From: Sporocytophaga sp.
GTDB lineage: Bacteria; Bacteroidota; Bacteroidia; Cytophagales; Cytophagaceae
Reading direction: 5' to 3'
Assembly (NCBI RefSeq): GCF_017745095.1
Contig: NZ_JAGHZZ010000060.1
Coordinates: 1 to 64,000, forward strand
Length of the DNA stretch: 64,000 nucleotides
Shown here: positions 1 through 64,000 of the stretch, piece by piece
How the letters are laid out: each line of letters starts with the position of its first letter
Numbering within the stretch: the stretch's first letter is position 1
Notes under the pieces: model-generated
Told to the model about the DNA's origin: nothing
What the model saw: the letters and a program-made list of their open reading frames with translations, nothing else
The model's database searches: none
Translations under genes and position numbers: made by a program

Positions 1-75
1 GTATATTTACTAGCACAATGCATTTTTAAGGTTGCATTTTGAATAAAGTTATTGAAATTTTTAATCAGATTTTTT

Positions 76-885
76 ATGAAAAGTATCCAACCAATCAAGA
101 CTAATTTAGATTATTACAGACAAGCAAGTAAGGTAATATGGAAGTATTCCCCTATAGATGTTTCTCAAATTAAGGTAAGTGATAGACCAACGAATTTACC
201 TCAATTCCGATCACTTACGGCCTTATTTCCAAGCATTGTATGTGCAATAGACATAAAATCCAAAGAGTATCTATATGTAAGCAATAACATTGCAAGCACA
301 CTTGGGTATTCTCCGGAAGAATTTTATACAGAGGGTTTCCTTAAAACTATAAAACTCTTTCCTTTATCACAGCTAGAAATTGTTCTTGAAAAAATCTTCC
401 CATTGATGTTTGAAACGTTTGAAGAACACAGCATCTCTAAGGATGTGGAAGACATAAAAATTTCATACTGTACCTTAATTAACCATAAAGATGGTCATCA
501 GCACTGGTTCCTGCATCAGATAACTGTTTTAGCGAAAGATGAAAATAATAAAGCTCATATATTAATTAAACAGGTAACAGACATTAATCACTATAAAACC
601 GATGACAACATTATTTTTACTGTTGATAAGAAAGATGGTCATGGCGTTTACCACAATATTCTTAAAAAATCTTTTCTGTCTGGCAATGTAGAACATGGGC
701 TCTCTGAAAGAGAAATTGAGGTTTTGCATTTAATGGGTCAAGGCTATACCAGTAGAGAAATTGCAGATTCTTTATTTGTTAGCGAACATACCATCTATAA
801 ACACAGAAAAAATATGTTAAAAAAAATGAGTGTAAAAAGATCTGGCGATCTGTTAAAGAAAGCCATGGCTTTAGGAATTATATAG
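76..885 (+). CDS. PAS-domain LuxR-type transcriptional regulator
   Basis: Cytoplasmic DNA-binding regulator. Residues about 49-175 look like a PAS sensor fold (an FPSIVCAIDIKSKEYLYVSN stretch followed by the LGYSPEEF signature). The last about 60 residues are a LuxR/GerE helix-turn-helix, with LSEREIEVLHLMGQGYTSRE and then the recognition helix around SEHTIYKHRKNM. The open frame extends to a TTG at 52, but ATG 76 gives the more natural start; there is no Shine-Dalgarno, as is usual in this phylum. No receiver domain or histidine kinase lies beside it, so it is probably a one-component sensor whose ligand cannot be read from sequence. It stands alone with about 280 bases before the next gene. 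Family assignment is secure; target genes are unknown. Confidence 0.85.
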   Translation: MKSIQPIKTNLDYYRQASKVIWKYSPIDVSQIKVSDRPTNLPQFRSLTALFPSIVCAIDIKSKEYLYVSNNIASTLGYSPEEFYTEGFLKTIKLFPLSQLEIVLEKIFPLMFETFEEHSISKDVEDIKISYCTLINHKDGHQHWFLHQITVLAKDENNKAHILIKQVTDINHYKTDDNIIFTVDKKDGHGVYHNILKKSFLSGNVEHGLSEREIEVLHLMGQGYTSREIADSLFVSEHTIYKHRKNMLKKMSVKRSGDLLKKAMALGII

Positions 886-1169
886 ATTAAGAATATATAT
901 TATAGTTATTAAAAAATTTCCAATGTATAATATTTAATCATAAACAATAAACCTCTATATGCTCTCAAAAAACTTCCTCTCCTCTTAACAAAAGATACAT
1001 TTGAAAGTAATTTAAAATTAGCATCAAATGGAAAGGTTGAGTTGCAGAAAATTGAAACATAATTAATGAAAGTAACTATAGGATGCGAAGCAAATGATAT
1101 AGTCTGTGGCATTGATTTTTAAAAACTCTTGTTTTACTTTAACATTCTTCAAACAATATTTTACAAAAA

Positions 1170-1706
1170 ATGGAAAGAATACTAGGCGTTGGTTCCAGAA
1201 TTAATCACAATAGGTTCGGCGAGGGAATAGTTGCCGGAACAAAACTGGGTAATTACAGGATCAGCTTTTTTGGCAAAGGCATCATTGAAGTCCCTAAAGA
1301 TACTGAAGAAATAGAAGTACTGGAGCTGCTTGCTCCCGAAGAACGGATGATAAGCAGTGATGATGTTGAAACTACATTGATTGGAATTCTCAGGAAATGG
1401 TCTGATCTTTCGGAAGTAGTGCCTATGGCAGACAAATGGAAAAAAGGCACATTGATTATCAAATCCTATGATGATTCAGTAAAACCCAAAGAAGTACCTC
1501 TTGATACTTTCTTTCACAAAATCGTAATGCTTAGGGACCGATTAAGGGTTCTGGAACAAAAGATTAATGCACATCCTGTCATGACGGATAGTGAAAAAGT
1601 AGATATGCAGCAGTATATAACGCGTATCTATGGTTCTTTAACAACATTCAATATATTATTTAAGAATTCATCTCAGGTGTTTGTTGGAGAGAAAGGAAAA
1701 GAATAA
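1170..1706 (+). CDS. Conserved hypothetical protein with Tudor/KOW-like N-terminus
   Basis: A 178-residue soluble protein without signal peptide. The first about 40 residues (VGSRINHNRFGEGIV, then YRISFFGKGIIEV) resemble the small beta-barrel found at the C-terminus of UvrD/PcrA helicases and in KOW/Tudor-type modules, which usually bind nucleic acid or polymerase. The remainder is predicted helical and charged, with no motif I recognise. The gene is monocistronic and is followed by a strong hairpin terminator. A nucleic-acid-associated role is inference from the N-terminal resemblance only. Confidence 0.7.
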   Translation: MERILGVGSRINHNRFGEGIVAGTKLGNYRISFFGKGIIEVPKDTEEIEVLELLAPEERMISSDDVETTLIGILRKWSDLSEVVPMADKWKKGTLIIKSYDDSVKPKEVPLDTFFHKIVMLRDRLRVLEQKINAHPVMTDSEKVDMQQYITRIYGSLTTFNILFKNSSQVFVGEKGKE

Positions 1707-1733
1707 TTAACACATTCAACAACGATTTTTATT

Positions 1734-1776
1734 AAAAAAAATGCGGACCATACTAAGTATGGTCCGCATTTTTTAA
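1734..1776. terminator. Bidirectional intrinsic terminator
   Basis: A perfect 13-bp stem (ATGCGGACCATAC, arms 1741-1753 and 1757-1769) with a 3-nt loop is flanked by an A-run on the left and a T-run on the right. It can stop both the rightward gene ending at 1706 and the leftward cellulase gene ending at 1795. Confidence 0.9.
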
Positions 1777-1794
1777 ATGGAATTATATATTATT

Positions 1795-4700
1795 TTACTT
1801 TATCTTAATCATCCTAATAGCCTCTTTTTTACCGGAAGTATAGATCACTTTTAAAATATATGCTCCCTGCTCCAAATCTTCTCCCAAAGTAATTTCCTGT
1901 CCGTTAGAAACTCTTCCTTCTGAAGAAAGCGTTTCGCCCAGAAGGTTTACAACCGAATAACTTTCGATATCTTCATTTACTACAAATCTGAAATCTGTAT
2001 TACTAGGATTAGGATATAATTTTAATTGCGAGGATGATGTTCCAGAGTAAACTCCGGATATAACCGGTGCTACATTAATAGTCACTGGAACTGATGGCAT
2101 CTTTGCTCCGTTGTCATCTACCGCTACCGCTATGATTGTATAAATCCCATCACCTGGATTTAGCCATGTAAATTCGTAAGGCGCATTAACAGCTGAGCCT
2201 AAGAGCATGCTTCCGCTATAAAATTCCACTTTTGACACATTTCCATCTGCATCTGAAGCATCTGCTGTTAAGATTATTGATTCCGAAGAAAGTAATATTG
2301 CATTATTCTTTGGAGATGTGATTTTCACAGTAGGCGATTGATTAGCTACTGCTGTCAATGCTAACGGAGATGAAATTGTTACCCCTCCATTGCTATCGGT
2401 TACTTTAATAGTGATGTTGTGCGAGCCTGTTCCTGATACTGTCCAGTTAATATTAAAAGGAGCAGTACTTGAGGTTCCTATTAAAGTTGTCCCATCATAA
2501 TATTCAACCTTTGCAATGCCTCCATCAGGATCACTTACTGAAATATCAAAATTAACAGATGCTCCAACTTTAACTGTACTGTTATCTGTCGGAGATTTTA
2601 CCTGAATTACTGAAGGCTGATTTTCATTCACCTTAAATGATACTGCTGCACTGGTTGTTGTTGCGCCGTTATTGTCTGTCGCTTTGATAGTAACAGAATA
2701 AGTACCCACAGGCAAATCAGACAAAGTATAGGCATAAGGAGCAGTAAGATCTGTTCCTATCAAAGTACTTCCAGAATAAAATTCAACTTTAGTAATTGAA
2801 CCATCTGCATCCGTTGCATCCCCATTTATTACAACTGAAGCTGGAGCTACAAAAGATGCATTGTTTGAAGGTGATATTATTGATACCGAAGGAGCTTGAT
2901 TAACAATCAACAAAACAGAGGAAGAAATAGTCACTCCTCCTTTATCGTCAGTTGCTTGAGCTGTAATGGTGTATTTACCGGCAGTTACAGAGGCCCAGGT
3001 AAAACTATATGGAGCTGATGTATCAGTTCCTAATAGTGTATTTCCATTATAAAATTCAACTTTAGTAATTGCACCGTCAGAGTCTGTTGCATCTGCAGAT
3101 AGTATCACATTGGTCGCCGGAGACTGAAGCACTGTATTATTTACAGGTGCTGTGATAGAAATGGATGGTAGCTTATTGGAATTTACAGTTATTTTAACAA
3201 CAGAACTTGTTACTACAGCCCCATAATTATCTGTAGCTCTAGCTGTGATATTGTATGTTCCGGCTGCAACACCATTCCAGCTATAGCTGTATGGTGCAGT
3301 CAAATCTGAACCGAGAAAAGTAGCACCGTTATAAAACTCAACTTTTGAAACCACCCCTTCTGCATCAGATGCATCTGCGGTAATGGTAATATTCGCAAGA
3401 GCTACAAAAGATGCATTGTTTAAAGGAGATGTAATTAAAACTGTAGGTGCCTGATTGACAACAAGAGTTACCGAGGAAGAAGTTGACACCCCACCTTTAT
3501 CATCCATAGCTTTTGCTGTCAAGGTATATGTACCTGCAGGAAGGCTTGCAATTGTAAAATTATAAGGTGAAGTATCATCACTTCCAAGCAATGTTGTTCC
3601 ATTATAAAACTCAACTTTAACTACCGATCCATCAGTATCTGAGGCTAAAGCTGTCAATAAGACATTCGAAGCCGGAGCCTGAAGAACAGTATTATTTGCG
3701 GGAGCTGTCAATGAGACAGCAGGAAGTTTATTTGGGTTCACAACAACAGTAATAGCTGTACTAACAGTTGATGCGCCATTATTGTCTGTGGCTTTTGCTG
3801 TGATCGTGTACGTACCAGCAGCTACATTATTCCAGTCATAGGAGAATGGAGCTGTAGCATCACTTCCTATTAAAGCAGTGCCATTATAAAACTCAACTTT
3901 GGCAATATTACCATCTGAATCAGTCGCATTGGCTGTGATTGTAAATGATGCAGCTGCAACATAAGAAGCATTATTTGCAGGAGCTGTAATACTCACAGTC
4001 GGAGCTTTATTAACAGCTGTTACATCTACATAGTTAAGGTTTATCTCATCCGAATCGAAAACTACTCTCATGATTTGATTTCCGGCGGTTAAAGAAATTG
4101 CTGGAATCGTAACAGTCTGCCATGCCTGGAAATCACCAGTATTAGGAACTGAAATTGCTCCAGTAACATTTATACCGTTCATTTCTATATGCATGGTTTT
4201 GCCTGTTGATGCTGCAGCTACCCTTACCTTAAAGTCATATTTTCCCGTCTCTGCCACATTTACAGAATACTCCAGCCATTCACCTGTTACTGTCCAACCT
4301 ACATTGTAACCTCCTCCTACATCTATTGATGCTTCTATATCAACGTCGTCTGTTCTGAAAGCAGAACCAGTATTCCCGGCGTCAGAATCAGAATAGGCAA
4401 GGCCACTTCCTCCCAAATCATAATTCTCGGCTTCTATTCTACCTGAAATTGGCCAAACTTTTCCGCCATAAGGTGTTTGAGGAACTGTTACAGTAATCTT
4501 TATAGCTGTTGAGGTACCAATACCTCCTTTATCATCAGTCGCCTTAGCCGTTATTGTATAAGTTCCCGCGGCAACGCCACTCCATATATAAGTATAAGGA
4601 GAAGTAGTTGCAGAACCTAGCAATGTCGTACCATTATAAAATTCTACTTTGCTGACCGTACCATCTGCATCCGCTGCACTAGCGGTCAGTGTTATGTTAG

Positions 4701-6318
4701 CTCCTCCTTCAAAAGTTGCATTGTTTAAAGGTGCTGTGATTGAAACTGTTGGAACTTTATTCGCATTTACCACAACAGTAATTGCAGTAGAAACAGTTGA
4801 TGAACCTCCATTGTCGGTAGCCTTAGCTGTTATAGTGTACGTCCCAGCAGCTACTCCTGTCCAGGTATAAGTATAAGGTGAAGTTGTTGATGAACCCAGT
4901 AATGTGGTACCATTATAAAATTCCACTTTGCTGATTTGACCATCAGCATCAGAAGCGCTTGCCGTCAGTGTGATACTTGCCCCAGCTGCAAATGTTGCAC
5001 TATTTGCAGGAGCTGTGATTGAAACGGTCGGTGCTTTATTGGCATTTACAACAATAGTAATTGCCGTAGAAGTTGTTGCCGCACCTCCATTATCAGTAGC
5101 TTTAGCCGTGATAGTAAAAGTTCCTGCAGCTACCCCTGTCCATGTATAAGAATAAGGAGAAGTAGTTGATGAACCTAGTAAAGTGGTACCGTTATAAAAT
5201 TCCACTTTGGTAATTTGACCATCTGTATCTGAAGCATTTGCAGTCAATGTAATGTTTGCTCCAGCTGCATACGTTGCATTATTTGCTGGAGACGTTATAG
5301 AAACCGTTGGGCTAGCATTCGCTATACAGGAAATAAAATTATCAGCAACTGATACTTTACCTTTTATATATGTACCTGACTGAGTAAGGTTATTCCATGA
5401 ACCTGAATTGCAAGATCCTGATGTAAGGGCTGCTGAAGTTTCAGCTTTATCAGAGTAACTCCAGTTGATCCAACTGATTTTCTTTGAATTCATCCAACTT
5501 ATCCAGTTATCAAATTCGCTTAGGTAAGGACCACCATTACCACTTGCATCTGAAGTACCACATTCAGTAACGAAAAGTGCTTTACCTTTTGCTATTGCCG
5601 CATCTCCTTTTTGTCTTAAAGTTGCAGCATGAGTGCCACTATAAAAGTGTAAGGTATACATCAGGTTGTCATAGTTTAAAGGATCATTTGCAGCAATATC
5701 GACATCCTGACTCCAATTTGGAGTACCAACAATTATAATGGTATTTGGATCAATAGCTCTAATTACAGGAATAACTGCATTTGCATAGGTCTTCACAGTT
5801 GACCAGTTTACGCCATTTGGCTCATTACAGATCTCAAACAAAACATGTTTCTTTCCACCATGTTTAGTGGCCATATAGGTCCAGAAGTCTTTTGATTCAG
5901 TGAGATTTGCATTAGGATCACCCGGATTAAGAACGTGCCAGTCGATCATACAATAAATCCCCCTTTTACCGCACTCATCTACCCATGTATCAATATAAGT
6001 TTTCCAGGTTGTTGGATTTGTGACATAGCCCTGCTCTTGGACATACATTGCCAGACGGAAAATATCTATTCCCCAGTTGTTTACCAGCTCATCCAATGCT
6101 GAAGTTTTTACACAATTAGAAAACCATTGCAAACCATGCGAGCTGAATCCTTTAAGTTGTACCGGATTCCCGCATTCACTTGTCAATTGAGATCCTACCA
6201 CCTTAAGTTTACCGTTCATGGCAACAGGCGAACCTGCAGGATATTGAGCAAAGCTACTCTGCCAGCAAAAAAATAATATTAGAAAAGCTATATTTCTAAT
6301 GAAGGAGAAGTGCTTCAT
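1795..6318 (-). CDS. T9SS-secreted multi-modular GH5 endoglucanase (cellulase)
   Basis: Extracellular or cell-surface beta-1,4-glucanase, 1507 residues. Signal peptide 1-24 (cleavage before Q25). The GH5 catalytic domain at about 40-330 looks like subfamily GH5_2 (GFSSHGLQWF). Visible active-site residues are R88, H128, the acid/base E166 in FEICNEPNG, H224, and the nucleophile E252 in FVTECGTSDASG. Then come three Big_7-type Ig modules (336-607), a CBM6-like carbohydrate-binding module (about 612-765, IEAENYDLGG and GEWLEYSVNV), seven more Ig modules (to about 1415), and a T9SS type A sorting domain starting at LKLYPNPS (about 1432-1507). The Ig modules probably act as a long stalk holding enzyme and binding module away from the envelope. 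A Bacteroidota-like promoter lies just upstream. Catalytic family is certain; exact substrate (cellulose or another beta-glucan) is inferred. Confidence 0.95.
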   Translation of the reverse strand: MKHFSFIRNIAFLILFFCWQSSFAQYPAGSPVAMNGKLKVVGSQLTSECGNPVQLKGFSSHGLQWFSNCVKTSALDELVNNWGIDIFRLAMYVQEQGYVTNPTTWKTYIDTWVDECGKRGIYCMIDWHVLNPGDPNANLTESKDFWTYMATKHGGKKHVLFEICNEPNGVNWSTVKTYANAVIPVIRAIDPNTIIIVGTPNWSQDVDIAANDPLNYDNLMYTLHFYSGTHAATLRQKGDAAIAKGKALFVTECGTSDASGNGGPYLSEFDNWISWMNSKKISWINWSYSDKAETSAALTSGSCNSGSWNNLTQSGTYIKGKVSVADNFISCIANASPTVSITSPANNATYAAGANITLTANASDTDGQITKVEFYNGTTLLGSSTTSPYSYTWTGVAAGTFTITAKATDNGGAATTSTAITIVVNANKAPTVSITAPANSATFAAGASITLTASASDADGQISKVEFYNGTTLLGSSTTSPYTYTWTGVAAGTYTITAKATDNGGSSTVSTAITVVVNANKVPTVSITAPLNNATFEGGANITLTASAADADGTVSKVEFYNGTTLLGSATTSPYTYIWSGVAAGTYTITAKATDDKGGIGTSTAIKITVTVPQTPYGGKVWPISGRIEAENYDLGGSGLAYSDSDAGNTGSAFRTDDVDIEASIDVGGGYNVGWTVTGEWLEYSVNVAETGKYDFKVRVAAASTGKTMHIEMNGINVTGAISVPNTGDFQAWQTVTIPAISLTAGNQIMRVVFDSDEINLNYVDVTAVNKAPTVSITAPANNASYVAAASFTITANATDSDGNIAKVEFYNGTALIGSDATAPFSYDWNNVAAGTYTITAKATDNNGASTVSTAITVVVNPNKLPAVSLTAPANNTVLQAPASNVLLTALASDTDGSVVKVEFYNGTTLLGSDDTSPYNFTIASLPAGTYTLTAKAMDDKGGVSTSSSVTLVVNQAPTVLITSPLNNASFVALANITITADASDAEGVVSKVEFYNGATFLGSDLTAPYSYSWNGVAAGTYNITARATDNYGAVVTSSVVKITVNSNKLPSISITAPVNNTVLQSPATNVILSADATDSDGAITKVEFYNGNTLLGTDTSAPYSFTWASVTAGKYTITAQATDDKGGVTISSSVLLIVNQAPSVSIISPSNNASFVAPASVVINGDATDADGSITKVEFYSGSTLIGTDLTAPYAYTLSDLPVGTYSVTIKATDNNGATTTSAAVSFKVNENQPSVIQVKSPTDNSTVKVGASVNFDISVSDPDGGIAKVEYYDGTTLIGTSSTAPFNINWTVSGTGSHNITIKVTDSNGGVTISSPLALTAVANQSPTVKITSPKNNAILLSSESIILTADASDADGNVSKVEFYSGSMLLGSAVNAPYEFTWLNPGDGIYTIIAVAVDDNGAKMPSVPVTINVAPVISGVYSGTSSSQLKLYPNPSNTDFRFVVNEDIESYSVVNLLGETLSSEGRVSNGQEITLGEDLEQGAYILKVIYTSGKKEAIRMIKIK
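2070..5315 (-). repeat. Ten tandem Ig-module (about 270 bp) repeats inside the cellulase gene
   Basis: Ten copies of a roughly 90-residue Big_7-like module recur, each carrying variants of VEFYNGTTLLGS and ITAKATDNGG. Three lie between the GH5 domain and the CBM (about 4490-5315) and seven follow the CBM (about 2070-4010). The three copies nearest the catalytic domain are nearly identical at DNA level over long stretches, the distal ones more diverged, which suggests recent unit duplication or gene conversion. The CBM-coding segment (about 4015-4480) interrupts the array. Confidence 0.9.
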
Positions 6319-6367
6319 AATTGAAGGTTTTTAATTTTTTTTTGTATAATTTCCAGATTTAAAACTA

Positions 6368-6399
6368 CAAATGCAATTATTGTTTGACAGATTCGACAA
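6368..6399 (-). promoter_or_regulatory. Candidate Bacteroidota-type promoter for the GH5 gene
   Basis: On the minus strand a TTG (6397-6399) is followed after 21 nt by TGCATTTG (6368-6375), one base off the TAnnTTTG -7 consensus. The spacing equals that of the better tetR promoter in this window. It lies about 50 nt upstream of the ATG at 6318. Confidence 0.45.
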
Positions 6400-6664
6400 A
6401 AAATTTAATCCATCAAGTATTTTATATAATTATTATAAGAAAAAAATACAATATCAAAATCGAGAAAGCATGGTGATGTTAAATATTTTATATAAAAAAT
6501 TAAATAAAAAACACCTGTAAAATACAAATATCCAAAAAATTATAAAACTGAGTAACTTTTCGATTAACGATGATCTTAGAAAAACTGCTCAATAGCAATA
6601 AAGCCAATATTCATCAAGGAGTGAAGAGTTCCCTGTCCTGCCATTGTTGGCTATGCATCAATAA
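6400..6664. other. AT-rich intergenic region without a gene
   Basis: Part of a 402-base gap between two leftward genes. I see no open frame with coding character and no RNA-gene signature. The upstream gene's terminator occupies the right end and the GH5 promoter the left end. Confidence 0.5.
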
Positions 6665-6701
6665 AAAATCCAAATCCCGCCTGGTGCAGAATCTGGATTT
6701 T
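6665..6701 (-). terminator. Intrinsic terminator of the Ig/CBM surface protein gene
   Basis: Imperfect hairpin with arms AAAATCCAGATT and GATTTGGATTTT (minus strand), closed by G-U pairs and running into a T-tract. It lies 20 bases beyond the stop codon at 6721. Confidence 0.7.
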
Positions 6702-6720
6702 CATGTAAAAATATTCTTTC

Positions 6721-9048
6721 TTATCTAACTTTTATTAATCTAAAAGACTCTCTGTCTCCTGAAGCATAAATAACATTCAAAACATACGCCCCACGTTCAA
6801 ATTCATTACCAATTGAGAGTTCGCTTCCCTTAGTTAAATTAGCTTCGGCATGCACATTTTGTCCCAGCAAATTTAATACTGATAAACTTCTAATATCTTC
6901 ATTAACTTTCAGGTTAAAGAAATCAGGAGCAGGATTTGGGTAAATACTCAATGAATTTCCTGAAGAATGGCTAGTTAAACCTGTGACAACATCAGAAGGT
7001 GTAATTTCCACGTAATCCAGATTCAATTCACTTGAATCAAAAACTACTTTCATGATCTGGATCCCTTCAGTCAGATATATCCCCGGTACTTTAGCTTTCT
7101 TAAAATCGAACCATCCGGTTGTATAAGGAACCAAAATTGGGCCTGTTACATCTACATCATTGATTTCAATATGCATATATCTTTCACGTGGAGGATTAGG
7201 AGTAAATGTACATCCATTGATTGCAAAATCATATATGCCCGTATTTAAGACATTAACTGTATATTTTAACCATTCACCTTTTTCTATATAAGATATGTGG
7301 TAACCTTCATACCCACTTCCATTATAGGAACCATGGCCTTCCACATCAACCAGATCTCCCCTCCCATATTCATTACGACCCATTCTATAAGAGTCATAAT
7401 ACCCAACATTATTTCCGCCCAGATCATAATTCTCTGCTTCAACAAGTCCTGGTATTGGCCAAGGGTTTCCTCCAAACGGAGCCTGGGGTATAATCACAGT
7501 AATCGTCATTTTTTCAGATCCATATGAATAACTGCCTTTATCATCAATTGCCGTTGCAGAAATAATATACTTTCCAGCTTTTACATCTTTCCAGGTAAAT
7601 GTGTATGGCGGTGCAGTTGCTCCACCTATAATTTTACCACCATCTGTATCATTATAAAAATAAACTCTACTTATATTTCCATCAGCATCATCCGCTAATG
7701 CTTCCAATGTTATCGTAGCAGGTTCATAATATACTGAATTATTTTCAGGTGATTTAATGGAGACTGTTGGCCTTTTATTTGGGTATACCTCGATTGTGAC
7801 CGGAGAGGAAACAGAAACTCCGCCATTGTTATCTTTTGCTTTAGCAGTTACTACATATGTCCCCGGAGCAACACTAAAACTCAGATTATAAATATATATC
7901 CCACTTGCTTCCTGATAACCAAATGTCGAAGAAGTTATCAAAGTTGTCCCGTTGTAAAGTTCTACATTATTAATGGTTCCATCAGCATCTGAAGCATTAA
8001 CAACTACAGTACCTCCTACATTCTCATAAAAAATCGTGTTATTGGCCGGAGATTTAATTGATACGACAGGCAATTTATTATTATTAACAACTACAATAAT
8101 CGAATTGGAAACCGTTACAGCACCTGTATTATCGGTGGCTTTAGCTGTAAGTGTATATGCCCCTGAAGAAACTTTAATCCATTTACATGTAAAAGGAGAT
8201 GTTGTAGAAGACCCAACCAATACTTGTCCGCTATAGAAATCGACTTTCACAACAGAACCATCAGGATCAGATGCAACAGCAGTTAAGGTTATATTATTGT
8301 AATTGGTGCCACTAATTACAGTATCCTGTTTTGCTGTTGTTAATGAAACAATGGGTGGTTTATTTTCAATAACAGTAAATGTTATAGGGGCAGTCTCTGT
8401 TATTCCACCATAATTATCCAAGACTTTGGCAGTTATGGTATGTTTTCCAACAGGAAATTTGTAAAAATTTATTATGTATGGGAAAGAACCAGATTCAGCA
8501 ATAAAATCTTTTCCACTATAATAACTCACCTTACTCACTGAACCAAAGAAATTACCTATTTCTACCGACAGCGGAATTATAGCAGGCCCAACAATTGAAG
8601 AGTTATTTAAAGGAGATGATATTGAAACAGCTGGTGGTGTGTACACTGTAAATCTAATTGGAGATGAATATGTTACCCCTCCTTTATTATCAGTAACTTT
8701 TGCAATAAATTCATATGTCCTATCCCCACGAAGCTCAGCATAAAAAAACGACTCTGTAGATCTTACTGTATTTAGTGTAAAATCTACAAAAGCTCCATTT
8801 AAAATCTCTAATTTTTCAACTGTTCCATCTGAATCAAATGAAGATACTGATAACCTAAAATTTTTTGCAGGGCCTTTTATTGCATTTGACAATGACAAAG
8901 TACTATTAATCAAGGTACCATCAAGATATGCCGCCATTGTTATAGAGGGTAATACATTGTCATTAGATGATTGTGCCCGTGTTATATTGCTTCCAAATAC
9001 CATTATTAGAAACGCAACATTTTTAAAAATAGATAAAAAAAACTTCAT
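6721..9048 (-). CDS. T9SS-secreted Ig-repeat/CBM6-like surface protein, no catalytic domain
   Basis: A 775-residue secreted protein. Signal peptide about 1-25, five Ig-like modules (about 27-520, degenerate at the N-terminal end), a CBM6-like module (about 524-680; LVEAENYDLGGNN, GEWLKYTVNV, FDSSELNLDYVEI), and a T9SS type A sorting domain from LSIYPNPAPD (about 699-775). The CBM and tail closely resemble those of the neighbouring cellulase, so the two genes probably share ancestry by duplication and domain loss or gain. No glycoside hydrolase or other enzyme motif is present. It plausibly works as a polysaccharide-binding adhesin or non-catalytic helper at the cell surface; this is inference. 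Its own terminator and a 400-base gap suggest a separate transcript from the cellulase gene. Confidence 0.85.
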   Translation of the reverse strand: MKFFLSIFKNVAFLIMVFGSNITRAQSSNDNVLPSITMAAYLDGTLINSTLSLSNAIKGPAKNFRLSVSSFDSDGTVEKLEILNGAFVDFTLNTVRSTESFFYAELRGDRTYEFIAKVTDNKGGVTYSSPIRFTVYTPPAVSISSPLNNSSIVGPAIIPLSVEIGNFFGSVSKVSYYSGKDFIAESGSFPYIINFYKFPVGKHTITAKVLDNYGGITETAPITFTVIENKPPIVSLTTAKQDTVISGTNYNNITLTAVASDPDGSVVKVDFYSGQVLVGSSTTSPFTCKWIKVSSGAYTLTAKATDNTGAVTVSNSIIVVVNNNKLPVVSIKSPANNTIFYENVGGTVVVNASDADGTINNVELYNGTTLITSSTFGYQEASGIYIYNLSFSVAPGTYVVTAKAKDNNGGVSVSSPVTIEVYPNKRPTVSIKSPENNSVYYEPATITLEALADDADGNISRVYFYNDTDGGKIIGGATAPPYTFTWKDVKAGKYIISATAIDDKGSYSYGSEKMTITVIIPQAPFGGNPWPIPGLVEAENYDLGGNNVGYYDSYRMGRNEYGRGDLVDVEGHGSYNGSGYEGYHISYIEKGEWLKYTVNVLNTGIYDFAINGCTFTPNPPRERYMHIEINDVDVTGPILVPYTTGWFDFKKAKVPGIYLTEGIQIMKVVFDSSELNLDYVEITPSDVVTGLTSHSSGNSLSIYPNPAPDFFNLKVNEDIRSLSVLNLLGQNVHAEANLTKGSELSIGNEFERGAYVLNVIYASGDRESFRLIKVR

Positions 9049-9259
9049 AGGTTATTAATTAAGATTGAACACACCGCAATTTAAGTTAAATTTCAATATT
9101 GATACTTCAATCAATTAAAATAATGTTCAAACTCATATCTGCTTCTCACACTAAAAAATACAATAATTAATAAATCATAAAAAGTTTAAAATCATTAAAC
9201 AATTAATTGGATGATCGGTTTTTAAATTCAAAGAGGTTAATACAGAGTACAAAAGATGA

Positions 9260-9302
9260 CTTGTCCGGAGAACAAGAATCTGATGATTCCTTTCCGGACA
9301 AG
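9260..9302 (-). terminator. Hairpin downstream of the GH63-like gene
   Basis: Arms CTTGTCCGG (9260-9268) and CCGGACAAG (9294-9302) pair perfectly. The loop itself can fold a GAATC/GATTC stem. On the minus strand a short T-rich stretch follows. Position 14 bases beyond the stop codon at 9316 fits a terminator. Confidence 0.6.
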
Positions 9303-9315
9303 CTCATTATAAAGC

Positions 9316-11970
9316 TTAAACTTTCTTTTGATTCAGAAATTCATATTTCTGAGATATCAATTCGCTTACAAGCCCTGTCCAGCCTGTCTGATGAGAAGCT
9401 CCAAGTCCTTTGCCTGAATCGCCGTGGAAATATTCGTAAAAAAGAATATAGTCTTTAAAATTAGGATCTTTGTTTAGCTTGTCTACATTACCAAATACCG
9501 GTCTCTTCCCCTCTGCATTCATTGTAAACAGCTTAATAAGGCGGTCGCCAAGGTGATGAGCAATTTCTTTAAGACTTAGCATATCTCCAGAACCTACTGG
9601 GTATTCTACTTTATAATCATCTCCGAAATAATGGTAAAATTTATTCAGAGATTCGATCAACAGGAAGTTGACGGGAAACCATATTGGACCTCTCCAGTTG
9701 GAGTTTCCGCCGAACAGCTTTGAATCTGACTCCCCCGGAAGATAACTAACTGAAAATAAATTTTCATTGACCTTTATTTCATAAGGTTTATCCTTATGAT
9801 ACTTAGACAAAGCGCGAATTCCATAATCAGATAAGAACTCCTTTTCATCTAAAGCTCTCTTTAATAAGTTTTTTAATCTTGATCCTCTGAGTAATGAAAG
9901 CAGCCTTGTTTCGCCCTTTCCGGCTTCATACCATCTGGAAACCAAGACCGAAAGGTCAGGACGATTTTCCAGTACCCATTCCAATCTCCTTTTAAAATCC
10001 GGAAGATCGGAGACCATTTCCGGCTCTATCGTCTCCACAGCAAACATCGGAATCAAGCCCACCATGGACCGGATCTTCATAGGTATGCTTTCTCCCTCCG
10101 GCTTATGAAGCACATCATAAAAGAACTCATCCTCATTATCCCAAAGGCTGATACCTTTTCCGGCAATATTAGTAATGGCACCAGCGATATAAAGAAAGTG
10201 TTCAAAGAATTTTGTAGCCACATCCTGGTAAACAGGTCTTTCCATAGCCAACTCTGTACTGATCTTAAGAAGGTTCAATGAATACATCGCCATCCAGCTT
10301 GTACCATCTGCCTGCTCGAGATACCCACCGGTCGGCAGTTTCTGACTTCTATCAAACACACCAATGTTATCAAGACCAAGGAATCCACCTTCAAAGATGT
10401 TATTACCGCTTATGTCTTTTTGGTTTACCCACCAAGTAAAGTTAAGCAAGAGCTTATGCAGCACTTTTTCCAGAAAATCATAATCACCTTTCCCGGTAAA
10501 CTCTTTATCAATCTGATATACTTTATATGCTGCCCATGCGTGTACAGGAGGGTTAACATCACTGAAGTTCCATTCATATGCTGGAATTTGTCCATTAGGA
10601 TGCATATAATATTCTCTCAGCAGCACTACCAGTTGTCTCTTTGCAAAATTAGGATCTAATCGTGCTAGAGGAATACAATGAAATGCAAGATCCCAAGCAG
10701 CATACCATGGGTATTCCCATTTATCCGGCATCGAAATAATATTGGAATTACTCAGATGCCTCCATTGACTGTTTCGTTTATGCTTTCTTTCTTCAGGAGG
10801 TGTAGGTTGGCCAGGATCACCTTCAAGCCATTGATTCACATTAAAGTAATAAAACTGCTTGCTCCATAACATTCCTGCATAAGACTGACGCTGGATCATT
10901 TTCAGCTCCGGGTCAGTAACGTTCTTCTGCAAGTCATTATAAAAGGCATCAGCTTCATTCAACCTCAAACTGAATATATCATCAAACTCTTCAAAAGCTC
11001 CTTGATGTGATTTATCTGCAAGTCTGAGTTTGATCACCTTTGTTTCTCCCGGCGCAAAATCAAGTTCATAAAATGCCGAAGCTTTAGTTCCCTCTTTAAA
11101 GTTTACAGCTCCTGTCTTGCCTTTAACTATATAATCATTAATGCCATCCTTACAATAAGTAGTAGAGTTGGCAAAATTATATAATCGTTTATAGTTGGTT
11201 TCATTATCGCAAAAGAGGAATGATCTGTTATGATTTTCTGCATACAGATGAAAAGACTTATCAGGTCTGTATTTTATGTGAATTTCATCATTGGAAACTG
11301 CCTGCATTCCGGGCTTATAAATTTTGCTATCCCAAGACCATGTGTTTCTCAGCCATATCGTAGGTAAAACAGTGAGTCTGCAATGGTCAGCACCCCTGTT
11401 GGTAATACTTATCTTTACCAGGATATCTTCCTTGTCAGCTTTTGCATATTCAATGAAAACATCATAATAACGATTATCGTCAAAGACACCGGTTTCCAGG
11501 ATTTCATATTCAGGATCTGCCTTTGTTCTTTTCCCATTTTCCGCTACTATTTTATCATAAGGGAATGCTCTTTGAGGATATTTGTAGAGCATTTTCATAT
11601 AAGAATGTGAGGGTGTATTATCAAGATAGTAATATAACTCCTTACAATCTTCTCCGTGATTCCCTTCGTTTCCGGAAAGACCATAAAGTCTCTCTTTCAG
11701 TATCGGATCTTTACCATTCCAAAGAGCTAAAGCAAAACATAATAATGATTTATTATCTGAAATACCTGCAATACCTTCTTCTCCCCATCTGTAGGCCCTG
11801 CTTCTGGCCATATCGTGTGAAACAAACTCCCAGGCCCCTCCTGAAGCACTATAATCTTCCCTTACAGTTCCCCATTGCCTTTCGGTTAAATATGGTCCCC
11901 ATTTTTTCCATCCAATACTTTCCCTGTATTGTTTAACACGCTCCCGTTCAGGATTCCAACTATTTTCCAT
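9316..11970 (-). CDS. GH63-like (MGH1-type) glucosidase
   Basis: An 884-residue protein without signal peptide, so cytoplasmic. It resembles the large bacterial GH63 / mannosylglycerate-hydrolase-like proteins: an N-terminal region with KWGPYLTERQWGTVREDYSA, a beta-rich domain to about residue 330, then an (alpha/alpha)6 barrel. The barrel carries EYPWYAAWDLAFHCIPLAR, whose Asp near residue 430 corresponds to the expected general acid, and a C-terminal SHQTGWTGLVSELI with the likely catalytic base region. It probably removes glucose or mannose from an alpha-linked oligosaccharide or a glucosylglycerate-type solute; the true substrate cannot be read from sequence. It is a single gene with its own downstream hairpin and no transporter beside it. 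Confidence 0.8.
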   Translation of the reverse strand: MENSWNPERERVKQYRESIGWKKWGPYLTERQWGTVREDYSASGGAWEFVSHDMARSRAYRWGEEGIAGISDNKSLLCFALALWNGKDPILKERLYGLSGNEGNHGEDCKELYYYLDNTPSHSYMKMLYKYPQRAFPYDKIVAENGKRTKADPEYEILETGVFDDNRYYDVFIEYAKADKEDILVKISITNRGADHCRLTVLPTIWLRNTWSWDSKIYKPGMQAVSNDEIHIKYRPDKSFHLYAENHNRSFLFCDNETNYKRLYNFANSTTYCKDGINDYIVKGKTGAVNFKEGTKASAFYELDFAPGETKVIKLRLADKSHQGAFEEFDDIFSLRLNEADAFYNDLQKNVTDPELKMIQRQSYAGMLWSKQFYYFNVNQWLEGDPGQPTPPEERKHKRNSQWRHLSNSNIISMPDKWEYPWYAAWDLAFHCIPLARLDPNFAKRQLVVLLREYYMHPNGQIPAYEWNFSDVNPPVHAWAAYKVYQIDKEFTGKGDYDFLEKVLHKLLLNFTWWVNQKDISGNNIFEGGFLGLDNIGVFDRSQKLPTGGYLEQADGTSWMAMYSLNLLKISTELAMERPVYQDVATKFFEHFLYIAGAITNIAGKGISLWDNEDEFFYDVLHKPEGESIPMKIRSMVGLIPMFAVETIEPEMVSDLPDFKRRLEWVLENRPDLSVLVSRWYEAGKGETRLLSLLRGSRLKNLLKRALDEKEFLSDYGIRALSKYHKDKPYEIKVNENLFSVSYLPGESDSKLFGGNSNWRGPIWFPVNFLLIESLNKFYHYFGDDYKVEYPVGSGDMLSLKEIAHHLGDRLIKLFTMNAEGKRPVFGNVDKLNKDPNFKDYILFYEYFHGDSGKGLGASHQTGWTGLVSELISQKYEFLNQKKV

Positions 11971-12149
11971 TTAGTAAATAAAAAAATGATCATGCATTAA
12001 TTCGAATAAATAGCATAGAGCTTAGACCCTATGCTGACTAATCACCCATAACGGGCTTAGTAAATGTAATGTGACTTTTAAACTTTCAACTAGCAACTTA
12101 TAATTTGAGAAGTTTTTCTCATTACTCCTTCAAAAATTAAAAATCGTTT

Positions 12150-12195
12150 GAGGCGGAAAGTGAGACGCCAACATGGCGTCTCTAAGGCTTTCTGC
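12150..12195 (-). terminator. Nested hairpin, probable terminator of the small secreted protein gene
   Basis: A perfect 9-bp stem GAGACGCCA/TGGCGTCTC (12162-12182) with a 3-nt loop sits inside a weaker outer stem (GGCGGAAAG with CTTTCTGCT). It is just beyond the stop codon at 12203. The T-tract is poor, so terminator function is likely but not certain. Confidence 0.55.
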
Positions 12196-12202
12196 TTTAA
12201 GC

Positions 12203-12643
12203 TTAATTTACCTTTACTTTCTCATAACCTACCATGTAGGTCTTTGGCGTCAAGGTCTTCACGACCTCTTTTTTCTGCTTACCGTTTTTATCAACCATCT
12301 TCACCTGAACGTAATCTTCCTCTGTCTTAATATCTACAATGATCTCTACGTTTTCTTCTTTTGGTATGATAATGTATTGGTTTTCCACTTTAGGATCTGG
12401 TTTGATAGAAGCATGCTTGGATGTAACATACATGGTATGCTTTACATTTTCTATTCCCCCTTCGAGCTTCACTCTGATCTTATTTTCTTTGTTCTTTTTC
12501 AAATGCGTAATCAGGTTCTCCGAATCTCCTTCTACAAGGTAAATATTTGCCTTTGGAGCAGAACCTTCTTTAGGTTTACCCTGAGCAAATATATTCAGGG
12601 AAACAAAAGTCATTGCCAGGATAATTATAGTTCTTAATGTCAT
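12203..12643 (-). CDS. Small exported protein of unknown function
   Basis: 146 residues with a clear signal peptide (MTLRTIIILAMTFVSLNIFA, then Q). The mature part is lysine- and glutamate-rich with alternating beta-strand character (IRVKLEGGIENVKHTMYVTS, then VEIIVDIKTEEDYVQVKMVD). The pattern faintly recalls the small beta-sandwich modules of the periplasmic T9SS motor protein GldM, but the similarity is too weak to name it so. It lies 53 bases downstream of the 901-residue propeller protein gene on the same strand and may be cotranscribed with it. Confidence 0.65.
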   Translation of the reverse strand: MTLRTIIILAMTFVSLNIFAQGKPKEGSAPKANIYLVEGDSENLITHLKKNKENKIRVKLEGGIENVKHTMYVTSKHASIKPDPKVENQYIIIPKEENVEIIVDIKTEEDYVQVKMVDKNGKQKKEVVKTLTPKTYMVGYEKVKVN

Positions 12644-12696
12644 GTATATTTTTTTCTAGATTAGTATTTTAAATTTACAGAAATAATCCCGAAAGG

Positions 12697-15402
12697 TTAT
12701 TTGATTCGGGCAATCTCAATGCTTTTTTTATTTACCTTAATTAAACTTCCCTCATTATATTTTTCCAGATAAACTGCTGTTGGTTTTTCCTGGCTTTTAA
12801 TCCATCCTTCTCCTAAAAACTTTCCGCTTTGAGTAAATATAATACTTCTATGGTTGGTAAGGTCATTTACAAGCCAATAAGAAATATTAGTCGCTACTGA
12901 ATGAATATACTTAATATCATAACTCTCTAAAGGAAAATTAGTCTGTGTAAACAAAGGGCTTAGGGACATATCTAGAAAATCCAGACGATCTTTGTCTTTT
13001 CTGACAATTGTATACGACTTGATTCTATTATCAGGATACAGGGAGAATTTACTTTCAGGACTTAAGCGAAATAACTGTGCTCTCTTTACTATTTTACCTG
13101 AAAAATCGACTTTAATTAATTCTCCTTTTTCTGATAATATTGAAATGTAACTATTCGTGTTTGAAGAACTCTTTTCTATAAAAAACGGACTTACTGTGGC
13201 ATGCTCGAGCTTTATCGGAAAACCTTTGATAAGCTGACCTTTTCTGTTGAATACATGTAACTTCCCTTTTCTTGATAAGGCTACAATATAATCCTTATCA
13301 TCTATGCGCACATGAGCAGGTTTGCCTATTAAACTGTAATCAAGCTTTTTTGGCTTCCAACCATCAAGTAATTTTCCTTGAGTATCCAAGGCATAAATAT
13401 TATCCGAATCATCACCTACAAAAATTCTGTAATTTTTGCTTCCATCATAATCAATCAATGCAAGAGAAGTAATATAAACTTTACCAGGAATAGTTACAGG
13501 ATATCCCTTTATCAACTGACCATTAGCACTATTGATAGCATAAATTTTATTTCTGACTGCAAAAACTATTTCATCCTTGCCTGCTTTGTCAATATTTCCC
13601 CACACAGGTTCTGAACTTAGTTTTCCTTCAACTTTAGCACTCCATAATAATGTTCCAAATCTTGAAAACAAGTGCGTTTTAAACAATGAATCCTGAACTA
13701 GAAAATGTTCTTCCAGCCCTGATATTGCTCTTAAGGGATATGCCTCAGATATAAGGCCAGCATTGAACTGTAAAGTTTTATTGATAGCCAAAGATTTAGG
13801 TATGCCTGTTGTGCTACCTTTACCTTTTTGAATAATATACCTGAATAAAAATTTCTTATCAGAGCTTGTAGAAAAGCTCACACCTGTATAGGAAAGATTA
13901 CCTGAAGATCTTATCCAATTGTTCTTTATCTCTGTATCTCGAATACACTTACTAGCTAGGAATTCCGACCGATCAGGATTTACATAAAGTGAGATATTGG
14001 AAGGATCAGCAAAAAACTTTATTCCAGCTGTCTTTTTCAGAACGTACCCGTTTTGAACCTGCTGAAGGTAAGTTTCCAATGCAGTTAACTGGTTTCCAAT
14101 TACAACAAAGTTGCCATGACTTGTAATGAAGTATTCTTTAAAATCAGAAAATACAGGGCCGAATAAATGTGTAAGAAGGTTCTTTTTATGTACTGCATAA
14201 ATCTTTCTGTTCGGATTAGGTGTGGTTACCGAAGTAGATGAATCTGCCAACGTTCTTAAAGCCTTCATAAATGCACTTGCATCTGAAGTTTTGATAATAG
14301 CATATTGGAAAACTCTATCGGAAATTTCAGGCTCAGTGATCACATAGGCTACTTCATCTTTAATAAGTTCGACAGCTTTTGTCAATTGCTTATATGCTCC
14401 TCCTTTTAAAGGAATCTCTTCATTCATTTTATCATACTCTTCAAACCAGGCAGGACAATTAGAAATACCAAGTCTGAAAATCGTTGACGCATTTTCAGGA
14501 ATTACTGCCCCCATTGAAAACTTTACAGGACTTTGATTTCTAAAAGTATTCAGAAATTGATTTTCCTCCGCTACTGTTTTGCCATTCAACATTAATCCTG
14601 CTCCTGCCTTTTCCCAAGTTACACCTGAGTAGGACGCAAAATTCGCCAGTCCTTTGAGGCCTGTAGCATACTTTGGTGTGCAATACAGCGACAAATATCC
14701 GGGCAGGTTCTTATGATTTATAAGTATTTTCGTTGAAATTTTATCTTCTGCAAGATTATCCGCCTTAAGCCAGGTAAAATCTTTATCCTGACCAAGATTT
14801 CTGATAACATCTTCAAGCAAAAAGCCTGAAAAACTTCCAATAAAATATCCTTGATAAAATATGAATGAAAACTTTTTTCTCTCCCCTCTTCTGCCTAAAT
14901 CATATATCATGATATCATTGAAGAGACGATGATCCAGTGTTAATGAAGCATCTTGCTTTACAAGATTTTCAAAATCAGAATGAGCTTTTTCTTCATCTTT
15001 CTTCAGATAAAAAATAAGGTCAACATCACTTTTCCCAGCAGCATTCAAAGAAATATATATCTTTTGTTTATCTGAAAATTTGATCAGGCTGTCGAGGAGC
15101 GGATCTTCATTTAGATGACTGTATAGAAATTCAAAAAAAGGAACAGAGGAAAACATGGAAGAAGATGATCTACATTCCTTCATAACATCCGTAAGGTCTT
15201 CAGATTCCATTAATATTACAGCTGAAGGAGACAACAGTTCATATACTGCATCTTTTTCATTTTTATAAAATCTGAAAGCAGTGACAATAAGCACTGCTGC
15301 CGTAACAGTGATTCCGGCAGCAATTAAAGCTTTCCTTTTTCCGCTTAAAAATTCTTTAACCTTATTGATTACTTCTGATTTGCTTTTGGAAAGCATTTGC
15401 AT
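12697..15402 (-). CDS. Membrane-anchored protein with C-terminal PQQ/FG-GAP-like beta-propeller
   Basis: 901 residues. A short basic cytoplasmic N-terminus precedes one transmembrane helix (about 27-45); the rest should lie in the periplasm. Residues about 50-590 form an alpha/beta region resembling the DUF3352 type (repeated self-comparison segments such as VDLIFYLKKDEEKAHSDFEN), without enzyme motifs. Residues about 600-901 contain repeated blade-like units: KIYAINSANGQLIKGYPV, NIYALDTQGKLLDGW and KLHVFNRKGQLIKGFPI, typical of PQQ-like or FG-GAP propellers. No catalytic residues are evident, so a scaffold or envelope-assembly role is possible (inference). It diverges from dtd across a 49-base gap. 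Confidence 0.75.
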   Translation of the reverse strand: MQMLSKSKSEVINKVKEFLSGKRKALIAAGITVTAAVLIVTAFRFYKNEKDAVYELLSPSAVILMESEDLTDVMKECRSSSSMFSSVPFFEFLYSHLNEDPLLDSLIKFSDKQKIYISLNAAGKSDVDLIFYLKKDEEKAHSDFENLVKQDASLTLDHRLFNDIMIYDLGRRGERKKFSFIFYQGYFIGSFSGFLLEDVIRNLGQDKDFTWLKADNLAEDKISTKILINHKNLPGYLSLYCTPKYATGLKGLANFASYSGVTWEKAGAGLMLNGKTVAEENQFLNTFRNQSPVKFSMGAVIPENASTIFRLGISNCPAWFEEYDKMNEEIPLKGGAYKQLTKAVELIKDEVAYVITEPEISDRVFQYAIIKTSDASAFMKALRTLADSSTSVTTPNPNRKIYAVHKKNLLTHLFGPVFSDFKEYFITSHGNFVVIGNQLTALETYLQQVQNGYVLKKTAGIKFFADPSNISLYVNPDRSEFLASKCIRDTEIKNNWIRSSGNLSYTGVSFSTSSDKKFLFRYIIQKGKGSTTGIPKSLAINKTLQFNAGLISEAYPLRAISGLEEHFLVQDSLFKTHLFSRFGTLLWSAKVEGKLSSEPVWGNIDKAGKDEIVFAVRNKIYAINSANGQLIKGYPVTIPGKVYITSLALIDYDGSKNYRIFVGDDSDNIYALDTQGKLLDGWKPKKLDYSLIGKPAHVRIDDKDYIVALSRKGKLHVFNRKGQLIKGFPIKLEHATVSPFFIEKSSSNTNSYISILSEKGELIKVDFSGKIVKRAQLFRLSPESKFSLYPDNRIKSYTIVRKDKDRLDFLDMSLSPLFTQTNFPLESYDIKYIHSVATNISYWLVNDLTNHRSIIFTQSGKFLGEGWIKSQEKPTAVYLEKYNEGSLIKVNKKSIEIARIK

Positions 15403-15451
15403 TATTTTTTTACAAAATTTATACTTTTATTTCAATTAGAAAAATTTATTA

Positions 15452-15904
15452 ATGATTGCTGTTATTCAAAGAGTTAAACAAGCTTCCGTTACCATTGACA
15501 ACATGCTAAAATCCAGTATATCTGAAGGACTTCTGGTTCTATTAGGTATTGCACATGAAGATACACAGGAAGATTCAGACTGGCTTACTAAAAAAATAAT
15601 TAACCTAAGAATTTTTTCTGATACTGAAGGAAAAATGAATTTATCTCTGAAAGACATTAATGGAGACCTATTGGTTGTGAGTCAGTTTACTTTGCATGCG
15701 AGCACTAAAAAAGGCAATAGACCTTCCTTCATTGAAGCGGCAAGACCGGAAAAAGCAATTCCCATGTATGAACAATTTATACATCTTAGTGAAAATGAAC
15801 TTGGAAAAAAAGTATATACAGGTGAATTTGGCGCGGACATGCAGGTACAACTTTTAAATGATGGGCCTGTAACTATTATCATTGACACAAAAAACAAAAA
15901 TTAA
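15452..15904 (+). CDS. dtd: D-aminoacyl-tRNA deacylase
   Basis: Cytoplasmic proofreading enzyme that hydrolyses D-amino acids from mischarged tRNAs. The 150-residue length is normal for DTD. Both signature motifs are present: SQFTLHAS at 77-84 and the Gly-cisPro motif in GPVTIIID (138-145). The N-terminus MIAVIQRVKQASVTID is typical. The stop codon abuts the start codon of the next gene, so the two are translated from one message. This pairing with a MazG-like pyrophosphatase suits a small quality-control operon. Confidence 0.97.
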   Translation: MIAVIQRVKQASVTIDNMLKSSISEGLLVLLGIAHEDTQEDSDWLTKKIINLRIFSDTEGKMNLSLKDINGDLLVVSQFTLHASTKKGNRPSFIEAARPEKAIPMYEQFIHLSENELGKKVYTGEFGADMQVQLLNDGPVTIIIDTKNKN

Positions 15905-16231
15905 ATGACTATAAAAGAAGCTCAGGAAGCTGTTGATCAGTGGATTAAAACTACAGGAGTCCGCTACTTCAATGAATTGACCAATACCGCTATTTTAATG
16001 GAAGAAGTCGGAGAAGTAGCCAGAATCATGGCGAGGAAATATGGAGAACAATCCTTTAAAAAAGGTGAAGATGGCAAAGACCTTGGGGATGAATTCGCTG
16101 ATGTTCTGTTTGTATTAATATGCCTTGCAAACCAGACAGGCGTGGATCTGACGGAAGCTCTGACAAAAAATATGGAAAAAAAAAGCATCAGAGATAAAGA
16201 CAGGCATAAGAATAATGAGAAGTTGTTTTAA
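15905..16231 (+). CDS. MazG-like nucleotide pyrophosphohydrolase
   Basis: 108-residue all-helical NTP-PPase. The metal-binding signature is visible: EEVGE (E33, E34, E37) and, after a helix, GDEFADVLF (E63 and D66), giving the EExxE...ExxD pattern of MazG/iMazG proteins. It should hydrolyse (d)NTPs or non-canonical nucleotides to monophosphates and pyrophosphate. It begins on the base after the dtd stop codon. The exact substrate is not predictable. Confidence 0.92.
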   Translation: MTIKEAQEAVDQWIKTTGVRYFNELTNTAILMEEVGEVARIMARKYGEQSFKKGEDGKDLGDEFADVLFVLICLANQTGVDLTEALTKNMEKKSIRDKDRHKNNEKLF

Positions 16232-16235
16232 ATAA

Positions 16236-16274
16236 AAAAAATAGCTGTATCCACATTGTTTACAGCTATTTTTC
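16236..16274. terminator. Intrinsic terminator between dtd operon and lipoprotein gene
   Basis: Arms around AAAATAGCTGTA and TACAGCTATTTT pair perfectly around an 11-nt loop, with A-run and T-run on either side. It can serve the rightward dtd operon and the leftward gene ending at 16294. Confidence 0.88.
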
Positions 16275-16293
16275 ATTTTTTAACCTTAATGCT

Positions 16294-16794
16294 TTACTCA
16301 GAAATATTATAATACTCCTTCACCGCATCATAATCAGAAACATCTGGTGAAGTACCTTTTCTCTGAACCTTCACCACTGTAGAAGCTGGAATTATAAATA
16401 CCTTAAATTTGGTAAAGGTTACGGGAGTAGCATATGATGTTGTATTGTCCCAGGAATCTACAAGCTTTACTGTATATGAATAGGTATTTGGCGTTACAAC
16501 GGACTTATAGACATACCCTCTAGTCTCATAAAGAGAACCAGAGCCAAGGCCAGGAACAGGATACCAAGTAGTTGGTGATTCACTGGATGGATTATAATAT
16601 GCCAATACTAAACTTGAATCCATCATTATTTGAGAAATATCTGAAATGGCATATTCTGTAGCACCTGTGAAAGTTTTACTACCATAAATATAAACTTTGA
16701 CATTATCATTTCCTGAAGGGGAAACATCTTCCTTTTTGGAACAGGCAGTGAACATTGTCATGATCACAGCTAAAAGGATTTGATTAATTTTCAT
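16294..16794 (-). CDS. Small lipoprotein of unknown function
   Basis: The frame is open upstream to 16902, but the natural start is the ATG at 16794, which gives MKINQILLAVIMTMFTACSK: a lipoprotein signal with lipobox FTAC and the lipidated Cys at residue 18. The following SKKED is acidic/lysine-rich, as in surface-exposed lipoproteins of this phylum. The 166-residue product has a beta-rich mature part with no motif I recognise. Divided from the dienelactone hydrolase gene by about 120 bases. Confidence 0.75.
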   Translation of the reverse strand: MKINQILLAVIMTMFTACSKKEDVSPSGNDNVKVYIYGSKTFTGATEYAISDISQIMMDSSLVLAYYNPSSESPTTWYPVPGLGSGSLYETRGYVYKSVVTPNTYSYTVKLVDSWDNTTSYATPVTFTKFKVFIIPASTVVKVQRKGTSPDVSDYDAVKEYYNISE

Positions 16795-16917
16795 AAAAGA
16801 ATTTAAAAGGTTATCTCTTATAAAGGTATAAATTCCGTTTTCTAATGGAAAGGATAGAAAGTAGGAAGACTTGTTGTGGCAATCAGAGTGACATACACTC
16901 ACCTCTATTATAATAAC

Positions 16918-17697
16918 TTACATTTTTAAAGATCCGAAAACCTCTTTTAAAAATACCACCAAAGCTTCCCACGAACGCTTTGCTGCTTTTTCATTATAGG
17001 CTGCACCTTTAGCATTATCATTTCCGGCTTTCTCTTCAGTAAAAGCATGAACAGCATTCCCGTAATAAACCATCTGCCAGTCTGCTTTACCATCACGCAT
17101 TTCTTTTTGAAACCCTTTAATTTCTGCATCTGAAACATAAGGATCATCTGCACCATGCAGCACCAGTACTTTAGGTTTAATTAACGCATTTGCTCGTGAA
17201 GTATCTTTACCAAGCCCACCATGAAACGAAACTACTCCTGCTACAGGAAGCTCTCCTCTTGCTGCCTCCAGAGCACCAGTACCACCAAAGCAATAACCCA
17301 TTACAACAATCTTAGAAGGGTCAGCACCTACTTTTATAAGTTCTTCTAATGCAGCTTTAATTCTAGACTGATAGATTGCAGGATTATTTTTATAGTACGA
17401 AGAAGTTTTCGCAGCTTCTTGTTTGTCTTTAGGTCTTGAATTTTCGCCATAGATATCAGCGGCAAGTGCATTATATCCTAACTTGCTTAATTGATCAGCT
17501 GAATGTTTTGCATGCTCATCAAGCCCCATCCAGGCATGGATTACAATTACACCTGGAGCTTTACCTTTTGAACCCTGAGCCTTTACAAAGTAACCTTTTA
17601 ATGCAGTTGAACCATCGGAATATGTAACATCTTTACCCTGGGCAAAGACAAGATTTGTGAGCATAACAAAGGCAATGATTATTTTTAACAATTTCAT
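16918..17697 (-). CDS. Exported dienelactone hydrolase family protein
   Basis: 259-residue alpha/beta hydrolase with an N-terminal signal peptide (about 1-19, cleavage after VFA). The catalytic triad can be placed: nucleophile C136 in GYCFGG, Asp 184/185 in HGADDPYV and H217 in GNAVHAF. A Cys rather than Ser nucleophile marks the dienelactone hydrolase (carboxymethylenebutenolidase) branch. The exported location suggests a general periplasmic esterase rather than chloroaromatic catabolism, for which no neighbouring genes exist. Confidence 0.9.
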   Translation of the reverse strand: MKLLKIIIAFVMLTNLVFAQGKDVTYSDGSTALKGYFVKAQGSKGKAPGVIVIHAWMGLDEHAKHSADQLSKLGYNALAADIYGENSRPKDKQEAAKTSSYYKNNPAIYQSRIKAALEELIKVGADPSKIVVMGYCFGGTGALEAARGELPVAGVVSFHGGLGKDTSRANALIKPKVLVLHGADDPYVSDAEIKGFQKEMRDGKADWQMVYYGNAVHAFTEEKAGNDNAKGAAYNEKAAKRSWEALVVFLKEVFGSLKM

Positions 17698-17785
17698 ATT
17701 TGATAATTATGTTTATCTAAAAGTATTTTGAATCAGTCATTAAAGCAACAAATTCGAAAATTCGATACTTTTTTCCACTTCAAAA

Positions 17786-17822
17786 ATAAGAAAGCCGATC
17801 TGAAATAGACCGGCTTTCTTTT
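17786..17822 (-). terminator. Intrinsic terminator of the MFS transporter operon
   Basis: Stem AGAAAGCCGATCT (17789-17801) with AGACCGGCTTTCT (17806-17818), one internal mismatch, flanked by A/T runs. Placed directly after the stop codon at 17836 on the minus strand. Confidence 0.85.
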
Positions 17823-17835
17823 ATTCATTTCATCC

Positions 17836-19113
17836 TTAGCCAACCGCTATCTTCTGTTGGTTTTCGGAGGTTTTTAAAGCATTCTTATTTTTCTCTTCAA
17901 CCTGCTTGTTTACGTAGTAAGTCATCACCAAAGCGGCAATCATTGCCACCAATACAACATAGCCAAGAATGTCATAATTATGTATGTGCCCATCGGCTGT
18001 TTGAACGACTATTAAACCAGCAATAGCTGATCCGATACCTCCTGAAGTTTGCTGAACCGCTGAGTTAATGCTCATAAATGCACCTCTGTCCTGAGGTGAG
18101 GGAATGCCTGTCATTAATGCAGAAGAAGATATGATACGTGCTGTAATACCTGCAAACATAAAGATATTAATTACTATCAACAACCATAAAGGTGTAACTC
18201 CAAGATGGCAGTATATCATCATCGTAATCATACTCAAAATAGTACCGATAAAGAAGATATTATACTTTCCGATTTTATCGCTGTATTTACCTATTAGGGG
18301 GCCGGCAACCATTGAAAATATGCCAGTGACTCCATACAATATTGGAAGGCTATCTATTGAAATCCCAAGGTTGTTTGTTGTAAATGCACTGGCAAATGGC
18401 ATGATCATAAAACCTCCGGTAGCTAGCAGTGTAGTAGCTGCAAATGCTTTTACATAAGACTTGTTTGAAATGGTTTTCTGAAGATGTTGAAATGCATTTC
18501 TTTCTGATTTAATCTTGAGATGGTCCGTTACCGGTTTCATATAAAGAAACAAAACAACTCCTATAATTACGCTGAAACCAGCGATCATCCAGAAAGGAGC
18601 ATGCCAGCCAAATTGATTGGCGAGATAAATTCCAACAGGTATTCCTAATATCTGGCTTACTGAAAAGGCCATTTGAACAAATCCCATTACACGTCCTCTT
18701 ACTTCCATTTTAAAAAGATCTGTAATAATGGCAAAACCTATAGAACCGATGACTCCGCCAAAAAGTCCTGTAACAACTCTGGCAATTAGTAAAGACTGAA
18801 AATCTGTTGCCAGAGCGCAGAAAACTGTACCTATAATAAAGCCCACATAAAATAGCATGAGCATTTTTTTTCTATCGAACTTGTCTGCAAAACCTGCCGC
18901 AGCTATACCAGCAGCACCTGCACTCAGCGCATAACCTGAAACAACAAGGCCAAACTGAGAGGTTTTCATATTCAGTTCTTTTAAAAGTATAGCTCCAAGA
19001 GGAGATAAAACCATAAAATCAAGAATGACGGTAAACTGCAGTATCGCCAGCATAGCGATCATGAAGACCTGGTATCCGGTGAAGAGTTTTTCCTTCTGTA
19101 TAGTAGTTGTCAT
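17836..19113 (-). CDS. MFS efflux transporter
   Basis: 425-residue inner-membrane protein with about 12 transmembrane segments. It carries the MFS motif A region between TM2 and TM3 (GFADKFDRKKMLML) and an internal repeat version (GPLIGKYSDKIGKY). It resembles proton-driven drug or sugar exporters of the AraJ/Bcr type. It is the last gene of a leftward operon: tetR, then a small HMA-like gene ending 11 bases upstream, then this one. Co-regulation by the TetR protein suggests an inducible efflux pump; substrate unknown. Confidence 0.92.
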   Translation of the reverse strand: MTTTIQKEKLFTGYQVFMIAMLAILQFTVILDFMVLSPLGAILLKELNMKTSQFGLVVSGYALSAGAAGIAAAGFADKFDRKKMLMLFYVGFIIGTVFCALATDFQSLLIARVVTGLFGGVIGSIGFAIITDLFKMEVRGRVMGFVQMAFSVSQILGIPVGIYLANQFGWHAPFWMIAGFSVIIGVVLFLYMKPVTDHLKIKSERNAFQHLQKTISNKSYVKAFAATTLLATGGFMIMPFASAFTTNNLGISIDSLPILYGVTGIFSMVAGPLIGKYSDKIGKYNIFFIGTILSMITMMIYCHLGVTPLWLLIVINIFMFAGITARIISSSALMTGIPSPQDRGAFMSINSAVQQTSGGIGSAIAGLIVVQTADGHIHNYDILGYVVLVAMIAALVMTYYVNKQVEEKNKNALKTSENQQKIAVG

Positions 19114-19124
19114 ATTTTTTAATT

Positions 19125-19352
19125 TTAATCCATCAGCTCCTCACAAAAGAAGCCTGCTTCATTGATTGTTTTTATAATTGTTTCTATTTGAATTGTAGAA
19201 GTTTCAAGTCTCAGCACTTTATCACTATCTTCCAGGTCTACACTCCAGGAAGAAATTTCCTTTATTTTCCTAAAGAGAGGTTTGATCAGTTCAAGATCCT
19301 TCTTCAATTGGATATTAGTCCGGAAGACCAGCACTGTATTAGTTGTTCCCAT
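19125..19352 (-). CDS. HMA-like small protein lacking the CxxC metal site
   Basis: 75 residues from the ATG at 19352 (an upstream ATG at 19376 would lie inside a palindromic operator and is less likely). The sequence follows the ferredoxin-like beta-alpha-beta pattern of heavy-metal-associated domains of Bacteroidota: TVLVFRTNI, then WSVDLEDSDKVLRLET, then IIKTINEAGFFCEEL. Where such proteins have a metal-binding CxxC after the first strand, this one has IQLKKD, so it should not bind metal in the usual way. It lies between tetR and the MFS gene and is probably cotranscribed. Function unknown; perhaps an accessory or effector-binding partner of the pump. Confidence 0.72.
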   Translation of the reverse strand: MGTTNTVLVFRTNIQLKKDLELIKPLFRKIKEISSWSVDLEDSDKVLRLETSTIQIETIIKTINEAGFFCEELMD

Positions 19353-19367
19353 GGCGATCTTTTTTAA

Positions 19368-19381
19368 AATGAACATTCATT
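19368..19381. promoter_or_regulatory. Second copy of the putative TetR operator
   Basis: AATGAACATTCATT is a perfect dyad (AATGAA-CA-TTCATT). On the minus strand it reads AAATGAATGTTCATT, matching 15 of 15 bases of the site in the tetR promoter. It sits between tetR and the HMA-like gene, 15-30 bases before the chosen start codon at 19352. A -7-like box TAATTTTG (minus strand, 19396-19403) overlaps the tetR stop codon upstream of it, without a clear -33 partner. Confidence 0.7.
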
Positions 19382-19400
19382 TAGTTAAACAGCCCCAAAA

Positions 19401-19991
19401 TTAGGGCTTCAGGGCTTTTAAAACGAGCTGCAGTGTTTGCATCATCAATTCATCAGTCAGGTGAAATTCTTTGCTAGCGTAACTATGGCCTTGAGAGTGA
19501 AATTTAATCAACTGATATAAAGGGCCAAATGCTATGGACCAGTGAGCTTCAAAAGGTAACTCTATTAATTCCTTATTCTTAATGGCATTGGCCGTAAATT
19601 TTTTCATAACATCCCTGAAATGTTCCTTATTGGCTTCTACAAATTTTTCATAATGCTGGGAATGTTTGATCTGTTCTACAAAAAGCATTTCGGTAGGATT
19701 TTCGGTAAAAAACCTTGCTCTGTTCCTCCACTGTAATTTCATTCCCTCTTCAAAACTCATTTCCGGATCGAAATTTTCAAGGCTTGTACAGGTTAGTTTT
19801 TCACTGGCATACAATGCAAGTTGTATAATAAGGTCCTCCCGGTCTTTATAGTAAATATAAATTGTAGCAGGAGAAACACCGGCTGCCCTAGCTAGCTTTT
19901 GCATACTAAGTCCATCGAGCCCTTCTTTCACAATCATTTCGACAGCCTTTTGCCTGATTGCTATTTCTTTATTTTCGTCTCTTGCTCTCAT
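19401..19991 (-). CDS. TetR-family repressor of the MFS efflux operon
   Basis: 196-residue TetR regulator. The helix-turn-helix is at about 29-48 (LSMQKLARAAGVSPATIYIYY), followed by the usual KDREDLI helix; the C-terminal ligand-binding domain is helical. It is the first gene of the leftward operon with the HMA-like protein and MFS transporter. A palindrome lies inside its own promoter and a second copy before the next gene, so autorepression relieved by the pump's substrate is the natural model (inference). The inducer is unknown. Confidence 0.93.
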   Translation of the reverse strand: MRARDENKEIAIRQKAVEMIVKEGLDGLSMQKLARAAGVSPATIYIYYKDREDLIIQLALYASEKLTCTSLENFDPEMSFEEGMKLQWRNRARFFTENPTEMLFVEQIKHSQHYEKFVEANKEHFRDVMKKFTANAIKNKELIELPFEAHWSIAFGPLYQLIKFHSQGHSYASKEFHLTDELMMQTLQLVLKALKP

Positions 19992-20005
19992 TTCTTAATT
20001 ACATG

Positions 20006-20037
20006 CAAATATAAATGAATGTTCATTCACTTAACAA
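20006..20037 (-). promoter_or_regulatory. tetR operon promoter (TTG-N21-TAtaTTTG)
   Basis: On the minus strand TTG (20035-20037) is followed after 21 nt by TATATTTG (20006-20013), a perfect match to the Bacteroidota -7 consensus TAnnTTTG. Transcription would begin near 19998, leaving a leader of only a few bases before the ATG at 19991. The TetR operator fills the spacer. Confidence 0.8.
20014..20029. promoter_or_regulatory. TetR operator inside the promoter spacer
   Basis: Two overlapping dyads: AATGAA-TG-TTCATT (20014-20027) and TGAATG-TT-CATTCA (20016-20029). The site lies entirely between the -33 and -7 boxes of the tetR promoter, so bound repressor would exclude RNA polymerase. The same 15-mer recurs at 19368-19382 in reverse orientation. 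Confidence 0.8.
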
Positions 20038-20143
20038 AAATAATTTAAACTTTCTTTATAAGAGGCATATATCATTAATATTCAACATGATAATTAATAT
20101 CTTAAGAAGATAAAATCGTATTTCTAAATTTTACAATAAAAAA

Positions 20144-20184
20144 AAATAAGCAGAAGAGAGCTTTTAACTCTAATCTGCTTATTT
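20144..20184 (-). terminator. Intrinsic terminator of the HtrA gene
   Basis: Arms AAATAAGCAGA (20144-20154) and TCTGCTTATTT (20174-20184) pair perfectly. The loop holds an inner GAGAG/CTCT stem, and an A-run on the plus strand gives the T-tract on the minus strand. Placed beyond the stop codon at 20212. Confidence 0.88.
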
Positions 20185-20211
20185 CCTCCACCAACAACCT
20201 CTATTAAAATT

Positions 20212-21672
20212 TTAAAAAGCTATAGCATAAAAGGCCTTTTCACCATTGGGATAAACGCCTTGTACCAGCACTTCATTCTGTTTATTCTTATTGATGATCT
20301 TAGTTGCATCCTCCATGGATTTCACAGGAATTTTATCAATATGTGTGATGATGAATCCATCTTTCATGCCAGCGTTTTTGAATTTCCCGGCCATAACTTT
20401 CTCTATTTTCACACCACCTTTAACCTTAAATTTCTTAGCTTCCTCTTTTGAAAGATCTCTTAACTGCGCTCCAACAAGGGTAGCCATTTCATTAGGATCC
20501 TTTTTGCTTAGCTTTGTACCACCAGTACTGTTTTTTAGAAGCACTTCAGTTTCATTAACTTTACCTCCACGAGAATAAGATAATTTAATCTTATCCCCCG
20601 GTCTGTGAATAGCTACTATTTCTTGAAGCTCAGATGGAGAGTCTACAATATGGCCTTCAATCTTTTTGATTATATCGCCTTTTTGAAGACCTGCATCAGC
20701 GGCAGAACTCCCCTTTACAACAGAGTCTACATACACCCCATGAAAATCCGGGATTTTCTTAGCTTTTACCAGGGCTGCATCCAGATCCTGGATAGTTACA
20801 CCCAGAATGGCCCTTTGAACCTGGCCATATTTTTTCAGGTCTTCAACCACCTTGAATACAATATTAGATGGTACTGCAAATGAATATCCTGCATACGATC
20901 CTGTTGGGCTGGCAATCGCTGTATTTATCCCTATCAGTTCTCCTTTAGTATTGACTAGGGCTCCACCACTATTACCAACGTTTACTACAGCATCTGTCTG
21001 AATAAATGATTCAATGGCCATATTGCTTTGTTCTGCAAGCACACCTACATTTCGGCCTTTGGCGCTAACTATTCCCGCCGTAACTGTCGAGGTCAGGTTA
21101 AACGGATTTCCAACAGCCAGCACCCATTCGCCAATTTTTATGATATCGGAATTGCCATAAATGATGGGAGTTAATTCTCCTCCTTCAATTTTCAAAAGAC
21201 TTAGGTCTGTTTCCGGATCTATGCCGACTATCTTTGCAGTGTAACTTCTTTTATCATTCAGTACGATTTCAATTCTATCAGCTCCTTCAATAACGTGATT
21301 GTTACTCACTATATACCCTTCTCCGGAAATAATAACTCCAGATGCAGATGCAACTGGATACTCTTCCGGTTTCTGTTCTTTTTCCTTACTTTGATCTCCT
21401 TGTGGGGACTCAGCCTGGCCACCGTATAGCTCCTCCAATAAATCCTGAAGCGGATTTTCCAGGGAAGCAGAACCTTGAGGAGAATTTGAATATGTCTGAA
21501 TAAAAACCACCGCAGGCCTTGATCTTTCCGCGGCATAGGTAAAATTCATCCGCTCCGGCACTACAATATTTGTGTCTATGGGAGCAGGTGCCTGCAGACC
21601 TGCATAACTAAAATGATTCATTCCTGTGAAGGATAGAACCAGAGCCATCATTAATTTTGTCCAACTTCTCAT
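20212..21672 (-). CDS. htrA: Periplasmic Do-family serine protease (HtrA/DegP-like)
   Basis: 486-residue exported protease and probable chaperone for envelope proteins. Signal peptide about 1-24 (SYAG). The chymotrypsin-like domain shows the full triad: H126 (NNHVIEGAD), D156 (DPETDLSLLKI) and S235 (GNSGGALV). A Gly/Gln/Glu-rich loop (about 62-106, before YPVASASG) matches the LA-loop region of DegP. Two PDZ domains follow (about 285-380 and 390-480), as in DegP/DegQ. It is transcribed alone, with a terminator on its downstream side. Confidence 0.95.
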   Translation of the reverse strand: MRSWTKLMMALVLSFTGMNHFSYAGLQAPAPIDTNIVVPERMNFTYAAERSRPAVVFIQTYSNSPQGSASLENPLQDLLEELYGGQAESPQGDQSKEKEQKPEEYPVASASGVIISGEGYIVSNNHVIEGADRIEIVLNDKRSYTAKIVGIDPETDLSLLKIEGGELTPIIYGNSDIIKIGEWVLAVGNPFNLTSTVTAGIVSAKGRNVGVLAEQSNMAIESFIQTDAVVNVGNSGGALVNTKGELIGINTAIASPTGSYAGYSFAVPSNIVFKVVEDLKKYGQVQRAILGVTIQDLDAALVKAKKIPDFHGVYVDSVVKGSSAADAGLQKGDIIKKIEGHIVDSPSELQEIVAIHRPGDKIKLSYSRGGKVNETEVLLKNSTGGTKLSKKDPNEMATLVGAQLRDLSKEEAKKFKVKGGVKIEKVMAGKFKNAGMKDGFIITHIDKIPVKSMEDATKIINKNKQNEVLVQGVYPNGEKAFYAIAF

Positions 21673-21986
21673 ACGCGTCTATCTTATGGCAAAGACAGTT
21701 TTACTGGTTGTCATTTGCTTGTTTATTTATTCAACTGGCCTTGTAGAACAATAGTTATTCGAACATATTTTTGCAGGATTTACAGGGAAAAATTGAGGTT
21801 TAAAAACAGATTGAAGAAATGTACTCCTAAAAGGTATAGTTTAACAAACACTATTTTTGGCCTAATCGAATGTTAAATAATTTCACAGAGAAGATACAGA
21901 GAACCACTGAGACTACTCTGTACTACTGAAAATTTAGCCTTTGATTAAAATCTTTGCTTTAATAAGAATAAGAAACAGGTTAAATA
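21673..21986. other. Intergenic region with a degenerate CACAGAGA-type repeat
   Basis: No gene seen. Around 21880-21925 the plus strand carries TTCACAGAGAAGATACAGAG followed by AACCACTGAG. This resembles the dispersed CACAGAG/AACCACTGAG intergenic repeat found in many bacterial genomes. The part nearest 21673 should hold the htrA promoter, though no convincing -33/-7 pair was found. Confidence 0.4.
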
Positions 21987-22013
21987 AAAAAAACAGGAAT
22001 TTACTCCTGTTTT
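21987..22013 (-). terminator. Intrinsic terminator of the methyltransferase gene
   Basis: AAAACAGGA pairs with TCCTGTTTT around a short loop, and the minus strand runs into a T-tract. It lies about 35 bases after the stop codon at 22048. Confidence 0.8.
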
Positions 22014-22047
22014 AAATCTTTGGAAATTAAAATTTCGCAATCTGAAA

Positions 22048-22950
22048 TTAACCTTTCACAGAGCTAAATCTTGAGAATACTCCTAAAGGCAATTTCTTTT
22101 TAAATCTATCTTGCAGGAATAACTCACCTATTTCAAGATTTTTTCTGTCGCCGAAAAGCTGCTTGGTAAATGTCTCTAGGATAAGTGCAGAAAATCCTAT
22201 TGAATATAGATTTATAATGAAGAAATAATTTTCATTATCCAGTAGCTCAGCACAGTACTTCAGCATTTGATTCAAGTGTTCCTCTATGATCCACTTCTCA
22301 CCCGTAGGACCTCTTCCGTAGGCTGGTGGATCAAGAATAATACCTTGATACTTGTTTCCTCTCTTTACTTCCCTTTGAACAAACTTCATAGCATCTTCTA
22401 CAACCCAACGAATATCGGTCAGTTGAGATGCCTCCATATTTTCTCGTGACCAAGTAATCACCTGCTTTACAGAATCTACGTGTGTTACATCCGCACCAGC
22501 CGCTTTCGCAGCAATAGATGCTCCGCCTGTATAAGCAAAAAGATTCAATACTTTTGGCTTTCCTGGCATGGCTTTCACTGTATCATAAATATAGTCCCAA
22601 TTAGAAGCCTGCTCTGGAAAAATTCCCACATGTTTAAAGCTTGAAAGGCCTAATCTGAACTTCAGCTCCATTCCTTTATAGGAATAAGGCATCAGCCATT
22701 GCTCTTTCATTCCTTTCTTCAGCACCCACTCTCCCCTTTCGCTGTCAAAGTTTTTATTACCTTCTTCTTTTTTCTTTACGAAAGCAGCGTTGTTCATTCT
22801 GCTCCATTCGTCTTCTCTCATAGATGGATCCCAGACAGCTTGTGGTTCAGGTCTGGAAAGAATGAATTCGCCGAACTTCTCCAGTTTTTTATAATTTCCC
22901 GAATCTATCAGTTCATAGCTTTTCCAGTTTTCGGGAGTAAGTAATTTCAT
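22048..22950 (-). CDS. Class I SAM-dependent methyltransferase, rRNA (RlmI/RlmK-like) type
   Basis: 300-residue cytoplasmic enzyme. It shows the order typical of the Methyltrans_SAM family that includes 23S rRNA m5C/m7G enzymes: GIFPEQASNWDYI, SAM-binding motif I VLNLFAYTGGASIAAKAAGA, acidic ribose-binding region THVDSVKQ, and motif IV ILDPPAYGRGP. The N-terminal about 110 residues lack an obvious PUA domain. The RNA target is not certain. It lies about 100 bases downstream of lysS and is separated from it by a terminator. Confidence 0.85.
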   Translation of the reverse strand: MKLLTPENWKSYELIDSGNYKKLEKFGEFILSRPEPQAVWDPSMREDEWSRMNNAAFVKKKEEGNKNFDSERGEWVLKKGMKEQWLMPYSYKGMELKFRLGLSSFKHVGIFPEQASNWDYIYDTVKAMPGKPKVLNLFAYTGGASIAAKAAGADVTHVDSVKQVITWSRENMEASQLTDIRWVVEDAMKFVQREVKRGNKYQGIILDPPAYGRGPTGEKWIIEEHLNQMLKYCAELLDNENYFFIINLYSIGFSALILETFTKQLFGDRKNLEIGELFLQDRFKKKLPLGVFSRFSSVKG

Positions 22951-23004
22951 TATGTTAATGGAGGTTAAAGGAATTATATGAAAATTCTATTCTATTAAAA
23001 ACAT

Positions 23005-23036
23005 AAAGTGTAAGCACCTTTCGATACTTACACTTT
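23005..23036 (-). terminator. Intrinsic terminator of lysS
   Basis: AAAGTGTAAG (23005-23014) pairs perfectly with CTTACACTTT (23027-23036); A/T-rich flanks on both sides. It lies 20 bases beyond the lysS stop at 23057. Confidence 0.82.
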
Positions 23037-23056
23037 TGTTAATTATAATTTTGAAA

Positions 23057-24787
23057 TTAAGCTTCAATCCAGGATTTCACTTCATCGATTGTAGGAGCTT
23101 TGATTTCAAGCTTCATCTTTTTTCTCATTCCGCAAAGATCGTTGAACAACTTGTTGGCATTTGCAGATTTCAATTGCTCAATATTGTTAATGCCAGCTTT
23201 CTGCATCAATGGAATCCATTCTTTCTGAATTCCTCTTGCAAGATATTCTGCATCAGGAGTCTGCTGTATCTGCTTCTCAGGTTTCATCTGAGGGAAGAAG
23301 ATAACGTCCTGAATAGAATTTGAATTGGTCATGATCATTGCAAGACGATCAATTCCAATACCCAGACCAGCAGTAGGTGGCATACCATACTCAAGGGACC
23401 TTAAGAAATCCTCGTCAAGAACCATTGCCTCTGTATCTCCTCTTTTACCTAGCTCTAACTGCTCTTCAAATCTTGCTCTTTGATCCACAGGGTCATTTAA
23501 TTCTGAGAAAGAATTACAGATTTCTTTTCCATTACAAATTGCTTCGAAACGCTCTACCAAGCCTTCTTTCGTTCTGTGTCTTTTGGCAAGTGGTGACATT
23601 TCAACAGGATAATCCATGATAAATGTAGGCTGGATAAGGTTCGGCTCACATTTAGCTCCGAAAATCTCATCTATCAGCTTTCCTTTACCCATGGTATCGT
23701 CCACGTTTATATCAAGACTCTTAGCTACATTTCTAAGCTCTGTCTCATTCATGTCATCGATGGTGATGCCAGTGAAATGCTTGATTGCTTCAAACATGGT
23801 AAATCTCTTCCAAGGTCTCTGGAAGCTGATCACATTATTACCGACCTTCACCTCTGTAGTTCCATGAAGCTTCAAAGCAATTTTCTCAACCATTTCCTCT
23901 ACCAAATCTGCCATCCAGTTGTAGTCTTTGTAAGCAACGTACAATTCTATCTGGGTAAACTCGGGATTGTGGAAACGAGACATACCTTCGTTTCTGAAGT
24001 CTTTTGAAAACTCGTAAACACCATCAAAACCTCCAACGATAAGCCTCTTCAGATATAACTCGTTTGCTATCCTAAGGTAAAGGGTCATGTCTAAAGTATT
24101 GTGATGCGTTTTAAATGGCCTAGCAGCAGCACCTCCATAAAGCGGCTGCAGAATCGGAGTTTCCACTTCAAGATAACCTTTGTTGTTAAGGTAATCTCTC
24201 ATCGTGTTCACAAGAGCAGTTCTCTTAATGAAAGTATCCTTTACATCCGGATTCACGATAAGATCGACATATCTTTGGCGATATCTCTGCTCAGGATCTG
24301 AGAATGCATCAAACACCTTTTTATTACCTTCTTCATCTTCTGCTTCTTTGACGATTGGCAGTGGTTTCAAGGCTTTTGTAAGCAATGTAAGGCTTGTAAC
24401 GTGAATGGAAATTTCTCCGGTCTGAGTAGTGAATACATAACCTGTCACTCCTATAAAATCTCCTATTCCAAGAAGCTTTTTAAAGAATGTATTGTAATAT
24501 GTTTTATCCTCGTCCGGACAAAGATCATCTCTTCTGACGTATAATTGAATTCTGCCGGAACTATCCTGAAGCTCTACAAAAGACGCGTTTCCCATGATCC
24601 TTCTGCTCATGATCCTTCCTGCAATGGAAACATTCTTATAATCCGTCTTTCGCTGCTCGTAATGCTGATGGATGTCTTTTGCCGATACGTTTACATGAAA
24701 AGTCTCTGATGGGTAAGGGTTTATACCCATTTTCATCAAAGTTTCCCTTTCTTCTCTTCTAATTAGTTCCTGTTCACTTAATTGCAT
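23057..24787 (-). CDS. lysS: Lysyl-tRNA synthetase, class II
   Basis: Charges tRNA-Lys with lysine. The frame is open to 24811, but the ATG at 24787 ([13 protein letters not shown]) fits the family and leaves a promoter box upstream, giving 576 residues. Anticodon-binding OB fold at about 50-170 ([20 protein letters not shown]); class II motif 2 at [20 protein letters not shown]; motif 3 at [13 protein letters not shown]. The protein is longer than the about 505 residues of E. coli LysS because of a roughly 75-residue C-terminal helical extension after [10 protein letters not shown], commonly seen in Bacteroidota enzymes. Confidence 0.97.
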
Positions 24788-24808
24788 AATATTTTTCCAA
24801 TGAGAGGA

Positions 24809-24816
24809 CAAATCTA
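24809..24816 (-). promoter_or_regulatory. Candidate -7 box of lysS
   Basis: TAGATTTG on the minus strand matches TAnnTTTG exactly, 22 bases upstream of the ATG at 24787. It overlaps the alternative upstream ATG (24811), which supports the shorter protein. No TTG at the preferred distance was found. Confidence 0.45.
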
Positions 24817-25068
24817 TAAAGATTCCGTCAATTTCCTGACAGGTTTTAGATTGAAATCTTACAGAATAATATTAAAAAGGTGTTTTTCATGTATTAGTTC
24901 GCATCCAGAAGATTATTTTTCCATAAAATGATGCCCTTCGAAAGCCTCTGGTTCAGTTTATCTCATCTTTATTCAATAAAAAAAGAAATCTCAAAAAACT
25001 GAACAACAAACACTTAACTACTACTCTTCAAAGTAAACAACTTGTACAGTGATAAAATGTAACATATC

Positions 25069-26406
25069 TCAAAAGGAAAACAGAGAACTGACTGAAAAAT
25101 CTGTGCCTTTTCCAGATTTTATAATTAGTGGAAATAAGTTGGAGGTCGCAGCTCCGATGGTAAAATATTTATACTTAACAGAAGTCATACACCCTAATCC
25201 AAGCCTTGCATTTCCTCCTACAAAGAAACCAGGACCTATTTCAAAAAAGTCATTCCAGTTATATGTATATCCAACAGATAACTGATTGGAAAACTCATTT
25301 AATTTAAATTCTTCCAATGCACCTGAAAAATAAAAATATGCCCTGTGTTTGCTATAATGCACGAGTGTTCTGTTAAATAATATTTTATCATCAGTATTAC
25401 TTTGCCAGGAAAAGAGAACATTCAATCTCTTATTCAAAGGATGATGATAACTATTTTGGGTTCTATTTACAGTCAAATCATTGAATATGGTATCATCTTT
25501 GATTCCCTTAAAACCCTCGTCAGGATTGAAGCCCTCAAAATGAATGGATGAACTATGCTGAAGGCTTTCAACAGATTTATTAAATCTGATACTACCAACA
25601 TCCACTAGAGAGATAGAAGCCGAATAATTTTTTAAGTTAAAAGATAAACCCGCATCCATTGACACACCAGTTCCGGTAGTATTCCATGGATTTGAGGAGA
25701 CGTTCAGAATATTGGAAGTATGGAGATCGAAATCAGAATTAACATCAATATACTTTCCTCCTTTATCCATATAAAAATCTACTGAAGCCTTTTTGGTTAA
25801 TACAGATGCCATACCACAAAGGAACTTTATCTTACCTCCTCCTGAAATCGAAAAGTCTTTTCTTCGGAAAATTTTCCTTGTTCCCCCAATAAAAAATTCT
25901 CTGTAATAAATTCCATTAAGTTTAATATTATTCAATTTCATGTTCTGACCGGCATAACTTTGATCCCCTTTTAGTACAAGTTTCATAAGGTCACCGGGGA
26001 ATACAATATCGGCCTCAGCCCTGTCTGCAATTCCAGCATTGAAAGCCCAGTTTCCACGCAACCTGTCAGGAACATAGTATGCTAAAAAAGTAAATGCCAT
26101 TGCATTCAAATGGATTCTGTTTGAATACTTGAAATTTTCAGGATGATCGAGAATGTGAGTCTGAATATCAGTATTGCCGCCGAGAGCAGAGACCAATTTT
26201 TTATGTCTTATGAAATTATTGCCAATGCCTGCATATGCATTTAATGGGAAATATATTTCAAATTGATCTCCGTTTTCATTAAGAAATGCTGGTTGGTAAA
26301 AGGATGTCAAACCAGCAAATTTATAAGACGCAATAGCAGGAACAATTGTCTGTGCAAGAGATAGCAAAGGAAGGCCAATAAGCAAGCAGCAGACTTTAAA
26401 TCTCAT
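25069..26406 (-). CDS. DUF5723-type outer-membrane beta-barrel protein
   Basis: 445 residues with a signal peptide (about 1-18, LLSLAQ). The mature protein is a run of amphipathic beta strands ending in a terminal aromatic (VSSLFSF), as expected for an outer-membrane barrel. Features such as ASISLVDVGSIRFNKSVE and an N-terminal segment on the placement of a structural protein match the DUF5723 family of Bacteroidota. Role unknown; related barrels are often linked to gliding or T9SS-associated surface proteins, but no T9SS machinery gene is beside it. Confidence 0.75.
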   Translation of the reverse strand: MRFKVCCLLIGLPLLSLAQTIVPAIASYKFAGLTSFYQPAFLNENGDQFEIYFPLNAYAGIGNNFIRHKKLVSALGGNTDIQTHILDHPENFKYSNRIHLNAMAFTFLAYYVPDRLRGNWAFNAGIADRAEADIVFPGDLMKLVLKGDQSYAGQNMKLNNIKLNGIYYREFFIGGTRKIFRRKDFSISGGGKIKFLCGMASVLTKKASVDFYMDKGGKYIDVNSDFDLHTSNILNVSSNPWNTTGTGVSMDAGLSFNLKNYSASISLVDVGSIRFNKSVESLQHSSSIHFEGFNPDEGFKGIKDDTIFNDLTVNRTQNSYHHPLNKRLNVLFSWQSNTDDKILFNRTLVHYSKHRAYFYFSGALEEFKLNEFSNQLSVGYTYNWNDFFEIGPGFFVGGNARLGLGCMTSVKYKYFTIGAATSNLFPLIIKSGKGTDFSVSSLFSF

Positions 26407-26660
26407 AGCCTATATGGGAGACGAATAAATCATTATGATGAAAGATTAAAATCAGAGACTATCAGGTTAAAAACCTGTAATACTGCTCCGTGTTTACAAA
26501 AATGGATTGAAACATTTTATCCCTTATTTGAAGGGAAGGACCGTCAAAATAAGTTTATTCGGAAAAGAGGAAACAAATCGGTATTTCAGGAGTGATATGC
26601 TTTTCAAGCATAGATTCGCTGCTCTTAATTCACCTGAAGCTTATTCTAAAATTTCAAAAT
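26407..26660. other. Intergenic region without a gene
   Basis: Part of a 316-base gap between two leftward genes. No coding frame or RNA signature seen. The upstream part should carry the barrel-gene promoter, but no TAnnTTTG box was found; the right end is the terminator of the GT2 operon. Confidence 0.5.
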
Positions 26661-26692
26661 AAAAAGCAGCCTTTACTGCGATTAAAGGCTGC
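26661..26692 (-). terminator. Intrinsic terminator of the GT2/acyltransferase operon
   Basis: GCAGCCTTTA (26666-26675) and TAAAGGCTGC (26683-26692) form a perfect 10-bp stem with a 7-nt loop; the minus strand continues into TTTTTA. Confidence 0.9.
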
Positions 26693-26722
26693 CATTTTGG
26701 ATTTTTAAATGTTTATATAAAA

Positions 26723-27916
26723 TCAAGAAATCACAGCACCTCTCTTAGATCTCTCCCATGCTGCTGACTGTTTTCCTTTCACAAATCTTATAAATCCAGC
26801 AAATACCGCATAGTTCATGATAAAGAAATAATACGGTATAAACAAAATTTTTACTCTTAGCTCTCGATTCTCTAGGTACCAACCTACCATTGCAGCAATA
26901 TAAAAGAATACTTGTGCAGAAAATATTATCTGATACATATAATGCTCGAAAAACAATAAACCGTTTGCCGGAAGCAGCAGTAGCAGCAATATTGGGGTAA
27001 TACTCCATCTCAATACCCTATGAGATATAAACTGAAATGCAAGCCAGAAATTCCTAAAGGGATTCATTGCAGACATAAGTCTGCTCATAGACTGCCATCC
27101 ACCTGCACAAATCCTTACTTTTCTCTTAAGCTCTTCCCTTACTGATGCTGATGCTGTTTCCAAAGCATAGGCTTTGGGCTCATAAACAACCCTATAGCCC
27201 TTTTCAGCAATTCTCATGGAAAGCATAAAATCATCAAGAATAGTATCTGTTTCCAGTTCAGTAAATAACTCCTTTCTGAAAGAAAACAATTCACCCGCCG
27301 CTCCAACTATAGTTGACATTTCTGAATCCATACGTTTAAGAAACGATTCATACTTCCAGTAAACGCCTTCTCCTGCGCTGGATGCAGTCTCCGCTTCCTT
27401 TGACATTATTCTTTTTTCTCCACTCACAGCACCGGTAAGTGGATCAGCATAGTGTTTAACAATTTCTTTGATCGTCTGCGTCGGTAGAATAGTGTTTGCG
27501 TCAGAAAATATTACTATCGGAGATGTAACATGCTTCATAGCTCTGTTCTCAGCAGCGGACTTTCCACCTCTCTGATCTTCATGCAGCAGAAGAACATTTT
27601 CATATTGCTTAACAATTTCCGGCGTTCCATCATTAGACCCATCTGTTATAAAGATTATTTTCAGCTTATCTTTTGGATAATCAAGCTCAAGTGAATTTTT
27701 AATTTTGGATTCTATTATTTCAGCTTCGTTAAAACACGGTACTACAAAACTCACCTCTGGCTGATAATTAGTATCACTTGTTTTGGTGCTACCATTAAAT
27801 AACCGTTTAATCTTCACAAAGAAAAACATAACAAAGCCATAACCTACATAGGTGTAGAATACTACAATCAGACCAATCCAGAAAATTATTTTTGCATAAA
27901 GAGTAATCCCATCCAT
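26723..27916 (-). CDS. Membrane glycosyltransferase, family 2 (synthase-like)
   Basis: 397-residue inner-membrane GT2. One transmembrane helix at about 7-33, a cytoplasmic GT-A domain, then three to four C-terminal helices (about 290-375), the layout of PgaC/hyaluronan-synthase-like enzymes. Motifs: VVPCFNEAE, TDGSNDGT, the DxD equivalent SDAN (D139) and the acceptor ILDDFMLSMR. The usual QxxRW is replaced by a weaker GGWQSM, so processivity is doubtful. It transfers an activated sugar to a growing glycan or lipid. Last gene of a leftward run with the acyltransferase 16 bases upstream. Confidence 0.88.
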   Translation of the reverse strand: MDGITLYAKIIFWIGLIVVFYTYVGYGFVMFFFVKIKRLFNGSTKTSDTNYQPEVSFVVPCFNEAEIIESKIKNSLELDYPKDKLKIIFITDGSNDGTPEIVKQYENVLLLHEDQRGGKSAAENRAMKHVTSPIVIFSDANTILPTQTIKEIVKHYADPLTGAVSGEKRIMSKEAETASSAGEGVYWKYESFLKRMDSEMSTIVGAAGELFSFRKELFTELETDTILDDFMLSMRIAEKGYRVVYEPKAYALETASASVREELKRKVRICAGGWQSMSRLMSAMNPFRNFWLAFQFISHRVLRWSITPILLLLLLPANGLLFFEHYMYQIIFSAQVFFYIAAMVGWYLENRELRVKILFIPYYFFIMNYAVFAGFIRFVKGKQSAAWERSKRGAVIS

Positions 27917-27932
27917 ACATCAAACTATTTAA

Positions 27933-28601
27933 TTAATTAACTCCGTTTTGCTTCGCGAGTTCTTTAACCCTTTCCCATTTTTGTGTACCAAAGTCGTATT
28001 GCTTGATAATTTTAGCAGGATTACCTGCAACAATAGAATATGGAGGAACATCTTTAGTAACCACACTGCCACCTGCCACAACAGAGTGTTTGCCAATTTT
28101 AATACCTGCGGTAATAACAGAATTTGCACCTATCCAAACTTCATCTTCTATAATAATATCTGCAACTGAGCATTTCTGCAGACAAATGGGCATAGAGATG
28201 TCTTCATATCCATGATTTAACCCTGAGACGACAATATTCTGAGCTAGGATAACGTAATTCCCTATACTCACTGGCCCAATTATAACATTTGACATACCAA
28301 CCCTTACATGATCACCTATCACTACAGGTCCCATTCCATTATTGACAGTAGAAAAGTCTTCGATTGTTGAATTCTTTCCCAGAACAAAAGGATTAAAAGG
28401 AACTACATCCATCCTTGTAACAGGACGAATAACACTTCCTCCCCCCTTTTTATGCAACAAAGGATTAATCAGCCATTTTACCCATGCCCGTGGCCTTGCC
28501 TGATTTTTAGGAATAAGTAATCTGTGAATAATCTTTTTTAGTACCGGATCTGATTTTATTCGTTTTATAAAAGAGTCAATTGTTTTCATATTAATTATCA
28601 A
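27933..28601 (-). CDS. Left-handed beta-helix (hexapeptide) O-acyltransferase
   Basis: 222 residues; a start at 28589 (MKTIDSF) is an alternative. After an N-terminal helical part, hexapeptide repeats run from about 75 to 200 (VVIGDHVRVGMSNVIIG, then IIIEDEVWIGANSVITAG, then GKHSVVAGGSVVTKDVP), ending with the VAGNPAKIIK signature of maltose/galactoside-type acetyltransferases. The catalytic His is probably in GLNHGYED. It should O-acetylate a sugar, plausibly of the glycan made by the neighbouring GT2; that link is inference. It starts 14 bases from the preceding beta-helix gene's end. Confidence 0.9.
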   Translation of the reverse strand: MIINMKTIDSFIKRIKSDPVLKKIIHRLLIPKNQARPRAWVKWLINPLLHKKGGGSVIRPVTRMDVVPFNPFVLGKNSTIEDFSTVNNGMGPVVIGDHVRVGMSNVIIGPVSIGNYVILAQNIVVSGLNHGYEDISMPICLQKCSVADIIIEDEVWIGANSVITAGIKIGKHSVVAGGSVVTKDVPPYSIVAGNPAKIIKQYDFGTQKWERVKELAKQNGVN

Positions 28602-28614
28602 TCAAATTATTTAC

Positions 28615-30219
28615 TTACTTCTGCACTACAACTTTCTTTGCTTTAATTTTTTTACCTCGCTGCAAACGGCAGAAATAAACGCCTGAACTGAGATCGGTAT
28701 CACTTACCGAATAGTTATAAAACATTGAATACATTTTTCTAGCAGGTATAATTTCTTTAACCAAGACTCCTCTTGCGTCATAGAGTCCGAGGCTAACCTC
28801 GCTGTCTTCCTTGAGAAAGAAGACAATCTTAGCTTCTCCAGCAAAGGGAGAAGGGTAAACTGAAAAATCATCGAGCTCTTTGGCATAAGGTGATTCTATT
28901 GCTCCTATATCTATGCCGTTCCCCCTCGGTCTTTTAGTCCCTTCATAATCATCAGGTACTGGTAATCCAGGAACTTCTATTCCCAGATCTATCATGGGCG
29001 ATTTATCAGATAGTTTAAACCCATCAAGATAAAGTTCTTCAGTATTCTCAGATTTTATATTAGCAATCTCTTTCCATGAATCAGGATTAGCAACATTGAA
29101 ATAACTATCTCCTTTTGAAGTCACAAGAATATTATTGATAAATTCATTTCCAACACTATTGAAGTTATTATTCAGGACTACACCTAAGGAAGCTTCTGAA
29201 AGAATTGTATTATTGATGATATGATATCCTTTGCCTGGAGTAACCATACTATCTTCCAGCAGCATTGCCATCTCTCCGTTTTTAGCTATTCCGGTAAATA
29301 CATTATTGTACACAAAATTATCTCCAGCTCCATTGAGCCATAAACCGGGGCCACTTCCATCAGCTATCATATTGTTATACAACTCTCCAGTAGTACCTGT
29401 ACTGAGATGTACTCCTGCAGATTGATACTTATCGTTGATGGTTCCGTAATTCTCAATTTTATTTGAATAAATCTTTACATCGCTTGTTGCACATCCTACT
29501 TGAATACCTTCTCTGCCTATACTCTCGAGAATATTATTATAAACCCTCACTCCTACCAGTTCATGCGGCAGAACCCTTACTGATGTGCCATTGCAATCCT
29601 TTATTACTCCCCTATAATGAGGAAATCCAAGATAAACACCTTCACCTTTAGTATTATGAATATAATTATCATGGATAAAGGTATTCTTCTGAACAAAATT
29701 ACCTCTATTAGGAATGCCACTGCAATCAGGATCTGTTTTTGCGAGTATACCAGCAAAACCTGTGTTGGCAATTTCTACATGATCAATCTCCATATCGGTC
29801 GATAACATTCCAATAGAAATTCCAGGGATCTGATCTCCCGTTTGCATTACAGCAAAACCATAAGTTGATTTCGGATCGCCTGTACCTGTAAGTCTGAAAT
29901 GAGAACAGTTGTTTACCCTGATTCCATAGTACCAATCATTATTCTTGACAGATACCTTTCCTCCACAGTTAATAATTGTAACTGGCTTTTCTGCAGTACC
30001 ATTTATATTGGTTAAACCTAAATATTTTTTTACAGATGATTTGATACAGACTGTAGATCCGGGAGTAATTTTCAATGCATTCCCATCTACGTAAAGCGTA
30101 TTTTCTTCTATGGTAAAGTCGCAGTTACATCCTGATGCCCCATAACATAAGCCAGAGCAGATAAACGAAAAAAATACTGCGTTCAATAAATATAATAAAG
30201 TTCGGTTGAGCTTTTCCAT
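28615..30219 (-). CDS. T9SS-secreted right-handed beta-helix protein
   Basis: 534 residues: signal peptide (about 1-27), an NCDFTI-type start, and a right-handed parallel beta-helix (PbH1 repeats, about 35-440). Coils repeat Asn-rich turns such as VYNNILES, VYNNVFTG and IINNTIL, and conserved GFAGILAKTDPDC, GEGVYLG and EGIQVGC. A T9SS type A domain follows from FSVYPSPFAG (about 453-534). Such folds occur in polysaccharide lyases, epimerases and CASH-type carbohydrate-binding proteins; I cannot place catalytic residues, so lyase activity is not claimed. First of four consecutive paralogs on the minus strand and the only one with a T9SS tail. Confidence 0.87.
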   Translation of the reverse strand: MEKLNRTLLYLLNAVFFSFICSGLCYGASGCNCDFTIEENTLYVDGNALKITPGSTVCIKSSVKKYLGLTNINGTAEKPVTIINCGGKVSVKNNDWYYGIRVNNCSHFRLTGTGDPKSTYGFAVMQTGDQIPGISIGMLSTDMEIDHVEIANTGFAGILAKTDPDCSGIPNRGNFVQKNTFIHDNYIHNTKGEGVYLGFPHYRGVIKDCNGTSVRVLPHELVGVRVYNNILESIGREGIQVGCATSDVKIYSNKIENYGTINDKYQSAGVHLSTGTTGELYNNMIADGSGPGLWLNGAGDNFVYNNVFTGIAKNGEMAMLLEDSMVTPGKGYHIINNTILSEASLGVVLNNNFNSVGNEFINNILVTSKGDSYFNVANPDSWKEIANIKSENTEELYLDGFKLSDKSPMIDLGIEVPGLPVPDDYEGTKRPRGNGIDIGAIESPYAKELDDFSVYPSPFAGEAKIVFFLKEDSEVSLGLYDARGVLVKEIIPARKMYSMFYNYSVSDTDLSSGVYFCRLQRGKKIKAKKVVVQK

Positions 30220-30311
30220 ATTTAAAAAATCTCAACTTCACTTTATTTGTTTTTAAAATTCCCGTAGTCCTTTATACACAGGGGCTATGAATAATCTAGT
30301 AATTAAAAAAA

Positions 30312-31625
30312 TCAGAATTCAATACAACCTGGATCCGGAGATCCGGATTTTCTTCTGGCTTTACCATTAATGTCTTTGTCTACAGAAAAAACGTCCTGAT
30401 GTTTTCCTTTTTGAACCACATCAGAAACAAATCTATTTTCAAGCAAAGGTTTAATCAATGATTTTTTGTTTGAAGTATAGTTTCCTTCAGTTCTGGCAGC
30501 TGCCTTATCACCAAAGGATATGAAATAATCTTTCTTATCGCCAGGCTCTCCAGTTCTTATTATCACGTTATTTAGGATATAATTATCGGTCAATTCATTC
30601 GACATTTTAATCCCTTGCATTTTAGGGTTTAGAATAGAATTATTGATTAAAATAATTTTTGAGGAATCTCTCACTTCTCTGTTATCGCAGAAGATACCGA
30701 ACTCACTGCAGTCTGAAATAAGATTATTATAAATGATATTATCACCTATCCCAAGAACTATAATACCATTACCCTTTCCGTTTAATACACGGTTGTTATA
30801 TACAAGTCCAGTAGTGCCAAGTCCCACCTGAATACCATTTCTCTGAGATCCAATATTTGCGAGGCCAAAACTGTCAATAGTGTTATTATAAATTTCCGAT
30901 TTGCTTACTGCACATCCAAGTTGTATGCCATCCCACTGAGTATTCTCTATTTTATTGTCATAAATTTTTATATTCTTCAGCTCATGAGGGAATAGCAGGG
31001 TATCAGGGCATTTTTTATTTCCATTCCAACCGGTATAAAAAGAGTTTCCCACATAAAGTCCTTCACCTTTAACATGATGAATGTAGTTATGATGAATAAA
31101 AACATTTTTTTGTATAAAGGTACCTCTGGTATAACTGCCATCGCATTCAGGATCTGTTTTAGCCATAATACCAGCGAAACCACTATGTTTTATTTCCAAA
31201 TGGTCTATTTCAAAATCTGAACTACCTTTACCCACCATGACCCCCATTGCCCCTTTTTTTGTAGAATCAATTAAAAATCCGTATTCAATTTTATCATCAC
31301 CGGTACCAGTAAGTTTTATATACTGACAGTTATCTAATTTTATTCCATAACCTAATACCATATTAGAAACTTCAACCCTTCCGCCACAATTAATGACCTT
31401 TACAGGATTAATAGAATCTCCTTGTATATTAATGAGTTGAAGATTCTTTCTCTTACCTGCCATAATACATATGACATCCCCTGGCTTTACAAGAGTTTTA
31501 AATCCGTTCATCTGCTCTGTTTCCGGTGCCAGGGTAAAATCGCAGTGACATGAAGGTTCTTCAAAATTGAATTGCCCGAAAATGCTTATAAAGGTTAGCA
31601 GAAGAATTAATCTGATTATCATCAA
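30312..31625 (-). CDS. Exported right-handed beta-helix protein, no sorting tail
   Basis: 437 residues. Signal peptide (MMIIRLILLLTFISIFG, then Q), then directly the same beta-helix as its neighbours: CHCDFTL start, VINCGGRV, GFAGIMAKTDPEC, GEGLYVG, DGIQLGCA and INNSIL. It ends shortly after the helix with a DPGCIEF terminus and has neither T9SS tail nor lipobox, so it should stay in the periplasm or leave by another route. Same strand and family as the flanking genes. Confidence 0.83.
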   Translation of the reverse strand: MMIIRLILLLTFISIFGQFNFEEPSCHCDFTLAPETEQMNGFKTLVKPGDVICIMAGKRKNLQLINIQGDSINPVKVINCGGRVEVSNMVLGYGIKLDNCQYIKLTGTGDDKIEYGFLIDSTKKGAMGVMVGKGSSDFEIDHLEIKHSGFAGIMAKTDPECDGSYTRGTFIQKNVFIHHNYIHHVKGEGLYVGNSFYTGWNGNKKCPDTLLFPHELKNIKIYDNKIENTQWDGIQLGCAVSKSEIYNNTIDSFGLANIGSQRNGIQVGLGTTGLVYNNRVLNGKGNGIIVLGIGDNIIYNNLISDCSEFGIFCDNREVRDSSKIILINNSILNPKMQGIKMSNELTDNYILNNVIIRTGEPGDKKDYFISFGDKAAARTEGNYTSNKKSLIKPLLENRFVSDVVQKGKHQDVFSVDKDINGKARRKSGSPDPGCIEF

Positions 31626-31680
31626 TAAAGCTTTTAGATAAAAAAAGAATTACAAAAACATTTGTTTAAAAATATTAATA

Positions 31681-31709
31681 AAAAAAATACCCGGCAAGGC
31701 CGGGTATTT
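31681..31709 (-). terminator. Strong intrinsic terminator of a beta-helix lipoprotein gene
   Basis: AAATACCCGGC (31685-31695) pairs perfectly with GCCGGGTATTT (31699-31709) around a 3-nt loop, and the minus strand continues in a seven-base T-run. Confidence 0.93.
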
Positions 31710-31732
31710 AAGTTTAACATTTTTAAGCTTGA

Positions 31733-33910
31733 TTATTTCACAAGATTGAAGTTCACAGACAATGTAGTTCCTGCAGTACCTTTCGTTCCCGCCTGGGTAT
31801 AAGGAGTTGCTGATACTGTGTGGTTTCCAAGGGCAAGGTAATACGCTTGATAATCTCCCTTAGTATCACCGCCTATTGAATAAGGAGCTTCACTTTCGAT
31901 TCTGCCTGATTTACCGTCCATTTTGAAAGCAACACTTTTCACTTCGCTTCCAGTATTAGCCTTGATATTGATTTTGCTTGTTTTAAGAGCAGAAAGGCTG
32001 ATTGTAGCTCCGTTGGTGATAGTTGCAATTTCTTTATTGGTTTCAGAATTGATTAATATGAAACTTACAACAGAATTACCAGTTGAAGGAGTCGGAGTTG
32101 TTACCTCTCCGTTAGTTACAGTGAAAGATATTTCTGTAGTTCCACCAACAGTTCCTTGTGCGCTTGCACTTGAATAATCAGTTACAGTCAATTTGTGGCT
32201 TCCTGCTGTGAATGTACCTGGTTTATAGTCAGTACCAGCATCACCGAATAATGTTAGAGGAACAGAACTTTCTGTAGAAGCAACCGCACCGTCTAATTTA
32301 AACTGAACGCTTCCTGCAAATCCTGAAGCAACATTCGCTCTTACATTGATGTTCTTTGTTCCTATTTTAGAATAATCAATTACTGCGCCATTAGATAAAG
32401 TCATGATATCTTTATCAGTATCAGCATTAACGAGAGTTACACTTGTTACTTTTGTTACACCTGGAGTTGGAGTAGTAGTACCACCGCCAGTTCCTGGATC
32501 AGTTGGAGTAGTTGTACCACCACCTGTACCTGTACCTGGATTTGGTACGGAAGTACCAGAAGAAGTTCCTTCATAAGCTCCGACATCATAAGTACCTCCT
32601 GTTGGTCTTGCTGTGTTAGATAAATCATAAGTTACACCGAAAGAAGATACATCAGCACCTTTATCAATTGCAGGAGAACCTGCAGCTAGACGATAGTCTC
32701 CACCAGAAGCATTTACAAACTTAACATCAGCAATATTCATTGATGTATAGTTATTTTTGTCAGTTACTTTAGCACTGTTTCTGGTATTGATATACTTACC
32801 TGTTTTAGGATTTACAATGATGTTATTGATAACATTATTCATTGCAATCTTTCCGGCTGCTATCATGAAACCATCAGAACCACTATTGATAATTGTGTTG
32901 TTGATGAAACTGAATGCTGGACCAGGAGTATATCTAGTATCGCAGTATACACCATAAGCACCTGCATTAAGTACTACGTTGTTGTAGACAACATTATCAC
33001 CGTATCCAAGACAGATAATACCGTTACCTGGACCATTTTTGATAATATTATTGTAACATTTTCCACCAGTACCTTCACCTAACTGAAGACCGTTATTCTG
33101 GTTAGCAGCAAATGGATCTTTACCAAAATTCTCAATAGTGTTATCGAAAATCTCACATCCTTTTGTTGCACAACCAACCTGAATACCTTCGCAGCCAGAG
33201 TTAACAACTTTGTTTTTGTACAGACGAAGACCCTCTACAGTGTGAGGTGTAATAGTTCCACATGAAAGAGCTCTTCCTGAAGCATAGAATGAGTTACCCA
33301 CATAGAAACCTTCACCAGTAACATCGTGAACATAGTTGTCATGGATAGAACAATCTCTCATGACAAAGTTTCCATTCCAAGTTGACGGATCACAAGTTGG
33401 GTCTGTCTTTCCCATTAAACCTGCGAATCCAATGTTGCTGATTTCTACATTAGATATTTCCCAGTTGGTAGATAAGCTTTCAAAAGTAACACCGATGTGT
33501 GAACCATTTACATGGATACCATATTGGTCATTTGATCCGTTTCCGGCAACTTTTACATATTTACAATTTGAGAATTTCAAACCATAACCATTGCTGCTGG
33601 AAGCATTGATACTAACTTTACCGTTTGAGTTTACAAAGGTAATCGGTTTGCCGGCTTCACCTTGAAAATTCTTCAACCAAAGCGGGCCTCTGGTACCAGC
33701 TTCGATACATACAACGCTTCCCGCAGGAAGATTAAGCGTACTAGCGTCAACTACTGTTTGACTTGTTTTAATTGTATAGACGCATGAATAACCTTGAACA
33801 GCTGCTAAACTTTCAGCTGCATTATTTTTGGTGACATCATGTTCTTTTTTACAGGAGGTAATAGAAATACCCATGACACATAAGGCCATCAAAATACTCG
33901 ATCTTTTCAT
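31733..33910 (-). CDS. Beta-helix lipoprotein with two C-terminal Ig-like modules
   Basis: 725 residues. Lipoprotein signal: MKRSSILMALCVMGISITSC with the lipidated C20, followed by KKEHD, a lysine/acidic stretch like the surface-export signal of Bacteroidota lipoproteins. Beta-helix at about 45-445 (GFAGLMGKTDPTC, GEGFYVGNSF, EGIQVGCATKG, VYNNVVLN), then a Gly/Thr/Pro linker (about 450-485) and two Ig-like modules (about 488-600 and 612-725; SFILINSETNKEIATITNGA, KINIKANTGSEV). No T9SS tail. The next gene is its closest relative. Likely a surface-attached glycan-binding or glycan-modifying protein; enzymatic activity not shown. Confidence 0.85.
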   Translation of the reverse strand: MKRSSILMALCVMGISITSCKKEHDVTKNNAAESLAAVQGYSCVYTIKTSQTVVDASTLNLPAGSVVCIEAGTRGPLWLKNFQGEAGKPITFVNSNGKVSINASSSNGYGLKFSNCKYVKVAGNGSNDQYGIHVNGSHIGVTFESLSTNWEISNVEISNIGFAGLMGKTDPTCDPSTWNGNFVMRDCSIHDNYVHDVTGEGFYVGNSFYASGRALSCGTITPHTVEGLRLYKNKVVNSGCEGIQVGCATKGCEIFDNTIENFGKDPFAANQNNGLQLGEGTGGKCYNNIIKNGPGNGIICLGYGDNVVYNNVVLNAGAYGVYCDTRYTPGPAFSFINNTIINSGSDGFMIAAGKIAMNNVINNIIVNPKTGKYINTRNSAKVTDKNNYTSMNIADVKFVNASGGDYRLAAGSPAIDKGADVSSFGVTYDLSNTARPTGGTYDVGAYEGTSSGTSVPNPGTGTGGGTTTPTDPGTGGGTTTPTPGVTKVTSVTLVNADTDKDIMTLSNGAVIDYSKIGTKNINVRANVASGFAGSVQFKLDGAVASTESSVPLTLFGDAGTDYKPGTFTAGSHKLTVTDYSSASAQGTVGGTTEISFTVTNGEVTTPTPSTGNSVVSFILINSETNKEIATITNGATISLSALKTSKINIKANTGSEVKSVAFKMDGKSGRIESEAPYSIGGDTKGDYQAYYLALGNHTVSATPYTQAGTKGTAGTTLSVNFNLVK

Positions 33911-34262
33911 TTTTAATGTGTTTTGTTAAGAGTACAAAAGATTTGTTTGAATTTTACCGGAATCAAAGGCCAATCGATTGTTTAATAAGGTGCTTTTCCA
34001 GCACGGGGCGAACTACTTATTGTTTCTGCGCAGAAATTAACTGCCTTGAACGCGATAAAAAGTAGAGGTTTAACTTATAGGTACTTGAGATTTAATGGAA
34101 AATTTTACTGACAAATTTTGCTTTACAGCTTTGGTTTATTTAATTAAGAAACGGAGTATCTAATGTCATATTGCCTTTCTGTTCTGAGCTCCATCTCATA
34201 CCTTTTAAAAACTTTATAATTTTATGAAAATTATATTTTGAGACTTTTTTTTAAAGAAATAT
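33911..34262. other. Intergenic region with small perfect palindromes
   Basis: A 412-base gap upstream of the 33910 lipoprotein gene. It contains no gene. It holds a 14-base perfect palindrome TTTCTGCGCAGAAA (34023-34036), a 10-base palindrome CAATCGATTG (33971-33980) and a small GTGCT/AGCAC hairpin (33990-34004), about 60-130 bases before the start codon: possible regulator sites or leader structure. No clear -33/-7 promoter. Confidence 0.45.
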
Positions 34263-34263
34263 C

Positions 34264-34291
34264 CGGAAGCCCCTTAAAAATAGAGGCTTCC
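34264..34291 (-). terminator. Probable terminator of the second beta-helix lipoprotein gene
   Basis: CGGAAGCC (34264-34271) pairs with GGCTTCCG (34284-34291). The T-tract on the minus strand is interrupted, so strength is moderate. It lies about 30 bases past the stop at 34323. Confidence 0.65.
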
Positions 34292-34322
34292 GAACACCTC
34301 AAACTAATTATAATTTATTATA

Positions 34323-36107
34323 TTAACTTACTACATTAATTGCTACTGTATATAAAGCTCCTGCTGTTCCTGAAGCTCCTTCTTTAGTATATGGAACCAG
34401 AGTGATGGTATGAGCTCCATATGCTGGTGTCCATGGGTTATAGTTGCCTACTCCTGCATCGCCATACATGGTAAATGGCGCACCACTTTCAGTTCTTACA
34501 TTTACGCCATCAAACTTAAATATGATACTTTTGGTTGCTGCAGATGTATTTGCACGAACATTGATTTTATTCGTACCAAGCGCACTATAGCTTATTGTTG
34601 CACCATTGGATATAGTCATGATGTCTTTTCCTGTAGTTGCATTGACAAGGGTTAAGCTTGTGACCTGAGCAGTTCCGGTTGTAGTTGGCGCTGCTGGAGC
34701 TGTGGGAGTTGTTGAAGTTGTTGGAGTATTATTTGAAAGTGAAGAACCACTTCCTTCAAATGCTCCGATGTCATAGGCTACTCCATTTGGTCTTCTTCCA
34801 CCTCCGAAGTCAGAAGCAATACCGTATGATGATGTATTCATACCTTTATCAAGTGCAGGTGAACCAGAAGCTATTCTATAATCGTTGCCACCGGAATTCA
34901 CGAATTTAACTTCACCAACTGTAGCTGCATTAAGGTTATTGGAAGATGTAAGTTTTACATTAGTACTTCTTGTTGTGACAAACTTACCATTCTTAGGTGC
35001 AGCAATAATGTTATTTACTACATAGTTCATCGGAATTTTCTCTGAATAAACCATAATACCATCTTTTCCACTATTAACGATAGTATTATTTGCTACTTTA
35101 AAGAATTGACCAGGAGTATATCTTGAATCTGTGAATATACCATATGATCCTGCATTTATAATTACGTTATTATATACTACGTTGTCGCCATACCCAAGAC
35201 AGATAATTCCATTACCAGGACCGTTTTTGATTATATTATTATAACACAATCCTCCAGTACCTTCTCCAATCTGAAGACCATTATTCTGGTTATCCGCAAA
35301 AGGAGATTTACCAAAGTTTTCTATACTGTTATCATATATCTCACAACCTTTCACAGCACATCCAACCTGAATACCTTCACAACCACTGTTAACTACTTTG
35401 TTTTTGAAAATTTTCACACCTTCAATAGCGTGAGGCAAAATATTCCCACATGAAAGATTTCTTCCACCCTGAAAGAATGAGTTTCCAACATAGAAACCTT
35501 CTCCTGTTACATCATGTACATAATTATCATGAGCAGATACGTCTTTCATTGTGAAGTTTGCTCTCCATGTAGCAGGATCGCAAGATGGATCTGTTTTACC
35601 CATCAAACCAGCAAATCCAATGTTGCTTATTTCTACGTTTGAGATTTCCCAATTTGTAGAGAGAGCTTCAAAACTAACACCAATATGAGATCCAGTTACA
35701 TGAATTCCGTATTGATCAGAAGAACCATTACCGGCTACTTTTACATATTTACAATTGGCAAGTTTCAGACCGTATCCATTGCTTGATGAACACTGTATTG
35801 TAACTTTTCCATTCCCATTGACAAAGGTAATTGGTCTACCAGGTTGTCCTGAGAAGTTTTTAAGAACAAGCGGGCCTCTTGTACCTGCTTCTATACAAAC
35901 TACACTTCCTGCTGGAATATTAAGGGTACTTCCATCTACAATAGGTTGATTGGCCTTTATGGTATAGGTACATGCATATCCTTCAACTCCTGCGCTGTCA
36001 CCAACAGCCATAGAAGGTTTAACATTTTCAATGTCATGTTCCTTTTTACAAGAGGCAAAAGAAATACCTATGGCACATAATGCCATCAAAATACTGGATC
36101 GTCTCAT
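34323..36107 (-). CDS. Beta-helix lipoprotein with one C-terminal Ig-like module
   Basis: 594 residues. Lipoprotein signal MRRSSILMALCAIGISFASC with C20 and the same KKEHD follow-up as its neighbour. The beta-helix (about 45-450) is near-identical over long stretches to the 31733 product (GFAGLMGKTDPSC, GEGFYVGNSF, EGIQVGCAVKG, IIKNGPGNGI). A Thr/Pro/Ala linker and a single Ig-like module (about 480-594) follow, where the neighbour has two. The pair is clearly a recent tandem duplication with later gain or loss of one module. Its promoter must lie in the divergent region shared with the GT2 gene at 36350. Confidence 0.85.
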   Translation of the reverse strand: MRRSSILMALCAIGISFASCKKEHDIENVKPSMAVGDSAGVEGYACTYTIKANQPIVDGSTLNIPAGSVVCIEAGTRGPLVLKNFSGQPGRPITFVNGNGKVTIQCSSSNGYGLKLANCKYVKVAGNGSSDQYGIHVTGSHIGVSFEALSTNWEISNVEISNIGFAGLMGKTDPSCDPATWRANFTMKDVSAHDNYVHDVTGEGFYVGNSFFQGGRNLSCGNILPHAIEGVKIFKNKVVNSGCEGIQVGCAVKGCEIYDNSIENFGKSPFADNQNNGLQIGEGTGGLCYNNIIKNGPGNGIICLGYGDNVVYNNVIINAGSYGIFTDSRYTPGQFFKVANNTIVNSGKDGIMVYSEKIPMNYVVNNIIAAPKNGKFVTTRSTNVKLTSSNNLNAATVGEVKFVNSGGNDYRIASGSPALDKGMNTSSYGIASDFGGGRRPNGVAYDIGAFEGSGSSLSNNTPTTSTTPTAPAAPTTTGTAQVTSLTLVNATTGKDIMTISNGATISYSALGTNKINVRANTSAATKSIIFKFDGVNVRTESGAPFTMYGDAGVGNYNPWTPAYGAHTITLVPYTKEGASGTAGALYTVAINVVS

Positions 36108-36349
36108 TTGAAATTTATTTAGTTAAATATTAGAGATTTATTTATGAAGCCGGTAGGGTTTGTTTTATGATTATACTCCGGACTTCCATAAAAGTAGAGG
36201 TTGTTTCTATAAGCTGATTTTTAATTTATTAATAGCTGGTGACTTTCTAATAATTTGTTGTTGTCTAAACACTATCACTTCCGATTCAGTTCTATTTTTA
36301 ACAGGAGATTTAATCTTCCTTTTATTTTATTAAAACACATAAAATAACT

Positions 36350-37237
36350 ATGTCCAGATTTACAATGCCGTCTTGGGTATACAGGCATAATAATATTCAA
36401 TTCAAGGAGAATGATCTATATTCCCTTCAGGTAGTAGATAAAATCAAAGAAAAGTTAAAAAGGTTCCATCAAGACGATCCGGAGGTAACTATTGTAATTC
36501 CGGCATATAACGAAGAGAAAAATATCCTGAGAACGCTGTCTTCTATTTCAGAATTGAAAACCAGCTATCGCACGGAATTGATAGTTGCAAATAACAATTC
36601 AAAAGACAGAACACAGGAAATATTGGACAGATGTGGTGTGCGCTCTGTCTTTGTCAAAGACCAAGGGATCAGTTATGCCAGACAAGCCGGTCTTGAAGCG
36701 GCAAACGCCCCCATCATAGCCAATGCAGATGCAGATTCCATCTATCCTGATCAGTGGTTAGACACAATTGTTGAACCACTACACAACCCATCGATTTCCT
36801 GTAGTTATGGGACTTATTCATTTATTCCCGGGGAAGAAAATAACAGGTTAACATTAGGATTGTACGAAACAGCTGCTAATGCATTCTTCGCAATAAAGAG
36901 AAATCAAAGAGAATGCGTAAATGTTATGGGCTTTAATTTTGCCTATCGTAAGGTTGATGCACTTGAAGTCGGTGGATTTTACCATCAACTTAACCGAAAG
37001 GTGACTAAAAGAAGTGAAGATGGCTGGATGGCTATGTGCCTGACAAGAAAAGGAAATCTTCAATTGGTTGCATCTCCCCTTGCAAGAGTTTGGACGAGCG
37101 ACAGAAGATTAATGGACGATGGATCCCTAGGGAAAGCTCTTTATAACAGGGCAAAAAAAGAAATTTCCAGAATTGGAATTTATTTCACCGCCAAAGGAGA
37201 AATAAATATTGAAGAAGAGAAAGCAAAGAAATTTTAA
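36350..37237 (+). CDS. Soluble glycosyltransferase, family 2
   Basis: 295 residues, no transmembrane segment. GT-A fold: VTIVIPAYNEEKNI at about 46-59, the nucleotide-binding region IVANNNSKDRTQEI, the DxD equivalent NADADS (D127, D129) and an acceptor-side motif KRSEDGWMAM. It transfers a nucleotide-activated sugar, donor unknown. It is transcribed away from the beta-helix cluster and starts the rightward block of secreted proteins, but hairpins separate it from the kelch gene, so cotranscription is not evident. Confidence 0.88.
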   Translation: MSRFTMPSWVYRHNNIQFKENDLYSLQVVDKIKEKLKRFHQDDPEVTIVIPAYNEEKNILRTLSSISELKTSYRTELIVANNNSKDRTQEILDRCGVRSVFVKDQGISYARQAGLEAANAPIIANADADSIYPDQWLDTIVEPLHNPSISCSYGTYSFIPGEENNRLTLGLYETAANAFFAIKRNQRECVNVMGFNFAYRKVDALEVGGFYHQLNRKVTKRSEDGWMAMCLTRKGNLQLVASPLARVWTSDRRLMDDGSLGKALYNRAKKEISRIGIYFTAKGEINIEEEKAKKF

Positions 37238-37261
37238 TTGGTTAACAATTTAGCAAACATA

Positions 37262-37282
37262 GGCCCTTAATTACTCAGGGCT
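37262..37282 (+). terminator. Probable terminator of the GT2 gene
   Basis: GGCCCT pairs with AGGGCT (one G-U) around a 9-nt loop, followed by a T-rich stretch. Short stem, so moderate confidence. Confidence 0.55.
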
Positions 37283-37348
37283 ATTTACATTTATTTTTCA
37301 GAGAAATTACGAAGACGAACATATTTATACAAAATATAATTCATTAGT

Positions 37349-38974
37349 ATGAAAATAAATTTACACTTGTTTTTTAGCATCTCCTTATACATACTTTTAT
37401 TCTGCAACAATTCATTCTGCCAGGATACAGGTCACTGGGAGATAGAATCAGGAGACCCCGACCTTATACATCGACATGAATGTGGTTATGTTGAATGTGA
37501 TGGTAAATTTTACCTTATAGGAGGTAGAAGATTAGGACTGGATAAGTTCGTAAATATTTATGACCCATCGACTAAGAATTGGGCAAAAGGAACAACCTTG
37601 CCTCCTGCCCCAGATGCTCCTACAAAAGCATTAGAAATACACCATTTTCAAGCTGTTGCATACAATCACAAAATTTATATTGTAAACGCATTTACTGGAA
37701 ACTACCCTTCTGAAACTCCTGTAGACAGAATATATATTTATGATCCAGCTTCTGACAAATGGTCTGAAGGACCTATCATTCCAGTGGAAAGACGAAGAGG
37801 ATCTGCAGGAGTGGTTGTATACGGCAATAAATTTTACATTGCAGGGGGTATAATCAATGGCCATAACAGTGGCTTTGTATCATGGTTTGATGAATATAAT
37901 CCCCAGACAAACGAATGGAAAATAATGCCAGATGCGCCTAATGCCAGAGATCATTTTCAAGCCGTTACGCATGATGGAAAAATATACCTTACAGGAGGAA
38001 GACATTCTTCTCTCGCTACTGGACAAACAAATAACCTTACAGTTGCAGCAATAGACGTATTTGATTTTTCAAGTCAGACATGGGAAACCTGGCCCAATAA
38101 TATCCCAACCCCAAGAGCTGGATGCTCATCAGTGATATTGGGAAATGAACTATTGGTTATAGGAGGTGAAGGGCCTGGCACAGTTAACAACCTTGCTTTC
38201 GATAAGACAGAAGCCCTGAATCTCACAACCAAAACATGGAGAACACTTGCGCCCCTTGATAGTGGAAGACATGCAACTCAGGCAATCGTATATAATAACA
38301 AAATTTATATTGCAGCAGGAAGCAAAACCAGCGGAGGCAATGGAGCAACTGAACTCGCTAATCAGGAAATATATCATGATCCATCTATTGAGGAACAAAT
38401 AGTACTGACAGTACCCGATTCGATAAACTTTGGGAAAGTTGATAATCAGATTCCGAACAAAACGTTAAGAATTAACCTTTCGAATACAACCTCGATGAAT
38501 ATACAAATCAATGGAATTTCGATAAGGGACAATTGTCCTGATTTCTGCTTTTCAACCAACCTGACATTCCCTTACATCGTCACTCCTCAAAGTAGTATTC
38601 CCCTAGACATTTGCTTTTCCCCATCGGGGACTGGATTTAAATCATCATTTATTGATATTGATCATTCCGGTATTAATAACCCAGCATCAATAAGTGTATA
38701 TGGTGAAGAACTGGGAGATATAGCTTCTATAAAAAATAAACTTATGGGGGTAACTATTTATCCAAATCCGGTAAAAGATTACCTCAATCTAATCGATGAA
38801 CAAAATAGGGAATCTCTTTATTGGGAAATAATTAACAGTACGGGAAACAAGGTCATAACTGGGTATAACAGCCAAACCATAAACTTTAGTGAATTATCCA
38901 AAGGCTTTTATATAGTAAATATAATTTCGGAAAAAACTTCTGAAAAAATTTCAATAAAGATTATCAGGGATTAA
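37349..38974 (+). CDS. T9SS-secreted kelch-repeat protein
   Basis: 541 residues. Signal peptide (about 1-24, NSFCQ). Kelch beta-propeller at about 40-345: repeated GG plus conserved Tyr/Trp units such as FYLIGGRR, IYIVNAFTG, FYIAGGIING, IYLTGGRHSS and LLVIGGEGPG. Then a beta-sandwich resembling ASH/HYDIN-type domains (about 347-455; INFGKVDNQIPN, LDICFSPSGTG), and a T9SS type A tail from VTIYPNPVKD (about 467-541). Kelch propellers bind sugars or proteins, or in galactose oxidase act with a copper site; no copper ligands can be recognised here. Surface binding is the safest guess. Confidence 0.87.
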   Translation: MKINLHLFFSISLYILLFCNNSFCQDTGHWEIESGDPDLIHRHECGYVECDGKFYLIGGRRLGLDKFVNIYDPSTKNWAKGTTLPPAPDAPTKALEIHHFQAVAYNHKIYIVNAFTGNYPSETPVDRIYIYDPASDKWSEGPIIPVERRRGSAGVVVYGNKFYIAGGIINGHNSGFVSWFDEYNPQTNEWKIMPDAPNARDHFQAVTHDGKIYLTGGRHSSLATGQTNNLTVAAIDVFDFSSQTWETWPNNIPTPRAGCSSVILGNELLVIGGEGPGTVNNLAFDKTEALNLTTKTWRTLAPLDSGRHATQAIVYNNKIYIAAGSKTSGGNGATELANQEIYHDPSIEEQIVLTVPDSINFGKVDNQIPNKTLRINLSNTTSMNIQINGISIRDNCPDFCFSTNLTFPYIVTPQSSIPLDICFSPSGTGFKSSFIDIDHSGINNPASISVYGEELGDIASIKNKLMGVTIYPNPVKDYLNLIDEQNRESLYWEIINSTGNKVITGYNSQTINFSELSKGFYIVNIISEKTSEKISIKIIRD

Positions 38975-39000
38975 AAATTACATTATCAAACCATAATTCA

Positions 39001-39037
39001 AAGGGAGAAGGAATAAACATTTTATTCTTTTTCCCTT
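39001..39037 (+). terminator. Intrinsic terminator of the kelch gene
   Basis: AAGGGAGAAGGAATA (39001-39015) pairs with TATTCTTTTTCCCTT (39023-39037) with two G-U pairs: a 15-bp stem followed by a T-rich run. Confidence 0.85.
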
Positions 39038-39104
39038 ATCTATTTAAATGCATAAACACTGAGCTTATACTTCAGTTAAATAGTGAAATTTATTAGTACT
39101 CGAC

Positions 39105-41918
39105 ATGAAAAACACATGCTCATTTCCGAAAAAAATTTTCACTGCTACTTTGCTTCTATTTCTAAATCAGCTTTTTGCATTTGGTCAGAGTTTTACATCT
39201 AGCACCCTTCAGAACGCAGGAGTTATTACGCCTACATCGCTTCAATTCGGACCAGATGGTAAACTTTACGTCGCACAACAGGATGGCAATATAAAAGTAT
39301 TGACTATCAATAAAACCTCAGCGAACAATTATACGGTAACTGGATCCGAAACTATAACCCTTGTAAAGGATATCCCAAATCATAATGATGACGGAAGTTT
39401 ACTTTCTCAGCCTTCCACCAAGAGACTCGTTACAGGACTGACCGTTAGCGGAACTTCTGACAATCCTATACTATACGTTGTATCCAGCGATCCACGGATT
39501 GGCGGAGCAAGCAATGGTGATATCAATCTATGCACGAATTCGGGAGTATTATCCAAATTAACTAAAACAGGAAATACATGGACTAAAATAGATCTTGTCA
39601 GAGGGCTGTCCAGATCAGAAGAAACACATGCCACCAATGGAATATATCTCTATGAAGGCAATGGTAAAAAAATAATGTTAATTGCAGTAGGTGGCCAGAC
39701 TAATGCAGGTTCTCCCTCAAACGTATTTGCCTATATTTGCGAATACGCGCTTTCTGCAGCAATACTTTCCATTGATTTAAACGTAGTTGAAAGCCTCCCT
39801 GATAAGCAGGACCCAACAGGAAAACATCCTTACAAATATGATATACCCACCCTTGATGACCCGACAAGACCTAATAATCCGGATGGTTCCGATCAAAATG
39901 ATCCTTGGGGAGGTAATGATGGACTAAATCAGGCAAAGATAGTTCTCAATGGCCCTGTTCAGGTTTTTGCTTCAGGTTTCCGAAACCCATATGATATATT
40001 AGTATTAAAACATCCTTCAAAAGCTGGAAAAATTTTCTCCATCGACAATGGGCCTAACAAAAACTGGGGAGGCAATCCTACTCTTGAAAATGGAAATGCA
40101 ACAAACAAATACACATCCTCAGAGCCCGGATCACAGGATGTGGGCAACTATGATGGATTAGAATTTATTGGAGACATGAACACTTATGTAACTGGCGCCT
40201 TCTATGGAGGTCATCCAAATCCAATAAGAGCTAACCCTTCCGGTGCAGGTTTATATACCAATTCACCTAGTGCTTCAGGCTGGCGTAACGATAACAGTAA
40301 TGCTTCATTACCATTACCTTCAGACTGGCCTCCCGTTCCGGTTGCAGATCCCAGACAAAGTGAATATAGAAAAGCAGGAACTGATGCAGATAAAGCTCTG
40401 CTATATTTTGACAATTCTACTGATGGTATTTGTGAATACAGATATTCAGGCAATGCTCTATATGGAGATATTCTTGCTGCAGGATTTGATGGAAATTTAT
40501 ATAGAATAAAACTTAATGCTACTGGAGATGCAGTCCTTAACAGTAAAGACGCTACTAGATTAAATTTGGACAAACCTTTGGGAAGTGCGCTTGAAGGAAA
40601 AGCTCTGGATGTTACTTCACAAGGAGATGGAGAAATTTTTGAAGGAACAATATGGGTCGCTATTTATTCTGCAAACATAATAAAAGTATTTGAGCCGGCA
40701 ACAGTTATATGCAATAATACTGTACCTACAGCTGATGATGATAACGATGGTTTTTCCAATGCAGAAGAAAATGACAACCAAACAGACCCATGTAATGCCG
40801 CTGATGCTCCATCAGACAATGATAGTGACAAAATAAGTGACAAGTGGGATAATGATGATGATAATGACGGCATCCTCGACAACCAGGATTTCTTTGCATT
40901 AGATAATCAAAATGGATTACAAAATAATATTCCCAAAATCTTTAATCTTACCAATGCAGATCCTGGTACTGGTTTTTTTGGAGTTGGATTAACAGGACTA
41001 ATGAGTAATGGATCAACGGATTACAGTGCTCTCTATAATAGTAATAATATTATTGCAGGTGGAGCAATCGGAGCACTCACAGTAGAAGAAATTCCAGATG
41101 GTGATGCTTTTCAAGGCAACAACAACCAGCAGTATGCATTTCAGGTTGGTATAAACACAAGCAAAAACACAGGAATCTTCACCGTAAAAACAGGAATCCT
41201 TCCCAATTACTTTAGCTCCGGAACTCCTGAAGATTTTCAATCACATGGAATGTTCATAGGCACTGGTGACCAGGATAATTATATTAAACTTTCATTAAAT
41301 GCAAATGGAGGTTCCGGAGGAATCGAATTATTGACAGAAACAGATGGCGTAACTACAAGTGTTGAAAATCCCTTGCCTGGCGCTATCCCTCGGACAAATA
41401 TAGTATTTTACCTTACTATAGATCCATCTTCAGGCATTATTTATCCTAAATATAAAATAGATAATGTAATGTATAGCTTCGATCCCATTCAGGTATCAGG
41501 AAAAATAGCTAGTGCAATACAGAACGAAGAAACTGCATTAGCTGTAGGGCTTATTGCAACATCAAGGGGATCCAGTAAAAGATTCAGTGCAACCTGGGAC
41601 TATATTGAAGCCAATCCAGGAGACATTACTTCAATAAACTTCTGGCACAATGGTACAAAATCTAAAAACATAAACATATACCCCAATCCATCCAGTGATT
41701 TTGTTCATCTCAATATCAATGAGGAATCACCGCAGAATTACACATTAAAAATTTTCAATAACTTATGCCAGCAAGTTGAAGAAAGAACTATAAACTTTAA
41801 TCCAGGCAGCGATGATTATGGGATTAAAATGGGAGACTACCCAAATGGGATTTACTATTTTCAATTAATTTCAGAGGGTCAGAAAAATTCTGCAACAATA
41901 AAATTCATCAAGAAATAA
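39105..41918 (+). CDS. T9SS-secreted sorbosone/glucose-dehydrogenase-like propeller with TSP3 calcium repeats
   Basis: 937 residues. Signal peptide about 1-28 (FAFGQ). A six-blade-type propeller of the glucose/sorbosone dehydrogenase (GSDH) family at about 35-530: SLQFGPDGKLYVAQQDG, DIPNHNDDG, the hallmark SGFRNPYDIL, and FSIDNGPNKNWGG. Asp-rich thrombospondin type 3-like calcium repeats follow (about 542-595; DDDNDGFSNAEEN, DDDNDGILD). Then a lectin/concanavalin-like beta-sandwich (about 610-840; GDQDNYIKLSL, WDYIEANPG) and a T9SS type A tail from INIYPNPSSD (about 860-937). PQQ-dependent sugar oxidation is possible for the family but cofactor residues were not verified. The next gene is its paralog. 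Confidence 0.86.
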   Translation: MKNTCSFPKKIFTATLLLFLNQLFAFGQSFTSSTLQNAGVITPTSLQFGPDGKLYVAQQDGNIKVLTINKTSANNYTVTGSETITLVKDIPNHNDDGSLLSQPSTKRLVTGLTVSGTSDNPILYVVSSDPRIGGASNGDINLCTNSGVLSKLTKTGNTWTKIDLVRGLSRSEETHATNGIYLYEGNGKKIMLIAVGGQTNAGSPSNVFAYICEYALSAAILSIDLNVVESLPDKQDPTGKHPYKYDIPTLDDPTRPNNPDGSDQNDPWGGNDGLNQAKIVLNGPVQVFASGFRNPYDILVLKHPSKAGKIFSIDNGPNKNWGGNPTLENGNATNKYTSSEPGSQDVGNYDGLEFIGDMNTYVTGAFYGGHPNPIRANPSGAGLYTNSPSASGWRNDNSNASLPLPSDWPPVPVADPRQSEYRKAGTDADKALLYFDNSTDGICEYRYSGNALYGDILAAGFDGNLYRIKLNATGDAVLNSKDATRLNLDKPLGSALEGKALDVTSQGDGEIFEGTIWVAIYSANIIKVFEPATVICNNTVPTADDDNDGFSNAEENDNQTDPCNAADAPSDNDSDKISDKWDNDDDNDGILDNQDFFALDNQNGLQNNIPKIFNLTNADPGTGFFGVGLTGLMSNGSTDYSALYNSNNIIAGGAIGALTVEEIPDGDAFQGNNNQQYAFQVGINTSKNTGIFTVKTGILPNYFSSGTPEDFQSHGMFIGTGDQDNYIKLSLNANGGSGGIELLTETDGVTTSVENPLPGAIPRTNIVFYLTIDPSSGIIYPKYKIDNVMYSFDPIQVSGKIASAIQNEETALAVGLIATSRGSSKRFSATWDYIEANPGDITSINFWHNGTKSKNINIYPNPSSDFVHLNINEESPQNYTLKIFNNLCQQVEERTINFNPGSDDYGIKMGDYPNGIYYFQLISEGQKNSATIKFIKK

Positions 41919-41934
41919 ATATATCTGATTTACA

Positions 41935-41977
41935 TAAAGATGAGTTCTTCATTAATCGAAGACTCATCTTTATTTTT
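41935..41977 (+). terminator. Intrinsic terminator after the first GSDH-like gene
   Basis: TAAAGATGAGT and ACTCATCTTTA form an 11-bp stem that extends further with one bulged base, followed by ATTTTTT. Confidence 0.92.
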
Positions 41978-42103
41978 TAATTAAATCTATTAATAATCCA
42001 GTTTTCTATAAGATAGACTGGTGACTATCCATCAAAATTGATATTTATCAATAAACACTGGTCAGTATATTCAGTTATTTTTTATGTCAATAATACCTAC
42101 ACC

Positions 42104-44908
42104 ATGAAAAATTTGTACAGCTTTTTGAGAACAGCATCATCAATCTTGATATGCTTCATGATTAATCTGGTCAGCGTATTCGGTCAGAATTTTACAAACA
42201 GTCAGTTAAAAAATATAAACTTGAATAATCCCACTTCCCTGCAATTTGGTCCCGATGGGAAATTATATATAGCGCAACAAGATGGACAAATAAAAATTGC
42301 AACAATTCAGCGAAACGGGCCTAATAACTATACCGCTACAAGTACCGAAACTATTACACTAGTCAGAGATATTCCCAACCACAATGACGATGGAACATAT
42401 GCTCCCGGCAAAAAAAGACAAGTAACTGGAATATTAGTTGAAGGAGATGCTTCTAATCCAATAATATACATAACATCCAGTGACTCCCGTATTGGAGCTG
42501 GTAGCTTTGGAGATGTTAACCTTTGTACAAACTCAGGTGTAATTTCAAAATTATATAAAGAAGGTGGCCAGTGGAAAAAGATAGACCTTGTAAGAGGTCT
42601 TCCAAGATCTGAAGAAAACCACGCGACAAACGGACTAGTAAAGTATGGAAACCAACTTTTAGTTTGTCAGGGAGGAGGAACAAACTCCGGAGCTCCCTCT
42701 GCCCTGTGGACATACATCACTGAATATGCCCTTAGCGCCGCCATACTTTCTGTGGATCTGGCAACAATAGAGGCATTGCCAACTAAGACTGACTCAACTG
42801 GTAAAAATCCATATAAATATGATATACCAACTTTGGATGACCCAACAAGATCTAATAACCCAGATGGAACAGATATCTTTGATCCTTGGGGAGGAAATGA
42901 TGGACTTAACCAAACAAAGGTAGTTCCTGGCGGGCCTGTCCAGATTTTCGCAGGGGGATTTAGAAATCCTTATGATATAGTAGTTACCAAACACCCTTTA
43001 AGAAGCGGTAGAATCTATAGTATAGATAACGGACCTAACAGGAACTGGGGTGGGTATCCTGTAAAAGAAAACGGAACAGTTACCAATAATTACCCTGCAG
43101 GTGAGCCCGGCTCATTAACAGTAGGCAATTTTGATGGCTTAGAGTATATAGGCAATATCAATACCTATCAGCCAGGAGAATATTATGCAGGACATCCAAC
43201 TCCTATAAGAGCTAACCCCTCAGGAGCTGGCTTATTTACGAATGATTCAGTGCATGGAAGCAAATGGAGAAATGATAATTCAGACCCAAACTTTCCTCTT
43301 CCTGTTGACTGGCCTCCTGTTCCTGAAAGCATGAAAGATCCCAGAGAAGCTGACTATTATGATTCTGGGACAGATGCTGATAAATCACTAATATACTTTG
43401 AACAATCTACCAATGGTATGTGTGAATACCTTTACTCAGGAAACAGCATGTATGGCGATATATTAGCTGTTGGATATGAAGGAGACATTTTCAGAATAAA
43501 AACGACGGATGATCCTAAAGTTATTCTCAATAGTAAAAAATCCAACAGAGTTAATCTCGATAAAGGATGGTCAATCGGAGATGCAAAACCTCTTGACATT
43601 ACAGCACAAGCAGATGGTGAAATATTTGAAGGTAGTATCTGGATTGCAAGCTGGGGCAAAAGTAGAATAGACATCTTTGAACCAGGAGCTGCAATCGAAT
43701 GTAACAGCGGCCCTAATTCCCCTAATGATGATGATCAGGACGGATACTCCAATGATGAGGAAACTAAAACCGGAACTGACCCTTGCAATGGGGCTGACAA
43801 ACCAACTGATTTTGATGGAGACTTAAAGGGTGACTTAATTGATGACGATGATGACAATGATGGAGTCAAAGATATTGAAGATATATATGTGAGAGATAAG
43901 GATAATGGCACCACTACTGCCATTCCTACACATTATGCACTGTTCAACTATGATCCTGGTACGGGATTCTTTGGTCTTGGTTTTACAGGATTGATGACCA
44001 ACTATAAAACCGATTATCTCAATTTGTACGACCCTTACAATATGATTGCAGGAGGAGCTGCCGGAGCACTTACACTTGAAGAAGTTACTCCTGGAGATGC
44101 ATTTGAAGATATCAACACTCAGATGAATGGATTTCTATTTGGGATAAATGCAGATAAAAATTCAGGAACATATGTAATTTCAGCAGCCATCCTTCCAAGC
44201 TACTTTAATGCAGAAACTCCTATAGATGACCAGTCACAGGGAATATTTATCGGCAATGGAGATCAAGACAACTATATTAAACTTGTTATTAACTCTAACG
44301 GTGGTAAAGGAGGCATAGCACTAGTTAATGAAGTAAATGGCAAGGCAACAACAGTTCAAAATGATCTACCAACAGCAGCCATTCCATCAGAACCTATTGT
44401 TTTTCAGTTTTACATAGATCCTGCTATAGCAACCATTTATCCAAGATATCAGATCGGCAAGACTGCATTTAGCTTTGATCCGGTCATAGCTTCCGGAAAA
44501 ACCAAAGGAGCAATACAAAGATCAGACACGGCTTTGGCTGTCGGCATTATCTCTACGTCCAGAAATTCCAATGCAACTTTCAATGCGACATGGGATTATA
44601 TCGAAGTTGAACCATCAATTATCTCTTCAATCAAGTGGAACAATTCCTCTTCTGCATCTGATATACTTGCATATCCTAACCCTACTAAAGATATCATTAA
44701 TATCAGTTTGAAAGATAAGACAAATCAAACCTGTGCTATTAAAATTTTTAATAGTATGAGCCAGTCGATAAAGGAAACAACAGTAAGCCCTGCAAACAGC
44801 GACTTGGATTTTCCAGTAAATGTTTCAGATCTGGAACCTGGTGTATATTTTATGCAACTAATTAATGGTGATTCAAAATCGGCAACACTTAAATTTATTA
44901 AACAATAA
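42104..44908 (+). CDS. Second T9SS-secreted GSDH-like propeller with TSP3 repeats
   Basis: 934 residues from the ATG at 42104, which opens with a good signal peptide (MKNLYSFLRTASSILICFMI, ending SVFGQ); the frame is open further upstream to 42038. Same architecture as the preceding gene: GSDH propeller (about 35-530; SLQFGPDGKLYIAQQDG, GFRNPYDIV, YSIDNGPNRNWGG), TSP3-like calcium repeats (about 539-592; DDDQDGYSNDEET, DDDDDNDGVKD), lectin-like sandwich (GDQDNYIKLVI, WDYIEVEPS) and T9SS tail (ILAYPNPTKD). Identity with its neighbour is high throughout the propeller, so this is a tandem duplicate. Own terminator downstream. Confidence 0.86.
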   Translation: MKNLYSFLRTASSILICFMINLVSVFGQNFTNSQLKNINLNNPTSLQFGPDGKLYIAQQDGQIKIATIQRNGPNNYTATSTETITLVRDIPNHNDDGTYAPGKKRQVTGILVEGDASNPIIYITSSDSRIGAGSFGDVNLCTNSGVISKLYKEGGQWKKIDLVRGLPRSEENHATNGLVKYGNQLLVCQGGGTNSGAPSALWTYITEYALSAAILSVDLATIEALPTKTDSTGKNPYKYDIPTLDDPTRSNNPDGTDIFDPWGGNDGLNQTKVVPGGPVQIFAGGFRNPYDIVVTKHPLRSGRIYSIDNGPNRNWGGYPVKENGTVTNNYPAGEPGSLTVGNFDGLEYIGNINTYQPGEYYAGHPTPIRANPSGAGLFTNDSVHGSKWRNDNSDPNFPLPVDWPPVPESMKDPREADYYDSGTDADKSLIYFEQSTNGMCEYLYSGNSMYGDILAVGYEGDIFRIKTTDDPKVILNSKKSNRVNLDKGWSIGDAKPLDITAQADGEIFEGSIWIASWGKSRIDIFEPGAAIECNSGPNSPNDDDQDGYSNDEETKTGTDPCNGADKPTDFDGDLKGDLIDDDDDNDGVKDIEDIYVRDKDNGTTTAIPTHYALFNYDPGTGFFGLGFTGLMTNYKTDYLNLYDPYNMIAGGAAGALTLEEVTPGDAFEDINTQMNGFLFGINADKNSGTYVISAAILPSYFNAETPIDDQSQGIFIGNGDQDNYIKLVINSNGGKGGIALVNEVNGKATTVQNDLPTAAIPSEPIVFQFYIDPAIATIYPRYQIGKTAFSFDPVIASGKTKGAIQRSDTALAVGIISTSRNSNATFNATWDYIEVEPSIISSIKWNNSSSASDILAYPNPTKDIINISLKDKTNQTCAIKIFNSMSQSIKETTVSPANSDLDFPVNVSDLEPGVYFMQLINGDSKSATLKFIKQ

Positions 44909-44922
44909 TTAGAGGTAACCAA

Positions 44923-44957
44923 TTAAAAAGGGCAAGAAATAAATTTGCCCTTTTTAA
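44923..44957 (+). terminator. Intrinsic terminator after the second GSDH-like gene
   Basis: TTAAAAAGGGCAA (44923-44935) pairs perfectly with TTGCCCTTTTTAA (44945-44957), followed by T-rich sequence. Confidence 0.93.
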
Positions 44958-45158
44958 TTTTCAATTTTCCCTTTTTTAAAAATCCTTTTTTTAATCCCTC
45001 ACCAATATTCCCAATACTTTTATTCCATTCATCTTCATCATTTAAGGGTTTTATCTAAATAAGATATCAATACAACTACATGATGATATTCCATTTAAAG
45101 TTTTGAAAACTTCTTTTATCCTTACCAGTTAACCAATTGAAATTTAATTCCCATTCAT

Positions 45159-46766
45159 ATGTTATTCAGCGAAAGAAAAATTACAATTTCTGTTTTACTG
45201 TTTCTGATTTTTCCTTCTATATTTTATTTTCTATTAAAAGCCTCATCAAAAGATACCTCAAAAAAATATTTGTCCAAAGTTGTGCTTCATCCAAAATCCA
45301 ATAATAAACAACTTACAAAAAATAGTAATCTATTAAGAAGGTTAAGCTCTACAGAAAAGGTGACAGGTGCCAAAATAACAATCATATTCAACTCCAAGCC
45401 TTTGAATTATAGTCTTACAAAATGTCCCCTCATGTATAATAAAGATTTCGCCTTTAGTTTCACACTGGACGATGGAAAAGCCTGTGCATATGATTATGCA
45501 TATCCTTTAGTCAATGGGGGCACAAATTATAAGCTCAACAAGGATTTCCCCGGACTTTTCTTTTCTGATGGATGTGGCAATAGCATTCCTTTTAAATTGG
45601 GTATAGCCATGTGTAGTACCAATGGAAGAGGCGACGACAATCACGTAAAAAAGAACAATGAAGACATGACATGGGATGAACTGAAGATAATGTATCAAAA
45701 TGACTGGGATGTTCTTAATCATAGTTTTTCACATCAAACAGGACCGGATACCGACTATGAATACCAGATATCACAAAACATAAAATATGTATATGATAAG
45801 ACAAATATTACGATGACACATTTTGTAATACCAGGAGGAGATACAGGATATGCTGAGCCTGCGATAAGACTGGGAATGAAATCAATTTATAATCAGAAGT
45901 TTTTCAAAGGCATAAATGGTATAAAAATCGATACTCTTAAAAATCTGAAGCACTATGAAATGTTCAGGCAATTTCTGGATGAAGTTAATCTTAATAGATA
46001 TATTGGTAAATTAGATGAAATAGCAGCTCAAAGTTCATCTGATAATCACATTTGGTATTCAGCTTTTACTCATCAGGTGGGCGAAGTTCTTCAAGGTGGA
46101 AGTATCGCATATCCAACTTTTGAAAACTACATGAACAGTCTTGAACAAAAATTTGGTATAAAAGGAAAAGACAATATGTACATGGCTCCACTTCAGGAAG
46201 TTTATGAATACATTCAAACCCGCAACTGCGTTGAAACAATTACAGAACAGTTTGGAGATACATTAATACTTTATCTTGATTTCTCAGAAATGCCTGATCA
46301 AAGAAGATATCAGCTTTCCCTCAATTTGAACTGTGATGCAATGATTGACAAAATAATCACCGAAGATAATGTCAACTTTATTAGCTATAATAACGAAGAC
46401 TCTACCAAACTTATTAATTTAAAATGGAGTTCTAAACCTCAAGCAGTGCATGAAACCGGACAAGCTCCGATTCCACTTAGTAATACTCCCAGTATATTCT
46501 CAGACAATAAGTTAAATGCTTATCCCAATCCAGTTTCTGACAAGCTATTATTAACTATTCCTGAAATAGCAACTAATAACCCAGAAATAGCAATAGTCGA
46601 TATGAATGGCAATTCTACTTCTGTCAATTCATTTACTTTTACTGACAATAATACTATTGAAATAAATCTCGTTTCATTTAACCTCTCCGAATCCATTTAT
46701 TACATAAGGATAAAATCAGATGACGAGCAACTGAGGTTTAGCAGGATATACTGGAAAAAGAAATAA
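45159..46766 (+). CDS. T9SS-secreted NodB-type polysaccharide deacetylase
   Basis: 535 residues. N-terminal hydrophobic signal (about 8-27). The NodB homology domain (about 92-330) shows FTLDDGK (catalytic base and metal Asp, D104/D105), the metal-binding HxxxH as NHSFSH (H188, H192) and a PGGDTG motif 3 region (225-230). These motifs define metal-dependent N- or O-deacetylases of chitin, PNAG, peptidoglycan or xylan. A beta-sandwich (about 350-440) and a T9SS type A tail from LNAYPNPVSD (about 452-535) complete it. Substrate unknown; close to glycosyltransferases and an acyltransferase, so a role in trimming surface polysaccharide is plausible. Confidence 0.87.
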   Translation: MLFSERKITISVLLFLIFPSIFYFLLKASSKDTSKKYLSKVVLHPKSNNKQLTKNSNLLRRLSSTEKVTGAKITIIFNSKPLNYSLTKCPLMYNKDFAFSFTLDDGKACAYDYAYPLVNGGTNYKLNKDFPGLFFSDGCGNSIPFKLGIAMCSTNGRGDDNHVKKNNEDMTWDELKIMYQNDWDVLNHSFSHQTGPDTDYEYQISQNIKYVYDKTNITMTHFVIPGGDTGYAEPAIRLGMKSIYNQKFFKGINGIKIDTLKNLKHYEMFRQFLDEVNLNRYIGKLDEIAAQSSSDNHIWYSAFTHQVGEVLQGGSIAYPTFENYMNSLEQKFGIKGKDNMYMAPLQEVYEYIQTRNCVETITEQFGDTLILYLDFSEMPDQRRYQLSLNLNCDAMIDKIITEDNVNFISYNNEDSTKLINLKWSSKPQAVHETGQAPIPLSNTPSIFSDNKLNAYPNPVSDKLLLTIPEIATNNPEIAIVDMNGNSTSVNSFTFTDNNTIEINLVSFNLSESIYYIRIKSDDEQLRFSRIYWKKK

Positions 46767-46932
46767 TAAAAGATAAAGAGGCAAGAGTACCCAAATAACC
46801 ACTAAGGAAGAAAACATAAATTTTATCTTTCTTCCCGATGCACTACACCTTTGAATTTCTCTTTTCTTTTTTTTTAATAAATTGCAGGAAAAATCAACAC
46901 TTTAGAATCATAACCCTGAAAATTAGCTTGCA

Positions 46933-47664
46933 ATGTTTATTCATCATGGAAGAGAAAGAACTTTCAAACATAATCTTCAGATTGCATCTCTGCTCTCATT
47001 GGTGGCAGGAATAGTAAATGTTGCAGGCTTTTTATCCGTAGCAAAATTAACTACAAATATTACAGGTCATTTTGCTTTTTTTATTGACGAAGCATTTAAG
47101 CTGAACGCAATCCAGACAATCCTTTACTTTGTATTTATCTTAGCATTTTTTTTCGGTTCATTTGCTTCTGGCTTACTGATAGAAATATTTTCAAGGAAGA
47201 ATGCCAGATTTGTCTATATAGTTCCAATTATCCTTGAGAGCTTTATTCTAACTTTAACAGGTTTACTGAGTAAGAATTTCATAGATACCAATGCAAATCT
47301 TATTGCAACAATATTACTTTTTGCAATGGGCTTGCAAAATTCCCTGGTTACCAGAATCAGTAATGCCACAGTAAGAACAACACACTTAACAGGGCTCTTT
47401 ACCGATCTAGGAATTGAATTGTCACAACTATTCTTTTATACAGAGTTAGAGCAAAAGCAAAAGTTACACAGATCCATTAAACTTCGATTTACCATCATTT
47501 CATTTTTCTTTCTTGGAGGCTTGTTTGCCGGAATTCTTTATGACTTCATTCAAATAAAAGTGCTACTATTGGGATCTATTATATTGGTAGCGGGAATTAT
47601 ATATACCTTCAAAAAACAACATTCTGAATCTACAACACTTATGAAACAAGACATTAAAAACTAA
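46933..47664 (+). CDS. DUF1275 (YoaK-type) membrane protein
   Basis: 243 residues, six predicted transmembrane segments. The N-terminal pattern (SLVAGIVNVAGFLSVAKLTT, then NITGHFAFF) and the internal motif GLQNSLVTRISNATVRTTHL, then TGLFTDLG, are characteristic of DUF1275. Function of the family is unknown. It is transcribed alone toward the convergent glycosyltransferase genes with a shared terminator. Confidence 0.92.
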   Translation: MFIHHGRERTFKHNLQIASLLSLVAGIVNVAGFLSVAKLTTNITGHFAFFIDEAFKLNAIQTILYFVFILAFFFGSFASGLLIEIFSRKNARFVYIVPIILESFILTLTGLLSKNFIDTNANLIATILLFAMGLQNSLVTRISNATVRTTHLTGLFTDLGIELSQLFFYTELEQKQKLHRSIKLRFTIISFFFLGGLFAGILYDFIQIKVLLLGSIILVAGIIYTFKKQHSESTTLMKQDIKN

Positions 47665-47668
47665 AAAA

Positions 47669-47696
47669 GATAATCCTTCATAAAAGAAGGATTATC
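47669..47696. terminator. Bidirectional terminator between DUF1275 and the exopolysaccharide locus
   Basis: GATAATCCTTC (47669-47679) and GAAGGATTATC (47686-47696) pair perfectly around a 6-nt loop; A-run on the left. Serves the converging genes ending at 47664 and 47720. Confidence 0.88.
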
Positions 47697-47719
47697 ATGA
47701 ACAACAATCTTAATTTCTA

Positions 47720-48919
47720 TTATACTTTCGAACTTCCTGAATGAGGTGTATGAATAAATTTTTTATTAGCTCCTTTTAATTTAAACAACACCAAAAGCAT
47801 AACTATAAAAGCCTTAGGCAGCTGCGCTATTGCCTTCAAATTCTTCTTAGTAAAGAATTCCGCAGGTACTGCAATAGTCAATCCCAACATCTGAACGAGG
47901 AACAAACTTATCCAATAGAACGATCCTGGAAATGCTACTATTCCTGTGACAAATTCAAATATTGCAGATACTACTGCTGTCACTCCAGTCACTCCCAGTA
48001 GTAACACCCTTGGTGCCAAAAATTGCTGAAATGCTTTATCAAAGAAATCCATATTGCCCTTTGTTATAAGATGCCAAAGTCCTTGAAAGAAATATTGTCT
48101 AAAATAGTGCAATTGAGCAGATATCCATCTCCTTCGTTGATTTTGAAACACTTCAGCATTTTCAACCTTTTCATCCAATATATAGGCATCTTCTACATAT
48201 TCAATTTTAACCTTATCTCTCAGAAGCTTATGTTCCAGCTCTTTATCAAAGCCTCCAATAGCATTGTTGGTAGCCATAACCTTCTTAAAATACTTATAAT
48301 GAAAGGCCATCCCCGATCCGATAAGCCCGGAGGAAAGTCCTAGAACTCTGTGGCCTCTTCTATAAATATGGTTGTTAATTTCTTCGCTCACGGCATCCAA
48401 TATGGCGAAGTTAGTATTCATATTTTTTGCAACTCTGTGCCCTTGTACTGCACCTATGCCTTTAACAGATATAACAGAATTTAATTTTCTTATAAAATCC
48501 GCTTTCATAATATTGTCAGCATCCAACACAAGAGCATAATCATAAAGGTTTTCATCGAGTTGATTAAGTGCAACATTCAGTGATTTTGCCTTTGTGCTTT
48601 TATCAAAGGAAACTTCAATCACTTTAATGGGCATTGATTTCAACAAATTCAATGTGCTGTTTTGCAATGAATCAGCTATCACTATTACGTCATACAGATG
48701 TTGAGGATAATCTTGGTTCAAAGCTTCCTTTGCTGAGTTAAGAATTACCTCATCCTCTTTATATGATGGAATAAATACAGCAAACCTTCCAGACGGTTCT
48801 CTAAATTTATACCTTCTGAGTCCACCAAGCCTTCCGGCAAAAGAAAACAGAAATCCATAAAATACACAGACAGACAAATAAACAAATAGAACTAATAGTA
48901 TAATTTTAATAGCGATCAT
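47720..48919 (-). CDS. Processive-type membrane glycosyltransferase, family 2
   Basis: 399-residue inner-membrane GT2 with an N-terminal helix (about 4-28) and three C-terminal helices (about 300-385). All synthase signatures are present: VFIPSYKEDE (48-57), DADN (133-136), the acceptor acidic GGFDKELE (D225) and QRRRW (261-265). This is the bcsA/hyaluronan-synthase-like arrangement and argues for polymerising activity. Its start codon overlaps the stop codon of the preceding GT2 by 4 bases (ATGA). It is the last gene of the exopolysaccharide locus. Confidence 0.9.
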   Translation of the reverse strand: MIAIKIILLVLFVYLSVCVFYGFLFSFAGRLGGLRRYKFREPSGRFAVFIPSYKEDEVILNSAKEALNQDYPQHLYDVIVIADSLQNSTLNLLKSMPIKVIEVSFDKSTKAKSLNVALNQLDENLYDYALVLDADNIMKADFIRKLNSVISVKGIGAVQGHRVAKNMNTNFAILDAVSEEINNHIYRRGHRVLGLSSGLIGSGMAFHYKYFKKVMATNNAIGGFDKELEHKLLRDKVKIEYVEDAYILDEKVENAEVFQNQRRRWISAQLHYFRQYFFQGLWHLITKGNMDFFDKAFQQFLAPRVLLLGVTGVTAVVSAIFEFVTGIVAFPGSFYWISLFLVQMLGLTIAVPAEFFTKKNLKAIAQLPKAFIVMLLVLFKLKGANKKFIHTPHSGSSKV

Positions 48920-49896
48920 GCGGCTTCAAGTTTAATCCTTTTATTTTCCAATAATGCTTTGTTTTTAAAATTCCATAAATACCCTTTCATAAAAGCCTTT
49001 GCAAAATCTACCTTTTTTGAGAACAGATAAGTCAATAAATTTTTGGGTAGCGCTACGAAAGTAAAATAGATCATGCTTAAGTAAAGTGTTAACCCTTTTA
49101 CATTTCTGCGCATAAATAACAATCTGTTCCTTGTGAGGTAGTAAATCTTCATAGGATTAAGTTTACCTACTGTCGCAGACTCTTTATGAAACACATTTGA
49201 ATTACCTACAAACCAGATTGAATATCCGGCATCTTTTATTCTTTCACAAAAATCAAGTTCTTCATAATAAAGAAAGTACATTTCAGGCATTAAACCCACC
49301 TCCTGAATTACTTTGCGGGGAATCATCATTGCAGCTCCATGTCCATATGGAGTGCAGCAACAATGGTTGTACTGCCCATTATCTTTTTCATGTTGTCCGA
49401 TATATTTATTTCTTCCTGAAATAGGATTGATTGTCGTACTTCCAGCGAATTGAATTCTGCGATCACTATGATAATATATCAACTTCGCCGTTGCTGCTCC
49501 TGCACCAGGATCAGACTCCAACTTAGAAACAAGAGGTTCCATAAAATCAGGAGCTACTTCCGTATCATTATTCAACATAAGGAAATATTTACCTTTTGCA
49601 GCTTTGAAGCCAATATTATTGCCGCCAGCAAATCCATTGTTATTTTTATTTCTGATCAGCCTTATTTCCGGATACCTTTCTTTTATAACACCAGGATCTT
49701 CTTTTGAATGATTATCTACAACGATTATCTCAACATTCGGATAAGTAATTTTCCTTAAAGACTCAAGAAGTGCACATGTCACATCAGCTCCATTATAATT
49801 TATTGTTACTATTGAGACCAACGGGTAAATATCCTCTCTCACATTTCTCATATCAAAATGATTTAATAATACCAACCCACCGCTTATTGATTTCAA
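48916..49896 (-). CDS. Rhamnosyltransferase-like glycosyltransferase, family 2
   Basis: 326 residues of WbbL/rhamnosyltransferase type. GT-A core: VSIVTINYNG, IVVDNHSKED, FAGGNNIGFKAAKGKYFLML, then NNDTEV (DxD equivalent), and EELDFCERIKDAGY downstream. A short C-terminal amphipathic region (LYLSMIYFTFVALPKNLL) may associate it with the membrane. A start at 49851 (MRNVREDIYP) is an alternative. It overlaps the following GT2 by 4 bases, and is separated from the polymerase gene by 163 bases, which may hold an extra promoter. Confidence 0.9.
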   Translation of the reverse strand: MKSISGGLVLLNHFDMRNVREDIYPLVSIVTINYNGADVTCALLESLRKITYPNVEIIVVDNHSKEDPGVIKERYPEIRLIRNKNNNGFAGGNNIGFKAAKGKYFLMLNNDTEVAPDFMEPLVSKLESDPGAGAATAKLIYYHSDRRIQFAGSTTINPISGRNKYIGQHEKDNGQYNHCCCTPYGHGAAMMIPRKVIQEVGLMPEMYFLYYEELDFCERIKDAGYSIWFVGNSNVFHKESATVGKLNPMKIYYLTRNRLLFMRRNVKGLTLYLSMIYFTFVALPKNLLTYLFSKKVDFAKAFMKGYLWNFKNKALLENKRIKLEAA

Positions 49897-50059
49897 TAAA
49901 TAGAATTAGTAAGGAATAAAGAATCAGGTTATCTATAAAAAATATTATCCTTTCCGCAGTTCCAACTATTCTCTTATTACATCATCAGTCAATGAGTTCT
50001 TTTAAGAGAAACTAACAAAAAATAAAGATTGTTAAAAAGGGCCTGCAATCTAATACCGA

Positions 50060-51505
50060 TCAGGACTTTACAGGCTCTGTACTTTTAGAAGTTTCATCAG
50101 TATCCAAAGATGGACCGAGAAAAATAACACCAACAGAGATGCTCCAAAACACAATTGTAGGGAACTGAGCCAACACCTGATTACCATAACTCGCTACAAG
50201 GATCCCAAAGACACCGGCATACAAAGCCATCATCTTCTGCTTCAGAAAAGGATCACGGAGGTTATAAATAAGGTAGAAACCTCTTGCCAGAATAAACAAC
50301 AGTGTAAGTATATGAATCGTCAATCCAACAATTCCTGTCTCTGCCCAAATCCTGACATAGTGGCTATCCGGAGGTGTTTCAGCTAAAAAAGTTCCTGGAC
50401 TGAAACGGCTCCCCCAATAACCAATTGTACCTATTCCTCCCCCTATTGGTCTTGATGCAAGATAAGCTTTTAACTTTCTCTGGTTTTCAAGCCTTACCTT
50501 GAAAGAAGGGTCACTTTGAGGGTTCACAGCACTTCTCATCCTTTGAATCTGGTAATTAGACTGGCCTATGAAAGTAAACCTTAAAAAACAGAATACTGCA
50601 GCCATCGCAATAAATCCAAGTGTAAATATTCTGAAGTTCTTAGTGAGCAAGAGATAAAACAACACGCCAATAAATACAAACATAGCCCCTCTGGTTCCTG
50701 ATATAGCCATTCCCCAGAAACATAGTACACCTACTATAAAATAAAATACCGATTTAAAATTGGAGCTAGATTTCAGTGACAATATAATTGCTACAAGAGA
50801 AGAAAAAGACATAAAGGCACCAAACTGTCCTGCATCAGAGCAAAATGAAAAATATCTTATTTTACCAAATAAAATGTGTGTATCTGCAGCTGTTTCCAGC
50901 CAAGCCTTCTCCACATGGTCAAGACCGATATACATTTGCTTCATTCCATATAGAGCACAAACCAAAGCCCCAATCATCCATAAATTAATAAACACATCAA
51001 TCAGTTTCTCTGATTTCAGCACAAGGAATGTTAGTATAATAAGGAATATGATATAGAAGGATATTGCTCTTACTGCAAAGAACCATGCTTTAAAACTTAC
51101 AGCTTCCGGATTTAGAATTTCGAGCATTGTAAAACCTACCCACAATAACATTACCCAAATTAGACCATTATTCAGTTTTTTGATATTATCATAAGAAACA
51201 TTAAACAGTGCAGAGAATAGGGAAATAACAAGCACAATATCGAGAGTTGTCCCTAAAGGAGCGGAAACATATCTGGTGACACCATTTACAATCATGCCAA
51301 CCACCATGGCCATGATCATACCTGATATGGGATATGAGAATATAATGGCCAAAGCCACGAATACTAATGGCAGAGAAGCTGCTGCTGCAGTAATAACAAT
51401 GCCACCTTTGGCAAACAGCAAACCTAAAAAATAGGCAATTAGCAACAGTAAAGGCCATTGACCATATTTTTTCACATTTTCGATTAAGACATCACGATCG
51501 AGCAT
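50060..51505 (-). CDS. Wzy/O-antigen-ligase family polysaccharide polymerase
   Basis: 481-residue polytopic inner-membrane protein (about 10-12 helices). The Wzy_C/O-antigen ligase signature is visible in the large periplasmic loop: GTRGAMFVF, then PPDSHYVRIWAETGIVGL with the conserved His. In a Wzx/Wzy locus it should polymerise lipid-linked repeat units; ligase function cannot be excluded. Its start overlaps the flippase stop by one base (TGATG). Confidence 0.88.
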   Translation of the reverse strand: MLDRDVLIENVKKYGQWPLLLLIAYFLGLLFAKGGIVITAAAASLPLVFVALAIIFSYPISGMIMAMVVGMIVNGVTRYVSAPLGTTLDIVLVISLFSALFNVSYDNIKKLNNGLIWVMLLWVGFTMLEILNPEAVSFKAWFFAVRAISFYIIFLIILTFLVLKSEKLIDVFINLWMIGALVCALYGMKQMYIGLDHVEKAWLETAADTHILFGKIRYFSFCSDAGQFGAFMSFSSLVAIILSLKSSSNFKSVFYFIVGVLCFWGMAISGTRGAMFVFIGVLFYLLLTKNFRIFTLGFIAMAAVFCFLRFTFIGQSNYQIQRMRSAVNPQSDPSFKVRLENQRKLKAYLASRPIGGGIGTIGYWGSRFSPGTFLAETPPDSHYVRIWAETGIVGLTIHILTLLFILARGFYLIYNLRDPFLKQKMMALYAGVFGILVASYGNQVLAQFPTIVFWSISVGVIFLGPSLDTDETSKSTEPVKS

Positions 51506-52842
51506 CAGTCAACACTGAAATTTAGTTTACTCTTCAACTTTTTAACAGAACTTTTGATTTCTTTAAATCCTTCCGAAAATAATCTTGAAGGTATTATCTT
51601 AATATCTTTCCTTAAGAAGAATAGCCCCATAATGACTCCTGCAGAAAAGGTAAGTATGGAAACGATGGCAACAGGCCATAACATACCAAAGGACTTAATT
51701 ACAATGAATACGCCAAGCGAATTGATACATACCATTACAATTACCTTGAACATATTTTGCTGAGGCCTACTGAGAACGTCCAAGGCCATTCCTGAATATC
51801 TGTCAAGTGGCATTAAAGCAGCATGAAGAGCAAATATCCTTAGAATATTTGCAGATTCAGCATATCCCTCCCCGCCCAACAAAATCACTAGATATTCAGC
51901 AAATATTATACAAAACACCACCACAGGAAACAACATAATGCTGAACATACCTGCACTTCTTTCAAGCTTTTTACTAAGCCCTTGAAGATTTTTACTATTC
52001 ACCAATCGGGAAAAAGAAGGCAAAGCTGTTGCGGCGAAACTTCTCAAAGGTATTTCAACCAATTCAAATAATTTAAGCGGGATATTAAAAATTGCCACAG
52101 CCTCTCCACCCAACAAAGCTCCTATCAAAAATGTATCCGAGCTCCTTAATAAATTAGCGCCCACCATAGTACCCATACTAAACTTTCCGAAATTAAATAA
52201 ATCCTTAACTTTCTTCCACTCTGCCAATCTAATGCTTCTTATACCAGTCCATCCGGCAATCAGACAAAATAAACTTCCTGTAAAATTTGAAATCAGGTAA
52301 GACTGTACAATAAACTCTTTACCTCTATGCAAATACAATTCTGCAAATAGTAACAGTATAAATACACCTTGGCTAATCAGACGGATATAAATAATCTTAT
52401 TAAACTTCATATCTATCTGCAATATCCATGAAGAAAAGTTATAAGGAAGAGTAACAATTATTAATATCCAGAAATAGTTGAAAAAATAAATTGCTTCCTC
52501 TGATTTAATATAATAAAGCATTACCTGCTTAAGCAGAAAACTTAATACTACAAAAGAAATGGTAATCAGAATCGCAAATAACCAAGCGCTTCCGATTACC
52601 TTTTCTTTCTCACTATCACTAACACCTGAGCAAAATTTAACCAGTGGAGTCTGCAAGAATCCCACTCTTAGTAATTCAATAAAGACATACACAGTAATGA
52701 ACAATATCCAATTACCGAAATCTTCCTTTGTGAATATTCTTGCGAGCAATGCAAAACTTACAAAACCCAAACCTGCTGCAATGACATTACCTGTTAAAGA
52801 AAGAATATTATTATTGGACAAAATCTTCTTTAAAAACTTCAT
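51505..52842 (-). CDS. Wzx-type polysaccharide flippase
   Basis: 445 residues, about 12-14 transmembrane helices, with the oligosaccharide-flippase pattern at the N-terminus (GNVIAAGLGFVSFALLARIF, then TKEDFGNW). It should flip undecaprenyl-linked repeat units across the inner membrane. Overlaps the glycosyltransferase upstream by 4 bases (ATGA) and the polymerase downstream by 1 base. Confidence 0.9.
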   Translation of the reverse strand: MKFLKKILSNNNILSLTGNVIAAGLGFVSFALLARIFTKEDFGNWILFITVYVFIELLRVGFLQTPLVKFCSGVSDSEKEKVIGSAWLFAILITISFVVLSFLLKQVMLYYIKSEEAIYFFNYFWILIIVTLPYNFSSWILQIDMKFNKIIYIRLISQGVFILLLFAELYLHRGKEFIVQSYLISNFTGSLFCLIAGWTGIRSIRLAEWKKVKDLFNFGKFSMGTMVGANLLRSSDTFLIGALLGGEAVAIFNIPLKLFELVEIPLRSFAATALPSFSRLVNSKNLQGLSKKLERSAGMFSIMLFPVVVFCIIFAEYLVILLGGEGYAESANILRIFALHAALMPLDRYSGMALDVLSRPQQNMFKVIVMVCINSLGVFIVIKSFGMLWPVAIVSILTFSAGVIMGLFFLRKDIKIIPSRLFSEGFKEIKSSVKKLKSKLNFSVD

Positions 52843-54047
52843 ATAACTCTTTCCTTTTTCAACTCCAGCATCCTCTCAATTATTGAAGAGAATTGCTCAA
52901 CTCTATTTTCCCACGAATTATGTTTTGAAAATTCTATTCTGGATTTCATTCTCACTATAGAATCATTGTATAAAGCATCTTTGAGACTATTGAGAAACGT
53001 TTCTTTTGTATTGGCAATCCAAACGTGCTTATCAAACTCCGGAATCTTTGCAAAATCAGTCATAACAACTGGTTTACCAGCTGCCATATATTCATTGATC
53101 TTCAGTGGATATACTCCACTTGTAACCTCATTCTTTAGGTATGGTATGATGCCTACATCTATATCCTTAAGAAGTGATGGAATTTCGTAGGGCTTACGGC
53201 TTCCCATAAATTTGGCATTGGGATATTTCTTCAATGCCATTCTTGCCATTTCGTTCGTCACTCTTCCAATGAATTGAAATTGCACTTCCGGAAGCATTTT
53301 GATCGAATAAGATAAAAGTTCATAATCAAATCTTTCATCTATACTTCCTGTATACCCCACAATTCTTGGGGCATGAGGTGATTTTATCTTAACATCTGCT
53401 ACTGAATTGAAATGTTCAAAGTCTACACCATTTTTGACCACAAAGCAATTCTGATGAAGAGGATTCTTTGACTTATATAAAGCATCAGATGTTGTAATTA
53501 CTGCGTCTGTTTTTTTTATATATTCCTTTTCTATTTCCGGACCATGAAAGTGATACCACTGATCACCTTTAATCTCATCATAGCAATAATAAATATTTAA
53601 GAGTTCATTAAAATCACCCACCAAAGGCAGTCCAAAGAATGGATTGTATCCATTGACTACAATTGGATTTTCCATGTTCAATGTCTTTAGTGCTCGTTGA
53701 ATTGCTCCCCTTACCAGATTACCATTAAGTTTCAGCATTACCCTATACGGGTTTTCATTTTTTATCCAGTTGATAGGCAATACCGGTGGAGGTGTAAGCA
53801 CATGGATCTCACTTCCATAAACAGTATTTACAGTTCTCAGGCGATTTTCAAGTCCTATCATTCTTGTAATAGGCACTTTCTGCTTTCCGGATAAAGCCGC
53901 AATAATATCTTTTACCGTATACTCATAATCAACAAACAGAACTCTGTTTTGCTTACTTAAAATACTCATCATTTTCACAACAGTATTTACAAAGTCCTTA
54001 TCCCACGTAGTAAGCGCCATGCACAGGATATTTTTATTCCGGATCAT
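52839..54047 (-). CDS. Glycosyltransferase, GT4-like (GT-B fold)
   Basis: 402 residues, soluble. The C-terminal donor-binding half has the GT4 pattern: IVGYTGSIDERFDYELL, FQFIGRVTN, NAKFMGSRKPYEIPSLLKD, then TSGVYPLKINEYMAAGKPVV with the conserved Glu contacting the nucleotide sugar. Very similar enzymes occur in exopolysaccharide clusters; the linkage cannot be predicted. Overlaps Wzc by 14 bases upstream and the flippase by 4 bases downstream. Confidence 0.88.
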   Translation of the reverse strand: MIRNKNILCMALTTWDKDFVNTVVKMMSILSKQNRVLFVDYEYTVKDIIAALSGKQKVPITRMIGLENRLRTVNTVYGSEIHVLTPPPVLPINWIKNENPYRVMLKLNGNLVRGAIQRALKTLNMENPIVVNGYNPFFGLPLVGDFNELLNIYYCYDEIKGDQWYHFHGPEIEKEYIKKTDAVITTSDALYKSKNPLHQNCFVVKNGVDFEHFNSVADVKIKSPHAPRIVGYTGSIDERFDYELLSYSIKMLPEVQFQFIGRVTNEMARMALKKYPNAKFMGSRKPYEIPSLLKDIDVGIIPYLKNEVTSGVYPLKINEYMAAGKPVVMTDFAKIPEFDKHVWIANTKETFLNSLKDALYNDSIVRMKSRIEFSKHNSWENRVEQFSSIIERMLELKKERVI

Positions 54048-56253
54048 AAGATACTTTATTTTTCTTGGTCACACTTTTATCCTGATTTTCTTTGCTGACA
54101 AGTTTTGCAGAGAACCATTTCGGCACCCTTCCATAAATCTGTATCAGTCTGTCGGTAGTAACTTTGTTAAGAACCAATAATGGTTTTGATTTCAATACCT
54201 TTGTCAGCAAACCTGAAAGATAATTATCAGAATCCTTCCAAGGTCTATCAGCCCTGAGTACCAATAGGCACAGATCAGCTTCTTTAACCAAATGCAGAGG
54301 AAGTTGATATTCTTGAAGAGAAGGAATTTCAAGAAAAACAAAATCTGCTTTATCTATCGTCTTAAGTATTTCACTGATCTTATTTGCTGGAACCATCCTT
54401 TCAATAATTTCATAATGTCTGACTTTCACCTTTGAAATATCTACAACCTCCCGTTTGTCAATACTTTCAGGACGATAGCCAGTTTCTGATCCAGGTGTAA
54501 ATATTTCTGAAACATATCCAAGGTCAGAAATACGTTTAGCCATTTTGTAAATCATCCATGTCTTCCCTTCTGAAATCTGTGTACCGGCAACAAGGATAAC
54601 TTTTGTTTTCTTTGTTGGAGCAGACTTTTCAGTTTCCAACACAATCCTGTTAACCGCTTGTTCTATAAGGGAATCTTCAAAATACTCTGTAATCCTGTTT
54701 CTTTGAGTCACTTTTGGCAGTATACCGGCAACCTCAAATCCGGTCAGGCGCTCTGCTCTTGAGGAGTTTTTAACAGAAGAGTCCAATAACTCTTTCGCCA
54801 GATAGAAACTTAGTAGCAACAAAAAGGAAGCTATCATTGCGAGCGGAATCAAAACAAAATCTTTTGAAGCGATAGGTTTTACCGGATAAAAAGGCTGATC
54901 CAGAAGCTTAATATTACTTGACATTTTCACATTCTGATACCTCTGCTGGTTCATATTAAGAGCTTCCAGTTTATCCATATATTCTTTCTCTGCTACCTGC
55001 ACATCTCTTTTCAAAGTAAGTAACAACGAACCCAGAGGCGTAAAATCATTATAATCAGAATTAAAGGAATTATAACGCTCTTGCATAATCTTAAGTCTTG
55101 CCCCACTCTCCTCAACTATCAAGACATTGCTTAGCCATTGCTGAAGAATATTATCACTTGGAATACCTTCATGACTATTATTGATAGAGTATAGATTATT
55201 TACGAGATCTTTAAGCTCTTTTTTAATTGCATCTGCTTTTTCTGTTAATTCTTTTATTTTTTCTTTCGTTTCTCCGAAGTTTTGAGCATTTGCAATCTTA
55301 TAATTAATATCAGACAGCTCTTGCCTTTTAGCCAATACTCTGTCATTACTTTCCATAATATTCTTTCTGCCTTTCAGTCTTTCTTCAAGACTTACAAGGC
55401 TAGCCTGAGCTGAAGCAAGAGTCATCTTTTCCTTTTCAATCTCGTCTGCATACGTTTGTCTTGACTCTGACAATACTTTTGCCTGTTCGTCAAAATTGAT
55501 AATCTTATTTTTTACCTGGAATTCTTTAAGTTTAAGTTCAGCATCAGTAAGTCTTATCCTTGCTTTATCAGTCTGATTGGAATAATAGTTGACTACATTT
55601 TTAACTTCTGATTCTTTTATGTCACTATATTTTCTTATAAAGATTTGAGCAAGCAATAAAAGAGTCTGTTGACAAATAGCCGCATCATTAGCTGTGTAAG
55701 ATACGTCCAGCATATCACTGTTTTCTTTTCTATTAGCGTTTACTCTTCCTCGGATCTTATCTACTCCATATATCCCGTTTTGGGATGCTACAAGTGCTGA
55801 GAATACATTGAATTTATTTTTGCTTATATAAGCTTGCATCTTTTCATAAGTAGCCTCCGGTGTGGCTGCTTTTACCTGATGCAAAACAGAATCTGGCACT
55901 ATAGATTTTATTTCACTATACTTCTCAGGAGAGATGTATCTCAAATCCGGTTTATCTAAGGTTATATGAGATGCAATAAGCCTTAAAGAAACCTCCTGTA
56001 TTGTTTCTCTGGACTTTAAAGTATTTAAAAGATTATCGAAAGCATTACTTACAGCGTTGTGATCAAGCCTTGGATGCTCTTCTGTGGTTACATTATATCC
56101 GCTTGCAACTCCTGTATAAATCAGACATGTAGAAGCATATTCCTTTTCCCTCTTCCTTGTTTTCATGTAAACCAGTGAAGCCACTGCAACAGGAAAAAGT
56201 ATCAGAAGCATCAAGTGCTTTCTGAGTATCCTAAATATATCACCAAAGGTCAT
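54034..56253 (-). CDS. Wzc-like polysaccharide copolymerase with degenerate BY-kinase domain
   Basis: 739 residues. Wzz-type N-terminus with TM1 at about 17-31, a long periplasmic part rich in coiled coil (about 230-370, then 400-450), a Pro-containing segment (PFYPVKP) and TM2 at about 470-495. The cytoplasmic C-terminus resembles a bacterial tyrosine kinase (BY-kinase) but keeps only a Walker A-like AGTQISEGKTW (about 555-565). The Walker A' aspartates are not recognisable, Walker B reads VFLEIPSL instead of IDTPP, and no Tyr cluster is present. It should set polymer length and couple export, probably without kinase activity. Overlaps the TolC-like gene by 4 bases. Confidence 0.88.
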   Translation of the reverse strand: MTFGDIFRILRKHLMLLILFPVAVASLVYMKTRKREKEYASTCLIYTGVASGYNVTTEEHPRLDHNAVSNAFDNLLNTLKSRETIQEVSLRLIASHITLDKPDLRYISPEKYSEIKSIVPDSVLHQVKAATPEATYEKMQAYISKNKFNVFSALVASQNGIYGVDKIRGRVNANRKENSDMLDVSYTANDAAICQQTLLLLAQIFIRKYSDIKESEVKNVVNYYSNQTDKARIRLTDAELKLKEFQVKNKIINFDEQAKVLSESRQTYADEIEKEKMTLASAQASLVSLEERLKGRKNIMESNDRVLAKRQELSDINYKIANAQNFGETKEKIKELTEKADAIKKELKDLVNNLYSINNSHEGIPSDNILQQWLSNVLIVEESGARLKIMQERYNSFNSDYNDFTPLGSLLLTLKRDVQVAEKEYMDKLEALNMNQQRYQNVKMSSNIKLLDQPFYPVKPIASKDFVLIPLAMIASFLLLLSFYLAKELLDSSVKNSSRAERLTGFEVAGILPKVTQRNRITEYFEDSLIEQAVNRIVLETEKSAPTKKTKVILVAGTQISEGKTWMIYKMAKRISDLGYVSEIFTPGSETGYRPESIDKREVVDISKVKVRHYEIIERMVPANKISEILKTIDKADFVFLEIPSLQEYQLPLHLVKEADLCLLVLRADRPWKDSDNYLSGLLTKVLKSKPLLVLNKVTTDRLIQIYGRVPKWFSAKLVSKENQDKSVTKKNKVSYDPE

Positions 56254-57002
56254 TTTTGTTTAATTAAAGAACCAATACTCACCCCTATTAAATATTCGAA
56301 TTGTTTGTAAACTGTATTATAATCTTTTCTGGCAATCTCATAGTTAGATTCAGCCATAAAAAGAGTATTACTTACTGAGGAATAATCTTCAAGAGAGATT
56401 GTTCCTTCCTTAAATTGTTTCTCAGCCATCTGATATACAAGTTGCGAATTCTGAAGGCCTTCGCTTCTTATTTTCAAAAGCTTCTGGGCTACAATCAAAT
56501 TGTTGTATTCAGCTGCTATTTGCCTTTTTAATTCTACTATTACCCTATCTCTATTACTTTGAGCCATTTCCAGTTCGGCCTTACTAAACTTTATTCTATT
56601 GTGTCTGGCCGTTATATCAAACAGTGGTACACTCACGTTTACTCCTACTCTGTATCCGTTAAGAAAATTTGTCTGGCGGTTAAAGTCTCCATATGATACA
56701 CCAAACTTCTGGTCACCTGTGGCATAGTTACCAAAGGCCTGGATGTCTTTTTGCCAATCCTTTCTGGCTAAATGAATTTCCTGTTTACGAGCCTTTATAC
56801 TAGCATCCTCCACTTTTATGTATGGAGATTTATCAACTGCAATCGAAATGATTTCATCCAGGGGAAGTAATTGCGTTTCAAGATCCTGAAGAACAATAAC
56901 ACTATCCTTATGTACTTGTCCGAAGGATGTAACCGAAAACAGAGTGGATATCAAAAGAAGCATACCATAAGCGGAATGCTTATTATTCCAAAGGGTATTC
57001 AT
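56250..57002 (-). CDS. Half-length TolC/OEP-family outer-membrane protein
   Basis: From the ATG at 57002 (two bases past the stop of the transferase gene) it has a signal peptide ending SVTSFGQ and about 250 residues; earlier in-frame ATGs at 57011 and 57047 exist. Sequence character is OEP-like: LDEIISIAVDKSPYIKVEDA, ALARKDW-type helical repeats and a mid-region strand pair (GNYATGDQKFG, YRVGVNVSVPLF), then the long helix QRQIAAEYNNLIVAQKLLKI-like. Normal TolC proteins have two such repeats and about 420-480 residues; this one has one. It may oligomerise as a hexamer or act in polymer export with Wzc. Function inferred from the position. Confidence 0.8.
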   Translation of the reverse strand: MNTLWNNKHSAYGMLLLISTLFSVTSFGQVHKDSVIVLQDLETQLLPLDEIISIAVDKSPYIKVEDASIKARKQEIHLARKDWQKDIQAFGNYATGDQKFGVSYGDFNRQTNFLNGYRVGVNVSVPLFDITARHNRIKFSKAELEMAQSNRDRVIVELKRQIAAEYNNLIVAQKLLKIRSEGLQNSQLVYQMAEKQFKEGTISLEDYSSVSNTLFMAESNYEIARKDYNTVYKQFEYLIGVSIGSLIKQK

Positions 57003-57003
57003 A

Positions 57004-58227
57004 CTATACATTTTCTTTCTGTAATAATGCAGGAATTGTTTTCGCAATAATTTTCAGATCTCTCAAGAATGAATAATTCCTGGCATAGTCATTATCCAGC
57101 TGAATTCTTTCAGCCTCCGACATTTCCTTAGTTCCTCTTTTTGTCACCTGCCAAAGACCTGTAATACCTGCAGGAGCAAGGAATCTTAGGGTAAACTGAT
57201 CCACTGTAATCTTTTCAGCTTCATAAAGCGGAAGCGGACGATTACCAACAATAGACATATCGCCTTTCAATACATTGAAAAGTTGAGGCAGCTCATCTAT
57301 ACTAGTATTCCTTATAAACTTACCGATCTTGGTAATTCTTGGGTCATTACTTATTTTTATAAATGCGGCAGCATCCTTTTCTTTCTTTTCCAAAAGGAAT
57401 CTCTTTTCACAAATTTCTTTTCCATCCAAGAAAAGCATGGACTGACAAACCTTATTTCCTCTTGCACACTCTTCACAAAGGTTTGTGTGCTGAGACTTTT
57501 CTTCAACAGCTACAGTAGTTTCTTTTTTATTGTCACCTTCAGCACCTTTTTTATTTTTATTATATTGATTCAAGTGTGCTAGATCCTTTAACTTCTTATC
57601 AGCATCGGCGCTCATTGAGCGAAACTTATAGAAGTCAAAAATCTTGTATCCAGTACCAACCCTTTTCGCAGCATAAAAAACAGGGCCTCTTGATTCCAGC
57701 CTTATTAATATAGCAAGCAAAAGAAAGAATGGACTTAGAAATATAAGTGCTAGTGTTGCAAATACAATATCAAATATCCTCTTAACTAAAGGAATCTTAT
57801 ACTCTGGATGCTTTACAAAGCCCTCTTTATACGCTCGTTTGTAATGAATTTTATTTTCTATTAGGTAATTTAACCTTAATGCAAATGGATCTTTCGAGAC
57901 ATTCTGTTCGAAAATTTCGGATACACTATGTTTAAGCATTTCGGAGCGGACCTGCCCTGTAATGCTGTCAACAAGAAAAACAAAAGGAACCGGCTCTACA
58001 TCCGATTGTTTTAAATGCTGCAACAATAACAGCCCATTCGGGCTGTGTAATTGTCCAGCAGAAATTATTGCATCGATTTTATTACCCTTAGAATGCCATT
58101 CGAAAAACTTAAACCCGTTTTCAAAATGTATAACATCAAACCCATCTGCCATTCGAGTTGAAAATGATTCTAGCCGATCCGTCTGATTGTCTATATAAGC
58201 CAGCTTCTTCTGTGTAATAAGCTCCAT
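57004..58227 (-). CDS. Polyprenyl-phosphate sugar transferase fused to a dead receiver domain
   Basis: 407 residues. N-terminus about 1-125 folds like a response-regulator receiver (YIDNQTD, DAIISAGQLHSPNG) but the phosphoacceptor Asp is A57 and the conserved Lys is absent. A bacterial sugar transferase (WbaP/WcaJ family) follows: transmembrane/re-entrant helix about 151-175 with LSPFF, then KFRSM (about 201-205), the catalytic DELPQL (D311, E312), and SIVGNRPLPLYE. Between KFRSM and FIKISNDPR lies an unusual insert of about 80 residues with four cysteines (C251, C254, C261, C273). It starts a repeat unit by loading a sugar phosphate onto undecaprenyl phosphate. It lies 9 bases after the response regulator gene. 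Confidence 0.9.
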   Translation of the reverse strand: MELITQKKLAYIDNQTDRLESFSTRMADGFDVIHFENGFKFFEWHSKGNKIDAIISAGQLHSPNGLLLLQHLKQSDVEPVPFVFLVDSITGQVRSEMLKHSVSEIFEQNVSKDPFALRLNYLIENKIHYKRAYKEGFVKHPEYKIPLVKRIFDIVFATLALIFLSPFFLLLAILIRLESRGPVFYAAKRVGTGYKIFDFYKFRSMSADADKKLKDLAHLNQYNKNKKGAEGDNKKETTVAVEEKSQHTNLCEECARGNKVCQSMLFLDGKEICEKRFLLEKKEKDAAAFIKISNDPRITKIGKFIRNTSIDELPQLFNVLKGDMSIVGNRPLPLYEAEKITVDQFTLRFLAPAGITGLWQVTKRGTKEMSEAERIQLDNDYARNYSFLRDLKIIAKTIPALLQKENV

Positions 58228-58236
58228 ACTGATTTT

Positions 58237-58665
58237 TTACTTATAAATTCTTTTGAAAATATTTTCTACTCTTATTTCAAGTTCTTCAGGATTGAATGGT
58301 TTCATCATAAAATCATCAGCGCCACACTTAAGACACTGAATCCTCACGCTGCTTGATTCATAACTTGATAGAATTAGGAGTGGTACCTCTCTGAAAAATC
58401 CACTGGACCGGATATGTTTAATAAATTCAAATCCATCCATCTCGGGCATACGCAAATCACATATAATCAAATCCGGTATATTCCCCTCATGCATCCACTC
58501 AAATGCTTCCTTACCATTTGCTTTTTTTACTACATTATATTTTTTGCACAATGTGCAATTAATTATATCTAAAGTTGACTCAACGTCATCAATTGCAAGA
58601 ATAGTTTTCCCCTTCTCTGCCACAAGTTTTTCAACTGTTGGCAATGCCTTTTCCATTATTTCCAT
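58237..58665 (-). CDS. Stand-alone response regulator receiver (CheY-like)
   Basis: 142 residues, receiver only. Acidic pocket D26/D27, phosphoacceptor D70 in IICDLRMPEMDG, conserved Ser100/101 and Lys122 in MKPFNP are all present, so it should be phosphorylatable. No output domain follows. First gene of the leftward exopolysaccharide operon, 9 bases before the sugar transferase whose own receiver domain is dead. It may regulate the transferase or assembly by direct contact; the kinase is not in the window. Confidence 0.92.
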   Translation of the reverse strand: MEIMEKALPTVEKLVAEKGKTILAIDDVESTLDIINCTLCKKYNVVKKANGKEAFEWMHEGNIPDLIICDLRMPEMDGFEFIKHIRSSGFFREVPLLILSSYESSSVRIQCLKCGADDFMMKPFNPEELEIRVENIFKRIYK

Positions 58666-58948
58666 ACTAAATTAAATTATCGCCTTCTGCCTCGTATCTA
58701 ATTATAAATTCTCATTGGATTATTCAGCAACTTTGTGTGCTGCTTACATAATTTCAACTCAAGAGCATATTATTTGTTCAGTGCAAACAGAGGGTTTGGA
58801 AGCCTCTCTAGCATTTCACACTTCGCCCTATACTTGCCTCCTCAGGATCAATCGATTAAAAACAAGTGTTCAAATTTCTAAACTTACATTCAAATTTATC
58901 TTTCACTTTAAAGAACATTTCTATAGATTTATTGACAAATAAAATATT

Positions 58949-60238
58949 ATGGTACAGGAGAGATTAGCTGAATTGCTTAAGAAAAAAGGTATAGGGCCTG
59001 AAGGCAGCAAAAGTCTTACAACAGAAGAGCTCAATGAGCTTGAACATTTACTTAAATCTCCTGATGTAAGCCTTACCACTGTCGCCACAATGGTAACAGC
59101 TTTGCTTACACTTGAACCCAATAATCAGGAAAAAGAATGGATAGAAAAGATTAAAGCTGCTCCTTCAAAATTTCTTCCGAATGAAATTGTACCATTTTTC
59201 ACCGGTGATACAAGGGACAATTTCTATAAGCTAATCCTTAAAGTCATAAAACACGAAAACTTATCCAAAGAAGAAGCTGAAAGCGGAATAGAACAATTAT
59301 TCCATATTCAAACACCAGAATACCTTAAAGGTGCTTTCCTAGAATCACAAAGGTTAAAGAGAGAGACATTCATTGAAAACAAAGCTTTCTTTTCAGGTTT
59401 GTGGAATAAAGTAGAGAGAGTAAAAACTGATCTTCCTGTAGTAGTTGATATTGCGGATAGCTATGATGGTTTTAACCGAACTTCTAATTTTTCACTATTT
59501 ACTGCAGCATTGCTGGCATCACTAGACATTCCCTGTATTATTCACTCTATCGATAAAGTTGCACCTAAAGAGGGCTATACCTCCCACCAACTTTTGAAAC
59601 TGGCAGGCAAAGATCCACTCAAGTCTGTTTTGCATGCTAAACAAGCATTGGAAAACAAGTCGATAGGATTAGCCTATCTGGATCAGCAGATATTTTTTAA
59701 TAATCTATTTCTGCTTAAGAAGATGAGAAAGGAAATGGTTAAACGTCCTTTCCTTGCAACTTTTGAAAAACTTTTACAACCAATCCAAAGCACTCAGGGA
59801 AACTACCTTGTTTCCGGATATACACATCCACACTATAAGGAAGAAGTTGTAAAACAGCTGAAGGAACAGGGAGAATGTAAAATGGCCCTTATCTTTAAGG
59901 GACTAGAAGGGTCAACACAGTTAACACTAAGCAGAGGTTCTACCGCTATATTTTATGATGGCAATGAAATAAATGAGTCATTGGTTTCCCCTGAGGATTT
60001 TGAGCTTCCTCTTGTGGAAAGTAAACAAGATAAAAGCATCAAACCTGAAGATGTATTATCGGAAGGATTAGCGGCACTTGAGGGAAAGAAAAATTATGCG
60101 AGGGAAGCTATCATATATCAAGCCGCAGTTATAATCACTAAGTTTAACCTAATACAACAAAAAGATCTAATTTCTTTATTGCAGCAAAAGCTTGATTCGG
60201 GGGAAGCATTGAATCGATGGAACATGCTGAATATTTAA
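58949..60238 (+). CDS. TrpD2/YbiB-like anthranilate phosphoribosyltransferase homolog
   Basis: 429 residues, soluble. Helical N-terminal domain, then the glycosyltransferase-family-3 alpha/beta domain with segments typical of the TrpD2/YbiB branch: DIADSYDGFNRTSNFSLFTA, IIHSIDKVAPKEGYTSHQLL and LKSVLHAKQALENKSIGLAY. The GTGGD phosphate-binding motif of true TrpD is not seen, so anthranilate phosphoribosyl transfer is doubtful; YbiB itself binds nucleic acid. It is divergent from the response regulator gene across 283 bases and unrelated to the neighbours. Confidence 0.82.
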   Translation: MVQERLAELLKKKGIGPEGSKSLTTEELNELEHLLKSPDVSLTTVATMVTALLTLEPNNQEKEWIEKIKAAPSKFLPNEIVPFFTGDTRDNFYKLILKVIKHENLSKEEAESGIEQLFHIQTPEYLKGAFLESQRLKRETFIENKAFFSGLWNKVERVKTDLPVVVDIADSYDGFNRTSNFSLFTAALLASLDIPCIIHSIDKVAPKEGYTSHQLLKLAGKDPLKSVLHAKQALENKSIGLAYLDQQIFFNNLFLLKKMRKEMVKRPFLATFEKLLQPIQSTQGNYLVSGYTHPHYKEEVVKQLKEQGECKMALIFKGLEGSTQLTLSRGSTAIFYDGNEINESLVSPEDFELPLVESKQDKSIKPEDVLSEGLAALEGKKNYAREAIIYQAAVIITKFNLIQQKDLISLLQQKLDSGEALNRWNMLNI

Positions 60239-60243
60239 GTAAA

Positions 60244-60279
60244 AAATTAGCCTTCAAGGAATTTTTTGAAGGCTAATTT
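60244..60279. terminator. Bidirectional terminator after the TrpD2-like gene
   Basis: AAATTAGCCTTCAA and TTGAAGGCTAATTT form a perfect 14-bp stem with flanking A/T runs between converging genes. Confidence 0.93.
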
Positions 60280-60286
60280 ACAATAA

Positions 60287-61783
60287 TCAATTCTTCACAA
60301 ATCTTGAAATATAAAGTACCCCACCTTCTTTTAAGATCATCACCGAATAAATTCCCTCTCTTAAACTAGTGATATCTATCGACTCTTCATTTGTAGGGAA
60401 GCTACCATTGAGAACTTCTCTTCCTTCGTTGTTATAAATTTTATAATAAGTATTCAGAACACCTTCGATTGAAATTTTAATTCTGTCTTTTGCCGGATTC
60501 GGCGACAGGCTTACAGCCCTCCCTAACATATTTGGATAAAGGCCTAATACTAAGTCGAGAGGTTTACCCTTTTCGATTGTTCCTTTTTTATAATAAACTA
60601 ATTGACGGCTATCTTTAGATAATATATCTCCAGATAAATTATAGTATGGTCCACCCAACCCCTGTGCGTACTCTCTATAGTAATCCATAGATGGAATTAT
60701 ATACATTTCTTGGTAGCAGGAATCACCTACTACCTTCCTAGAATAGCTACCGTCATTAACGCGTTTTATCATAACAGAAGGATCTCCCAAACGTAAAAAC
60801 TGGGAATTATAAGATGCTTCAAAATCATCCTCATTTTTCTTTAAGGGTATTTGATTGATGCCATTTAGATCCGGGGTTAATGCAACTTTAATTAAAATTG
60901 TATCTAAATGTACAGTAAAGATTTCTTCCCCTCCATAAATACTTCCTTTAGTTTTATTCTCCAAAACCTCCATTTGATAAACTATTGAATCATTGCTGAA
61001 AGATTTCTCCAGGATAATCTGACGAATTTTATTCTCTACTATTTCCCCTGCATATATGGAATATTCTTCAATGTGAAACTCATCATCAACTTCAAAATCA
61101 TAGATCTCTTTTTCAGTTATATTTTTAACACCTATGTTAAATTGATCCACTCCTGCAAGCAGCAAGGAATTGGTATCTTCAGGGAAATGGAGTATATCAT
61201 ATGTTTTAACGAATCCATATTTTTTACTGATCTTCCATTCCCTACCATTGAAGGGATGGCTTAATGGGCTGTTGTCTTCATTTTTATTCAAAGAAACAGT
61301 TATAGTCAAAACAGAGTCTGTTACCTGATCTTCATATATATTAAAAGTTTCCAATCCTTTACCGATCACGGTAGCTAAAAAATGATTCTGTTCGGTTTGG
61401 AAAAAGATCCAGGAGTCATTTACGTTTGCATATTTTTTGAATATAAGGGAATCATCATTGGAGTTAATAAAGATCTCTTGCTGATCTTTAGTCATAATTA
61501 TGTTTTTCCCTGTCCATGCATAACCTCTGTTTGATATTATACATTCAGGTTCTCCTAAATCTGTACGCTTAAAAATCCTGAAATTATCATAAAGAGTATC
61601 TTCATTAACTAACCTAGTACTTTCTATACTAACAGGGATAAAGCTACCTGTAATCCCCCAGTCCATTTTCTGAAAGTTCTCCGGGGACTTAAAATACGTT
61701 GTGCCATCAGAGTGAATAGTCTTAAACTGAGCATATGAGTTTAAAGACAAAATTAAAAAAAACAATGGTAAAAATTTTCTCAT
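60287..61783 (-). CDS. T9SS-secreted protein of unknown function (paralog A)
   Basis: 498 residues from the ATG at 61783, which gives a good signal peptide (MRKFLPLFFLILSLNSYAQ). The middle (about 20-410) is beta-rich, with conserved features shared with the next gene: GYAWTGK, SLIFKKYANVNDSWIFF, HPFNGREWKISKKYGFVKTY, KKGT. No enzyme motif or known domain recognised. T9SS type A tail from VSLSPNPAKD (about 421-498). The pair sits in the same orientation, about 300 bases apart. Confidence 0.82.
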   Translation of the reverse strand: MRKFLPLFFLILSLNSYAQFKTIHSDGTTYFKSPENFQKMDWGITGSFIPVSIESTRLVNEDTLYDNFRIFKRTDLGEPECIISNRGYAWTGKNIIMTKDQQEIFINSNDDSLIFKKYANVNDSWIFFQTEQNHFLATVIGKGLETFNIYEDQVTDSVLTITVSLNKNEDNSPLSHPFNGREWKISKKYGFVKTYDILHFPEDTNSLLLAGVDQFNIGVKNITEKEIYDFEVDDEFHIEEYSIYAGEIVENKIRQIILEKSFSNDSIVYQMEVLENKTKGSIYGGEEIFTVHLDTILIKVALTPDLNGINQIPLKKNEDDFEASYNSQFLRLGDPSVMIKRVNDGSYSRKVVGDSCYQEMYIIPSMDYYREYAQGLGGPYYNLSGDILSKDSRQLVYYKKGTIEKGKPLDLVLGLYPNMLGRAVSLSPNPAKDRIKISIEGVLNTYYKIYNNEGREVLNGSFPTNEESIDITSLREGIYSVMILKEGGVLYISRFVKN

Positions 61784-62028
61784 AAAGTATTTATTAAAAA
61801 TGAATGTGTAACTATTCAACTTGGGCGCCAAAAACATTAAAGATCCATAAACACTGCTCCTTCATGATATTAAATACATTTTGAGCCCACATAAATTAGA
61901 CGTCATATTTACTAAATGTTCCCACTCTTAATACTTACTATTATAGTATATTACTTAAGCATTAAAAATTTTTACAAATTTTGCCCCCTCTATAGGGAAA
62001 TAAAAGAATAGATAAAAAGTTTAAAACA

Positions 62029-62063
62029 AAATGGCCCTGAATAAAATCTACTCAGAGCCATTT
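62029..62063 (-). terminator. Intrinsic terminator of the paralog B gene
   Basis: AAATGGCCCTGA (62029-62040) and TCAGAGCCATTT (62052-62063) form a 12-bp stem with one G-U pair; the minus strand continues in a T-rich run. Confidence 0.85.
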
Positions 62064-62081
62064 AAAAAAGTTAATTAAAAA

Positions 62082-63593
62082 CTAATTCTTCACAAATCTT
62101 GATGTATATATAACTCCTTCTTCTTTCATTATCATTAATGAATAGATCCCAGCTTTGAGGTTGTTCACATCAATGCTTTCTTCTGTACTCAAAAAGTTGC
62201 CGTTCAGCATTTCTCTTCCTTCAATGTTATAAATCTTATAACTTGTATTCAGAATCCCTTCGCTCGAAACTTTAATCCTGTCTGTAGTTGGGTTTGGAGA
62301 GAGGCTAATGGCCACGTTAAGCTTATTGGCATAAATTCCTAATACAAGGTTGTATGGAGTGCCCCATTCTTTAGATCCTTTTTTATAATATACCAATTGT
62401 AGTCCCTCTGTGGTAGGAAATAGGTAATTATCAATATAAGCTGAATAATAAGGGCCTCCTAAGCCTTCTATAAACAGAACATCCCTAGGGCTTCCATCAA
62501 TCACTGCTTCATAACAAGTATCACTTGCTGGAGAATAAAAACTCAGATCATCCAATGACTTTGCCATAAGGGTGGTACTTTTATGTATATACTGATAGGT
62601 ATACGCCGCAGCATTTCCCGGTAAAGGCTTACAAGGCAATTCATTTAAGTGTTCATAACTTGATTGAAAATAAAATTTCCACATAACAGTATCTACACTT
62701 GCAGAAAATGTTTCTCCTTGCTGAGTTCTTTGAGATACGTTATCGCTGATTTCAACATTATAAATAACGTTATCACTATTTAAACTTTTAGACAGAATCC
62801 GCTGAACCACCTTTCGTTCCTTATAATAATAGCCCTCTATATAATCACGGACATGCATTATATCTCCCTCTTCAAAATTAAAAACATCTGCTACGGTTAA
62901 ATTCTTAACTCCTACATTTTCAAACCCAGCAAGTGTTAGAGTATTTGTATCAAGCGGAAAATTCAACAAATCATATGCTTTGATAAAGCCATAACTTTTA
63001 CTGACTTTCCATTCCTTCCCATTAAAAGGATGCTCCAGCGAACTGTTATCAGAATTCTTTTTAAATGAAATTGAAATAGACATTACAGAATCGGTTACAG
63101 ACGTCCCATAAATACTGAAGGTTTCTGGCTCCTTTTTGGTAACAGTAGCGACAAAATGGTTCTCATCTGAATTATAAAATATCCACGTATCATTCACATT
63201 TGCATATTTTCTAAATACTAAAGAATCATCATGTATATTGATATAAACTTCTTTCTGACCTTCGGTCATTAGAATTTTTTTTCCTGTCCATGCCCATCCT
63301 TTATTGGTCAGATAACAAGGATCGCCATATTCTGAATTGTTCTTGTTTCGCCTGAAGACATTGTAGTTATAATAAATTGTATCTGTTGCAACAACTTCTT
63401 TTCGTTCTATTGAGACAGGAATAAAATCTCCTGAAGGTCCGTACATTCCAAGCTTGCTTTGAGCTATGTCCTGGGACTTGTACTCATAAAAGCTTCTCTT
63501 ATAAGGATAAAGGGTTTTAAACTGTGCCACTGAGCTTAAAGAACTGAATCCTAGAACAATGAGAAACAAAAATTTTGTAGTTATTTTATTCAT
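62082..63593 (-). CDS. T9SS-secreted protein of unknown function (paralog B)
   Basis: 503 residues with a signal peptide (about 1-23, SSVAQ). Clear paralog of the gene at 60287: GWAWTGK, SLVFRKYANVNDTWIFY, HPFNGKEWKVSKSYGFIKAY, KKGS, and the same T9SS tail (ISLSPNPTTD, about 426-503). The two differ mostly in the centre (about 230-330). No catalytic motif or named domain could be assigned; a surface structural or binding role is a guess. Confidence 0.82.
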   Translation of the reverse strand: MNKITTKFLFLIVLGFSSLSSVAQFKTLYPYKRSFYEYKSQDIAQSKLGMYGPSGDFIPVSIERKEVVATDTIYYNYNVFRRNKNNSEYGDPCYLTNKGWAWTGKKILMTEGQKEVYINIHDDSLVFRKYANVNDTWIFYNSDENHFVATVTKKEPETFSIYGTSVTDSVMSISISFKKNSDNSSLEHPFNGKEWKVSKSYGFIKAYDLLNFPLDTNTLTLAGFENVGVKNLTVADVFNFEEGDIMHVRDYIEGYYYKERKVVQRILSKSLNSDNVIYNVEISDNVSQRTQQGETFSASVDTVMWKFYFQSSYEHLNELPCKPLPGNAAAYTYQYIHKSTTLMAKSLDDLSFYSPASDTCYEAVIDGSPRDVLFIEGLGGPYYSAYIDNYLFPTTEGLQLVYYKKGSKEWGTPYNLVLGIYANKLNVAISLSPNPTTDRIKVSSEGILNTSYKIYNIEGREMLNGNFLSTEESIDVNNLKAGIYSLMIMKEEGVIYTSRFVKN

Positions 63594-63878
63594 ATAAAAA
63601 GTTATGATTAAGATTAATAATTGAGGATTTCCTTTTTATCCAATCCTATAATTAGACTTTAAAAATTAATATTCGTTCCCTTAAATTCAATACAACAATA
63701 AAGAATCTTTTTCTCCGAAAAGCTACCAAAAGTACATACCATTGAAAATCAAAAATTTATATAAAACAAAATAATCCCATTATTTCCGGCAGAAAAAAAA
63801 CTTTATTATTTCTTAAACAATTTTACTCCTATTTAACTTAAGGTTCTCAGTTTTCATAAACCATCTAAACTTATAACT

Positions 63879-64000
63879 ATGGGAAAAGGAGATAAAAAAT
63901 CTAAAAAAGGAAAGCTCTTTAAAGGAAGCTTTGGAAACTCAAGAAGACGCAAAACGGAGAACGTTATTACTTCACCACCCGCAGCTGCGCCAGCTAGTAG
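63879..64000 (+). CDS. THX-type 30S ribosomal protein, cut by window end
   Basis: The ATG at 63879 opens a very basic protein, MGKGDKKSKKGKLFKGSFGN, then SRRRKTENVITSPPAAAPAS, with 40 codons visible before the window ends. MGKGDKK(T/S)KKGK followed by a GS(Y/F)G, RRRK segment is the typical start of the small THX/S31 protein of the 30S subunit in Bacteroidota. The Ala/Pro-rich continuation resembles the extension seen in this phylum. Too short for a standard open-frame listing. Confidence 0.85.
   Translation, partial: MGKGDKKSKKGKLFKGSFGNSRRRKTENVITSPPAAAPAS

Follow-up and report, generated by a model that had tools for sequence, protein, structure and literature searches.

A live response regulator is linked across the Bacteroidota to a phosphoglycosyl transferase carrying a decayed receiver: a candidate two-protein switch for polysaccharide initiation

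The gene of a single-domain response regulator (RR) with a complete, live receiver and the gene of a monotopic phosphoglycosyl transferase (PGT) fused to a dead receiver are linked throughout the phylum Bacteroidota, and the linkage is near obligatory. On balance, this arrangement probably reflects a two-protein switch, a kind of "split PleD", in which the phosphorylated RR acts on the pseudo-receiver-PGT and gates the initiation of a Wzx/Wzy-type polysaccharide; residues, predicted fold, gene order, conservation and one natural fusion support it. In such a switch, a histidine kinase would phosphorylate the RR at D70, and the phosphorylated RR would bind the adjacent transferase, most likely by pairing with its N-terminal pseudo-receiver. 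Binding would alter the assembly or the conformation of the monotopic PGT, and the transfer of sugar-1-phosphate to undecaprenyl phosphate would be switched on, activation being the direction that we infer. More tentatively, we advance the broader view of a dedicated, Bacteroidota-wide module, in which polysaccharide initiation would be gated by the pairing of a live receiver, supplied in trans, with the pseudo-receiver on the enzyme, the latter having decayed to a docking platform.

The pair was identified in the window, that is the whole 64-kb stretch of DNA analyzed, within an apparent polysaccharide operon that runs on the minus strand from 58665 down to 47720 and comprises the following features:

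58237..58665, minus strand: single-domain RR, 142 aa, operon gene 1 (Pfam and residues)
57004..58227, minus strand: monotopic PGT with N-terminal pseudo-receiver, 407 aa (Pfam, alignment and model)
57856..58209, minus strand: predicted pseudo-receiver domain, transferase residues 7-124 (AlphaFold, structural matches and hhalign)
57004..57786, minus strand: PGT part, transferase residues 148-407 (PF02397 and invariant motifs)
57409..57477, minus strand: four-cysteine insert in the PGT domain, C251, C254, C261 and C273 (sequence)
56250..57002, minus strand: short TolC-family outer-membrane efflux protein (OEP) with one OEP repeat, next after the transferase (PF02321, 1.6e-35, in one stretch)
54034..56253, minus strand: polysaccharide co-polymerase of Wzz/GNVR type with a C-terminal P-loop-like segment (GNVR 6.5e-06 and Wzz 0.0041, both under the Pfam cut-offs)
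47720..54047, minus strand: glycosyltransferase, Wzx-type flippase, Wzy-type polymerase and two further frames, the rest of the apparent operon

Upstream, a divergent gene starts at 58949, so the RR heads the operon. The gene order read earlier from the sequence alone was accurate in this respect. Coordinates and strands also proved exact, as did the lengths of 142 and 407 aa and the 9 bases between the RR stop and the transferase start; an alternative start codon could shift this gap slightly, leaving the gene order unaffected. The inferred start of the TolC-family gene, 57002, lies in a frame open from 57047. The last two reading frames of the operon resemble, by reading alone, family-2 glycosyltransferases.

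In the RR, the residues D26, D27, D70, S100 and K122 are all present, and Response_reg (4.1e-25) is the sole Pfam family above its cut-off, with no DNA-binding domain detected in the Pfam scan. The protein thus has the acidic pair, phospho-Asp, Ser/Thr and Lys of a single-domain RR and carries no output domain; the complete receiver with D26/D27, D70 and K122 proposed by the sequence-only reading agrees with both residues and Pfam. As receivers are numerous in this genome (55 matches to the RR profile at E ≤ 1e-12 in 6.6 Mb), chance adjacency was weighed as an artefact. The RR family profile scores 179 bits to each of the genome's two linked RRs and 103 bits to the next receiver; judged by such profile scores, the RRs of these pairs are a dedicated RR subfamily.

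The match of the transferase N-terminus to Response_reg is weak (E 0.0074; 16.9 bits, cut-off 30.2). Nevertheless, the first 140 residues of the transferase align over their whole extent with the neighboring RR (blastp E 1e-11, 23% identity), and comparison by hhalign of the fused-domain profile with the RR profile, built from 47 and 45 relatives, gave a probability of 99.7 and an E of 5.3e-26. An AlphaFold model of residues 1-142, based on the 47-sequence alignment (pLDDT 85, pTM 0.81), shows the (βα)5 alternation over residues 7-124, with residue 57 closing strand 3, so that a fold other than a receiver for residues 1-125, which would have spoken against the earlier proposal, was not found. 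The model superimposes on ArcA (1xhf_B; Z 15.8, rmsd 2.1, 119 aligned) and on the constitutively active PhoB D10A/D53E (2jb9; Z 15.3, rmsd 1.9, 116 aligned), PorX is also matched (Foldseek 2.1e-07), and the solved structures among the matches listed are receivers almost throughout; the best solved receiver match of the family profile is PleD (9g85, 9.9e-13). In the alignment with the RR, the fused domain has D13/N14 at the acidic positions, A57 in place of the phospho-Asp, V86 in place of the conserved Ser/Thr and Q108 in place of the conserved Lys, as had been noticed for A57 and for the missing Lys. Taken together, homology and the modelled receiver fold, without phosphotransfer residues, identify the N-terminal domain of the transferase as a pseudo-receiver.

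The α4-β5-α5 face is commonly used by receivers for pairing. Among 113 cluster representatives of the fused domain, D104 in strand 5 is kept in 91 and R118 in helix 5 in 100, and these two residues would fit pairing through this face; this argument carries little weight, as Asp and Arg are also retained in the corresponding elements of the RRs.

The C-terminal part of the transferase matches PF02397 (Bac_transf, 3.4e-61), and in the 47-sequence alignment D153-X12-P166 (the re-entrant helix motif), K201, R306, the D311-E312 dyad, R330 and D390 are invariant; the motif roles were taken from the main text of PMC12802240 and mapped here onto the window positions. Profile matches to WbaP (8t53, E 1.7e-53) and to a small PGT (8e37, E 8.3e-43) likewise identify this part as a monotopic PGT. 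The likeness to the large PGTs WbaP and WcaJ lies in the catalytic domain; they differ in having a PF13727 DUF and a four-helix transmembrane bundle where the pseudo-receiver stands here (PMC10942596, in excerpt). Features of the large monotopic type (WbaP/EpsZ) were not detected in the transferase: PF13727 gives no match at E ≤ 1, the model of residues 1-134 shows a receiver and one short helix instead of a four-helix bundle, and TIGR03025, TIGR03022 and TIGR03023 all score under their cut-offs. In the full-length AlphaFold model (pTM 0.52) the PGT part is of low confidence, and the 50 Foldseek matches listed for it comprise no PGT and are nearly all receivers, which is no evidence against a PGT, so membership in this class rests on sequence.

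In order to establish how widely the pair occurs, several genome samples were scanned. Judged by their titles, the best 80 of 171 matched relatives from a scan of named genomes comprised two Thalassovita or Thalassobius MAGs, with Bacteroidota making up nearly all the others. In the class sample the family was found in at least 47 of 395 evenly drawn genomes, at 50 places (E ≤ 1e-80), two of which belong to the window's own genome; the figure is a lower bound, four candidates having been scored per genome. There the RR lay directly upstream at 47/47 places with the N-terminal domain and at 0/3 places without it. The family was present in 15/118 genomes of the phylum sample (E ≤ 1e-60) and in 24/64, 28/396, 7/22, 5/12 and 65/320 genomes of five order samples (E ≤ 1e-90), 53 of the 65 places of the last one entering the set. 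Seven identical proteins were dropped, and L087 and L102 are the window's own two places recovered again. After removal of duplicates, 233 distinct transferases were obtained, nearly all from Bacteroidota, 218 of them with the N-terminal domain.

An RR was called upstream at a profile E ≤ 1e-8 and a gap of -250 to 700. By this rule it lies directly upstream, on the same strand, in 211/218 relatives with the N-terminal domain, in line with the linkage of a live RR to a dead-receiver transferase that had been looked for in relatives. Four of the remaining seven are at contig ends (L025, L027, L052 and L211) and three are real exceptions: L054 and L233, in which the pseudo-receiver is present and no RR is nearby despite enough flank, which counts against the proposed switch, and L214, described below. 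Losses at contig ends (the four above and L239) were set aside; L050, L062 and L075, truncated or with masked letters, did not enter the coupling analysis; the distance analyses omitted these three together with L037 and L101. All five are retained in the counts on 233 transferases. The two genes are tightly spaced, with a median gap of 5 bp, 145/162 gaps within -35 to 50 and 37 overlaps in a subset of 182 proteins. A further search found the family in 21/296 genomes, at 23 places, most already in the set; among ten of those places, the two new relatives with the N-terminal domain, L314 and L315, both have the RR.

None of 49 control sugar transferases (29 large ones, the best-scoring matches, and 20 hand-picked small ones) has an RR of this family, within an upstream reach of ~0.6 kb for most of the large controls, 111 bases for L160 and ~1.5-1.7 kb for the small ones. 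In the window's own genome, none of the four remaining transferases has an RR immediately upstream on the same strand, and two of them have a receiver elsewhere nearby. The same genome carries a second pair:

L319:9079-10657, contig 61: second RR/pseudo-receiver-PGT pair of the same genome, the transferase being L005

The genes that follow this second pair resemble a glycosyltransferase and an acyltransferase, not the TolC-type and co-polymerase genes found in the window.

The linkage could still mean operon membership only, the RR being a general regulator with another target, such as a kinase relay partner or some other protein. Other genes do accompany the pair: in 81 loci (the 80 named ones and L005, some of which end early) a TolC-family gene lies directly 3' of the transferase in 59 and a co-polymerase downstream in 65, and among the 208 loci of the wider set whose flank was long enough, 100 have a TolC-family gene immediately 3' of the transferase. 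The distances between proteins agree with this explanation. RR and pseudo-receiver distances are correlated (partial r 0.38; 104 non-redundant of 206 pairs), but when corrected for the PGT core and the OEP the value is 0.30, against 0.33 for the RR and the OEP (53 non-redundant of 97 loci), with a bootstrap interval of the difference from -0.33 to 0.19. Since the RR is as correlated with the OEP as with the pseudo-receiver, co-divergence was discarded as a sign of RR/pseudo-receiver contact. In a mean-field coupling analysis, shallow at 208 pairs and an effective depth of 99, the top inter-protein pairs were scattered. Nevertheless, the RR remains next to the transferase at loci where neither OEP nor co-polymerase follows, as in the second copy of the same genome and in L026, a live receiver fused to a PGT exists (L214), and the RR has no DNA-binding domain by Pfam; we thus consider mere operon membership improbable.

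The two receivers of the pair differ sharply in their phosphorylation sites, the full residue set being present in 211/220 RRs and in 1/218 fused domains, that of L214. Of the nine RRs without it, two are truncated or masked, L030 has no acidic pair and six have no Asp at 70. In these six (L055, L058, L103, L141, L145 and L147) the phospho-Asp is replaced by Ser or Glu, which counts against the proposed switch; judging by these residues both partners may be phosphorylation-independent in some lineages. At the phospho-site of the 218 fused domains we counted E 97, Q 35, D 23, Y 19, N 14, H 9, G 7, K 7 and A 3, the remaining four having other letters, X or a gap. Ala, as in A57, is rare at this position: it occurs in 3/218, namely the window, its close relative L007 and L092, and Glu is the commonest letter, also found in L005. 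A near universality of Glu, suggested by 71/82 early relatives, was abandoned with the 97/218 of the wider set; the first 82 relatives are close to the window.

The predominance of Glu, together with Gly at the first acidic position in 131/218 fused domains and the presence of the constitutively active PhoB variant among the close structural matches, would suit a switch of opposite sign, in which Glu-type pseudo-receivers are locked active and the RR competes or displaces, so that phosphorylation turns the enzyme off. We regard this as very improbable, as more than half of the fused domains, the A57 domain of the window included, have no Glu, and EpsW, a regulator of this kind in Myxococcus xanthus, is an activator (PMC12802240, main text).

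Natural variants bear on which part of the transferase the RR would touch. One of them joins the two functions in a single protein:

L214:1495-2628, minus strand: fused live receiver-PGT, second copy in genome G484

This 377-aa frame has a complete receiver joined directly to the PGT, with no internal stop. The receiver scores 76.8 bits against Response_reg and 110 bits against the RR profile, compared with at most 86 bits for the other fused domains, and it ends in a KPFxPEEL motif like the stand-alone RRs. No separate RR is found at this locus, which is one of the three non-edge members without a neighboring RR. Relatives with unlinked genes and an Asp in the fused domain, which would have told against the pairing first proposed, are represented among the 233 transferases by L214 only. 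In it the complete receiver replaces the RR, which favors the receiver/pseudo-receiver model; as a single case, the fusion is suggestive and not proof of a switch.

The other variants are bare PGTs, without the N-terminal domain. Nine of 15 have the RR (L026, L035, L038, L094, L095, L237, L238, L240 and L279), five do not and one is at a contig end. In L279 (genome G1097) a TAG stop lies inside the matched stretch and both PGT and RR remain, hence it was counted as bare. Five more bare PGTs came from the ten places of the further search, with an RR at L301 and L302 and none at L306, L311 and L312. Since RRs precede bare PGTs, pairing of receiver and pseudo-receiver is not the sole possible contact, and the linkage does not depend on a pseudo-receiver.

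This makes room for a different contact, in which the RR acts on the catalytic or membrane part of the PGT and the pseudo-receiver merely dimerizes or anchors the enzyme, comparable to the DUF of WbaP. The bare PGTs with an adjacent RR agree with it, as do L214, whose live receiver sits directly on the PGT, and EpsZ, which has a four-helix bundle and a DUF and no receiver (PMC12802240, main text). On the other hand, the RR is better predicted by the presence of the N-terminal domain than by its absence (RR present/absent 211/3 against 9/5, that is 211/214 against 9/14, contig-end cases dropped; Fisher p 2e-5, with relatedness ignored), and the domain keeps the receiver fold, the strand-5 Asp (D104) and the helix-5 Arg (R118). 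We consider this contact possible, if rather unlikely, and favor pairing with the pseudo-receiver. The earlier proposal that receiver-receiver pairing controls the first committed step of synthesis therefore stands in part: phylum-wide linkage, its absence at 49 controls, the L214 fusion and the EpsW precedent speak for it, but RRs also lie beside bare PGTs.

Kinase genes are seen next to some of the pairs. In L011, L012 and L034 a hybrid histidine kinase gene (HisKA, HATPase and receiver by Pfam) precedes the RR gene by 123-202 bases and shares its strand, and kinase-like genes, by phmmer only, also lie just upstream in L016 and L288. Kinase genes within ~200 bases upstream were thus found in only five loci, which counts against the switch, many loci having ~1.5 kb of flank. 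Farther upstream on the same strand they occur in L042, L140 and L143, and on the other strand in L064, L073, L135, L136 and L290; at the remaining loci no kinase-like gene was found within the flank examined. Other regulators were noticed as well: by reading, an NtrC-like regulator adjoins L214 divergently, and next to the pairs of L010 and L038 there are receiver-containing regulators of the sigma-54 type.

Regulation of a PGT by an RR is known from M. xanthus, where the phosphorylated single-domain RR EpsW interacts with the initiating PGT EpsZ and stimulates it post-translationally (PMC12802240, main text). Both systems have a single-domain RR, encoded in a polysaccharide locus, and an initiating monotopic PGT of a Wzx/Wzy-type pathway, and by analogy we propose from the genes that regulation would fall on the initiating step here too. 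EpsZ differs in being a large PGT, and the window proteins are not equivalogs of the M. xanthus ones (RR, 64.9 bits against the NF041866 cut-off of 200 for EpsW; transferase, 157.3 bits against the NF041877 cut-off of 800 for EpsZ). The main text of that paper has no word beginning with "Bacteroid". It discusses O'Toole 2021 for small monotopic PGTs with fused receiver domains, which resemble our transferase in the fusion of a receiver-type domain to a monotopic PGT. In Caulobacter PleD, the enzyme is switched on when phosphorylation of the receiver alters how it contacts a pseudo-receiver (PMC12632262, in excerpt). The proposed switch would likewise have a live receiver and a pseudo-receiver controlling an enzyme; PleD differs in being one polypeptide with a diguanylate cyclase output, whereas in the window the live receiver is separate and the output is a PGT.

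Regulation of PGTs by RRs, receivers on small PGTs and pseudo-receiver relays are already known. The open-access literature searched contained no report, for Bacteroidota, of a dedicated live RR paired throughout the phylum with a decayed, PGT-borne receiver, or of the fused variant. The same 2025 perspective, in excerpt, calls the on/off switching of bacterial pseudo-receivers a mystery and names phosphorylation-dependent receiver/pseudo-receiver heterodimers as one possibility (PMC12632262). The family now supplies over 200 naturally occurring pairs of receiver and pseudo-receiver whose enzyme output can be measured, along with natural variants for comparison (lacking the pseudo-receiver, with a live receiver fused on, or with Glu, Gln or Ala at the phospho-site). 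If the switch is real, RR control of polysaccharide initiation would reach the Bacteroidota and a different PGT architecture, and the pairs would show, in a natural system open to assay, how a bacterial pseudo-receiver gets activated, the phosphorylation function having moved to the neighboring gene.

Three further elements of the locus deserve mention. The four-cysteine insert sits between the KFRSM and DPRIT motifs of the PGT and is near all-or-none: in the first 82 relatives, 36 have four Cys, two have three and 44 have none, the columns of C251, C254, C261 and C273 varying together. By pattern match it is present in 139/218 relatives with the N-terminal domain, and also in the bare PGTs L306 and L311; it may bind a metal close to the active site.

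TolC is about twice the size of the short TolC-family protein of the window. The latter, with its single OEP repeat, is possibly a half-TolC exporter for the polysaccharide; across the 100 loci where such a gene directly follows the transferase, the median protein length is 249 aa, and no Wza-type family match was found among the eight window proteins scanned with Pfam. Finally, the P-loop-like segment AGTQISEGKT lies at the C-terminal end of the co-polymerase, where by eye no tyrosine-rich tail is seen, and from its sequence this segment is perhaps a kinase-dead relative of the BY-kinase domain.
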